Positions 1 to 38,145 of a DNA stretch of 38,145 bases are shown here, piece after piece. The notes beneath the pieces are model-generated. The model was not told the DNA's origin, ran no database searches, and saw nothing but the letters and a program-made list of their open reading frames with translations. Origin of the DNA: a virus. Every line of letters starts with the position of its first letter. Within the stretch, counting starts at the first letter, position 1. The DNA lies in IMG/VR virus record IMGVR_UViG_3300034013_000367, positions 1 through 38,145 of that record. One strand, 5' to 3'. The position numbers were made by a program, and so were the translations under genes.

Positions 1-185
1 GCAGCGAAGGCCCTTACTCCGAGGAAGTTCCGAGCAGCGAAGACCCCGTCGCCCCCTCGGTGAAGCTCGCGATCTTCTACCTCGTGCAGCGTGGTTACGA
101 AACCTCGAAGCCGGAAGACGCCGCGCGGATGCGGGCCTCCGCTGAAACCATCCTGATGCCGTACCGTCGAGGGCTCGGAGTGTGA
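1..185 (+). CDS. Head-tail connector, gp6-like (3' fragment)
   Basis: This is the C-terminal part of the connector seen complete at 36918-37268; the 5' end lies outside the window. Proteins of this HK97 gp6-like class form a ring under the portal and link head to tail. The reading frame starts at base 3 and ends with TGA at 183-185, which overlaps the GTG start of the next gene. Its peptide is essentially identical to the complete copy. It is partial only because the contig begins here. Confidence 0.8.
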   Translation, partial: SEGPYSEEVPSSEDPVAPSVKLAIFYLVQRGYETSKPEDAARMRASAETILMPYRRGLGV

Positions 186-541
186 GCGAAGCGCAGCGCT
201 ACCGTCACCGCGTCGAATTCCAGCAGAAGGTCGAAGAGCAGGACTCCGAGACTGGCGCGGTTTCGTACACGTGGGAAACGGTCGACCTCAATTCCGACAC
301 CCCGCTCGACTCTGTGCCGGCTGAGTTCCTCACCGGCCCCGGGCGTGAATTCAACGCGGCTGATGCCAAGCAGGCCGAAGCGAGCGCGCGTGTGAACTGC
401 CGCTGGTTCGGGTACGTCGACCCCGCGTGGCGCGTCGTGTGGGAAGGTCGAAACTTCGATATTCTTTCCGTCGACTACGACGCCACCGGCCGACGCGAAA
501 CGCGGCTTCGGCTGCGCGAGGGTGTTACCGATGGCTCGTGA
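182..541 (+). CDS. Head-tail joining (head closure) protein
   Basis: A 119-residue protein resembling the phage head-tail joining family (PF05521): an N-terminal RYRHRVEFQQK strand, a central W near residue 31, and a C-terminal stretch in which R/D-F-D-I-L-S-V-D-Y-D is followed by R-E-T-R-L-R-L. The family closes the connector after packaging and docks the tail. The GTG start overlaps the stop of the upstream connector gene, indicating translational coupling. A second version of the gene lies at 37265-37624. Recognition is by motif and gene order. Confidence 0.8.
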   Translation: MSEAQRYRHRVEFQQKVEEQDSETGAVSYTWETVDLNSDTPLDSVPAEFLTGPGREFNAADAKQAEASARVNCRWFGYVDPAWRVVWEGRNFDILSVDYDATGRRETRLRLREGVTDGS

Positions 542-1064
542 GCCGTTCCGCGTCGAGGGCCTTGCGGGCGTCTTGCAGACGCTCCAGGAGCTGCCGCCTG
601 AAATCGTGAGTAAGGCTGGTGGCCCGGTGCGGCAAGCGCTCCGGGTTGCTCTGCGGCCAATGCTGGCAGCCGTTCAAGAAAACTTGCGTGAAATTATCCG
701 CCGACCGAACAAGAACGGCCAGAACGAGTCAACCGGCTTCCTGTTGCAGAACATCCGCCAAGGCAGCTACCGAATCCGCGGGCAGAACGGCGAAGGCCAG
801 CGCGTGTATGTCCGTCGCAAGCGCTACCAGCCAAAGGACGTCGAGACGCAGCCGCGCGGGCAGGGCTCGCCAAAGCCGGTCGTCACTCCGCAGGTTGCGC
901 GTCTCCTCGAGTACGGGACTGAAACCCGCGAGCCGATGCCATTTATGCGGCCCGCGTTCAACGAGAACAACCAGCGCGCGGTACAGCTGTTTGAATCCGA
1001 AGTCAAGCGCCGAATTGCCCTTGTGCAAAAGCGGCTAGCCCGCAAAAATCGAGTGAAGCCCTAA
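531..1064 (+). CDS. HK97 gp10-like head-tail protein
   Basis: A 177-residue protein starting at the ATG at 531 inside the end of the joining gene. It resembles the HK97 gp10 family (PF04883): an N-terminal segment G-L-A-G-V-L-Q-T-L, a basic middle, and the typical V-A-R-L-L-E-Y-G-T followed by P-M-P-F-M-R-P-A-F. These proteins act at the neck between connector and tail terminator. An upstream in-frame GTG at 522 is possible but has no better ribosome site. The stop TAA at 1062-1064 overlaps the next ATG. A divergent copy begins at 37614. Confidence 0.82.
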   Translation: MAREPFRVEGLAGVLQTLQELPPEIVSKAGGPVRQALRVALRPMLAAVQENLREIIRRPNKNGQNESTGFLLQNIRQGSYRIRGQNGEGQRVYVRRKRYQPKDVETQPRGQGSPKPVVTPQVARLLEYGTETREPMPFMRPAFNENNQRAVQLFESEVKRRIALVQKRLARKNRVKP

Positions 1065-1435
1065 TGCTGCCGCGCGTATTCGCCATCTTGAAGGACGATT
1101 CCGGCGTAGCCTCGCTGGTCGGTACGCGCATCTATCGCCATGGCGCCGCGCCGCAGAAGGTCCAGGCTCCATATGTGACTTGGTTCGTCGTGTCGGGCAA
1201 CCCGGAAAACGAACTGACCTCCACGCCGCGAGTGGACCGCTTCGAAATACAGGTCGATTGCTGGTCGGACAACGACGGCTCGGGCGACACCGGGATTGAA
1301 ACGCTCGCGGAAGCGGTGCGCACAGCGATGGAGCCTCACGGGCACTTGACCCGCTACGCCGTCAACGAGCGCGACTTCGACACGCAACGCTACCGGATCG
1401 GGCTCGAGTTCACCTTGTACGTACATCGCCCGTGA
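1064..1435 (+). CDS. Tail completion/terminator protein (DUF3168-like)
   Basis: A 123-residue protein of the DUF3168-like tail completion class. It has the N-terminal L-K-D-D-S-G-V-A-S-L-V-G-T-R-I-Y pattern, then P-Y-V-T-W, a central R-F-E-I-Q-V-D-C-W, and a C-terminal strand ending F-T-L-Y-V. Such proteins cap the tail tube and join it to the head. The ATG overlaps the preceding TAA (TAATG), so it is probably translationally coupled. Its place between a gp10-like gene and the tail tube gene fits the canonical order. Confidence 0.8.
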   Translation: MLPRVFAILKDDSGVASLVGTRIYRHGAAPQKVQAPYVTWFVVSGNPENELTSTPRVDRFEIQVDCWSDNDGSGDTGIETLAEAVRTAMEPHGHLTRYAVNERDFDTQRYRIGLEFTLYVHRP

Positions 1436-1440
1436 TGTGT

Positions 1441-1450
1441 TAAAATAGAG
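1441..1450 (+). promoter_or_regulatory. Possible extended -10 promoter plus ATAGAG motif
   Basis: TAAAAT at 1441-1446 is preceded by TG one base upstream, an extended -10 arrangement, and overlaps an ATAGAG at 1445-1450. No good -35 hexamer lies at 16-18 bp. It sits in the 47-bp gap before the tail tube gene, a highly expressed gene for which an extra promoter would make sense. Confidence 0.35.
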
Positions 1451-1482
1451 CCTCCAACCCTGTCTCTCTGACGAGTCTCGCC

Positions 1483-1974
1483 ATGACCGCCAACACTGTG
1501 GAAACCAAGGGCACCCGAATCTTCTTCGGGAACGTCAACAACTCGTCGGAGATCCTGCAGGTCGCGTGCCCGACCGCTGTCCAGGGCCTCGGCGGCGCTG
1601 CCGACCAGATCGACATCACCTGCCTGTCGAGCATGGAGCGCGAGTACAAGCAGGGCCTCCCGAACCCCGGGCAGGTCACGATTCCGGTGAACTTCATCCC
1701 GAACAGCGCGGCGCATCAGGCGCTCGTCGCCCTCAAGGATTCGGGCGATACCGTCTCGTGGCTCGTCGCCCTGTCGGACTACACGGGCGCCGGCCCGACC
1801 ACGTTCGACAGCGACGGCCGCCTCGTCAGCCCGGGCCCGACCGCGCTCGAGTTCCTCGGCTACCTCGCCGATTTCACGTTCGACCTCGCGTTGAACGAGA
1901 TCGTGCGCGGCACGCTGACCGTGCAGCGTTCGGGTGAGATCCGCTGGGACTTCCCGGCCGCGACTCAGGACTGA
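1483..1974 (+). CDS. Major tail (tube) protein
   Basis: A 163-residue protein identified mainly by position and overall pattern. Phage tail tube proteins of this size form the stacked hexameric rings of the tail. The pattern includes an early G-T-R-I-F-F-G strand, D-Q-I-D-I-T-C-L, then Y-K-Q-G-L-P-N-P-G-Q-V-T-I-P-V-N-F and a C-terminal G-T-L-T-V-Q-R-S-G-E-I-R-W. It is followed directly by the frameshifted chaperone pair, the hallmark arrangement of long-tailed phages. A 47-bp gap separates it from the tail terminator gene. Confidence 0.82.
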   Translation: MTANTVETKGTRIFFGNVNNSSEILQVACPTAVQGLGGAADQIDITCLSSMEREYKQGLPNPGQVTIPVNFIPNSAAHQALVALKDSGDTVSWLVALSDYTGAGPTTFDSDGRLVSPGPTALEFLGYLADFTFDLALNEIVRGTLTVQRSGEIRWDFPAATQD

Positions 1975-1978
1975 TCGC

Positions 1979-2353
1979 GTGGACTTCATCGATCAGCTGA
2001 TCCAGAACGACGCGCCGGTTGCCCGCGAAGTCAAATTCGCGGGTCCGGCCGGAGTCGTCAAGGGCACCGTGCACTTCCGGCGTGTGACGGCCGGCGAGCG
2101 CCAACGCTTGTTCAAAGGCCAGAAGTACGCCATGAACAAGGAAGGCGCGCAGACCACCATGCGCACCGAAATCGACCTCGAGTTGAACGAGACGCAGAAG
2201 CACCTGCTCGTGATGTACAGCGTCTGTCGCGAGGACGGTACCGCCGTTTTCAAGAGCACGGAAGAAGTGCGCAAGCTCGACGCGGTCAAGCTCAACGCGT
2301 TGTACGAGATTGCGGACGAGGTCAACCGCGACTTGGACCCGGGAAAGGCTTAA
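1979..2353 (+). CDS. Tail assembly chaperone, upstream frame (gpG-like)
   Basis: A 124-residue protein from the GTG at 1979 to TAA at 2351-2353. It is the analogue of lambda gpG: a short soluble protein that binds the tape measure protein during tail assembly. The identification rests on position between tube and tape measure genes and on the slippery heptamer G GGA AAG at 2341-2347, in the correct phase, four codons before the stop. A -1 slip there continues without a stop into the next frame to make a fused product of about 236 residues. The longer frame upstream of 1979 overlaps the tube gene and is not used. Confidence 0.85.
   Translation: MDFIDQLIQNDAPVAREVKFAGPAGVVKGTVHFRRVTAGERQRLFKGQKYAMNKEGAQTTMRTEIDLELNETQKHLLVMYSVCREDGTAVFKSTEEVRKLDAVKLNALYEIADEVNRDLDPGKA
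2341..2347 (+). other. -1 programmed frameshift slippery site GGGAAAG
   Basis: The heptamer G GGA AAG lies in zero-frame phase X XXY YYZ at the end of the gpG-like gene and is identical to the lambda G/T slippery sequence. After a -1 slip the reading continues G-L-K-D-S-A-L-L-Q-R-V and runs open to 2688. Bases 2364-2390 contain CTGCAG-rich sequence that might fold as a stimulator, but I do not see a clear long stem. Confidence 0.88.
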
Positions 2354-2688
2354 AGGATTCGGCTCTCCTGCAGCGCGTCTGCAGGATTGCGGTTCTATTC
2401 CAGGTGCGGCCGTCCGAGGTCCTGCGCTGGCCGGCATGGGAGCTGGATCTCGTCGAAACGTACCTGTCGCGTCAGCCCGCCCCGGGCGAACGCGTCGAAA
2501 TCGCCATCGCGCGGCTCTCGGAAATGTACGCGAACTCCCATCGTGGCCGCTCCGATCCGGAGTTCGGGCTCCGCGATTTCTTGCCATATCTCAACCCGGA
2601 GTGGAAGCCACTTCCACGCTTTGACTCGGCGCGTTATGATGACGTCGACCGCTCGATCCTCGAGGCATTCGGAGCCAAGCGCCGATGA
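2347..2688 (+). CDS. Tail assembly chaperone, frameshift extension (gpT-like)
   Basis: This is the -1 frame portion of the G-T fusion, about 113 residues, read from the slip site to TGA at 2686-2688. Its content is M/V-R-P-S-E-V-L-R-W-P-A-W-E-L and R-S-D-P-E-F-G-L-R-D-F-L-P-Y, typical of the C-terminal chaperone domain that recruits tube protein. A GTG at 2404 could start it independently, giving 94 residues, but there is no convincing ribosome site. The stop overlaps the tape measure ATG (ATGA). Confidence 0.82.
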   Translation, partial: GLKDSALLQRVCRIAVLFQVRPSEVLRWPAWELDLVETYLSRQPAPGERVEIAIARLSEMYANSHRGRSDPEFGLRDFLPYLNPEWKPLPRFDSARYDDVDRSILEAFGAKRR

Positions 2689-4592
2689 AGATTTCAATTG
2701 TGATGGAGGCGCTCACTGGCTCTTTCGTCACCGATGTGAAGCGCGCCTCTCGCGAGTTCGACCGTGAAACGCGGCGCATGCAGCAGCAGGCCGAGAAAAC
2801 CGGCCGCGCCATCGGCGCTTCTCTGCGTGACGGCATCGTCGGTGTACTGGGCGGTGTGGCTATCGGCGCCGCGTTTCGCAACGCCGTGCAGCAGGCCGAC
2901 CGCCTCGGCGAGATTGCCGAGCGCGCTGGCGTCACCGCCGAAGAGCTAAGCCGCATGGGCTACGCGGCCAAGATGAGTGGTATTGAAATTGACCAGCTCG
3001 CTACGGCCCATCGCAACCTTGGTACCCGCCTCGAGAAGAACGAGGAGCTGTTCGGCCGGCTTGGGATCGAAACGCGCAAGTCGGACGGCACATATCGGAG
3101 CACGAGCGAGCTGATCCGCGATTTGGCCGACGCTTTCCAGGAAATGCCCGAGGGCGTGGAGCAGTCACGAATCGCGGCCGACTTGTTCGGCGCGAAGCTT
3201 GGCTCGACCATGATCCCGCTGCTGAATCGTGGCTCCGAGGGCATCCGGCAGATGGAGCAGGAAGCCGATGCGCTCGGCGCTACCATCGGCAACAACACGG
3301 CCGAAGAGGCTGGCAAGCTTAACGACCAGCTCGACCGCCTCACGGCGATCTTCAACAACACGCTGCTTGTGGCGCTGCCCACGATCAACCGCTTAATGAG
3401 CGCGGCCGGGAAAGGCTTCTTGCTATTTCAGGGTGCGGTTCAAAAGGTCGGCGTGGCTGCTGCTTCCCTCATGACCGTATTCACCGAGTTGGACAAGGTT
3501 ATCGGTCAGCCGCTGCGTAAGTTCATGACGTTCGGAAAGGTGCTCTCGGACACTTTCGAACTCGGGCCCATCGATGCCGCGCGTAAGTGGGGGCAGGAGA
3601 TCGAAACGGTCTTCGCGGGCTTCCAGAGCGGCTCCCGGACGGTCGTACGCGAGGCCATCGCCCTGAACGCGGAACTCAGCGCGATTGACCGCCGCACGGC
3701 TGACGCCATGGTTGCGTTCGATGGGTCGGGTGGGGTTTCCCAGGGTTCGACGCTACCAGATCCGGAAGAGGAAGATCCCGACACGAGTCGTGGTCGTGGG
3801 TCCACGCGCCGCGCCAACGAAGCTAAGACTGACACCGCGCGCGCCGATGCCAAGCGCCGACTCGCGGAATCCATCGACGCCGAGCGCGAAGCCCGCAAGC
3901 GCTTGAAGGAAGAGGAGCGCGAAGCGCGGCAGGCTGAAATGATGGACGCCGAGCGGATGCTGTCCGATGCGCAGTTCGAACTCGACCTCATGAAGATGAG
4001 CAACGTTGAGGCTCAGACCGCCATCCAGCTGCGCGGGTTCAGTGCCGAAGCGGTGCGCAAGTACGGCGACGAGCTGCGCGCGTTGAACGCTGAAATGGAA
4101 CGGCAGCGCGAGATCACGCAGGCGATGGACGGTATGCGTGACTCGGCCGCGAACGCCTTCGAAGGCTTCATCAGCGGATCGATGTCGGCAAAAGACGCGT
4201 TCCGCTCGTTTGTGGATGACGTTCTCGCCAACATCACGCGCATGGTCTCGCAGAACTTCACCGAATCGCTGTTCGGCGGCTTCGGGCAGAACGGCGGCGG
4301 CATGTTCGGCGGCGGCCTCTCGAGCTTGTTTGGTTCGTTCTTTGGTGGCGGCCTCGCTGGCGGCGGCCCGGTTTCGGGCGGCACGCCTTACCTCGTCGGC
4401 GAGAATGGTCCCGAGCTGTTCGTCCCGCAGACGGCCGGCCGCATCGCCAACAACGCCGAGGTGCGTGGCATGGGTCGCGGCGGCACTACCATCAACATCA
4501 GCGTCGAAGGGCAGGTCGATATGCGCAGCCGGCAGCAGTTGGCTGCCGACGTCGGTCGCACCTCTCAGCGCGCACTTGCGAGGACCGGCTAA
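2685..4592 (+). CDS. Tail tape measure protein
   Basis: A 635-residue protein that sets tail length. It is mostly helical, with long charged coiled-coil stretches (about residues 15-45, 380-480) and a small-residue hydrophobic segment near 50-65. Residues about 485-530 resemble the lambda-type tape measure C-terminal domain (AFEGFISGSMSAKDAFRSFV). The end has the glycine-rich GGFGQNGGGMFGGG run and the common Y-L-V-G-E-N-G-P-E-L-F-V-P motif. At 635 residues it is short for a siphophage and implies a tail of about 90-100 nm by the usual 0.15 nm per residue rule. Its ATG overlaps the chaperone stop. Confidence 0.9.
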   Translation: MKISIVMEALTGSFVTDVKRASREFDRETRRMQQQAEKTGRAIGASLRDGIVGVLGGVAIGAAFRNAVQQADRLGEIAERAGVTAEELSRMGYAAKMSGIEIDQLATAHRNLGTRLEKNEELFGRLGIETRKSDGTYRSTSELIRDLADAFQEMPEGVEQSRIAADLFGAKLGSTMIPLLNRGSEGIRQMEQEADALGATIGNNTAEEAGKLNDQLDRLTAIFNNTLLVALPTINRLMSAAGKGFLLFQGAVQKVGVAAASLMTVFTELDKVIGQPLRKFMTFGKVLSDTFELGPIDAARKWGQEIETVFAGFQSGSRTVVREAIALNAELSAIDRRTADAMVAFDGSGGVSQGSTLPDPEEEDPDTSRGRGSTRRANEAKTDTARADAKRRLAESIDAEREARKRLKEEEREARQAEMMDAERMLSDAQFELDLMKMSNVEAQTAIQLRGFSAEAVRKYGDELRALNAEMERQREITQAMDGMRDSAANAFEGFISGSMSAKDAFRSFVDDVLANITRMVSQNFTESLFGGFGQNGGGMFGGGLSSLFGSFFGGGLAGGGPVSGGTPYLVGENGPELFVPQTAGRIANNAEVRGMGRGGTTINISVEGQVDMRSRQQLAADVGRTSQRALARTG

Positions 4593-5206
4593 TGGCCTAT
4601 CTCGATGCATACCTGCAGCCGTGCCCCGGCTACGGCTGGGAAGGCGGTCCGACATTCAAGACGCAGATCGTCGAGCTGAAAAGCGGGCGCGAGCGGCGCA
4701 ATGCCGAATGGGCGCGCGTGCGCCACAAATACACCGCGCCGTTCAACAATATCAGCAAGGTGGCATACCAGAACATCAAGCAGATGCACTTGGTGTGCCG
4801 TGGCATGCTGAACGCCTTCCGGTTTCGCGACGAGCTGGATTTCCAGGCCGATAACGAGCAATTCGGTACTGGCAACGGCACGCGCCGCGACTTCCAGCTT
4901 TCCAAAATTACGACGCTCGACGGCGTGAGCTATACGCGCGAGGTGTTTGCACTGGTCGCTGTCCCGGTTATCACGGTCAACGGCACGCCAACGTCTGCGT
5001 TTGCGGTCAACACGCGCACTGGTAAGGTCACCTTCGACTCTGCGCCGGCCAACAACGCGGTCTTGCGCTGGACTGGCGAGTTCGACATTTGGGTTCGCTT
5101 CGCCACCGACGACCTGCCTTTCAGCATCGACAATGTGGACGCGGTCAACGGCAGCGTCTCACTACTTGAGATCGCCCCGCCCGATGAGGACGAATCAAGC
5201 GCATGA
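4592..5206 (+). CDS. Minor tail protein, DUF2460-like
   Basis: A 204-residue protein resembling DUF2460 (PF09343; the gene-transfer-agent distal tail class). Visible are P-C-P-G-Y-G-W-E-G-G-P-T-F-K-T near the start, F-R-F-R-D in the middle, F-G-T-G-N-G-T-R-R-D-F-Q-L, and a C-terminal W-T-G-E-F-D-I-W-V-R-F. Such proteins form the first ring of the tail tip and link the tube to the hub. The ATG overlaps the tape measure TAA (TAATG), and its own end overlaps the next gene by ATGA. Confidence 0.85.
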   Translation: MAYLDAYLQPCPGYGWEGGPTFKTQIVELKSGRERRNAEWARVRHKYTAPFNNISKVAYQNIKQMHLVCRGMLNAFRFRDELDFQADNEQFGTGNGTRRDFQLSKITTLDGVSYTREVFALVAVPVITVNGTPTSAFAVNTRTGKVTFDSAPANNAVLRWTGEFDIWVRFATDDLPFSIDNVDAVNGSVSLLEIAPPDEDESSA

Positions 5207-6723
5207 GCCGCACCATCCCGATCTCACTGCAGGCGCATCTAGACACGGGCGCGACGACCACCTGCGGCATCCTGCGGATTGAGCCAGTGCGGCCGGGCTA
5301 CAGCGTCATTGGCCTGACTGACTTGGACCGCAACGTCGATTACGACGACGGGGACGGCGAAGTCACATATCTCGCCCCGGTCGGATTCACGGCATCGGCC
5401 TACGTGGCCACGGCCGACTTTGCGGTCGACAACGCGGAATCAAAGAGTCTGTTTCCAGAGTTTGACGTCCCGCAGCTCACTGAGGCCGACATCAACGCTG
5501 GCGTCTACGATTACGCGCGCTACAAGCTGATGCTGGTCAACTACGAGGATTTGACTCAGGGCCACGCGATTCTGTCGACCGGCACGCTCGGCGAAATGAA
5601 GACAATCGACGGCCTCGCTTTCATGGGCGAGCTTCGAAGCTTGTTCCAGCAGTTCCGGCAAAGCATCGTTGAGCGTGACAGCTTGACCTGCCGCGCCACC
5701 TTCGGCAGCCAATCGGCCGATAGTTCGGATGCGTCGACCGCTCCCAAGATCGAACGCTTCCCGTGCGGCGTCGTGGTCGATGGCCTGTGGGCCGACTTCG
5801 AGGTGTCGCAGATCGGCGTCGAGTCTGACTTGGTGTTTTCGCTCGGCGGCATCGTCGGCGGGAACTTCGCTCCGGGTCTTGTTGAGTGGTTGACTGGCGC
5901 GAATGCCGGCCGCCAATACGAGGTGTCCTCCTACGATTCAACGACGGGCATCGTCACCCTGTCTTTCCCCACGGCGTTTCCGATTGTCGAGGGCGACACT
6001 GGCCGCATCCGCCCGGACTGCACCAAGCAATGGAGTGGTCCGAGTTCGTGCTTCACATACAACAACCGACTGAACTTCCGGGGCGAGCCGTTCATCCCGA
6101 CCGGTGACGCTGGATCGACGTCCACGCCGGGCGCTGAATCAGGAACGGGGATTCTGGTCGATTCCGCGCAGGAAGCCACAGACGCCGCACAACAGAACGA
6201 CCCGCCCGCCGCCACGACGCCGGCCACGCTGGTGAATGGTGACTTTGAGGCTGGTAACACCGGCTGGGCCGTGGTGAGCCGCGCCTCGCCACCGTCTCCG
6301 GGCTACGTCATCACCAACGACTCCGGCATGTTCGGTTCGTGGCTGTGCCGCTGGACGGGCGATCCGGGTGGCGCGCAGGACCGCTTCAGGAACGCGGCTG
6401 TTCCTCTCACCCCTGACCAGCTGTTTGTGTGCGATGGCCAGATCCGGTGCACGGCGCACACTGGCGGCGGCGCAGTCCTGCAGGCCGGCGTGATGTTGGA
6501 GCTGTTCCAAGATGAGGCTTGCACGATCAGCCTCGGGAACACGGTGTCGCAGTTCGTGACGTTCTCCGGAGTCAACGCAACCCCAACCCGAGTGACCACC
6601 TTTGGTCAGGGCGGCGGCTACATGCGCCTCTCGCTCATCGTCACCCAAGGGATCGCGATCCCGGTCACGGCGACTATTGAGTTCGACAACGTCACGTGGA
6701 ACGTTCAACAGGTGGTGCCGTGA
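5203..6723 (+). CDS. Tail tip protein, DUF2163/BR0599-like with C-terminal extension
   Basis: A 506-residue protein. Residues 1 to about 300 resemble the DUF2163 plus BR0599 pair of tail tip proteins: Y-S-V-I-G-L-T-D-L-D-R-N-V, Y-K-L-M-L-V-N-Y, then a region with several Cys and C-F-T-Y-N-N-R-L-N-F-R-G-E-P. Family members usually end near 290-300 residues. Here an Ala/Pro/Thr linker (about 310-340) leads to an extra domain of about 165 residues beginning L-V-N-G-D-F-E-A-G-N-T-G-W, a pattern seen in galactose-binding-like carbohydrate-binding modules. This suggests glycan contact at the tail tip. ATGA overlap with the upstream gene. Confidence 0.8.
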   Translation: MSRTIPISLQAHLDTGATTTCGILRIEPVRPGYSVIGLTDLDRNVDYDDGDGEVTYLAPVGFTASAYVATADFAVDNAESKSLFPEFDVPQLTEADINAGVYDYARYKLMLVNYEDLTQGHAILSTGTLGEMKTIDGLAFMGELRSLFQQFRQSIVERDSLTCRATFGSQSADSSDASTAPKIERFPCGVVVDGLWADFEVSQIGVESDLVFSLGGIVGGNFAPGLVEWLTGANAGRQYEVSSYDSTTGIVTLSFPTAFPIVEGDTGRIRPDCTKQWSGPSSCFTYNNRLNFRGEPFIPTGDAGSTSTPGAESGTGILVDSAQEATDAAQQNDPPAATTPATLVNGDFEAGNTGWAVVSRASPPSPGYVITNDSGMFGSWLCRWTGDPGGAQDRFRNAAVPLTPDQLFVCDGQIRCTAHTGGGAVLQAGVMLELFQDEACTISLGNTVSQFVTFSGVNATPTRVTTFGQGGGYMRLSLIVTQGIAIPVTATIEFDNVTWNVQQVVP

Positions 6724-7127
6724 ACCCACTGGTAGCGGCGGCCCGTCGCTACCTCGGGGTCCCGTTTCGCCATCGCGGGCGCACGCCGGTTGGCCTGGAC
6801 TGCGCCGGCCTCGCCCTGATCGCATACAAGGACTTGGGGACCGATCTTCCTGACATCCGCATATACGGGCGCGAGCCGCACAAAAACGGCCTGGAGCGCG
6901 CTGTAGAGGCGGCCCTGGGTCCAGCCCTGGACCGCGCCCCGCGAGTCGGTGATGTGCTCATTTTTCGCTTCGACCGCGACCCGCACCATATCGGCATTGT
7001 GGGCGACTACGTGTACGGCGGCCTGAGCCTCATTCATGCTTACGGAACAGCCGGCCGCGTGGTGGAGCATCGTCTTGATAGCACTTGGTATGGTAGAATT
7101 GTAGCTGTCCACAGGCGTGAATCCTAA
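6720..7127 (+). CDS. NlpC/P60-like tail tip peptidoglycan hydrolase
   Basis: A 135-residue protein starting at the GTG at 6720, which overlaps the preceding TGA. It has the NlpC/P60 cysteine peptidase arrangement: catalytic Cys28 in L-D-C-A-G-L, a His in D-P-H-H-I-G-I (residues 89-90) and a third polar residue region at H106. Its position between the DUF2163-like and hub genes matches gene-transfer-agent gp14. It probably opens the peptidoglycan locally during DNA entry or assists tip assembly. Cleavage specificity cannot be told from sequence. Confidence 0.85.
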   Translation: MNPLVAAARRYLGVPFRHRGRTPVGLDCAGLALIAYKDLGTDLPDIRIYGREPHKNGLERAVEAALGPALDRAPRVGDVLIFRFDRDPHHIGIVGDYVYGGLSLIHAYGTAGRVVEHRLDSTWYGRIVAVHRRES

Positions 7128-8404
7128 TGGCCCGCACCGTACTACCACTGGCAGGGGCCGTCGTCGGGTCATTTTTTGGCGCACCGCAGCTTGGCTACGC
7201 CATCGGCTCGGTAATCGGCAACGCGGTTGACCCTCAGCGTATCAAGGGCCCGCGTGTCGGTGACGTAAACCTGCAGACTTCGCAGGAAGGCGCCCCGCGC
7301 AGCATCGTCTACGGAACAGTTGCCGTGATGGGCAACTTGATCGACCGTGGCCCGCTCAACAAGGTGATTACCGAAGAGCGGCAGGGCAAAGGCGGCGGCC
7401 CGGTTGTCGAGAACGAGTCGCTGTTCATGACTTTCGCCATCCGCATTTGCGAAGGCGAGATCGACGGCATCTCTCGCATCTGGGAGGATGAGCGGCTGGT
7501 CTACGACGTCCGCCCGGAGTCCGAGATCTTGGACGATTCCACGCGCTACGCGCAAGGCTTCACACTTTACCTTGGGAGCGAAACCCAACTCCCCGATCCG
7601 GATTTGGAAACCATCCACGGCGTCGGCAACACGCCGGCACACCGTGGCACGGCTTACATCGTCTTCAAGGAAAAGAACCTTACCGACCGGCGCGGCTCCA
7701 TTCCGCAGTTCCGGTTTGAGGTGAACGGCTGCTTGGCGCAGATTGGGCCGGATAGCGAGTCGTCCGAGATCCCGTCGGTTGTTCGATTTATGACCCACGA
7801 GATTGGGCCCTCAATCACCGTTGATCTGCCGGTTCCGTCAGGGACCCAGCCGGGTGACTTGGTGGTTGTGTGCGGCCTGTCGGAGACGGTAGGAATATCT
7901 GAGGCCTGGATTCCTGCGGCTAGCGAATACATCGAACTCGACTTCGGCAACGCCGGAGCCGGCGCTTATGGCCGAGCCTTTGCTATCGTTCTCAGCACCG
8001 ACGATGCTTTCAGCGGAATCCCGCTCGTGCTTGACAATGGCGGATTGACCACGCAGAGCGGAAAGTTCCTCATCTATTCAATCGAGGGCGCGGCCATCAC
8101 CGATGCCGTCCCGCTCGACGTCGACTCAGCGGCCACTCCGACCGACACAACGACGGAACTGACTTTCAGCTACGCCGGAAACTTCATCGTCCAGTTTGCG
8201 TTTTTCCAGTGCCGGCTCAGCGGGACGGCTGGCGACTACCCGTTCCAAAGCGGGCAGCAGACACTGTCCGGAAGCAACGCGCGAATCTACGCATGCTTTG
8301 ACGTTGTGCCCGACATCGGATCGATTGCTCCGACCGATTGGGATCGACAGGGGACCAGCTCGCCAGAGTCTGCCGGCGTTGCTTCCGTGGGGTTGACCTT
8401 ATGA
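7127..8404 (+). CDS. Tail tip hub, N-terminal half with added beta-domain
   Basis: A 425-residue protein. Residues 1 to about 205 match the beginning of large tail hub proteins (gene-transfer-agent gp15/TipJ-like): a Gly/Ala-rich start, P-R-I-V-Y-G-like strand, G-E-I-D-G-I-S-R-I-W-E-D and R-R-G-S-I-P-Q-F-R-F-E-V. From about 212 to the end it turns into an unrelated beta-rich module beginning V-D-L-P-V-P-S-G-T-Q-P-G-D-L-V-V-V and ending S-A-G-V-A-S-V-G-L, like jelly-roll modules added to tail proteins. The rest of the hub is a separate gene with an ATGA overlap, so the polypeptide is split at a domain boundary. Confidence 0.8.
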   Translation: MARTVLPLAGAVVGSFFGAPQLGYAIGSVIGNAVDPQRIKGPRVGDVNLQTSQEGAPRSIVYGTVAVMGNLIDRGPLNKVITEERQGKGGGPVVENESLFMTFAIRICEGEIDGISRIWEDERLVYDVRPESEILDDSTRYAQGFTLYLGSETQLPDPDLETIHGVGNTPAHRGTAYIVFKEKNLTDRRGSIPQFRFEVNGCLAQIGPDSESSEIPSVVRFMTHEIGPSITVDLPVPSGTQPGDLVVVCGLSETVGISEAWIPAASEYIELDFGNAGAGAYGRAFAIVLSTDDAFSGIPLVLDNGGLTTQSGKFLIYSIEGAAITDAVPLDVDSAATPTDTTTELTFSYAGNFIVQFAFFQCRLSGTAGDYPFQSGQQTLSGSNARIYACFDVVPDIGSIAPTDWDRQGTSSPESAGVASVGLTL

Positions 8405-10056
8405 GTAGCAGCGTCTGTGGAACCCCGACCCTAGAGGCTATCGTTCTCGATATTGCGAGCCGCTGCGGCCTCGATTTGTCGTTGGTCGATGCCAGTCAGC
8501 TTTCCGGCATTGAAGTCAGCGGGCTTGTCTTGGCTGGCCTGTACAACGGCGGAGACGCCATCGATGCGCTGCGCCGCGTCTACTTTTTCGACCCGGTCGA
8601 GCAGGACGGGAAAGTCATCATGGTACTGCGCGGCGGGTCGCCGGCCGCCACGGTGACGGAAGACGATCTTGTAGAGGCTCCGGAGTCGCAAAAGCGCGGG
8701 CAGGCTTTCGAGTTCCCGCGCAAGCTGCACCTTGACTACCAGAACTCGGAGATTGGGTACGCGCCAGCGAAGGCGACGGCTGCGCGCTCATCCGCCGACG
8801 TTCGCGTTGTTGGCGAGGTGTCGCTCGAAGCACCCGTGGTGCTGAGCAGCGACGAAGCCGCGCAGACCGCAGACAAGCTACTCAAGACCACTTGGACCGA
8901 GGCGGACGGCGAGGTTCAGTTCACCGTTGGTGACGACTTCCTCCGGCTGACCCCGACCGACATCGTGCAGCTCGATCTGCGCGACTTCTCGCGCCGGCTC
9001 CGCATCACCAAGATCGAGCGTCAATCGGGGCGGCTCAACATCACGGCGCTTTCAGACCGAGTCAGCTCCTACACCAGCTCAGTGACTGGGCCCGCACTGC
9101 GCCCACCGACCCGGCCGCCTAGCAGCTTTGCCGGCCCGTCGACGCTGGCCGTGATGGACATCCCGGCGCTCGTAGACACCAATGACCAGCTCGGAATGTA
9201 CTTTGCCGTCTCCGGCGCTTCGACCGGGTGGTCTGGGGCGCAGGTGCAAATCAGCACGGACGGCGGCGCTACGTTCACGCAGTTGGTGAACATCCGCCGT
9301 TATTGCAGGATCGGTGTCCTCATGGGTGACGTCACTTCCGCCCTTGTTGGCCCGCCTGACACCACCAACGTTCTGGAGGTGGACTTCGGCACGCTGGCGC
9401 CGGATCTGCCGAGCTACACCGAGGCGCAGTGGCTATCCGAGCGCGGCGGCATCGCCATCCTGCGCGGCGATGGGTCGGCCGAGATCATGCAGTACCGCAA
9501 CGCGGTGCCACTCGGCGGCTCGTCCAGCTCTTCGAGTTCGTCAAGCGACGGAATCTGGCGGCTCTCTCCGCTGATCCGTGGCCGCCTCAACTCCGGCGCC
9601 ACGGCGCATGACGCTGGCGCGCTGGTCGTGCTCCTGGAAGACGCCGAATTCGTCCAGCTCGGCTCGGCCTTCCTGGGCCAAAGCCTCACGTTCCGCGCCG
9701 TCTCATTCGGTGAGACTCCCGAGGGCTCCTCGGATGACCAGACGGTGACTTTTGTCGGCCGTTCGCAGATTGAAATGCCCGTTCTCGACTTGGTAGTTGA
9801 GGAGAACAGCCTCGGCGTGATCTCGGCTACTTGGACGCGCCGCGACCGATTCGGTAGCGACATTGCGCCCATTGTCTCGACCAATTGGCAGGGCTACCGC
9901 GTGACGTTCACTGGCGACACCGTGTCCAGCTTCGACACCACAACGCCGGCTTATGCTTTCGACGCCTCGGGCCTCGGTACTTCCGCCGTGACCGTCTCCG
10001 TGGCCCAATTGAACCGAATAACGGGCGCTGGCCCGTCTGTCTCTGAGGTGGTCTGA
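8401..10056 (+). CDS. Tail tip hub, C-terminal part
   Basis: A 551-residue protein starting at the ATG at 8401. Its first 110 residues (L-E-A-I-V-L-D-I-A-S-R-C-G-L-D, then A-I-D-A-L-R-R-V and A-T-V-T-E-D-D-L) correspond to the middle of single-chain hub proteins, followed by the baseplate hub fold and fibronectin-like or insertion beta-domains. A run of nine serines (codons 9520-9546) forms a linker before the conserved G-I-W-R-L-S-P-L-I-R-G-R-L-N-S-G segment. It works with the upstream half to form the tail tip. The in-frame region upstream to 8338 lies within the previous gene and is not used. Confidence 0.82.
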   Translation: MSSSVCGTPTLEAIVLDIASRCGLDLSLVDASQLSGIEVSGLVLAGLYNGGDAIDALRRVYFFDPVEQDGKVIMVLRGGSPAATVTEDDLVEAPESQKRGQAFEFPRKLHLDYQNSEIGYAPAKATAARSSADVRVVGEVSLEAPVVLSSDEAAQTADKLLKTTWTEADGEVQFTVGDDFLRLTPTDIVQLDLRDFSRRLRITKIERQSGRLNITALSDRVSSYTSSVTGPALRPPTRPPSSFAGPSTLAVMDIPALVDTNDQLGMYFAVSGASTGWSGAQVQISTDGGATFTQLVNIRRYCRIGVLMGDVTSALVGPPDTTNVLEVDFGTLAPDLPSYTEAQWLSERGGIAILRGDGSAEIMQYRNAVPLGGSSSSSSSSSDGIWRLSPLIRGRLNSGATAHDAGALVVLLEDAEFVQLGSAFLGQSLTFRAVSFGETPEGSSDDQTVTFVGRSQIEMPVLDLVVEENSLGVISATWTRRDRFGSDIAPIVSTNWQGYRVTFTGDTVSSFDTTTPAYAFDASGLGTSAVTVSVAQLNRITGAGPSVSEVV

Positions 10057-11267
10057 TGGCAACTTCCCTTATCCCGTTTGACGAATGGGTCGCTGGCACC
10101 CTGCAGAACAGCGTGCCGGCAAACGCAAACGCGCTTCGATCCGAGGCACTGGTGGCCAACGTCATCAGCGATAGCGTCACGGCGCAGCCTTCCGATTCCA
10201 GCTCGACGGACGGTGATTGCTACATCATCCCGGCTGCAGCGACCGGTGCGCAGTGGTCGACGTTCGCGGAAGGATCGCTGGCCTACTATCGCGGCGGCAC
10301 GTGGTACGAATTCACCGCCTATGAGGGCTTGCTCAAGGTCGTGGCCGGTGAGATCAAGATCTTTAACGGCTCCGCGTGGGAAGTCTACGGCGGGGGCGGC
10401 CCGGGCGGTAGCTCTTCCATCACCGTGCAGGAAGGCGGCGTCGACGTCGCGCTCGACGTTACCACGGTGAACTTCACCGGCTCTGGCGTGGACGTCACCG
10501 AGACGTCACCGGGCGTCGTTGAGGTGAATGTCAGCGGCGGCGGCGGGGGCGGTGGGGCCACGGACAACGACTGGCTAGAGTCCATTCAGGAGATGCGAGC
10601 TTTTCACAACACCTCGTCGTGGAACGTGTTCGGCCAGCAAACGCCGACCGTAACTGGCGCGGCCCGAGCGCAGGCAATCGACGCAACGAACGCGGCCACT
10701 GGCCTCCCTCGCGTCGGCGCGGACGTCACCGTCGCGTCGACAACCGCAGTCGCAGGCTGGCGCGTCGGCGCTCGCCAGTGCTACGTGGGAAGCAGCGCTA
10801 ACGGCGGCTTTGTGTTCTCTGGCGGCTTCGTTATCTATGATGGTGCCGCGAATTCCAGCCATCGCGCATTTGTGGGGCTGTATGCGGCTGGAACTGCGCC
10901 AACCGACGTTGACCCATCGACAATCACCAGTATGGTCGGAATGGGTTACGACGCAGCCGACACGAACGTCCAGTTCTTCCATAACGACGCATCGGGCACG
11001 GCGACAAAGATTGACACCGGCATTGCCAAGCCGACGACGAACAACTCGCGCGGCTACTTGGTGAAGATCGAGTGTCCTCCGGGTGGGCCTGCAACGTTCA
11101 CGCTTAAGGAGGTCGTCGCGGGTTCAACGTTCACTGCCGTTGCTTCGACCAACCTGCCCACCGCAACAACTTTCTTGGGTGGCCTTGGCTACGCCGGCGT
11201 CGGTGGCGTTAGCGGGACCATCGGAATCGCCCTTTATCGACAGACGGTTAAGACTCCGGCACTCTGA
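10056..11267 (+). CDS. Tail fibre / receptor-binding protein, DUF2793-like
   Basis: A 403-residue protein overlapping the hub stop (TGATG). Residues 1 to about 125 resemble DUF2793-type modules: A-L-R-S-E-A-L-V-A-N, D-G-D-C-Y-I-I-P-A-A-A-T-G-A-Q-W and A-Y-Y-R-G-G-T-W-Y-E-F. Two glycine hinges (about residues 110-120 and 155-163) surround a short beta module. The last 220 residues are beta-rich with many Gly, Ala and Thr, fitting a trimeric receptor-binding head. Its place as the last tail gene before lysis genes supports host recognition. No chaperone gene follows. Confidence 0.72.
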   Translation: MATSLIPFDEWVAGTLQNSVPANANALRSEALVANVISDSVTAQPSDSSSTDGDCYIIPAAATGAQWSTFAEGSLAYYRGGTWYEFTAYEGLLKVVAGEIKIFNGSAWEVYGGGGPGGSSSITVQEGGVDVALDVTTVNFTGSGVDVTETSPGVVEVNVSGGGGGGGATDNDWLESIQEMRAFHNTSSWNVFGQQTPTVTGAARAQAIDATNAATGLPRVGADVTVASTTAVAGWRVGARQCYVGSSANGGFVFSGGFVIYDGAANSSHRAFVGLYAAGTAPTDVDPSTITSMVGMGYDAADTNVQFFHNDASGTATKIDTGIAKPTTNNSRGYLVKIECPPGGPATFTLKEVVAGSTFTAVASTNLPTATTFLGGLGYAGVGGVSGTIGIALYRQTVKTPAL

Positions 11268-11269
11268 CA

Positions 11270-12001
11270 ATGGCCACGATCAATAGTAAGGGCCTCGCCC
11301 TCATCCGCGACTTCGAAGGGTTCAGCGCCGTCGCCTACCTGTGCCCGGCCGGTGTCTGGACCATCGGTTACGGCTTCACGCAAGGCGTCAAGGAAGGCGA
11401 CACGATCACGCGCGAGGCGGCGGATGCGCGGCTGGCCTACGAGGTCGGCGCGTTCGCCACTGGCGTGGCCAACCTGATCACCCGGCCGGCCAATGAAAAC
11501 GAGCTGGCCGCCATGACCTCGCTGGCCTTTAACATCGGTCTTGCAGCCTTCGGTCGGTCGACCGTGCTGCGCGCGCACAACCGAGGCGACACGGACGCGG
11601 CGGCCCGCGCCTTCGGCCTGTGGAACAAGGCGGGCGGAAAGGTTCTGCGCGGCCTCACCCGTCGACGCTCGGCGGAAGCGGCCCTGTACCTTGAGCCGGT
11701 GCGTGTGAAGATCGACATCCCGGCGCAACCCCTGGAGCGCATGCGGATCGACCCGGAAGACGCGATGCCGCAGAAGATCGACCCGGAGCGCTCTCTCGGG
11801 CGCTCGGAGATCGTGCGTGGTGGTGGAGTGGCTGGCGGCGTGGCAGGGCTTACGCTGGCCGCCGAGGGGGCACGCGCGGTGGGCGATATCAAGTACAGCC
11901 TCGGCGATTGGCTTCCGTATATCGCCCTTGGTATAATCGTGGTTGCAGCCGGCTACGTGATCTACGAACGCGTCCAACAAAGGCGCGGTGGCTGGGCATG
12001 A
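11270..12001 (+). CDS. Endolysin, T4/P22-type lysozyme with C-terminal membrane segment
   Basis: A 243-residue muramidase of the GH24 family. The catalytic triad pattern E-8-[D/C]-5-T is present as Glu16, Cys25 and Thr31 (C-P-A-G-V-W-T-I-G-Y-G). The lysozyme domain ends near residue 145. A linker of about 65 residues follows, then a hydrophobic segment at about 214-233 (Y-I-A-L-G-I-I-V-V-A-A-G-Y-V-I-Y) and a basic tail. GH24 phage lysozymes normally end after the catalytic domain, so this one may be tethered to the inner membrane by its C-terminus. Its stop overlaps the next ATG (ATGA). Confidence 0.88.
   Translation: MATINSKGLALIRDFEGFSAVAYLCPAGVWTIGYGFTQGVKEGDTITREAADARLAYEVGAFATGVANLITRPANENELAAMTSLAFNIGLAAFGRSTVLRAHNRGDTDAAARAFGLWNKAGGKVLRGLTRRRSAEAALYLEPVRVKIDIPAQPLERMRIDPEDAMPQKIDPERSLGRSEIVRGGGVAGGVAGLTLAAEGARAVGDIKYSLGDWLPYIALGIIVVAAGYVIYERVQQRRGGWA
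11908..11937 (+). promoter_or_regulatory. Candidate internal sigma-70 promoter before holin/spanin genes
   Basis: TTGGCT at 11908-11913, an 18-bp spacer, and TATAAT at 11932-11937 preceded by TGG (an extended -10). Transcription would begin near 11944, upstream of the holin candidate at 11998. It lies inside the codons for the lysozyme membrane segment, so the AT-rich match could be partly a product of hydrophobic codons. Confidence 0.4.
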
Positions 12002-12285
12002 CCATCTACCGGGAGCGGCGTATCGTGGGATCAGTCGAGCGGCACTTGCAGACGGCCATTCTGGTGGCGCTTTTGGGCCTGGGGGCTTGGGGCTTGAAGT
12101 CCATCAGCGACACGCAGAAGTCGGTCGCCGAAATCTCCGCTGAGGTGCGCCAGCTCCAAGCGCAGATCACCCGCGTTGAGGATCGCTTCGGCCTGTACCT
12201 GCCGATCCGCGAAGCGGACGCGCGGCTCGAGACGGTGGATACGCGGCTCCGCAACCTCGAAGACCAGCAAGGCGACCGTCGATGA
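11998..12285 (+). CDS. Small membrane protein, holin candidate
   Basis: A 95-residue protein starting at the ATG at 11998 (ATGA overlap with the lysozyme gene). It has one membrane segment at about residues 18-35 (T-A-I-L-V-A-L-L-G-L-G-A-W-G-L) and a long charged coiled coil at 40-92. One transmembrane segment followed by a heptad region is seen in some class III holins and XhlA-like proteins. Position between endolysin and spanin genes argues for a lysis role. It is the only stand-alone holin candidate in the cassette, but I do not recognise a specific family. Confidence 0.6.
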   Translation: MTIYRERRIVGSVERHLQTAILVALLGLGAWGLKSISDTQKSVAEISAEVRQLQAQITRVEDRFGLYLPIREADARLETVDTRLRNLEDQQGDRR

Positions 12286-12653
12286 TCACGATGGGCCAAC
12301 TCAAGATCGCGGCGGTGCTTATCGTTGCGGCATCACTCGGAGCGAACGCGTGGATGGCCACGCGTCTGGTGCGCGCGGAGTTGGCTTGCCAAAAGCGATT
12401 GAGCGAAGCGCGCCTCGAAGCAGTGATTACGGCCAAGGATACGACCATCCGCATCGGTGCCGAGATCGCGGCCGACCGGGCGAAAGAGCGCGACGAGCTG
12501 CTCGCCGACCTGCGCGGGATCACGGCACGTGGGGAGCGTGACCGCGAGAGCTACGCCCGCGTGATGGAACAGCTCAAAGTCCTGGAGCCGAGCTGTGGCC
12601 CCGGGCGGGCTCGAGTAGACGCCTACAACGACACCATGAGGAGCGCGCCGTGA
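12282..12653 (+). CDS. Inner-membrane spanin (Rz-like)
   Basis: A 123-residue protein with an N-terminal signal-anchor (about residues 8-27), a long periplasmic coiled coil rich in Ala, Glu, Arg and Lys (30-100), and a short C-terminal tail containing one Cys (E-P-S-C-G-P-G-R). This is the i-spanin architecture; i-spanins join an outer-membrane lipoprotein to fuse the two membranes in the last step of lysis. The ATG overlaps the previous stop, and the next gene is the matching lipoprotein. Sequence similarity between spanins is weak, so the call rests on architecture and order. Confidence 0.75.
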   Translation: MITMGQLKIAAVLIVAASLGANAWMATRLVRAELACQKRLSEARLEAVITAKDTTIRIGAEIAADRAKERDELLADLRGITARGERDRESYARVMEQLKVLEPSCGPGRARVDAYNDTMRSAP

Positions 12654-12949
12654 ACCGGTTCCTGCTCGCGACCCTCGCCGTTACGCTGAGCACTGGCTTC
12701 ACCGCGTGCCAGAAGCGGCCGACCCTGGACCCCGTGCCGGCGCAGTGCGATTCTGCGTGCCTCACGCCGTGCGACACCAAGTGGCCGCTGTGGGCCCCGA
12801 TCGATCCGGAAGACCCGCGCGCGTTCGATGACCGCGTCCTGCAGGTGGACGTTCCCGCACGCGAGAAGCTCGAAGCGTGCGAGGTGAAGCGCGGCTCCTG
12901 CCAGAAGTGCCTCGAGTCCCTCGAGCGGCGCCGGGTGATTACCCTCTAG
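12650..12949 (+). CDS. Outer-membrane spanin lipoprotein (Rz1-like)
   Basis: A 99-residue protein from the GTG at 12650, overlapping the i-spanin stop. It starts with a basic residue, a hydrophobic stretch and a lipobox ending F-T-A-C with the lipidated Cys at residue 20, followed by a Pro-rich region (residues 24-56). Six further Cys (residues 33, 37, 41, 77, 84, 87) could form disulfides in the periplasm. Together with the upstream gene it forms a two-component spanin, showing that the host has an outer membrane. It is longer and more Cys-rich than typical Rz1. Confidence 0.75.
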   Translation: MNRFLLATLAVTLSTGFTACQKRPTLDPVPAQCDSACLTPCDTKWPLWAPIDPEDPRAFDDRVLQVDVPAREKLEACEVKRGSCQKCLESLERRRVITL

Positions 12950-12960
12950 CTGAACGGCTT

Positions 12961-13018
12961 CTGAACGAACCGCTGCAATACATTGTGGCAATCGGGCTGT
13001 TGTGGTCTAATACATCTA
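12961..13018 (+). promoter_or_regulatory. Sigma-70 promoter A with upstream box
   Basis: TTGTGG at 12983-12988, a 17-bp spacer, and TCTAAT at 13006-13011 give a good sigma-70 promoter with a start near 13018. The box CTGAACGAA at 12961-12969 begins 22 bp before the -35 hexamer, exactly as in promoter B at 23000-23057. Both promoters also share GTGG just before the -10 and CTACGGAC at the predicted start. It would drive the early genes from 13063. Confidence 0.75.
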
Positions 13019-13062
13019 CGGACTGGCAATTCGGCCGCTCCGATAGAGAATAGAGGCCCGAC

Positions 13063-13290
13063 ATGAACGACGCCAAGACCCTGAACCGCAAGGCAGTCCC
13101 CGCCTACCCGATGAACCACTCGATGTTCGCCGAGGTGATGAAGCGCGCCAAGGCTCAGTTCCCGAAGGCGCAGGGTATGACGAAGGCCGGCCCCGACTAC
13201 GTCGTGATGCAGGAAGTCGGCAACCGCGAACCCCTGATTTTCAGCGTCACCCCAGAAGAAGCCGCCGCGTGCGGCTGGATCAAGCTGTAA
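13063..13290 (+). CDS. Small early protein of unknown function
   Basis: A 75-residue protein that I do not recognise. It is basic at its N-terminus, has a hydrophobic-poor helical middle (S-M-F-A-E-V-M-K-R-A-K-A-Q-F), and ends with P-E-E-A-A-A-C-G-W-I-K-L. There is no signal peptide or membrane segment. It is the first gene after promoter A and is preceded by two ATAGAG motifs at 13043 and 13050 rather than a strong Shine-Dalgarno sequence. Being first in the early region it may act on host functions, but that is inference from position only. Confidence 0.7.
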   Translation: MNDAKTLNRKAVPAYPMNHSMFAEVMKRAKAQFPKAQGMTKAGPDYVVMQEVGNREPLIFSVTPEEAAACGWIKL

Positions 13291-13317
13291 CCCACCCCAA
13301 CGATAGGACATAGAGCC

Positions 13318-13785
13318 ATGACCACCAAGACCCTTCCCAAGATCGGCTACTTCAACGGCCGCGAGTGTGACATCGTAAGCCGCTCGGGCGGCTGGACCGA
13401 GATCCTCGACCACGACGGCAAGCGCCGCAAGGTGCGCAACGGCGAGATTTCGTGGACCCCGGGCCTCGTCGCCGTGATCGCTGGCGACGTCGACCGCATC
13501 GAGGCCCCGAAGCCGGCACCCAAGGCCACCCCGACCCTCAGCGCCACCATCGCCCCGGTGAAGGTGGAAGCACCCAAGGCCAAGCGGCAGCCGCACAACG
13601 GCGACGAGGTGGCCCGCATGCTTGAGGGCACCACCCTTGCCGAGGTGTACGCCAAGGCGTCGCACCTCCTGTGCATCAGCGAATCGGAGCTGCTCGTGAA
13701 GTACGGCCACCTGAACCCCGGCCAGCAGCGCATGAACCTCGGCAACCGCCTGCGCGGCTACTACCGGAAGCTGGGCACCCTGTGA
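13318..13785 (+). CDS. Conserved-looking protein of unknown function
   Basis: A 155-residue protein I do not recognise. It has two parts: residues 1-60 are beta-rich (I-G-Y-F-N-G-R-E-C-D-I-V, G-G-W-T-E-I-L), then an Ala/Pro/Lys linker (about 62-92), then a helical C-terminal domain with A-R-M-L-E-G-T-T-L-A-E-V-Y and N-P-G-Q-Q-R-M-N-L-G-N-R-L-R-G-Y. The C-terminal pattern would suit nucleic-acid or protein binding. The ATG is preceded by ATAGAG at 13310-13315. It is the last gene before IR-A, and a strong hairpin follows 10 bp after its stop. Confidence 0.7.
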   Translation: MTTKTLPKIGYFNGRECDIVSRSGGWTEILDHDGKRRKVRNGEISWTPGLVAVIAGDVDRIEAPKPAPKATPTLSATIAPVKVEAPKAKRQPHNGDEVARMLEGTTLAEVYAKASHLLCISESELLVKYGHLNPGQQRMNLGNRLRGYYRKLGTL

Positions 13786-13795
13786 TGGGTGTGCA

Positions 13796-13837
13796 CCACT
13801 CGAGGCCCGGAGATATACACACACGGGCCTCGAGTGG
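13796..13837 (+). terminator. Strong hairpin, possible terminator
   Basis: CCACTCGAGGCCCG (13796-13809) pairs perfectly with CGGGCCTCGAGTGG (13824-13837) around a 14-base loop that contains a GATATACACA element. The stem of 14 bp is the strongest in the window. No T-run follows, so factor-independent termination is doubtful; it may be an RNA stability element or a DNA-level structure at the edge of IR-A. Confidence 0.5.
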
Positions 13838-14012
13838 CATTCCGAGCGGGAGCCTCTCGGAGCGTCTCTGGACCCCGGGTAGCTATATCAGCCGCACCCC
13901 GACCCTGGAGCGCGCTCCCGTGGCCACGGAAGGGCCTTCTCGGGCACTCCGGAAGGCCGGCCCTATCGGCCCTCGCGTGGGTGCTAGCGTACCCGGGCGT
14001 CTGAGTCCCCCC

Positions 14013-14039
14013 TGTGATGGGTGTGATGGGTGTGATGGG
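14013..14039. repeat. Three tandem 9-bp repeats TGTGATGGG
   Basis: Perfect units at 14013-14021, 14022-14030 and 14031-14039. Single copies of TGTGATGGG occur at 13791-13792 vicinity and 14140-14148, and the reverse complement forms the start of the shared IR-A/IR-B block (CCCATCAC). The 9-bp period equals that of the neighbouring GTATACAC pairs, which suggests related protein-binding units. Confidence 0.8.
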
Positions 14040-14077
14040 TTGGGCGCGTGTAGATACCCGGGGACGCGTACGTACGA

Positions 14078-14181
14078 CCCATCACGGTATACACGGTATA
14101 CACAGACACACCACGAGCCGCGTCATGACGGGCTCTGGTGTGTGATGGGGTCAGAAGTTCTAGATCTACACAGTATACACA
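14078..14181. repeat. IR-A copy of 104-bp intergenic homology block
   Basis: It aligns without gaps to 28875-28978, with 77 of 104 positions identical by hand count. It contains GGTATACACG/GGTATACACA at 14086-14104 and GATCTACACA/AGTATACACA at 14163-14181, two pairs with 9-bp period whose starts are 77 bp apart in both copies. The centre carries the partial palindrome CCGCGTCATGACGGG. Conserved pair spacing suggests a functional site rather than random similarity. Confidence 0.85.
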
Positions 14182-14245
14182 GCCTCATGCGGGAAACGCG
14201 CGCGTACCCGCGTACGTGAGGCCCTAGCATCACCGCTTCCGGGCG

Positions 14246-14254
14246 TGCTACGAT
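14246..14254 (+). promoter_or_regulatory. Extended -10 promoter before primase gene
   Basis: TGC followed by TACGAT at 14249-14254 forms an extended -10. No strong -35 is present. The downstream leader contains CATAGC and ATAGAG (14270-14275), the same leader motif found after several other promoters here, and the primase ATG is at 14285. Confidence 0.5.
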
Positions 14255-14284
14255 GGCCGCCCATAGCCCATAGAGACTCTGAGG

Positions 14285-15859
14285 ATGAGCGAGCTAGCAC
14301 TACGGCGATTCATGGCCCTGTTCCGGGGCAACGGGCGGTCAGTCGGCAGGTGGCACCCTGACCGGCCGAAGGACAAGCAGAGTGTGACCGACCAGCGGGA
14401 GCCGACTCCGCAGGACTTTGATGACCACCTGCTTGGCAAGGTCGGCGTGGGTGTGGTACCCATTCGCGATGACGGTACGTGCTTTTGGGGCGCTATCGAC
14501 ATCGACAACCACGGGCAGACCGAGGACATCGACATCGTCGAGGTCGAGCGGCGGGTCCTCGAGCAATCGCTCCCCCTCGTGCCGGTGCGTTCCAAGTCGG
14601 GTGGCGTCCACCTTTACATGTTCGCGTCGGAGCCGGTCAAGGCTGAACACGTGCGCGAGCTGCTCAAGCGGTGGGCCAAAGGTCTGAAAGTCGAAGGCGT
14701 CGACTGCATTTACCCGAAGCAGTCACGCTTGGCGCTCGACAGTGACGGAAAGCGCGCGTTCGGCAACTGGATCAACCTCCCGTATTACGACGCCGACGAC
14801 ACGGTGCGCTACGCCGTGTCTAACGGCAAGCCGCTTAACCTCGACGGCTTCCTCGACACCGCCGAGGGGCGCGCGGTCACGGCTCAGGAGGTGCAGCGCC
14901 TGTTCGGCGAGGATCTCTCGCAGATGCCCCCGTGCCTCCAGGCCCGGCTCCGGGATGGCGGCTTCATCGAAGGCGAGCGCAACGACGGCGTGTATCAGGT
15001 GGCCGTGTTCTGCCGCAAGCGTGACCCGGACAACGCGCGCGAAGCTTCGCATGACCTCAGCGTACGCTTCATGCCGAATGCGCCGCTCAGCTTCAAGGAG
15101 CGCGACAAGACCATCCGCTCGGCGATGGGCCGCACGTACAACTACAAATGCTCGTCGTTCAAGGACGTCTGCGACCGGGAAGCGTGCCGCAAGCTCAAGT
15201 TCGGGATCAGTGAGGCCGAATACGAAGCGATGGCCTCGCGCGCCACGATGCCGACGTTTACCGGGCTTACCAAGTACCACAACACTGAGCCCGTGCGCTT
15301 CGACATCGAACTCATGCAGGGCGAGGTGAACCGCAAGATCGAGGGCCTGCAGATCGAGCAGCTCAGCAACATCAACGAGTTTCGCAAAGTCGTGATGGAA
15401 AAGACCCACGTGGTGCTGCCGCGGCTCAAGGCCAGCGAGTGGGACGCGATTCTCACCGATCTGTTCGCCAACGTCAAAATTGACGAGATCCCGGAAGACG
15501 CCACGCCCGAGGGCCTGACCAAGATGCGCCTCCACGAGTTTTGCCGCAAGGCCGACCTCAGCTCCCCGGGTGACGACCACAAGGACCGCGAGGTTTTGCA
15601 GCGTGGCCTGCCCGTCGTACAGCTGCACGAGGAGCGGCGCGTTGTGATGTTCCGCCACGCCGACTTTGTGGCGCATCTGCAGCGCTCAAAGACTGACGCG
15701 ATCAAGAATAAGGACTTGTGGTTCAAGGCTAGCCGCTACATGCGCGTCGACAACACCCGGATTCGCGTCGGCAAACAGACCATTTCGGTATGGTACCTGC
15801 CCGTGGACGAGCTCCAGGAAGAGAGCAACCAGCCGCGCGACTTCACCCCGGAGTATTGA
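14285..15859 (+). CDS. AEP-superfamily primase / primase-polymerase
   Basis: A 524-residue protein whose N-terminal half resembles archaeo-eukaryotic primases of the TOTE-like branch. The metal-binding D-x-D is Asp72/Asp74 in W-G-A-I-D-I-D-N, followed by S-K-S-G-G-V-H-L-Y with His109, and G-V-D-C-I-Y-P-K-Q near 138-146. Residues 150-300 include several Cys (C-S-S-F-K-D-V-C-D-R-E-A-C) that could bind zinc. It would prime replication for the family-A polymerase encoded downstream. Phages with 2-aminoadenine DNA such as S-2L also encode AEP primase-polymerases, which fits this genome. An ATAGAG motif and GAGG precede the ATG. Confidence 0.8.
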   Translation: MSELALRRFMALFRGNGRSVGRWHPDRPKDKQSVTDQREPTPQDFDDHLLGKVGVGVVPIRDDGTCFWGAIDIDNHGQTEDIDIVEVERRVLEQSLPLVPVRSKSGGVHLYMFASEPVKAEHVRELLKRWAKGLKVEGVDCIYPKQSRLALDSDGKRAFGNWINLPYYDADDTVRYAVSNGKPLNLDGFLDTAEGRAVTAQEVQRLFGEDLSQMPPCLQARLRDGGFIEGERNDGVYQVAVFCRKRDPDNAREASHDLSVRFMPNAPLSFKERDKTIRSAMGRTYNYKCSSFKDVCDREACRKLKFGISEAEYEAMASRATMPTFTGLTKYHNTEPVRFDIELMQGEVNRKIEGLQIEQLSNINEFRKVVMEKTHVVLPRLKASEWDAILTDLFANVKIDEIPEDATPEGLTKMRLHEFCRKADLSSPGDDHKDREVLQRGLPVVQLHEERRVVMFRHADFVAHLQRSKTDAIKNKDLWFKASRYMRVDNTRIRVGKQTISVWYLPVDELQEESNQPRDFTPEY

Positions 15860-15860
15860 C

Positions 15861-17612
15861 ATGGCCAAAGTCGACTACAACCCCAAGAACGGCCGTTTCG
15901 TCATTTTCTGCCCGCCCTTTGAGAACGGCGCATTCCGGACTCTGCCCTCGCGCAGGTGGGACGCGCGCCAGAAAGCATGGACGGCGCCCGCGATCCGCGT
16001 GAACGTGGATTGGCTCGAGCAGCACGGCTACAAACACGTTTGGACTCTCGAGGCCATCGCGGCCCTGAGGCAGGCTCGCGATGCGCTCGAGAACAAAACC
16101 ACGCGTCACAACTGCCGCCCGTTCCCGAGCTGGTACCGGTTCAAGCGTGAGCCCCGGCTCGCTCAGCGGCGCGCGTTTGAGAGCGTGTACGGCTTGCCGT
16201 CGGCGGCCCTCTTCATGGACATGCGCACCGGTAAAACCAAAGCGGTCATCGACATGGCGTGCGCCATGCGCATGGAGGACCTCACTCGCGGCATGCTGCT
16301 TGTGTGCCCGATCAACTGCCGCCGAAACTGGCTGTCCGAGTTCCAGGAGGACGGCACGATTCCGTATGACGCCCACCTGTTGCGTGCGGACGACAAGGGA
16401 AAGAGCTTCGAGCGGTGGCTCACGACCCCACATGATTTCAAGGTGTTGCTCGTCGGATTCGAGTCGCTCTCGGCCGGGTCGGCGTTTGACTACTGCAAGC
16501 GCTTTCTCACCGCGACCGCTTCCCCGTTGGTCGTGCTGGACGAGTCGCAGAACATCAAGACTCACAACGCGATTCGAACCAAGAAGTGCTGGGACCTCGG
16601 CCGCATGGCCGCGTACCGCATCGCGATGACGGGCACGCCCCAGGCCAAAAACCCGATGGACCTATACGCACAGTACGAGTTCCTCGACCCGGACATCATC
16701 GGGTGCGGTGACTTTTACGCGTTCCGCAACCGCTATGCCGTGATGGGCGGATACGAGGGCAAGGAGATCATCGGCTACGACAATCTCGACGAGCTGTTCG
16801 ACCTAGTCGCTCCGTTCACTTACCAAGTGCGGCAGGCAGACGCCATTGACGTTCCGGAGAAGACGCGCGAGATTCGCGCGGTACCGATGGGCACCGAGCA
16901 GGCCCGAGTGTACAAGCAGTTGGTCAAGGAGCAGTTCACGCAGACCGAGGACGGCGTGCTCGTACTGGATACGGTGCTCGCGCGCATGCAGCGCCTCCAC
17001 CAAGTCGCTGGTGGCCATCTGGCCGTGATGCGTCCTGCCGAGGAGATCGAGCAGCTGCTAGCGTCCGGTATTCGCAACCCGGAGCGCTTCATCACAAAGC
17101 CCATCGACGACGCCACCGCGAAGGTCGCCGAGCTGCTCAAGATCGCAGATGAGCGCCCGGGGTCCATGCTGGTCTGGTGTGCTTACAAGCCCGAGATCCG
17201 GCGCGTTGTGGCCGCACTCCGCGAGAAATACGGCGAAGACCAAGTGGTCGAGGTGCACGGCGACATCGACGAAAAGCAGCGGCACGAAAACGTTCGGGTC
17301 AAGTTCCAGGGCGGCCACGCGCGCTTCCTCGTAGGTAACGCCCAGACCGGTGGCGTCGGGCTCACGATGAGCCGCGCGCAGACTATCGTTTATTACTCGT
17401 CGACCTTCGCGCTACTGGATCGTCTGCAGAGCGAGGAACGCGGAACGGGTGGCGATAAGACCGAGGGCGTGCACATCATCGACCTGCTCACCGAGGGCAC
17501 CGTCGACTTCCACGTGTACAAGGCCGGGCAGGATAAGCGCGATTTCGCCGAGTGGGTGCGCGAGCGTATCGCGGAGCGCGTGCCGTTCGAGCGTCTCGCG
17601 GTGGTTGACTGA
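15861..17612 (+). CDS. SNF2/DEAD-like superfamily 2 helicase
   Basis: A 583-residue protein starting at the ATG at 15861, one base after the primase stop. Motif I is M-D-M-R-T-G-K-T-K (about 119-127), motif II D-E-S-Q (227-230), motif III M-T-G-T-P (256-260), and the C-terminal RecA-like lobe has Q-T-G-G-V-G-L-T-M-S-R-A near 490-502 and R-L-Q-S-E-E-R-G-T-G as motif VI. The order is that of SNF2-type phage helicases. It probably acts with the primase during replication, as translocase or unwinding helicase. No nuclease domain is visible. Confidence 0.87.
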   Translation: MAKVDYNPKNGRFVIFCPPFENGAFRTLPSRRWDARQKAWTAPAIRVNVDWLEQHGYKHVWTLEAIAALRQARDALENKTTRHNCRPFPSWYRFKREPRLAQRRAFESVYGLPSAALFMDMRTGKTKAVIDMACAMRMEDLTRGMLLVCPINCRRNWLSEFQEDGTIPYDAHLLRADDKGKSFERWLTTPHDFKVLLVGFESLSAGSAFDYCKRFLTATASPLVVLDESQNIKTHNAIRTKKCWDLGRMAAYRIAMTGTPQAKNPMDLYAQYEFLDPDIIGCGDFYAFRNRYAVMGGYEGKEIIGYDNLDELFDLVAPFTYQVRQADAIDVPEKTREIRAVPMGTEQARVYKQLVKEQFTQTEDGVLVLDTVLARMQRLHQVAGGHLAVMRPAEEIEQLLASGIRNPERFITKPIDDATAKVAELLKIADERPGSMLVWCAYKPEIRRVVAALREKYGEDQVVEVHGDIDEKQRHENVRVKFQGGHARFLVGNAQTGGVGLTMSRAQTIVYYSSTFALLDRLQSEERGTGGDKTEGVHIIDLLTEGTVDFHVYKAGQDKRDFAEWVRERIAERVPFERLAVVD

Positions 17613-17634
17613 CTCTTTCCAGGCGTGGTACTCT
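17605..17634 (+). promoter_or_regulatory. Candidate sigma-70 promoter before 17657
   Basis: TTGACT at 17605-17610, an 18-bp spacer ending GTGG, and TACTCT at 17629-17634. The -35 is strong and the -10 weak. The GTGG before the -10 and the ATAGAC just before the ATG resemble promoters A and B. The -35 overlaps the helicase stop region. Confidence 0.45.
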
Positions 17635-17656
17635 GGGCCACATATAGGGCATAGAC

Positions 17657-18001
17657 ATGACAAATCCGAGCATTTCCGATCAGCGGCCCCGGGTCTTTGT
17701 GACTCAGGAAGCGCCGCAGCTCAACTTCACGCCGGCCGAGCAGTTCGGTGACGTCGTTTTCTTGACGCGTGACGACTTCTCCCCGGTCGCGGGCTCGCTG
17801 AACAACCACGCGTTGCAACTCGAGATCGAGGCGAAGCTCGCCCACTTCGATCCTGCGCGCGACTTTCTGTGCTTCGCTGGCTCACCCACGGTGGCCGCGT
17901 ATGCCTTCATGACACTCGGCCGCCTCAACCGGCGCGATGTGCGGTTGCTCAGGTGGAGCAACCGTGACCGTCAATACTACGTCGTCCACCTCGACCGATA
18001 A
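17657..18001 (+). CDS. Unknown small cytoplasmic phage protein
   Basis: A 114-residue protein of a type often seen in phage replication regions but without a known function to me. It has P-R-V-F-V-T-Q near the start, F-G-D-V-V-F-L, then D-F-L-C-F-A-G-S-P-T-V-A-A-Y-A and a C-terminal L-R-W-S-N-R-D-R-Q-Y-Y-V-V. It is a mixed alpha/beta pattern with no membrane segment. ATAGAC lies directly before the ATG. It begins a run of closely spaced genes up to the candidate ssDNA-binding protein. Confidence 0.72.
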   Translation: MTNPSISDQRPRVFVTQEAPQLNFTPAEQFGDVVFLTRDDFSPVAGSLNNHALQLEIEAKLAHFDPARDFLCFAGSPTVAAYAFMTLGRLNRRDVRLLRWSNRDRQYYVVHLDR

Positions 18002-18012
18002 GGAATAGCGAA

Positions 18013-18408
18013 ATGACCGAAGAAAAGAAACCCACGTACGCTCAGCGCGCCGTCGTTGCTGAGTCCGAAGTCGAGCGTTTGACTGGCCTTTTGGCGCGGG
18101 GCCACGAGGAGCACGCCCGGACGCTGGAGCACGTGCAGATGCTCGAGATCCGGCTGAACGACGCGGCCGAGAAGATCGCGCAGCTCGAGAAGAAGGCAAA
18201 GGACCACGAGTCGACGCGCGAGTATTACAATCGCCGCGACAACGAGCAGGTAGCCGAGATCGAGGGCTTTCACCTGCTGCTCGACGCCATCCCGGGCGCT
18301 CCGGAGCGGAAGATGCGCGACGCCAACGGCTACGAGCGCACGTTTTCGCTCGCCATGCGTTTTACTGCGGCCGTTGTCCGTGGCTGCTTCAATGGAGGCG
18401 CAGCATGA
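18013..18408 (+). CDS. Coiled-coil protein of unknown function
   Basis: A 131-residue protein dominated by a coiled coil at about residues 14-85 (heptads rich in Glu, Leu and Ala), followed by a short C-terminal region with A-I-P-G-A-P-E-R-K-M-R-D. It is hydrophilic and probably cytoplasmic. The leader has AATAGCG, a variant of the ATAGAG motif, before the ATG. It overlaps the next gene by ATGA. A role as an assembly or replication accessory factor is possible from context only. Confidence 0.7.
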   Translation: MTEEKKPTYAQRAVVAESEVERLTGLLARGHEEHARTLEHVQMLEIRLNDAAEKIAQLEKKAKDHESTREYYNRRDNEQVAEIEGFHLLLDAIPGAPERKMRDANGYERTFSLAMRFTAAVVRGCFNGGAA

Positions 18409-18851
18409 GCAGCAACGCCGAAGAGAACACGAACTTTGACGAGCGATACGCCGGCCGGTCGGCTGTCGAACTCGCGCGCAGCATGGCCGAGATCCGCCGC
18501 GCCAAGGACGCGCTCGAAGAGCAAGTCAGCGCTCTGAACAAGGAGCACGATTACCTCGCCAAGAACGCGCTTCCGAAACGCATGGAAGACGAGGGCATCG
18601 AGGCGCTCAAGGTCGAGGGCGTGGGCCGCGTCAACCTGCGCTCCGACGTCTACGCGTCGATCCCGGCCGAGGCGAAGGAGAAGGCGTACGAGTGGCTGCG
18701 TGACAATGGCCGTTCGAACCTGATCAGCGAGACGGTGAACGCGTCGACCCTCAAGGCGTCGATCCGGCGCGCCATCGAAGCGGGCGAGCCGTTCCCGGAG
18801 CAGTTCTTCCGCGTCACCCCGTACACCTTCGCGGTCATCACGAAGGCGTAA
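18405..18851 (+). CDS. Helical protein of unknown function in replication region
   Basis: A 148-residue protein with an N-terminal coiled coil (about residues 18-60), then G-I-E-A-L-K-V-E-G-V-G-R-V-N-L, a D-V-Y-A-S-I-P motif and a C-terminal region R-A-I-E-A-G-E-P-F-P-E-Q-F-F-R-V-T-P-Y. Similar proteins occur next to ssDNA-binding or recombination genes in phages, but I cannot name the function. The ATG overlaps the preceding stop. No membrane segment or catalytic motif is visible. Confidence 0.7.
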   Translation: MSSNAEENTNFDERYAGRSAVELARSMAEIRRAKDALEEQVSALNKEHDYLAKNALPKRMEDEGIEALKVEGVGRVNLRSDVYASIPAEAKEKAYEWLRDNGRSNLISETVNASTLKASIRRAIEAGEPFPEQFFRVTPYTFAVITKA

Positions 18852-18903
18852 GACCGGCGCCGCAGCGGCCCTGCGGTAGAACGAAGAAAAGAGAAACTGA
18901 ACC

Positions 18904-19641
18904 ATGAGCAAGAAAGAAAACGCTCTCGTTAAGAACGAGAATCTTCCGACCTTCCTGCAGGGCAACGGCGGCCAGCGACGCGGTACCGAGGACGTCGGAG
19001 CCGACGACATCGTCATCCCGCGCCTCGAGCTGGTCCAGGCCCTGAGCCCGTGCCGCAAGAAGAACGACCCGGCGTACATCGACGGCGCCGAGGAAGGGCT
19101 GCTGTTCAACAGCTTGACGCGCGAGCTGTACGGCTCGGCCGTCGAGGTCATCCCGGTGAAGTTCCGCAAGGAGTACCTCATCTGGAAGGACCGCAAGAAG
19201 GGCGGCGGCTTCCGTGGCTCGTTCCCCACCGAGCTGGAAGCTGAGCAGGCGCGGCGCCAGCTCGAGGATGGCGAGGACTGCGAGGTCCTCGACACTGGTG
19301 TCATGTTCTGTCTCCGCGTCGACGGCGGCCGTCTCGAGGAAATCGTCGTTTCGATGGCGAAGTCCCGCATGAAGACCGCGCGCAAGTGGAATAGCCTGAT
19401 CCGCCTGACGCAGCACGACAGCTTCGCCAAGCGCTACGAGATCTCCGCGGTCCAGGAGAAGAACAGCAACGGCGACGACTACTGGAACATCGCCGTCAAG
19501 CCGCTCGGCTTCGTGGACGAGAACCAGTACAAGAGCGCCGAGGAGCTGTACCGCGTGATCGAGAGCGGCGGCGTGGTGGCTGACCGCTCGCAGGCTGACG
19601 AGCCCGCTTCCGGTGGCCGTGGAGGCGTGCCGGAGTTCTGA
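18904..19641 (+). CDS. Candidate ssDNA-binding protein
   Basis: A 245-residue protein, mostly beta and hydrophilic, preceded by a purine-rich leader. Recognisable blocks are D-I-V-I-P-R-L-E-L-V-Q-A-L-S-P, G-L-L-F-N-S-L-T-R-E-L-Y, V-I-P-V-K-F-R-K-E-Y-L-I-W and a tail of low complexity ending G-G-V-P-E-F, loosely like the P-F ends of SSB proteins. Such proteins often sit beside phage helicase and polymerase genes and are annotated as putative ssDNA-binding. There is no decisive OB-fold motif by eye, so the function is tentative. Confidence 0.55.
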   Translation: MSKKENALVKNENLPTFLQGNGGQRRGTEDVGADDIVIPRLELVQALSPCRKKNDPAYIDGAEEGLLFNSLTRELYGSAVEVIPVKFRKEYLIWKDRKKGGGFRGSFPTELEAEQARRQLEDGEDCEVLDTGVMFCLRVDGGRLEEIVVSMAKSRMKTARKWNSLIRLTQHDSFAKRYEISAVQEKNSNGDDYWNIAVKPLGFVDENQYKSAEELYRVIESGGVVADRSQADEPASGGRGGVPEF

Positions 19642-19660
19642 TCGCGGTAGATGTAGCTAT

Positions 19661-19686
19661 CCCTCCCGAGGAGCGCCTCGGGAGGG
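19661..19686 (+). terminator. Perfect 11-bp hairpin, possible terminator or processing site
   Basis: CCCTCCCGAGG (19661-19671) pairs with CCTCGGGAGGG (19676-19686) across an AGCG loop. It lies between the candidate ssDNA-binding gene and the helicase gene. No T-run follows, so it may reduce readthrough, protect the 3' end of an abundant upstream message, or act as a processing site. Confidence 0.55.
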
Positions 19687-19705
19687 CCACGATAGAGGTT
19701 AGAGA

Positions 19706-21157
19706 ATGACACTCAAAGCTTACGCCATCTTCGGGCCTCCGGGCACCGGCAAGACCACCGAGACGATCAAGCGCATGGGTCAACTGCGCGACGTCACGAA
19801 GATCGACCCGAACAAGATCGGGTTCTTTTCGTTCACGCGAGCCGCAGCCGGAGAGGCGCTCAAGCGCTTGGGCCTGACGCGCTCCGACAAGATTTCAACG
19901 CTACACGCGCTCATGTTCCGCCGCTTCGAGGTGTCGACGGTGGCCGTGGTGGATGCGTGGAAGCTCCGCAAGTTCGGCGACCAGATCGGCATGCCGTTTG
20001 CCGGCGTCAGCAATGACCAGTTCGAGCAGATGGAGATCGGCGACCAGTTCAACGCTCTGTGGTCGCTGGCCCGCGCGCGCATGCGCAGCTTGAAGGAGGA
20101 GTATGACGCCAGCTCCAGGCCCGGCACGCTGTCGCAGTTCGAATTCTTCGTCGATTCGTACGAGTCGTGGAAAAAGGCGCTCGGGCTGGTCGACTACACT
20201 GACATGCTGCAGATGTACCTCGAGCGGCCGTTCAACCACGGCGCCGAGGCGCTGTTCATTGACGAGGCGCAGGATCTCAGCCCGCTCCAGTGGGCGATCA
20301 TCGACCGCATGGCCGACCCTTCCGTGAATCCGCAGCTGCGGCTGCTCACGATTGCGGGTGACGACGATCAGGCCATCTTTGAATGGGCCGGCGCGGACCC
20401 GGGTGGCATGGCGCGTTTCTGCGAGCGCTACAATGCGAAGATCACGATTCTCGGCCAGTCCTACCGAGTGCCGCAGAAGCCGCACGAGCTGGCAAACAGG
20501 ATCATCCGCACAGTTGGTGCTCGAGTTGAGAAAGAGTACAAGCCGCGCGACGACCGGGGGCGTGTGGACTATCACCCGAGCTTCGAAGTCGGCCTGATTC
20601 GCGCTGGCGTGCCAACCATGATTCTGGCTCGCTCGTTCGTGGCTCGGAAGGAGATCGAAGACGAGCTGGTCGCGCGCTGCGTGGCCTACCGGACCGAGGG
20701 CGGCCGGCCGGGTCTGTACCACACCAAGTGGGCCGAAGCGATCCGCGCGTACGAAACGCTGGTCGCGGGCGGTGAGATCGGGCAAGTGGAAGCCCGCGCC
20801 ATGTCCGCTGTCGCGTCTCCAGGAGCGGCGGCTTTCATCAACAATCGCGATTTCGGCGGGCTGGTGGCCATGTGCCGTGGTGATCGGACGCGCGCGTTCA
20901 AGATTCCGCCTGCGTTCATCGACTTTTACCGCAGCGCCGACCTGTTCGCGCAGGCCCACGTTACGCTGTCCACGATCCACGCGGCAAAGGGTCGCGAGGC
21001 GGACGACGTTATCCTACACACGGGCGTCACCGCGCGCACCCTCGCCGACATGGAGCACAACCCCGACGCCGAGGCCCGCGTCTGGTACGTGGCCGTGACC
21101 CGCACGCGCGAGCGGCTCGTGCTCATCGACAGCGACTCCAGGTGCCCGCTGCTATGA
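19706..21157 (+). CDS. UvrD/Rep-like superfamily 1 DNA helicase
   Basis: A 483-residue protein with a full set of SF1A motifs: Walker A G-P-P-G-T-G-K-T (residues 10-17), motif Ia F-S-F-T-R-A-A-A, Walker B F-I-D-E-A-Q-D (184-190), motif III G-D-D-D-Q-A-I-F-E-W-A-G-A (218-230), motif IV Q-S-Y-R-V-P, motif V S-T-I-H-A-A-K-G-R-E-A-D and motif VI Y-V-A-V-T-R-T-R-E-R-L. It is compact compared with UvrD (about 720 residues), so the accessory subdomains are reduced. It likely unwinds DNA ahead of or behind the polymerase, whose ATG overlaps its stop. Confidence 0.92.
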   Translation: MTLKAYAIFGPPGTGKTTETIKRMGQLRDVTKIDPNKIGFFSFTRAAAGEALKRLGLTRSDKISTLHALMFRRFEVSTVAVVDAWKLRKFGDQIGMPFAGVSNDQFEQMEIGDQFNALWSLARARMRSLKEEYDASSRPGTLSQFEFFVDSYESWKKALGLVDYTDMLQMYLERPFNHGAEALFIDEAQDLSPLQWAIIDRMADPSVNPQLRLLTIAGDDDQAIFEWAGADPGGMARFCERYNAKITILGQSYRVPQKPHELANRIIRTVGARVEKEYKPRDDRGRVDYHPSFEVGLIRAGVPTMILARSFVARKEIEDELVARCVAYRTEGGRPGLYHTKWAEAIRAYETLVAGGEIGQVEARAMSAVASPGAAAFINNRDFGGLVAMCRGDRTRAFKIPPAFIDFYRSADLFAQAHVTLSTIHAAKGREADDVILHTGVTARTLADMEHNPDAEARVWYVAVTRTRERLVLIDSDSRCPLL

Positions 21158-22992
21158 TCGACTTGACGCGTTACGACACCATCGCGCTGGACTTGGAAAC
21201 GACCGGCCTCAAGTTCTGGTCGGACAAGATTTTCGGCGCGGCGATCTCCACGGCCGACGGTGATCACTACTTCGACATCCGCAAGCGGCCCGAGGTCATG
21301 GGCTGGCTGCGCGACCAGCTACCACGCGTGCGCACGGTCGCGTTCCATAACGCCAAGTTCGATCTCCACTTCCTCGCGAATCACAACATCGGGCTGCGTT
21401 GGGATCAGGTCGTGTGTACGATGGTGCGCGCGGCTCTGATCGACGAGCACCTGCCCGACTACGGCCTCGACTTTGTGGCGAAAAAGTTCGTTGGCATCGG
21501 CAAGGATGGCGACATCTGGCAGGAGCTGGCCGACATGTTCGGCGGCAAGGCCACAAAGAACGCGCAGATTGAGAACCTGCCACGTGCCCCGGAGGCGCTG
21601 GCCGGCCGCTATGCCAAGGCCGACACGCGCGCCACCTTGAAGCTGCATCACTACCTCGAGCAGCAGATCGCGGCCCAGGATCTTGGGCGCGTGGACACGG
21701 TCGAGAGGCGTCTCCTCGCCGCTCTCGTACGCATGGAGCGCGGGGGCGTGCGGGTGGACGTCGACGGTGCCCGTCGCGCTCAGAAGGACGTCGACGCGCT
21801 CGCGAAGCGGCTACAGAAGGAGCTTAACGACATCGCGGGCTTCGAGGTGAATCCGAATCCGTCGCGCTCCATCCACACACTGTTCAAGCCGCAGGAGAAA
21901 GATGCGCCGGACGGCAGCGGTACGTATTGGGAGCTGGTCGACGGCACCATCGCCGATAAGACCGAGGCCGGGGGCCCGTCGATCGACGCCGACTGCCTGC
22001 GCCGCATGAAGCACCCGGCAGCCGCGCGCATCCTCGAGCTGCGGAAGTCGATCAAGGTGCGCGACGTCTTCCTCGCGAACCACATCCTTGGGCACCACGA
22101 CAACGGCGTTGTACACGCCAACTTCAACCAGACCAAGAGCGACAACGGAGCAGGCACCGGAACAGGTCGCCTCTCGTGCAACGCGCCGGCCCTGCAGCAG
22201 ATCCCGGCGCGCGACAAGCAGATCGCAAAGATTGTGCGCTCGCTGTTCCTGCCCGACCACGGACACGAGTGGGTCGCGAACGATTGGGCCCAAATGGACT
22301 TCCGCGTGTTCGCTCACTACGTGAAAGACCCCGAGATTCTCGCAGCGTACGCGGCCGATCCGAACACGGATTTCCATTCATCGACGGCGCAAATGACTGG
22401 GCTTCCGCGCTCGCCTCGCTTCGCCGGTGATCCGAACGCGAAGCAGATCAACCTCGGGCTCGTGTTCGGCATGGGCAAAGGCAAGCTCGCGCAGGAAATG
22501 GGCCTCCCGTACACGCTCGAGGCCGGCAGCGACGGTCGCGTGTGGGCGCGACCCGGCCCGGAAGCTGAGGCCGTTTTTGCCAAGTACCACGCCGCGATTC
22601 CCGGGGTCCAGGACCTTTTGCGCACGGCGTCCAGCGTAGCTAAGGCGCGCGGCTTTGTGATGACCGCTCTAGGCCGCCGCATTCGCTTTCCGCGCGGCCA
22701 GTTCACACACAAAGCGGGCGGGCTCATCTTCCAGGGCACGGCGGCCGATGCGCTCAAGGTCAAGATCTGCGAGCTGGACGACTATTTCGAGTCGATCAAG
22801 GGCAGCGGCGCGCGGCTCGTGCTCAACGTGCACGACGAGTTCGACACCAGCGTCCCTCCCGGACGTGCCGACATCCGCGAGGAAGTCAACCGTATCGTGA
22901 CCGGCTTTGGCCCGGGTGACGCTGTGCACCTGCGCGTTCCGGTGGTGACGGACCAAGGCCGGGGCCCGAATTGGTACGTTGCTTCCGCCTAA
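21154..22992 (+). CDS. Family-A DNA polymerase with 3'-5' exonuclease (DpoZ-like)
   Basis: A 612-residue replicative polymerase. The 3'-5' exonuclease has D13-L-E-T-T-G, H-N-A-K-F-D (65-70) and Y-A-K-A-D157. The polymerase has motif A (D377-W-A-Q-M-D-F-R), the O-helix K430-Q-I-N-L-G-L-V-F and motif C V-H560-D-E. There is no 5' nuclease domain. Aligning the O-helix with E. coli Pol I puts Leu434 at the Phe762 position and Phe438 at Tyr766. In phages with a PurZ pathway, exo-plus family-A polymerases lacking the 5' nuclease (DpoZ) copy 2-aminoadenine; context suggests the same here. It starts at the ATG overlapping the helicase stop. Confidence 0.9.
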   Translation: MIDLTRYDTIALDLETTGLKFWSDKIFGAAISTADGDHYFDIRKRPEVMGWLRDQLPRVRTVAFHNAKFDLHFLANHNIGLRWDQVVCTMVRAALIDEHLPDYGLDFVAKKFVGIGKDGDIWQELADMFGGKATKNAQIENLPRAPEALAGRYAKADTRATLKLHHYLEQQIAAQDLGRVDTVERRLLAALVRMERGGVRVDVDGARRAQKDVDALAKRLQKELNDIAGFEVNPNPSRSIHTLFKPQEKDAPDGSGTYWELVDGTIADKTEAGGPSIDADCLRRMKHPAAARILELRKSIKVRDVFLANHILGHHDNGVVHANFNQTKSDNGAGTGTGRLSCNAPALQQIPARDKQIAKIVRSLFLPDHGHEWVANDWAQMDFRVFAHYVKDPEILAAYAADPNTDFHSSTAQMTGLPRSPRFAGDPNAKQINLGLVFGMGKGKLAQEMGLPYTLEAGSDGRVWARPGPEAEAVFAKYHAAIPGVQDLLRTASSVAKARGFVMTALGRRIRFPRGQFTHKAGGLIFQGTAADALKVKICELDDYFESIKGSGARLVLNVHDEFDTSVPPGRADIREEVNRIVTGFGPGDAVHLRVPVVTDQGRGPNWYVASA

Positions 22993-22999
22993 ACGAGAG

Positions 23000-23057
23000 C
23001 TGAACGAAATCGAGAGAAGTATTGTACGCCTACGGGGTTCGTGGTCTAATAACCCTA
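23000..23057 (+). promoter_or_regulatory. Sigma-70 promoter B with upstream box
   Basis: TTGTAC at 23022-23027, a 17-bp spacer, and TCTAAT at 23045-23050 form a sigma-70 promoter starting near 23057. CTGAACGAA at 23000-23008 is identical to the box in promoter A and at the same distance from the -35. The leader carries two ATAGAG motifs (23069-23074 and 23076-23081) before the ATG at 23084. It should drive the base-modification operon. Confidence 0.78.
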
Positions 23058-23083
23058 CGGACCCCAACATAGAGCATAGAGAC

Positions 23084-23287
23084 ATGAACGCTGAGATCAC
23101 CAAGTCGCCTTTTGAAGTCGGTCAGATCCTCGCTGGTCGCTGGTACGGCGAATTCGAGGTGTGCGGTTCCCGCTGGTCGGAGGTCTGGAACCAGTGGGTC
23201 GTGGAGGTGCGCCGCGTGTTCCCTGAGGGTCAGCGCGGCGAGGTTCAGGATATTCTCGAGGGCTGCTTCATCGCAGCGGGCGCCTAA
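23084..23287 (+). CDS. Small unknown protein, first gene of second operon
   Basis: A 67-residue soluble protein. It has a beta-rich pattern with several Trp (G-R-W-Y-G-E-F-E-V, R-W-S-E-V-W-N-Q-W-V-V-E-V-R) and ends G-C-F-I-A-A-G-A. I do not recognise it. The ATG at 23084 is chosen because it lies just after the ATAGAG leader of promoter B; the frame extends upstream but across the promoter. As the first gene of the operon it could be an early host-directed protein. Confidence 0.7.
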   Translation: MNAEITKSPFEVGQILAGRWYGEFEVCGSRWSEVWNQWVVEVRRVFPEGQRGEVQDILEGCFIAAGA

Positions 23288-23289
23288 CT

Positions 23290-23463
23290 ATGACCATCGA
23301 CCAACTCCGGGCCCTGTGCCGCAAGATGCGCCTCTCGCTCACCTTCGAAGTCACCCACGGCGTGTGGGCTGTGCAGAAGGAGGGCGAGCGCCACCCGATC
23401 CGCTACAGGACCCGCGACATCCTGCGAATGACCGAGGACGACCTCAGGAGGGACTTCACATGA
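23290..23463 (+). CDS. Small unknown protein (57 residues)
   Basis: A short gene starting at the ATG at 23290, three bases after the previous stop, and ending with TGA at 23461-23463 that overlaps the next ATG. The protein is hydrophilic (M-T-I-D-Q-L-R-A-L-C-R-K-M-R-L-S), with V-T-H-G-V-W-A-V-Q-K-E-G and a helical, charged C-terminus. Tight spacing and overlap with both neighbours support it as real. The function is unknown. Confidence 0.65.
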   Translation: MTIDQLRALCRKMRLSLTFEVTHGVWAVQKEGERHPIRYRTRDILRMTEDDLRRDFT

Positions 23464-23660
23464 AGGCTATCAAGGACATGCTCGACGGCTTCGCTTGGTC
23501 GGTCGAGGAGACGCTCGCGCTGATCAAGCAGCTGCTCGGCGCGTTCCGGATCTCGTCTTGGTACGAGGCTGGCCAAGTTTTGGGGGTCGTGCTGCTCTTC
23601 ACGCTAGCGGTGCTCAGCGTGGCGCACGGCATCGTCGTGCTCAAGGGGGTGCTGCTGTGA
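23460..23660 (+). CDS. Small membrane protein of unknown function
   Basis: A 66-residue protein with one clear membrane segment at about residues 40-62 (V-L-G-V-V-L-L-F-T-L-A-V-L-S-V) after an amphipathic N-terminal helix. A good ribosome site (AGGAGG at 23449-23454) precedes the ATG by about five bases, and the ATG overlaps the upstream stop. It lies far from the lysis cassette, so a host-membrane role such as superinfection control is possible, but nothing in the sequence proves it. Confidence 0.68.
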   Translation: MKAIKDMLDGFAWSVEETLALIKQLLGAFRISSWYEAGQVLGVVLLFTLAVLSVAHGIVVLKGVLL

Positions 23661-23896
23661 ATCGTTACCTGCTCATGGACATCGGCTGTATCGAGTGTGG
23701 CCGCTACTCGGACGTTGTCGGGCTCTACCCGACCGAGGAGGAAGCAGACGCGGATGCGGCACTCCTCAACAGGGCGTGTAACTTCTACGACGGCGGTCAG
23801 CACTCGTTCGAGGTTTTCGATTTGGACGCCACGCGTGACGCCAAATACGCCGCCTTCCTCGGGCGCCTGCGCCCAGCCAAGGAGGTGCTGTTGTGA
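23657..23896 (+). CDS. Small unknown protein (79 residues)
   Basis: A soluble 79-residue protein from the GTG at 23657, overlapping the preceding TGA. It begins M-N-R-Y-L-L-M-D-I-G-C-I-E-C-G-R-Y with a CxxC pair, and has Y-P-T-E-E-E-A-D-A-D-A-A-L-L. The pattern is beta strand, helix and strand, as in small host-takeover proteins, but no family is recognised. GTGA overlaps on both sides indicate coupled translation in a row of small genes. Confidence 0.65.
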   Translation: MNRYLLMDIGCIECGRYSDVVGLYPTEEEADADAALLNRACNFYDGGQHSFEVFDLDATRDAKYAAFLGRLRPAKEVLL

Positions 23897-24105
23897 ATCG
23901 CGACGATTGGGCCGCCGAGCTGTGGGTCGTCACGCGCTGGCTGTTCATCGCCGCGCTAGTCGTCTTCGCAATCGGAACGATTGGCCGCCTCGACTTCGAG
24001 GATGCCAAGTTGATGGAGCGCCGCTATTGTGACGGCGTCGAACAGGGCCTGTGGCCTGACTACAATGACAACTACGAAGAGGTGTGCCATGCTCAAGAAC
24101 ATTGA
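23893..24105 (+). CDS. Small single-pass membrane protein
   Basis: A 70-residue protein starting at the GTG at 23893. It has a membrane segment at about residues 16-33 (W-L-F-I-A-A-L-V-V-F-A-I-G-T-I) and an acidic C-terminal tail with two Cys (R-R-Y-C-D-G-V-E and V-C-H-A-Q). Its 3' end overlaps the PurZ-like gene by 17 bases, so the two are likely translated in a coupled way. Function unknown. Confidence 0.65.
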   Translation: MNRDDWAAELWVVTRWLFIAALVVFAIGTIGRLDFEDAKLMERRYCDGVEQGLWPDYNDNYEEVCHAQEH

Positions 24106-25222
24106 CCTCGTGATCGATTGCCAGTTCGGATCTACCGGTAAGGGGCTGCTCGCTGGCTTCCTCGCCGAGACGCGGGCCTACGACACCATCATCACCGCGT
24201 GGGCCCCGAACGCTGGGCACACCTACATCGACCGCGACGGCACGAAGTGGGTCAACATCGCCACCCCGAACGGCTTGGTCAGCCCGAACATCGAGCGCGT
24301 GCTCCTCGGCCCCGGCTCGATCATCGACCCCGTCCTCCTCGAGTCCGAGTGGCGCCGCTACCTCGACTTCGCGAACGCCGCGGGCTTCGCCCAGACTGCG
24401 CGCCTCGTCATCCACCCGAACGCGGCCGTCGTGTTCCAGGACCATCGCGACCTCGAAGCGGGCCCGATGACCAAGATCGGTAGCACCAAAAAGGGCGTCG
24501 GCGAAGCGGCCATCCAGCGCATCCGCCGCGACCCCGACAACCTGAACACGGCCGGCGTGGCTCTCGAGGGTTCGTGGCTCGCTCAGTTCGTCGTGACCCG
24601 TGACCAGTACGACGTCGAGCTTTACAAGGCCCGCGAGGTGCTGATCGAAGGCGCACAGGGCGCCAGTCTGTCGATGTACCACGGTTTCTACCCGTACACG
24701 ACGAGCCGCGACGTTTCGACCCTGCAGATCCTCGCCGACTGCGGCGTACCTGCGAGCTGGGCTCCCAGGACCACGGTCTATGGCACGCTCCGCACGTTCC
24801 CCATCCGCGTGGCGAACCGCTACAACGAGGCCGGCGAGCAGGTCGGCTTCTCGGGCCCGCACTACGCGGACCAAGTCGAGATCAAGTGGAGCGACATCGG
24901 CCGCAGCCCGGAACTCACCACGGTCACGAAGCTGCCGCGCCGGCTGTTCTCGTTCAGCGAGTCGCAGGTGCTCGAGGCGATCCGTCGCAATAACGTACGC
25001 CACCTGTTCGTGAATTTCGCCAACTACCTGCCGAGCGCCGAGTCGGCCGCGCGGTTCGTCTCCAGGCTCGACGAGCTGGCCGCGCCGTACCTGTGCGGCG
25101 TGACCCACGTGGGCTTTGGCCCGACCCACCACGACGTTCTTGAATACGACATGGTCACGACCAACGAGCGCAGCGCAACCATCGACGCGTGGTGGCTCGA
25201 CTCCAAGCTCAAGGGGCTGTGA
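24089..25222 (+). CDS. purZ: PurZ-like (2-aminoadenylosuccinate) synthetase
   Basis: A 377-residue member of the adenylosuccinate synthetase fold, starting at the ATG at 24089 (ribosome site GAGGTG). PurZ joins dGMP and aspartate to make the precursor of 2-aminoadenine deoxynucleotide. In cellular PurA the P-loop reads W-G-D-E-G-K-G-K with catalytic Asp13; here it is F-G-S15-T-G-K-G-L, the Asp-to-Ser change reported for phage PurZ. The His of N-A-G-H44-T is kept. The T-K-L-D guanine-reading motif of PurA appears as N-F-A-N, losing the Asp, which fits use of ATP or dATP instead of GTP. The next genes encode MazZ- and DatZ-like enzymes. Alternative: an ordinary PurA, unlikely with these changes. 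Confidence 0.88.
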   Translation: MLKNIDLVIDCQFGSTGKGLLAGFLAETRAYDTIITAWAPNAGHTYIDRDGTKWVNIATPNGLVSPNIERVLLGPGSIIDPVLLESEWRRYLDFANAAGFAQTARLVIHPNAAVVFQDHRDLEAGPMTKIGSTKKGVGEAAIQRIRRDPDNLNTAGVALEGSWLAQFVVTRDQYDVELYKAREVLIEGAQGASLSMYHGFYPYTTSRDVSTLQILADCGVPASWAPRTTVYGTLRTFPIRVANRYNEAGEQVGFSGPHYADQVEIKWSDIGRSPELTTVTKLPRRLFSFSESQVLEAIRRNNVRHLFVNFANYLPSAESAARFVSRLDELAAPYLCGVTHVGFGPTHHDVLEYDMVTTNERSATIDAWWLDSKLKGL

Positions 25223-25506
25223 TGGACGTTGCCAAGCTGCAGGGGCACGTCGTCCTCTGGGCCAATTCGGCCTTCCCAAACCGCACTCCCTCGAGCGCTT
25301 TTATGAAGCTCTTCGGAGAGCTGGGCGAGGTGATCCGCGACCCAGAGGACCCGGGCGAGTGGGCCGATCTTCTGATCTTGATACTCGACCTCATGGCCAT
25401 GCACGGCCACTGGGACCCGGCCCAAGCTGTGCTCGACAAGCTCGAGATCAACCGCCGCCGCACGTGGGCCGTGAACGCCCTCGGCGTCATGCAGCATAAG
25501 GAATAG
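25222..25506 (+). CDS. mazZ: MazG-like nucleotide pyrophosphohydrolase (MazZ candidate)
   Basis: A 94-residue all-alpha protein of the MazG-like class. Metal ligands are Glu33 and Glu36 in G-E-L-G-E and Glu46/Asp49 in G-E-W-A-D, the ExxE...ExxD arrangement. In Z-genome phages MazZ hydrolyses dGTP to dGMP, feeding PurZ. The ATG overlaps the PurZ stop (TGATG), so the two enzymes are coupled. It is a minimal single-domain form. Substrate cannot be fixed from sequence; removal of host dNTPs in general is the alternative. Confidence 0.8.
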   Translation: MDVAKLQGHVVLWANSAFPNRTPSSAFMKLFGELGEVIRDPEDPGEWADLLILILDLMAMHGHWDPAQAVLDKLEINRRRTWAVNALGVMQHKE

Positions 25507-25510
25507 AGCC

Positions 25511-25705
25511 ATGAACTACGAACGCAAGCGTTACCTCACCGACAAACTGGCCGACTTGCTTTTCAGCCGGCAGGAGCAGCTCAAGCGCCACCCGGTGCCG
25601 GGTGACTTCCACGGGCACCGGCTCCGCGAGGAGATCGAAGCCCTGCAGTGGGCGCTCACCCTCGCCCGCGAAAACCAGACCGCGACGGATGTGAAATATG
25701 GCTAA
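25511..25705 (+). CDS. Small helical protein of unknown function
   Basis: A 64-residue, highly charged helical protein (L-T-D-K-L-A-D-L-L-F-S-R-Q-E-Q-L-K-R and E-E-I-E-A-L-Q-W-A-L-T-L-A). ATAGAG at 25503-25508 sits directly before the ATG. It lies between the MazZ- and DatZ-like genes and overlaps the latter by eight bases, so it may assist one of them, though no partner is shown by the sequence. I do not recognise a family. Confidence 0.65.
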   Translation: MNYERKRYLTDKLADLLFSRQEQLKRHPVPGDFHGHRLREEIEALQWALTLARENQTATDVKYG

Positions 25706-26288
25706 CGCCCTCACCCTCGAAGAGAAGCTCCGCACGGGTGCCGTTCGCCGCTGGCACATCGTCCCGATGGCGCGCGAGCAGAGCATCGCCGAGCACATGT
25801 ACCGGGTGACGGTCATTGCTGAGGAGATCCTGCGCGTGCTGGGTCGCTTCGACTGGAACAGCAACCACACGCTCAACGTGATGCGGTTGGCCTTCATTCA
25901 CGACCAGCACGAAGTGAAAACGGGCGACATCCCGAGCCCGGCCAAGTATAAGCTCCAGGGCGTCGCGGGCTTTGACGTCGTCGCAGCGGTCGAGCGCAAC
26001 ATCGACAGCGAGTACGCCGAGCTGGCCGCGCTTCCCGGGTGCGTGGAAATCGTCACGCTGGCCGACACACTCGAGGCCATGGACCACCTCGCGCTCTACG
26101 GCGTGGGGCCGCGTGCCCGCGAAGTCTGGGACACGATGCACGACACCATCGCGAGCAAGGTCGAGAAGATCGTCACACGCGCCAGCCTCCAGCCCTCGCA
26201 AGCGCTGGCCCTGCTCAAAATCTGTGAAACCTGCTGCCTGTCCGCTGTTGAGCGCGGCTGGGCCCAAATCGAGGACGCAAGCGAATGA
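25698..26288 (+). CDS. datZ: HD phosphohydrolase, DatZ/YfbR-like
   Basis: A 196-residue HD-domain enzyme resembling YfbR 5'-nucleotidases. Visible residues are R18-W19, His33 in A-E-H-M, His68-Asp69 in F-I-H-D-Q-H-E-V, the T-G-D-I-P-S-P-A-K-Y loop and Asp123 in L-A-D-T-L-E-A. Phage DatZ of this family removes dATP so that only the Z nucleotide is available to the polymerase. Linkage to PurZ- and MazZ-like genes strongly suggests that role. An ordinary dNMP phosphatase role cannot be excluded. The stop overlaps the next ATG. Confidence 0.83.
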   Translation: MANALTLEEKLRTGAVRRWHIVPMAREQSIAEHMYRVTVIAEEILRVLGRFDWNSNHTLNVMRLAFIHDQHEVKTGDIPSPAKYKLQGVAGFDVVAAVERNIDSEYAELAALPGCVEIVTLADTLEAMDHLALYGVGPRAREVWDTMHDTIASKVEKIVTRASLQPSQALALLKICETCCLSAVERGWAQIEDASE

Positions 26289-26929
26289 ACAAGAACGCTT
26301 TCCTGAACCTGTTGAACGACGGCCACGCCAAGATGGTGGCCCTGACCAAGAGCAAGGGCGAGGAATACAGCTCGAGCGACGACCAGCTCGGCAACTTCCG
26401 CCGACTGGCCGAGCAGACCGGGCTCACCATGCCGCAGATCTGGCTGGTGCTCTTCACGAAGCACATCGACGCGATCCGCACGTTCATCAAAGACGAGGCC
26501 GCGGGCGTGCAGCGCGAGCGCTCGGAGCCTATCGAAGGGCGCATCGATGACGCCATCCTGTACCTGTACCTCCTGCGCGGGATCGTGGGTGAGGAGAAGC
26601 AGGCCCAACGTGATGAGTTCCGCCATGCCGTCGCGGTGCTGAAAAACATCGAGAACCCGCCCCCACTGACGGCGTATTTCAGCTCGGCCGCCACCGTAAC
26701 GCTCGGGGTCCAGGCTCCGCACCGGGCACGTGCTGTCGTTCCGAACGCCGCGCACTACCAGCGCATCGACCACCCGGACGCGCTCCATGGCGTACCGCAC
26801 GGGTCGGCGTTCGTGTGGGTGGGTGCGGCCGATTCCCGGTGCGAAGAGTACCGCGCCAAATGCCTGCGGCTCGGCGTGCGCTTTTTCATGGCCACGGCTG
26901 AGTACGCCGACGACAAGTTCGGGGGCTGA
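26285..26929 (+). CDS. Nmad1/DUF1599-like protein with extra C-terminal domain
   Basis: A 214-residue protein. Residues 1 to about 105 resemble the nucleotide-modification-associated Nmad1 (DUF1599) family: K-G-E-E-Y-S-S-S-D-D-Q-L-G-N-F-R-R-L, then T-K-H-I-D-A-I and E-G-R-I-D-D-A-I-L-Y-L. This all-alpha domain is related in style to nucleotide pyrophosphatases. The remaining 100 residues are a separate beta/alpha region (S-S-A-A-T-V-T-L, S-A-F-V-W-V-G-A-A-D, R-F-F-M-A-T) I do not recognise. ATGA overlap with the DatZ-like gene places it in the Z pathway, perhaps acting on another nucleotide. Confidence 0.7.
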   Translation: MNKNAFLNLLNDGHAKMVALTKSKGEEYSSSDDQLGNFRRLAEQTGLTMPQIWLVLFTKHIDAIRTFIKDEAAGVQRERSEPIEGRIDDAILYLYLLRGIVGEEKQAQRDEFRHAVAVLKNIENPPPLTAYFSSAATVTLGVQAPHRARAVVPNAAHYQRIDHPDALHGVPHGSAFVWVGAADSRCEEYRAKCLRLGVRFFMATAEYADDKFGG

Positions 26930-26933
26930 CGCC

Positions 26934-27362
26934 ATGCACAATCGGACCAAGGTGCGGGCGGTGTACAACCGCCTCAAGCGGCATTACGGCGTGCGCTTCC
27001 TCACCGCACAGGAGGTCGCCAAGGGTCTGTATGAGACGCTGTCGAGCGTGCAATACGCCTTGCGTTACCTCGCCGACCAAGGGTACGCCGAGTTCCAGGG
27101 CCTCGGGTGGCAGCTCACCCCGGCCGGAGCCAAGGCCAAAATCGAGTGGAGCAACGCTCCCGGCTGGAACGAAAAGCGCATGCTCGAGGTTCTCACGAAA
27201 AACGGCCCGATGATGGCACGCGATCTGGCGCGTGAGTGCAACATTTCTCACCAAAACGTGAACAAGTACGCCCGCAAGATGCAGGCAGACGGCAAAGTGA
27301 AGCTCACCGAGACGAAAGCGGAGAGCGGGCACCGGGCGTACCTCATCGAGGCGGTGTCGTGA
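26934..27362 (+). CDS. Winged-helix DNA-binding protein, probable regulator
   Basis: A 142-residue basic protein with what look like two winged-helix units. The first (about 15-70) has L-T-A-Q-E-V-A-K-G-L, S-S-V-Q-Y-A-L-R-Y-L-A-D-Q-G-Y; the second (80-140) has M-A-R-D-L-A-R-E-C-N-I-S-H-Q-N-V-N-K-Y-A-R-K-M. Both are helix-turn-helix followed by a wing. It is a candidate for the protein that binds the repeats in IR-A and IR-B. The ATG at 26934 follows the previous stop by four bases, and its end overlaps the next gene. Confidence 0.7.
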   Translation: MHNRTKVRAVYNRLKRHYGVRFLTAQEVAKGLYETLSSVQYALRYLADQGYAEFQGLGWQLTPAGAKAKIEWSNAPGWNEKRMLEVLTKNGPMMARDLARECNISHQNVNKYARKMQADGKVKLTETKAESGHRAYLIEAVS

Positions 27363-27799
27363 CCCTGTTGATCGAAATCGAGGGCCAGCGGTACACGTTC
27401 CGGCAGATGGCCGACCGCTTGAAGCTCAAGCCCAACTCCGCGAATGCGCGCCTGCGTCGCGTGCAGCGGACGCTCGGGCGGCAAGCCGTCACGTGGCAGG
27501 AACTGGAACGCGGATCACGCGGCTACGTGTACAAGAAGAAGCTCCCGGAGCAATACGAGTGCCGAAACGCGATTCGTCGGATGCTCGTGGATCGTGGAAT
27601 CGGCTTCCAGGAAGTCGCCAAGCGGATCAAGTCGACACGGCAGCACGTCGACCGGGTCATCGGCACGCCGAGCAAGAAAAACCGGTACGCACTGACCCCG
27701 CAATTCGTGGCGCGAATCAGCGCGATGCTGAAACTCGATGAAGTGGAAGCGGCCGAGCTCCAGGAGCTGGGTGCAAGGGAGGCCGGATGGCGATTCTGA
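27359..27799 (+). CDS. HTH DNA-binding protein, probable regulator
   Basis: A 146-residue basic protein starting at the GTG at 27359. The N-terminal third has F-R-Q-M-A-D-R-L-K-L-K-P-N-S-A-N-A-R-L-R-R, a helix-turn-helix-like segment, and the C-terminal part has F-Q-E-V-A-K-R-I-K-S-T-R-Q-H-V-D-R-V-I, resembling XRE-type domains. Two DNA-binding elements suggest it recognises paired sites. It lies late in the replication/modification operon, a fitting place for a late-gene switch protein. Targets are unknown. Confidence 0.65.
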   Translation: MTLLIEIEGQRYTFRQMADRLKLKPNSANARLRRVQRTLGRQAVTWQELERGSRGYVYKKKLPEQYECRNAIRRMLVDRGIGFQEVAKRIKSTRQHVDRVIGTPSKKNRYALTPQFVARISAMLKLDEVEAAELQELGAREAGWRF

Positions 27800-28047
27800 A
27801 AAAGCGGTTCAAGGTCGACCCGGCCAACCCCGAACACATGGATATGGCGTTCCGCGCAGCTGAAATGCGAAAGGACCTCGACGACGTGTTCGACAAGCAC
27901 GGGTTCCGGCTCGTGATGGGGTGGGAAGGATCGCACGCGTATATACAGGCCATCGACCCACGGACCGGGATCGACGGTCCGGCCGTCACCCTGCTGACCG
28001 TTCGGCGCGGCGGAAAGCGCGTCCTGAAACTGGAAATTGAAGAATGA
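27787..28047 (+). CDS. Small unknown protein (86 residues)
   Basis: An 86-residue mixed protein overlapping the previous gene by 13 bases. It contains M-A-F-R-A-A-E-M-R-K-D-L-D-D-V-F-D-K-H-G-F-R-L, then a beta section with I-Q-A-I-D-P and V-T-L-L-T-V-R-R. There is no membrane segment or catalytic motif. The function is unknown; position near the nuclease gene suggests a late role in replication. Confidence 0.65.
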   Translation: MAILKKRFKVDPANPEHMDMAFRAAEMRKDLDDVFDKHGFRLVMGWEGSHAYIQAIDPRTGIDGPAVTLLTVRRGGKRVLKLEIEE

Positions 28048-28169
28048 ACACGAAACTCTCCGAGCGCGTCCGTCCCGACTGCGAGGTGGCGCGCTACGTG
28101 TACGACGAAATCGTGGCACTGGAAAACGCACTCGCCGCCCTCGCGTCGGTGAAGGGGGCGGTTAAATGA
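28044..28169 (+). CDS. Very small helical protein (41 residues)
   Basis: A 41-residue frame from the ATG at 28044 to TGA at 28167-28169, overlapping both neighbours by ATGA. It is a single amphipathic helix pattern (V-A-R-Y-V-Y-D-E-I-V-A-L-E-N-A-L-A). Overlaps at both ends and typical codon use support translation. Function unknown. Confidence 0.6.
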   Translation: MNTKLSERVRPDCEVARYVYDEIVALENALAALASVKGAVK

Positions 28170-28627
28170 CCGAGGCCGAACTCTGGGACGAAACCCAACG
28201 ACTGCTCAACGGCATGTGGCACGGACAACGGCACGAGGACAAACACAGTCGGGGCATCCCGGACGTATCGTTTGGCATCGGGCGCACGGTCGAGGGCTGG
28301 ATCGAGCTTAAACAGCTACCCAAGCTCCCAGGCCCGACGGACAGGTTCGACTTCGACCTCGCGTACTTCACCCCACAGCAGAGAAACTGGATGCGTCTCC
28401 GAGCGCAGCACGGTACCGGGAAGCTATATGTGTACCTATGTACCCCCTCGGCGCGTCTCCTGTGGCCGTGGAAGCGCCTCGACGGCATGCTCGGACACGA
28501 CCAGTGGGCCGAGATCGAGGCTGCGGCCATCGCAGTGTGGCAGGGACCGCCCCCCGCGCTCGAGCTGGCTAGTGCCCTGAAGACCGGGAAAACCATCCCT
28601 CGGCGGTTTAAGCTGAACGGCGGATAA
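28166..28627 (+). CDS. PD-(D/E)XK nuclease, VRR-NUC-like
   Basis: A 153-residue protein with the nuclease signature R-G-I-P-D-V-S-F-G-I (about 29-38) followed by G-W-I-E-L-K-Q-L (about 44-51), which supplies the PD and E-x-K parts of the active site. Small phage proteins of this type act as Holliday-junction or replication-fork nucleases. It is the last gene before IR-B and closes the replication operon. Its ATG overlaps the preceding small gene. Substrate structure cannot be inferred. Confidence 0.75.
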   Translation: MTEAELWDETQRLLNGMWHGQRHEDKHSRGIPDVSFGIGRTVEGWIELKQLPKLPGPTDRFDFDLAYFTPQQRNWMRLRAQHGTGKLYVYLCTPSARLLWPWKRLDGMLGHDQWAEIEAAAIAVWQGPPPALELASALKTGKTIPRRFKLNGG

Positions 28628-28636
28628 ACGGCGTTG

Positions 28637-28689
28637 TGTGTATACCGTGATGGGTTGTGTGTATACCTCGAAGGGGTCAGGTATACACA
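28637..28689. promoter_or_regulatory. Three helically phased TGTGTATACC elements
   Basis: TGTGTATACC at 28637-28646 and 28658-28667, and its inverse GGTATACACA at 28680-28689. Starts are 21 and 22 bp apart, two helical turns, so all face the same side of the DNA. They lie about 70-120 bp upstream of the sigma-54 -24 element, the usual enhancer distance. Confidence 0.65.
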
Positions 28690-28700
28690 GACCCAACGCC

Positions 28701-28741
28701 CGTTTGATGTTTCACGGTCAAACGCTTGTTGGTCGTGAAAC
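28701..28741 (+). other. Interlocked inverted repeats (H-type pseudoknot geometry)
   Basis: CGTTTGA (28701-28707) pairs with TCAAACG (28718-28724), and GTTTCACG (28709-28716) pairs with CGTGAAAC (28734-28741). The stems interlock with loops of 1, 1 and 9 bases, which is the geometry of a classical RNA pseudoknot. As DNA it could instead be two overlapping operators. Confidence 0.55.
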
Positions 28742-28756
28742 CCGCGTCACGACGCA

Positions 28757-28773
28757 TTGGCACGCTTCTTGCA
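28757..28773 (+). promoter_or_regulatory. Consensus sigma-54 promoter
   Basis: TTGGCACGCTTCTTGCA matches the sigma-54 -24/-12 consensus TTGGCACG-N4-TTGCA at every defined position, with GG and GC separated by ten bases. Transcription would begin near 28784 and run toward HNH, terminase and head genes. Sigma-54 needs an activator bound upstream; the phased repeats at 28637-28689 are candidate sites. Confidence 0.6.
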
Positions 28774-28874
28774 ACGCGCGTACGCGTACGCTGGCACAGG
28801 GGGGCCAATCGTGTGTATACCGTGTATACCTCACGACGCATTTTTGTGCAAAGCTCTGCAGAGGCACAATCCCC

Positions 28875-28978
28875 CCCATCACGGTATACACAGTATACAC
28901 AAACACCCCAAAACCCGCGTCACGACGGGCTAGAAGGCGTGTATACCTCCAACAACCTAGATATACACAATATACACA
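28875..28978. repeat. IR-B copy of 104-bp intergenic homology block
   Basis: Ungapped partner of 14078-14181 (77 of 104 identical). Contains GGTATACACA at 28883-28892 with AGTATACACA at 28892-28901, and GATATACACA at 28960-28969 with AATATACACA at 28969-28978. An extra inverse element (GTGTATACC, 28939-28947) lies between the pairs, where IR-A instead has TGTGATGGG. Confidence 0.85.
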
Positions 28979-29095
28979 CAGATCCCCGAACTGCGCGCGT
29001 GCCCGTGGGAAACGCTTGCGTACGCTCACGTGCTCATGCGCACGCGTACGCGCGAGGCATCGCGTGCTGCTCATCCCCTTGTGATGGGGTCATGT

Positions 29096-29103
29096 GGTAT
29101 GAT
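29096..29103 (+). promoter_or_regulatory. Extended -10 at HNH start
   Basis: TGG plus TATGAT (29098-29103) forms an extended -10 with no clear -35. The predicted start, about 29110, coincides with the HNH ATG, so a leaderless message would result if this promoter is real. Confidence 0.4.
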
Positions 29104-29109
29104 GTACAC

Positions 29110-29403
29110 ATGCCAGATCTCCCGCCCTCCCACGTGGCCCGGCGTGCCAATGCGCCCAAGCACGACACCGGAACGAACAGGCAGCGTGCCCGATTCTTGA
29201 GGACCAGCGCTCCCGCTTGGCGCGCACAACGCCAGCGTGTTCTCATACGCGATAGCTACCAGTGCCGCGCGTGCGGTTCATGGGGCAACGAGGTTGACCA
29301 CATCAACAACGACGCACATCGCGATGTGACTGACGAGGAGCTGCAAACGCTATGCCGCAAGTGCCACAGCGCAAAGACGATGCGGGAACTCAACTCACGG
29401 TAG
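29110..29403 (+). CDS. HNH endonuclease
   Basis: A 97-residue HNH nuclease: C-R-A-C (residues about 56-59), then the catalytic E-V-D-H-I in N-E-V-D-H-I-N-N-D, and a second zinc pair C-R-K-C-H near the end. HNH proteins next to terminase genes stimulate cohesive-end cleavage and are needed for packaging in HK97-like phages. Start chosen at the ATG at 29110 (an in-frame ATG at 29092 is possible); the longer upstream frame crosses the IR-B repeats. No Shine-Dalgarno sequence precedes either ATG. Confidence 0.85.
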   Translation: MPDLPPSHVARRANAPKHDTGTNRQRARFLRTSAPAWRAQRQRVLIRDSYQCRACGSWGNEVDHINNDAHRDVTDEELQTLCRKCHSAKTMRELNSR

Positions 29404-29564
29404 AGCGGCGGCTCGCGATGCTGGAAGCTCAAGTGATGCAGCTGCAGACACAAATGCTGCTATTGGTCCAGGCTCTCGAGGACGAGGCCGAAGACGACGA
29501 ACAAGGCGATGGTGATTTGGATGGCAACCCCGTACGCAGATGTGGCACCGACTCAACTTTCTGA
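29352..29564 (+). CDS. Small coiled-coil protein overlapping HNH gene
   Basis: A 70-residue candidate overlapping the HNH 3' end by 52 bases. GAGGAG at 29336-29341 lies about ten bases before the ATG. The middle is a coiled coil (R-R-L-A-M-L-E-A-Q-V-M-Q-L-Q) followed by an acidic stretch (E-D-E-A-E-D-D-E-Q-G-D-G-D). A shorter start at 29418 is possible. Function unknown; an acidic coiled-coil protein between HNH and terminase could be a packaging accessory. Confidence 0.5.
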   Translation: MPQVPQRKDDAGTQLTVERRLAMLEAQVMQLQTQMLLLVQALEDEAEDDEQGDGDLDGNPVRRCGTDSTF

Positions 29565-29656
29565 CCCCAAGGGGTATTTCGAAAGTCGCTCGGCGTTCTA
29601 TTTGAGCACGCGCGCCCAGTCTTTCTCGCAACGCCACACCCCCTAATATTAAAATT

Positions 29657-29672
29657 TCAAACGGCCGTTTGA
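29657..29672. promoter_or_regulatory. 16-bp perfect palindrome before small terminase
   Basis: TCAAACGGCCGTTTGA lies one base before the ATG at 29674, in the place of a ribosome site, after an AT-rich patch (29644-29656). Its half-site TCAAACG also occurs twice in the IR-B interlocked repeats. It could be an autoregulatory operator, a terminase-binding site or part of cos. Confidence 0.6.
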
Positions 29673-29673
29673 C

Positions 29674-30096
29674 ATGCCCGCCACCCACCAAGCGCCCCGC
29701 AAGCCACCCGGCCGCCGCCTCACGCCGGCAGAGGTGAAGCTTACCGGCGCCGACAAGAAGAACCCGAGCCGTTATAACCTCGACTATGTCGAGCCCGAGG
29801 CTCCGCTTGGCAACGCGCCGGAGCACATGAGCGAGCGAGGGAAGGTGATCTGGTTTGAGTTTCAGACCTACCTGCCATCCGAGGTCCTGCGCTCGGCTGA
29901 CCGGCACTTTGTCGAGGTGACGGCCGAAGAGTTCGCGGCATACCGGGCCAACCCGGCACAGTTCCCGAGCACCCGGCTGGGTTCGCTGTTCCACGCGCTC
30001 GATAAGCTCGGCGGCTCCCCGCTCGGTCGGTTGAAGCTCGCGCGCCCCAAAGCGCCCGAGCAGACCAAGCCCGAGGATAGCTTCGAGGACCTGTGA
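29674..30096 (+). CDS. Terminase small subunit, P27-like
   Basis: A 140-residue protein: a basic Pro-rich N-terminus, N-A-P-E-H-M-S-E-R-G-K-V-I-W-F-E-F (the P27-family pattern of PxHLSExxxxxW), then L-R-S-A-D-R-H-F-V-E-V and a C-terminal helical part. Small terminases recognise the packaging site and load the large subunit. There is no Shine-Dalgarno sequence: a 16-bp palindrome occupies that place, hinting at regulation. Its stop overlaps the ATG of the large terminase. Confidence 0.78.
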   Translation: MPATHQAPRKPPGRRLTPAEVKLTGADKKNPSRYNLDYVEPEAPLGNAPEHMSERGKVIWFEFQTYLPSEVLRSADRHFVEVTAEEFAAYRANPAQFPSTRLGSLFHALDKLGGSPLGRLKLARPKAPEQTKPEDSFEDL

Positions 30097-31787
30097 TGGA
30101 AGGCGCGGCGCTCGTCGCCTACAACTACGCGCTCGACGTGTTGGGTGACAAGATCCCGACCGGTAAGCTCGTACAGCTCGCGTGCCAGCGTTTCATCGAC
30201 GATTTGACCCGTGCGGAGTCCGAAGACTTCCCGTATCGCTTGGACGAGGCCAAAGCTGACCGCGTTGTGAAGTTCATGCAGCGGATGCCCCACACCAAGG
30301 GCAAGTGGGCCGCGCAACGCCAGAAGTTCATCATGCAACCGTGGCAGGTGTTCATCGAGGTGAACATCTTCGGGTGGGTGCACAAGGTCACTGGCCTGCG
30401 CCGGTTCCGCACGGCGTACGAAGAGGTGCCGCGTAAGAACGGCAAGTCGGCGAAGATCGCCGCGCGCGGCCTGTACTTGTTCTGTGCCGATGGCGAGGCC
30501 GGCGCCGAGGTGTACTCGGGCGCCACGAGTGAGAAGCAGGCCCACGAGATCTTCCGTCCTGCGTGGCAGATGGCACACTCGCTGCCCGCTCTGCAGGAGC
30601 GGTTCGGCCTGTCGCTGGCTGGCAACGCGCGCAACCCGGGCCCGATGTTTGTGATGTCGGACATGTCGAAGTTCGAGACAATGATCGGCAAGCCTGGAGA
30701 CGGCTCCAGTCCGCACGCGGCGCTCATCGACGAGTACCACGAGCACGACACCGACCACATGGTCGACGCGATGCAGACCGGCATGGGCGCGCGTGAGCAG
30801 CCGCTGCTCTGCATCATCACCACGGCCGGCAGCAACATGGGCGGCCCGTGCTACGACATGCGCCGTGACTGCGTGCGCGTGCTTGAGCGAACCGTCACCG
30901 ACGAAACGGTGTTCGCGTACATCGCCAGCATCGATGAAGCAGACGCGTGGGACGACCCGGCCAGCCTCATCAAGGCCAACCCGAACTACGGCGTTTCGGT
31001 GTTCCCCGACTTCCTGCTGCAGCAGCTTGAGCAGGCCAAGCGCAGCGCGGCCAAGCAAAACGCTTTCCGCACCAAGCACCTGAATCAGTGGGTCGGCGCG
31101 CGTACGGTCTGGATGAACATGCTAGCGTGGCAGCGGCAAAAGCAGAGCATCACGGTCGAGGAGCTGGCCGGGTGCCCGTGCTGGATGTCGATCGACCTCG
31201 CGAGCAAAAAGGACGTCGCGGCGCTCATCCTGCTGTTCCAGCGCGGGCGCGAATACTACGTGATCCCGAAGTTCTACGTGCCCGAGGCCGCAGTCCTGGA
31301 AAGCGACCGCTACCGCAACTTTGTGGCCGGGGGTCACATCATCGAGACTCCGGGCCCGATGACCGACTACGCGTTCATTGAAGAGGACATCAAGCGGCTG
31401 GCCAAACAGGTCAACCTGCAGGACATCTGTGCGGACGATTGGCAAGCCAACTACCTGATCACCCGCATGATGCAGGACGGCCTGCCCGTGGTCGAGTTCA
31501 ACCAGACCGTACGCAACATGTCGGAGCCCATGAAAGAGGTCGAAGCTCGCGTAAACGCGCGGACGCTTTGGCACGACGGCAATCCGGCCATGACTTGGAT
31601 GATGGGCAACGTCGTTGCGCGCATTGACGCGAAGGAAAACATCTACCCGCGCAAGGACCGGGAAAACGACTCGGCTTGCAAGATTGACGGTCCAGTTGCT
31701 CTAATAATGGCGATGGGGCGCGCTCTCCAGCGGTTCGACGATACCGCGGGCTTCGACTCTTGGCTTGCTGACCCTGTGAGGGCCTGA
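30096..31787 (+). CDS. terL: Terminase large subunit
   Basis: A 563-residue packaging ATPase-nuclease of the Terminase_1 family. The ATPase has the Walker A-like P-R-K-N-G-K-S (about residues 110-116), Walker B A-A-L-I-D-E-Y (about 208-214) with catalytic Glu, and motif III C-I-I-T-T-A-G-S. The nuclease domain begins near M-S-I-D-L-A-S-K-K-D (about 364-373) and continues with acidic residues further on. It cuts concatemers and pumps DNA into the prohead. ATG at 30096 overlaps the small subunit stop (TGATG). Confidence 0.93.
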   Translation: MEGAALVAYNYALDVLGDKIPTGKLVQLACQRFIDDLTRAESEDFPYRLDEAKADRVVKFMQRMPHTKGKWAAQRQKFIMQPWQVFIEVNIFGWVHKVTGLRRFRTAYEEVPRKNGKSAKIAARGLYLFCADGEAGAEVYSGATSEKQAHEIFRPAWQMAHSLPALQERFGLSLAGNARNPGPMFVMSDMSKFETMIGKPGDGSSPHAALIDEYHEHDTDHMVDAMQTGMGAREQPLLCIITTAGSNMGGPCYDMRRDCVRVLERTVTDETVFAYIASIDEADAWDDPASLIKANPNYGVSVFPDFLLQQLEQAKRSAAKQNAFRTKHLNQWVGARTVWMNMLAWQRQKQSITVEELAGCPCWMSIDLASKKDVAALILLFQRGREYYVIPKFYVPEAAVLESDRYRNFVAGGHIIETPGPMTDYAFIEEDIKRLAKQVNLQDICADDWQANYLITRMMQDGLPVVEFNQTVRNMSEPMKEVEARVNARTLWHDGNPAMTWMMGNVVARIDAKENIYPRKDRENDSACKIDGPVALIMAMGRALQRFDDTAGFDSWLADPVRA

Positions 31788-32996
31788 ATGGACTTTTTCC
31801 GCGCGTTTACCAACTGGATCTTTGGCGGCCTGGGCCGGTACTTCGGCCTGCAGCCCATCGGCCCGACGACCTTCGACAACACGCAGAGCCCGCCGGTCGG
31901 ATTCGACGGCGCGATGCAGCTGTCCGCAGTCTGGGCCTGTGTCAAGCTGCTGGCCGAAACCATCGGGTCCCTGCCGCTCCACGTGTACGAGATCACGGCC
32001 CGGGGGCGTCAGCTCGCGGTAAATCACCCGCTCGAGCAGCTGCTCCGTGGTAAGGTCAACGCCTACCAGAACCGGATCGAGTTCCTCGAGTCGGTGGCGC
32101 TCAATCTTGTGATGACGGGCAACGCCTACGTTGCGCTCGAGCGTGACGCGCGAGGGCAGGTCATTTCGATGCTGCCGCTCATGTCGGCGCAGGTGCAGAC
32201 GGTCCTGTTGCAAGACGGCACCGTTGTACACGAGTACACGAACGAAGGCGATATGCGCGTCTTCTCGGGTGAGTCGATCTGGCACCTCAAGCTTATGGGG
32301 AACGGCATCGTCGGCCTCTCGGTGCTCGACTACCAGCGCAACACGCTGAACATCGCCAACGGCGCCGAGCGCAGCGTCGGCAAGATCTATGCGAACGGCG
32401 GCAAGCCTTCCGGCGTGCTCATGATCGACCGGATCTTGACCGAGCCGCAGCGCGCGATGATCCGTGAGAACTTCAACGGATTGACCGAGGGCGATGCCCA
32501 GCGTCTCTTTGTGCTGGAGGCCGGCGCCAAGTACGAGCCGGTGAGCCTCAGCCCGCAGGACATCGAACTCCTCGAAAGCCGCAAGTTCCAGATCGAAGAG
32601 ATTTGCCGCTGGTACGGCGTGCCGGCCGTCATGATCAATCACATGAACGGCACCACGTGGGGTTCCGGCATCCAAGCCATCATTGACGGCTTTTACAAGA
32701 TCACGCTCCGGCCGCTGGCGGAGAAGTTCGAATTGGGGGGTTCGATTTCCCTCCTGCCTCGGTCGGAGCGTGGCCGGTTCGAGCTGGCGTTCGACTTCGA
32801 GGCGCTCCTGCGCGCGGACCCCAAAGCGCGAATGGACGCTTACGCGGTTGGTATCCAGAACGCGGTCATGAAGCCCAACGAGGCCCGCGCCAAGGAAGGG
32901 CTTCCGGCCGAGCCCGGGGGCGATCAGCTGTTCATTCAGGGGGCCACGGTGCCGATCACGCTTGCCGGCCAAGCCCCGGCCCGACCGGCCGCTTGA
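31788..32996 (+). CDS. Portal protein, HK97-type
   Basis: A 402-residue portal of the HK97 family (PF04860). Typical segments are S-A-V-W-A-C-V-K-L-L-A-E-T-I-G-S-L-P-L (about 45-63), G-N-A-Y-V-A-L-E-R and W-H-L-K-L near the middle, and W-G-S-G-I-Q near residue 290. Dodecameric portals form the DNA channel and dock terminase and connector. The gene starts directly after the terminase stop. Promoter-like sequence for the protease gene begins just before its own end. Confidence 0.92.
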   Translation: MDFFRAFTNWIFGGLGRYFGLQPIGPTTFDNTQSPPVGFDGAMQLSAVWACVKLLAETIGSLPLHVYEITARGRQLAVNHPLEQLLRGKVNAYQNRIEFLESVALNLVMTGNAYVALERDARGQVISMLPLMSAQVQTVLLQDGTVVHEYTNEGDMRVFSGESIWHLKLMGNGIVGLSVLDYQRNTLNIANGAERSVGKIYANGGKPSGVLMIDRILTEPQRAMIRENFNGLTEGDAQRLFVLEAGAKYEPVSLSPQDIELLESRKFQIEEICRWYGVPAVMINHMNGTTWGSGIQAIIDGFYKITLRPLAEKFELGGSISLLPRSERGRFELAFDFEALLRADPKARMDAYAVGIQNAVMKPNEARAKEGLPAEPGGDQLFIQGATVPITLAGQAPARPAA

Positions 32997-33033
32997 ATCG
33001 AACGCTTGTTTGTGCTATGATGGGAGCATAGAG
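32993..33033 (+). promoter_or_regulatory. Sigma-70 promoter for protease/capsid genes
   Basis: TTGAAT at 32993-32998, a 17-bp spacer, and TATGAT at 33016-33021 preceded by TGC (extended -10). An ATAGAG motif follows at 33028-33033. This is one of the best promoters in the window and would boost capsid production. Confidence 0.72.
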
Positions 33034-33058
33034 CCCTTCCGTATTTCGGGGCTACCCG

Positions 33059-33727
33059 GTGGACCGCAAGCTTTCCCCGCTCGACGCGCTCGAGTTGAAG
33101 TTCGACGGCGAAGGCCGATTCGAGGGCTACGCGTCCATGTTCAACGGCGTGGACGCTTACGGCGACACGATCATCCCGGGCGCGTACAAGAAAACCATCA
33201 AGCGCAAAACGGGCGATCGCCCGATCCGCATGCGCTGGAACCACTTCGGCCCGGTCATCGGCAAGTGGACCGACATGGGCGAAGATGAGAAGGGCCTTTA
33301 CGTCAAGGGCGAGCTGACGCCCGGCCACTCGGTGGCGAAGGACGTTTACGCGTCCATGAAGCACGGCGCCGTTTCGGGCATGAGCATCGGCTACATTGCG
33401 CGCAGCGCGCGTGAGAAGGCTGACGGTGGCCGTGAGTTGAAGGAAATCGACCTGATCGAAATTTCGGTCGTCGAGGACCCGGCTGACCTTGGCGCGCGGA
33501 TCACCGGCATGAAGGCCGTGATCAACGAGCTGGGCAGCTTCAAAGAGATCGAGGGCTGGCTGCGTGATGCCGCTGGCCTGAGTCGGGACGACGCAACGGC
33601 GCTCGTGAGCCGCGTCAAGTCCCTGAGCCATCGTGATGATGTGCCCGAACCGCTGGACACGAGCAACCAGACCGCCGAGCTGATCGCACGGCTCACGCTT
33701 CACTCCCACATCATCAAGACGAGGTGA
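33059..33727 (+). CDS. Prohead maturation protease, HK97 gp4-like
   Basis: A 222-residue serine protease of the U35/S78 class. The pattern includes F-E-G-Y-A-S-M-F-N (strand 1), catalytic His62 in R-W-N-H-F-G-P-V-I-G, and the serine segment A-V-S-G-M-S-I-G-Y (Ser109 most likely), with L-I-E-I-S-V-V-E-D-P-A after it. It trims the capsid delta domain and itself. The GTG start follows a leader of about 30 bases from promoter 32993-33033; no strong ribosome site is visible. The C-terminal 60 residues may act as scaffold. Confidence 0.9.
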   Translation: MDRKLSPLDALELKFDGEGRFEGYASMFNGVDAYGDTIIPGAYKKTIKRKTGDRPIRMRWNHFGPVIGKWTDMGEDEKGLYVKGELTPGHSVAKDVYASMKHGAVSGMSIGYIARSAREKADGGRELKEIDLIEISVVEDPADLGARITGMKAVINELGSFKEIEGWLRDAAGLSRDDATALVSRVKSLSHRDDVPEPLDTSNQTAELIARLTLHSHIIKTR

Positions 33728-33731
33728 AACC

Positions 33732-34883
33732 ATGGACACCGCAGCTCTGCAGGTCGCGCTCGACGCGCACCTCAAGGCCGTTGATACGGCCATCGAACGC
33801 TACCACGGCCAGCTGGCCGACAACGGCAAGGTCGCCCAGGAAGCGAAGGACGAAGCCCGTGTTACGTCGGAGCAGCTCAAGCAGCTGAACGACAACCTGC
33901 GCGATCTCGCCCAGAAGTTCGCGGCCGAGAAGACCCACGGTGGCGCCAAGAGCAAGATGGCCTCGGCTGCCGAGGAGTTCATCGCTTCCGAGCAGTACAA
34001 GGCGCTCGTCGAAGGCCAGACCAAGTCGGCCCGCGTCGAAGTCAAAAACACCGTGGTCAACGGTGACGGCACCACGTTCCCGTTCCAGCGTCCGGGCATG
34101 ATCCCCGGCTCGTTCGTCCCGGTGACGGTGCGCGGCTCGCTCCGCACGATCCCGGTGAACACCAACGCCGTGAACGCCCTGCGCGAGCTGTCGTGGACGA
34201 ACTCGGCGGCCGAAGCTTCGGAAGGCTCGGCGAAGAAGGAATCGGACATCACGTTCGAGCCGTACGATGTCAACATCCGCACCGTCGCCCACTGGATCAA
34301 GATTTCGAACCAGCTGATGGCGGATGCCCCGGCCGTGGTCGCGTACATCGACCTGCGCCTGCGTGACGGCCTCGCTCAGCGCGTCGACAACCAGCTGATC
34401 AACGGCAACGGCACCTCGCCGAACATCAGCGGCCTGACCGACAGCGGCAACTTCACCGCCTACACGCCGGAGTCGGACGACAACCTGATCGACGCGATCA
34501 ACCGCATCAAGTGGACGATGTGGGCCGCTGGCAACCCGCCCGATACGGTGTACGTCAACCCGGCCGACTGGGGCAAGCTGGAGCGCCTGCGCGAAGGCAC
34601 GAACTCGGGCACGTACTTGTACGGCCTCCCGGGCTCGCCGGCTTCGACCAGCCCGTTCGGTCTCACGGTCATCCCGACCCCGTACCTCGAGGAAGGGAAG
34701 ATCATCGTGGCCCGCACGTCGGACTCGATCGTCCTGTACCAGCGTGCCGGTGCCGTGATTGAAATGGGCTACGTGAACGACGACTTCACGAAGAACCTGA
34801 TCACCATCCGCGCGGAAGAGCGCCTCGCCCTCGGCGTCGACCGCCCGGCCGGCGTGTACTACGGCGACTACACCACGACCTAA
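33732..34883 (+). CDS. Major capsid protein, HK97 fold
   Basis: A 383-residue capsid protein (PF05065). The first 90-100 residues are a helical delta domain rich in Glu and Lys, removed by the protease. The mature part has V-P-V-T-V-R-G-S-L-R-T-I-P-V, A-H-W-I-K-I-S-N-Q-L-M-A-D-A-P (spine helix), V-D-N-Q-L-I-N-G-N-G and the C-terminal R-A-E-E-R-L-A-L-G-V. A strong ribosome site (GAGGTG) and following terminator fit very high expression. Codon use is strongly biased to GC-ending codons. Confidence 0.95.
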   Translation: MDTAALQVALDAHLKAVDTAIERYHGQLADNGKVAQEAKDEARVTSEQLKQLNDNLRDLAQKFAAEKTHGGAKSKMASAAEEFIASEQYKALVEGQTKSARVEVKNTVVNGDGTTFPFQRPGMIPGSFVPVTVRGSLRTIPVNTNAVNALRELSWTNSAAEASEGSAKKESDITFEPYDVNIRTVAHWIKISNQLMADAPAVVAYIDLRLRDGLAQRVDNQLINGNGTSPNISGLTDSGNFTAYTPESDDNLIDAINRIKWTMWAAGNPPDTVYVNPADWGKLERLREGTNSGTYLYGLPGSPASTSPFGLTVIPTPYLEEGKIIVARTSDSIVLYQRAGAVIEMGYVNDDFTKNLITIRAEERLALGVDRPAGVYYGDYTTT

Positions 34884-34905
34884 GGGTCGTGGTTCGCTGA
34901 ACCTG

Positions 34906-34940
34906 AGCCGCGCCGGGGTGACTCGGCGCGGCTTTTCTTT
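34906..34940 (+). terminator. Rho-independent terminator after capsid gene
   Basis: AGCCGCGCC (34906-34914) pairs with GGCGCGGCT (34925-34933) around a 10-base loop, followed by TTTCTTT (34934-34940). Placed 23 bp after the capsid stop, it should lower transcription of the following cassette and connector genes relative to capsid. Confidence 0.85.
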
Positions 34941-34951
34941 AGGAGCGGTCG

Positions 34952-35233
34952 ATGAAAGTGACTGTGAAAGCCCGTACCCTCTTGCATGACAAGCTGGGTC
35001 GGTTGCGCGAAGGGCAAGTGGTGGAGCTGCCCGAGGCCCAGGCCCGCGAGTTCCTGCGGCGTGGGTTCGTGGAGCACTACGATACCAAGGTCCTGCAAAC
35101 GAACCCTCAGCCGCCCGTTGGCGAGGAGCAACTGCCGTCTGTCTCGCCAGCGGGCCAAGCCTCACCCTCGAAGACGTCGAGCGGGTCCGGGCGTGGAAAG
35201 AAGAAGATCCTGAACACCGATTCGTCCTCGTAG
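34952..35233 (+). CDS. Small capsid-adjacent protein
   Basis: A 93-residue protein with an AGGAGC ribosome site. Residues 1-47 form a compact module (V-T-V-K-A-R-T-L-L-H-D-K, V-V-E-L-P-E-A-Q-A-R-E-F-L-R-R-G-F-V-E) seen in many phages just after the capsid gene; function unknown, possibly head decoration or connection. The remainder is Pro/Ser/Lys low-complexity ending K-K-K-I-L-N-T-D-S-S-S. The 3' third overlaps, in another frame, sequence that looks like the true N-terminus of the next protein, so the end of this gene is less certain. Confidence 0.7.
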   Translation: MKVTVKARTLLHDKLGRLREGQVVELPEAQAREFLRRGFVEHYDTKVLQTNPQPPVGEEQLPSVSPAGQASPSKTSSGSGRGKKKILNTDSSS

Positions 35234-35280
35234 CGAACACGACGTACCGAATCGCCCCATGGGCTGACGTTCTGTTTGCC
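35101..35280 (+). other. Upstream coding extension of the DUF115-like gene without a standard start
   Basis: In the frame of the next gene, bases 35131-35280 read T-A-V-C-L-A-S-G-P-S-L-T-L-E-D-V and later V-A-N-T-T-Y-R-I-A-P-W-A-D-V-L-F-A, which is the expected N-terminus of MptE/DUF115-like phage proteins. No ATG, GTG or TTG occurs in this frame between the stop at 34987 and 35281. GAGGAG at 35123-35128 lies eight bases before a GTC at 35137. Confidence 0.6.
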
Positions 35281-35709
35281 ATGGATATTCAGTGGTGGGA
35301 CATGCACATCGCCGAAGTCCGCGAGAAGTTTCCGGGCTTGAAGTGCTCCAGCTCGAACATGGCGAAGCGCCACAAGATCACCCACCTCGGCAAGATGGGG
35401 TGCGATTGGTCGCCACACGGCAACTCCGGCGCCGGCTGCGTCTCGCTGGCAGCTGCTTGGGGCTGCGCCAAGATCATCATGCTCGGTTATGATTGCCAGC
35501 GCACCAACGGCATGGCACACTGGCATGGCGACCACCCGCGCGGCCTCGGCAACGCTGGTGCCATGAACAGGTGGGCCGGCCACTTCCAGCGCTTGGCGCA
35601 GGTTTGGGGTAAAAAGGCCGACATCGTCAACTGCTCGCGTGCCACGGCTCTAACCAGCTTCCGCCGCGCGAGCCTCGAGGAGGAATTGGGTGCGAAAGTT
35701 ACCGCCTAA
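35281..35709 (+). CDS. MptE/DUF115-like phage protein (start uncertain)
   Basis: At least 142 residues from the first standard start, ATG at 35281. It resembles DUF115/MptE-like proteins found beside glycosyltransferases: A-M-D-I-Q-W-W, then G-A-G-C-V-S-L-A-A-A-W-G-C-A-K-I and L-G-Y-D-C-Q followed by H-W-H-G-D-H-P. The family's nucleotide-type loop (A-S-G-P-S-L) is encoded upstream of this ATG, so a protein starting here would lack it. With the next two genes it forms a sugar or methyl modification cassette. The function is inferred from context. Confidence 0.72.
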   Translation: MDIQWWDMHIAEVREKFPGLKCSSSNMAKRHKITHLGKMGCDWSPHGNSGAGCVSLAAAWGCAKIIMLGYDCQRTNGMAHWHGDHPRGLGNAGAMNRWAGHFQRLAQVWGKKADIVNCSRATALTSFRRASLEEELGAKVTA

Positions 35710-36247
35710 CTGCGTACGCGGCCGGATTCGCGGTTTTATCGAGCAGCACGCGTCCGGGCTCGGCGACGATGTCCTAGAGATCGGGTCGCGGATGACAAAT
35801 CCGAACACGTGGTGGATCGTGAACCGCGACTTGGCGCGTGGCCAGTGGACCGGGATCGACATGCAGCCCGGGCATGGCGTCGACCAAGTCGCCGACATCC
35901 ACAGCCTCCCCCAGGATTGGGCCGGCCGATTCTCGGGCGTGCTGTGCAGTGAAGTGCTGGAGCACGTGGCCGAACCGTGGGTTGCCCTCCCCGAGATCCG
36001 CCGCGTCGTTCGCCCCGGTGGACTGGCCATCTTCACGACGCTGTTCGCGTTCCCGGAGCATGGCTTCCCGGACGACTACTGGCGATATACCGTCTCCGGC
36101 CTCACGAGGCTGCTCGAGAAGGCCGGCTATGCCGAAGTGCGGGCAGAGTACCGGGGTGGTATCGAGATCGTCTTGGACGACCACGGAGAGGGCCCGGTGA
36201 ACCGTCGGAAGCTCCCCATGCACGTCATGGCAGTGGCCCGGTGCTGA
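35690..36247 (+). CDS. SAM-dependent methyltransferase (class I)
   Basis: A 185-residue methyltransferase with a strong ribosome site (GAGGAGG) before the GTG at 35690. Motif I is V-L-E-I-G-S-R, an acidic residue follows in G-I-D-M-Q-P-G, then V-L-C-S-E-V-L-E-H-V and V-V-R-P-G-G-L-A-I-F (post-motif). This resembles Methyltransf_11-type enzymes acting on small molecules or sugars rather than DNA methylases, as no target-recognition domain is present. It overlaps the DUF115-like gene by 20 bases. A role in modifying a surface glycan of the virion or host is possible. Confidence 0.78.
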   Translation: MRKLPPNCVRGRIRGFIEQHASGLGDDVLEIGSRMTNPNTWWIVNRDLARGQWTGIDMQPGHGVDQVADIHSLPQDWAGRFSGVLCSEVLEHVAEPWVALPEIRRVVRPGGLAIFTTLFAFPEHGFPDDYWRYTVSGLTRLLEKAGYAEVRAEYRGGIEIVLDDHGEGPVNRRKLPMHVMAVARC

Positions 36248-36921
36248 CGCTACTCACCGCCACCGGCTGCCGGCCGGCTGCATTCGCCCTCCTCGAGCGG
36301 ATGATGCTGGCCCAGACCTACGCCGGCCCGGTTCGTTGGGTGATTGTGGACGACGGCGAGCAGCCGCAGCCGGTAACGTTCGAGCGCGAGGGCTGGACCC
36401 TCGACATCGTTCGCCCTGAGCCGTTTTGGCGTCCGGGTGCCAACACACAGGCCCGGAATCTGCTCGCAGGGCTCGAGTCGATTCACCGCTCGGCGCGGCT
36501 TCTCATCATCGAGGATGATGACCACTACGCCAGCGACTGGCTCGAAACGTGCAACGAGATGCTCGACCGGGCGACGCTCGTTGGCGAGATCCGAGCGCGT
36601 TACTACAACGTGCCGAGCCGCGTAGCTCGGCAGCTCAACAACACGCAGCACGCGAGCCTCTGCGCCACTGCGATGCGCGACGGCGCCATCGAAGCTTTCC
36701 GGCGCGTCTGTCGCCCCGGGTGCCAGTTCATCGACATCGAGTTGTGGCGCGCGTACCGTGACCGGCTGCTGTTCACCGGGAACCGCGTGGTTGGCATTAA
36801 GGGCCTTCCCGGTCGCGGGGGAATTGGCATGGGCCATCGCTCGGGTTTTAATGGCACCAAAGACCCGGACGGCTCAATCCTGCGCCAGTGGGTCGGCCAG
36901 CACGCGGAGTGGTACCTATGA
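36241..36921 (+). CDS. Glycosyltransferase, GT-A (family 2-like)
   Basis: A 226-residue GT-A fold enzyme starting at the GTG at 36241 inside the methyltransferase end. It begins L-T-L-L-T-A-T-G-C-R-P, has W-V-I-V-D-D-G-E for nucleotide-sugar binding, and I-I-E-D-D-D-H-Y as the DxD-type metal motif. It would transfer a sugar to a phage or host acceptor. Its place within the head operon, directly before the connector gene (ATGA overlap), suggests a capsid or tail target, which is inference. Confidence 0.8.
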   Translation: MLTLLTATGCRPAAFALLERMMLAQTYAGPVRWVIVDDGEQPQPVTFEREGWTLDIVRPEPFWRPGANTQARNLLAGLESIHRSARLLIIEDDDHYASDWLETCNEMLDRATLVGEIRARYYNVPSRVARQLNNTQHASLCATAMRDGAIEAFRRVCRPGCQFIDIELWRAYRDRLLFTGNRVVGIKGLPGRGGIGMGHRSGFNGTKDPDGSILRQWVGQHAEWYL

Positions 36922-37268
36922 GCCAAATCACGCTCCAGGAGGTCAAGCAGTTCCTCCGCGTCATTCACTCGGGTGACGATGCGCTCATCCAAACGCTGAT
37001 CGACAGCGCGGAAGATGAGGCGTGCCGGTTCCTGAATCGCGAGAACCTGCCCACGCTCCCGCTGGAATACCCGGCCGACTCGAGCAGCGAAGGCCCTTAC
37101 TCCGAGGAAGTTCCGAGCAGCGAAGACCCCGTCGCCCCCTCGGTGAAGCTCGCGATCTTCTACCTCGTGCAGCGTGGTTACGAAACCTCGAAGCCGGAAG
37201 ACGCCGCGCGCATGCGCGCTTCCGCCGAAACCATCCTGATGCCGTATCGCCGAGGGCTCGGAGTGTGA
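36918..37268 (+). CDS. Head-tail connector, gp6-like (complete copy)
   Basis: A 116-residue protein starting at the ATG at 36918. It resembles the gp6-like connector class (PF05135-type): I-T-L-Q-E-V-K-Q-F-L-R-V at the start, D-D-A-L-I-Q-T-L-I-D-S-A-E-D-E-A, and V-K-L-A-I-F-Y-L-V-Q-R-G-Y-E. These proteins form the ring below the portal. A Ser/Pro/Glu linker (about residues 50-72) is longer than usual. From 37084 onward the DNA is the second copy of the window's first bases. Confidence 0.82.
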   Translation: MSQITLQEVKQFLRVIHSGDDALIQTLIDSAEDEACRFLNRENLPTLPLEYPADSSSEGPYSEEVPSSEDPVAPSVKLAIFYLVQRGYETSKPEDAARMRASAETILMPYRRGLGV

Positions 37269-37624
37269 GCGAAGCGCAGCGCTACCGCCACCGCGTCGAA
37301 TTCCAGCAGAAAGTCGAGGAGCAGGACTCCGAGACTGGCGCGGTTTCGTACACGTGGGAGACGGTCGACCTCGATTCCGACACCCCGCTTGATTCGGTGC
37401 CGGCCGAGTTCCTCACCGGCCCCGGGCGTGAGTTCAACGCGGCAGATTCGAAGCAGGCCGAAGCGAGCGCGCGTGTGAACTGCCGCTGGTTCGGGTACGT
37501 CAACCCCGCGTGGCGTGTCGTGTGGGAAGGCCGGAACTTCGACATCCTTTCCGTCGACTACGACGCCACCGGCCGGCGCGAGACGCGGCTCCGGCTGCGC
37601 GAGGGTGTGACCGATGGCTCGTGA
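37265..37624 (+). CDS. Head-tail joining protein, second version
   Basis: Same 119-residue protein as 182-541 with four substitutions (Asn to Asp in D-L-N-S, Ala to Ser in A-D-A-K, Asp to Asn in G-Y-V-D, otherwise silent changes). The GTG start overlaps the connector stop in the same way. Longer frames reaching upstream run across the connector gene and are not used. The protein-level conservation shows both versions are functional alleles. Confidence 0.8.
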   Translation: MSEAQRYRHRVEFQQKVEEQDSETGAVSYTWETVDLDSDTPLDSVPAEFLTGPGREFNAADSKQAEASARVNCRWFGYVNPAWRVVWEGRNFDILSVDYDATGRRETRLRLREGVTDGS

Positions 37625-38145
37625 GCCGTTCCGTGTTGAGGGCCTCGCGGGCGTCCTGCAGACGCTCCAGGAGCTGCCGCCCGAAGTGGTGAGCAAGGCT
37701 GGTGGCCCGGTGCGGCAGGGGCTCCGCGTGGCGCTGCGGCCAATGCTTGAAGCCGTCCAACAGAATCTCCGCGAGATCATCCGGCGCCCGAACAAGAACG
37801 GCCAGAACGAGTCAACCGGCTTCCTGCTGCAAAACATCCGTCAAGGCAGCTACCGAATCCGTGGGCAGAATGGCGAAGGCCAGCGCGTGTACGTACGCCG
37901 CAAGCGCTACCAGCCAAAGGACGTCGAGACGCAGCCGCGCGGCCAAGGCTCGCCAAAGCCGGTTGTCACTCCGCAAGTCGCGCGCCTCCTCGAGTATGGA
38001 ACCGAGAAGCGCGAGCCGATGCCGTTTTTGCGCCCCGCGTTCAACGAGAATCGCCAGCGCGCGGTCCAGCTGTTTGAATCCGAAGTCAAGCGCCGAATCG
38101 CCCTTGTGCAAAAGCGGCTGGCCCGCAAAAACCGAGTGAAGCCCT
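37614..38145 (+). CDS. HK97 gp10-like protein, second version (3' truncated)
   Basis: Starts at the ATG at 37614 and is cut by the window end one codon before its stop. Compared with 531-1064 it carries about nine substitutions (for example Ile to Val, Ala to Gly, Ala to Glu, Thr to Lys, Met to Leu, Asn to Arg), while the core motifs L-L-E-Y-G-T and P-M-P-F are unchanged. It is the same gene in a second strain or copy. Confidence 0.8.
   Translation, partial: MAREPFRVEGLAGVLQTLQELPPEVVSKAGGPVRQGLRVALRPMLEAVQQNLREIIRRPNKNGQNESTGFLLQNIRQGSYRIRGQNGEGQRVYVRRKRYQPKDVETQPRGQGSPKPVVTPQVARLLEYGTEKREPMPFLRPAFNENRQRAVQLFESEVKRRIALVQKRLARKNRVKP

Follow-up and report, generated by a model that had tools for sequence, protein, structure and literature searches.

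We found that an uncultured phage, known from a record of 38,145 bases in IMG/VR (virus record IMGVR_UViG_3300034013_000367), very probably encodes the known pathway for genomes in which 2-aminoadenine (Z) replaces adenine, together with a DNA polymerase (DpoZ) of the phiVC8/SH-Ab type. Judging from its genes, we give this reading a probability of roughly 0.92. It is well supported because residues, gene order, conservation and the placement of PurZ in a tree all agree. The Z system itself is already established (PMC8342488, PMC8065100, PMC8599892, PMC12884076). The whole record was analysed, and we refer to it as the window.

Layout of the genes

A complete set of Z genes had been proposed by an earlier sequence-only reading, and indeed the published purZ, mazZ and datZ genes are all present, plus dpoZ. 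That reading placed the first three in one operon. PurZ, MazZ and DatZ are real ORFs, tightly packed on the plus strand at positions 24089-26288 (Table 1), and their matches to family models and PDB structures are far beyond chance. The purZ stop and the mazZ ATG overlap in the sequence TGATG, and AAGGGG lies just upstream of the mazZ ATG. An alternative mazZ start, a GTG at position 25189, was judged less likely than the ATG at 25222. MazZ is given a length of 94-105 amino acids. Downstream, datZ overlaps a 64-codon ORF (orf64), and the end of datZ is in turn overlapped (ATGA) by an ORF encoding 214 amino acids. These overlaps and the tight spacing fit the layout of a putative translationally coupled operon.

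Profile searches gave no convincing family for orf64 or for the ORFs in the DpoZ-PurZ interval, and a search for orf64 homologues in Z loci was empty. After the 214-aa ORF come small regulators and an HNH nuclease, then a packaging and head module. A scan of the window found neither an integrase nor a resolvase, and a search of 50,697 phage records found no relatives of the window at the nucleotide level.

Table 1. Positions of the main features in the 38,145-base window
Feature	Position	Strand	Evidence or remark
Primase and helicase	14285-17612	+	
Pam3 gp34-like protein	18904-19641	+	
UvrD/PcrA-like helicase	19706..21157	+	PF00580, E 2.5e-22; replication module common to Z phages
DpoZ, predicted Z-selective family-A DNA polymerase, phiVC8-like clade	21142..22992	+	NF038380
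PurZ, predicted dGMP:aspartate ligase (succino-2-amino-dAMP synthase)	24089..25222	+	NF038379
MazZ-1, predicted (d)GTP to (d)GMP diphosphohydrolase	25222..25506	+	PF04447, 7ody
64-aa ORF (orf64), mazZ-datZ interval	25511..25705	+	ATG 4 bases past mazZ; 8-base overlap with datZ
DatZ, predicted dATP triphosphohydrolase, HD family	25698..26288	+	phrog_7076, 6zpa
Nmad1/DUF1599-like protein, 214 aa, possible Z-operon accessory gene	26285..26929	+	phrog_6802, fold match
phrog_2165 protein, annotated "DNA helicase", 153 aa	28166-28627		
Terminase large subunit, phage D3-like	30093..31787	+	Identity to D3 group

Families and residues of the four Z proteins

The synthetase is a member of the PurA superfamily by profile match, and the sequence-only reading had assigned it to the Z pathway as PurZ. 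This assignment holds. The protein scores about 312 bits (312.0-312.7, E 3.5e-93) with the PurZ model NF038379, although this is only 12 bits above the cut-off of 300, while the PurA models all score far below their own cut-offs. Its nearest solved structure is PurZ of cyanophage S-2L (7odx). In a tree, it groups with phage PurZ proteins on a branch with support 100/99, outside both PurA and the PurZ0 proteins of Wayne, Ghobes and PermaG, which form a separate group (99/99); long branches may affect the deep joins of this tree.

Alignment with E. coli PurA bears out two substitutions that had been noticed before. The catalytic loop reads QFGSTGKGL in the window and QWGDEGKGK in E. coli, which places a Ser at the catalytic Asp, and the guanine-reading Asp of the E. 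coli TKLD motif aligns with the Asn of NFAN. The residues of the dGMP and ATP sites, whose roles were described for S-2L PurZ (PMC8342488), are as in S-2L, or as in phiVC8, which has Asn at S-2L position Q308. The window enzyme is therefore predicted, from these residues, to use dGMP, aspartate and ATP or dATP.

One could instead suppose that the window encodes a PurA-type enzyme for the supply of ordinary AMP, accompanied by house-cleaning nucleotidases, and that there is no link to Z. The superfamily membership would allow this, as would the wide occurrence of MazG and HD enzymes. However, we find it hardly credible in view of the Ser in the catalytic loop, the Asn in place of the guanine-reading Asp, the fact that the cut-offs of both NF038379 and NF038380 are exceeded, and the near-invariable co-occurrence of all four genes.

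As the sequence-only reading had stated, a MazG-like enzyme and a YfbR/DatZ-like HD enzyme follow the synthetase. The first of these matches PF04447 (E 1.2e-8), and S-2L MazZ (7ody, E 4e-14) is its nearest solved structure. In the alignment, it retains E35, E38, E50, D53, I56, D60 and R83, and has a Gly at position E34. The metal ligands of MazZ are E35, E38, E50 and D53, I56 and D60 are tied to guanine specificity, and E34 is the sole variable ligand (PMC8342488). With these ligands and specificity residues kept and its gene in the order purZ, mazZ, datZ, the protein fits the MazZ-1 class.

A family-A polymerase had also been noted upstream. It is present, but this description understates it, since the protein is a DpoZ, scoring 774.9 bits with NF038380 against a cut-off of 500. 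The best PDB match is a phiVC8-like DpoZ (7pbk), and the protein retains L455, F459 and G548, which are markers of the phiVC8-like clade (PMC8599892).

DatZ matches the YfbR-like family PF12917 (E 1e-12) and phrog_7076, "dATP triphosphohydrolase" (E 6.4e-24), and S-2L DatZ (6zpa, E 2e-13) is its nearest solved structure. All metal ligands (H34, H66, D67, E70, D75 and D119) are retained, as are W20, I22 and P79 of the base and sugar pocket; the roles of these residues, including the exclusion of the 2-amino group by I22, come from work on S-2L DatZ (PMC8065100). The phosphate contacts R19 and K81 are also kept, while K116 is replaced by Thr. Apart from this position and the variable E34 of MazZ, published functional residues are retained in all four proteins.

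In S-2L DatZ, K116 contacts the triphosphate, and close homologues are reported to conserve it strictly (PMC8065100). Thr at this position is the sole case among 73 aligned DatZ sequences, and it could make the activity of the window enzyme on dATP weaker or different. It is conceivable that dZTP is made, yet A is only partly substituted, with dATP being cleared poorly and dA still incorporated. We regard such partial substitution as rather improbable. The metal, pocket and remaining phosphate residues are all in place, and the DpoZ of the phiVC8-like clade also selects Z (PMC8599892). Moreover, Glu is found at position 116 in 10 other DatZ proteins from IMG/VR Z loci, and OxsA carries Glu at the equivalent position (PMC8065100). 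Given that Glu occurs in these ten phage proteins, K116 is variable within the DatZ family. The ten loci (L041-L045, L047, L051, L059, L066 and L068) are otherwise ordinary Z loci. An AlphaFold model of DatZ that was built without an alignment had a pLDDT of 47.5 and was discarded.

The preferred reading is thus the full Z pathway. MazZ would convert dGTP to dGMP, which PurZ would join to aspartate with ATP or dATP to form succino-2-amino-dAMP. The host PurB and kinases, whose steps are established knowledge of the Z pathway, would finish dZTP. DatZ would clear dATP and DpoZ would favour dZTP, such that Z would replace A in the phage DNA and pair with T through three hydrogen bonds. That the proteins act in this way, and that the virion contains Z, we infer from enzymes tested in other phages. 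Z-containing DNA blocks many restriction enzymes, and by analogy with the family the DNA of this phage would be expected to be resistant as well.

The cluster in other phages, and purZ-like genes in bacterial genomes

Conservation was assessed in 62 IMG/VR loci retrieved with the window PurZ. A MazZ-1 gene follows PurZ in 61 of the 62. DatZ was likewise found in 61; in the remaining locus, L016, the downstream sequence covered is no more than about 2.3 kb. DpoZ lies upstream of PurZ in 55 loci, and the remaining 7 start at most about 660 bases before PurZ. The order helicase, DpoZ, PurZ, MazZ, DatZ is found in nearly all 62 loci and in published Z phages (SH-Ab 15497, PMBT28, phiVC8, ZP6 and Ochrobactrum phage OH), with extra genes in places. 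Homologues of the UvrD-like helicase were found by tblastn in 52 of 79 PurZ-bearing loci. One Z locus (L054:7968-9331) has DpoZ, PurZ and DatZ, and mazZ was not found in its purZ-datZ interval; PF04447 had no match in the whole L054 record.

Among known systems, SH-Ab 15497 (Acinetobacter) and PMBT28 (Salmonella) share with the window the order helicase, DpoZ, small gene, PurZ, MazZ, DatZ, and their PurZ and DpoZ are 45% and 47-48% identical to those of the window. However, MazZ is longer in these two phages, at 385 and 290 aa, respectively. Cyanophage S-2L resembles the window in its PurZ (46.6% identity), free-standing MazZ-1 (41.5%) and DatZ (27.5%), and in the placement of mazZ between purZ and datZ. 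By contrast, it has a PrimPol and no DpoZ (PMC8599892). The phages phiVC8 (Vibrio) and ZP6 (Alteromonas) share DpoZ, PurZ and DatZ with the window, and have one gene in the DpoZ-PurZ interval. They differ in carrying MazZ-2, and their PurZ proteins group apart from that of the window in the tree. Their genomes are 39,422 and 38,080 bp, respectively, so the suggestion that the locus is a compact version on a 37-kb genome does not make it special; no end repeats were seen in the 38,145-base record. Like the window, Ochrobactrum phage OH has a small gene in the mazZ-datZ interval.

Two alphaproteobacterial MAGs were also observed to carry, in the interval from cmk to rpsA, a PurZ-like gene with a Ser in the catalytic loop and, adjoining it, a gene for a Ham1/RdgB-like pyrophosphatase (L160:7941-9645, in UBA6503 on a 994-kb contig, and L159:7971-9613, in OFTM141). 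The two PurZ-like proteins are 63% identical and score below the PurZ cut-off. In the tree, they nest within phage PurZ near that of Ochrobactrum phage OH. In each genome this is the only PF00709 gene found, and the purB match is weak. These genes are candidates for a cellular use of phage-derived purZ. Three further loci (L174, L175 and L176, from G111, G185 and G090) encode proteins of about 540 aa that combine a domain resembling, by eye, a P-loop nucleotide kinase with a PurA-like part containing GSEGKG (with the Ser). An ORF of 226-239 aa follows each fusion gene, and the genomes also hold a second, ordinary-looking PurA match.

The Nmad1-like gene and the D3-like background

The 214-aa protein whose gene overlaps datZ has an N-terminal helical domain; in the model of the protein, blocks within the first 110 residues have a pLDDT of about 62-91. 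The model resembles phage nucleotide modification associated domain (Nmad1)/DUF1599 proteins (Foldseek probability 1.00 and E 0.0085 for the best of the named matches), and unnamed viral proteins are stronger fold matches than the named ones. The ORF matches the phrog_6802 profile. A Pfam search did not recognise the protein, and a fold search of the PDB gave no significant match. Homologues occur 3′ of datZ in four other loci (L007, L013, L052 and L156). The protein does not look Z-specific, because similar proteins also occur in phages outside the listed PurZ records. In L012, the Nmad1-like domain also lies downstream of datZ, but there it forms part of a fusion protein (10545-11669) whose other part carries DPPY, a motif like that of adenine methylases; this is odd for a Z phage, where adenine should be absent. 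The phrog_2165 protein of the window recurs in six Z loci, of which four also carry the Nmad1-like gene.

The structural genes have a different affinity. The large terminase subunit is 70-71% identical to that of Pseudomonas phage D3 (70%) and its relatives, the portal and major capsid proteins are about 30% identical to those of D3, and connector genes reach 53% (L111). The best match to the head genes is a 7.3-kb IMG/VR contig (L076), with 75% identity in the major capsid protein. Unlike the window, the D3-like loci examined lack Z genes: none were found in the sequence covered by 80 D3-like IMG/VR loci from a terminase-based search, or in 10 whole D3-like records. Conversely, a search that had no positive control found no D3-like terminase in seven whole Z-locus records. 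The structural proteins of the window had zero matches in the 79 PurZ-bearing loci, within the limited flanks covered, and the primase, helicases, gp34 and DpoZ match many of these loci. Since it is the replication genes, and not the structural genes, that match Z loci, the stretch from the primase to datZ appears to form one module, to which a set of D3-like morphogenesis genes has been joined.

The Z cluster and a D3-like terminase are joined in no other record tested, which might suggest a chimeric contig, with the replication genes of a Z phage and D3-like structural genes brought together by misassembly. We consider this unlikely. The G+C content of 63% is even throughout the window (0.59-0.66 per kb), and the HNH, small terminase and large terminase genes run downstream of the replication genes in a single direction. 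Even if real, a chimera would leave the reading of the Z genes unchanged. One might further speculate that the module entered the D3-like lineage as a single cassette and that, in one sub-clade of Z phages, the Nmad1-like protein acts in Z metabolism as an extra enzyme or as a sensor, and may compensate for the change in DatZ. We regard this combined proposal as doubtful.

A divergent Z phage with D3-like structural genes would support the idea that the Z replication module moves among phage lineages. In addition, the DatZ variant and the overlapping Nmad1-like gene may offer a natural starting point for studying what the pathway requires.
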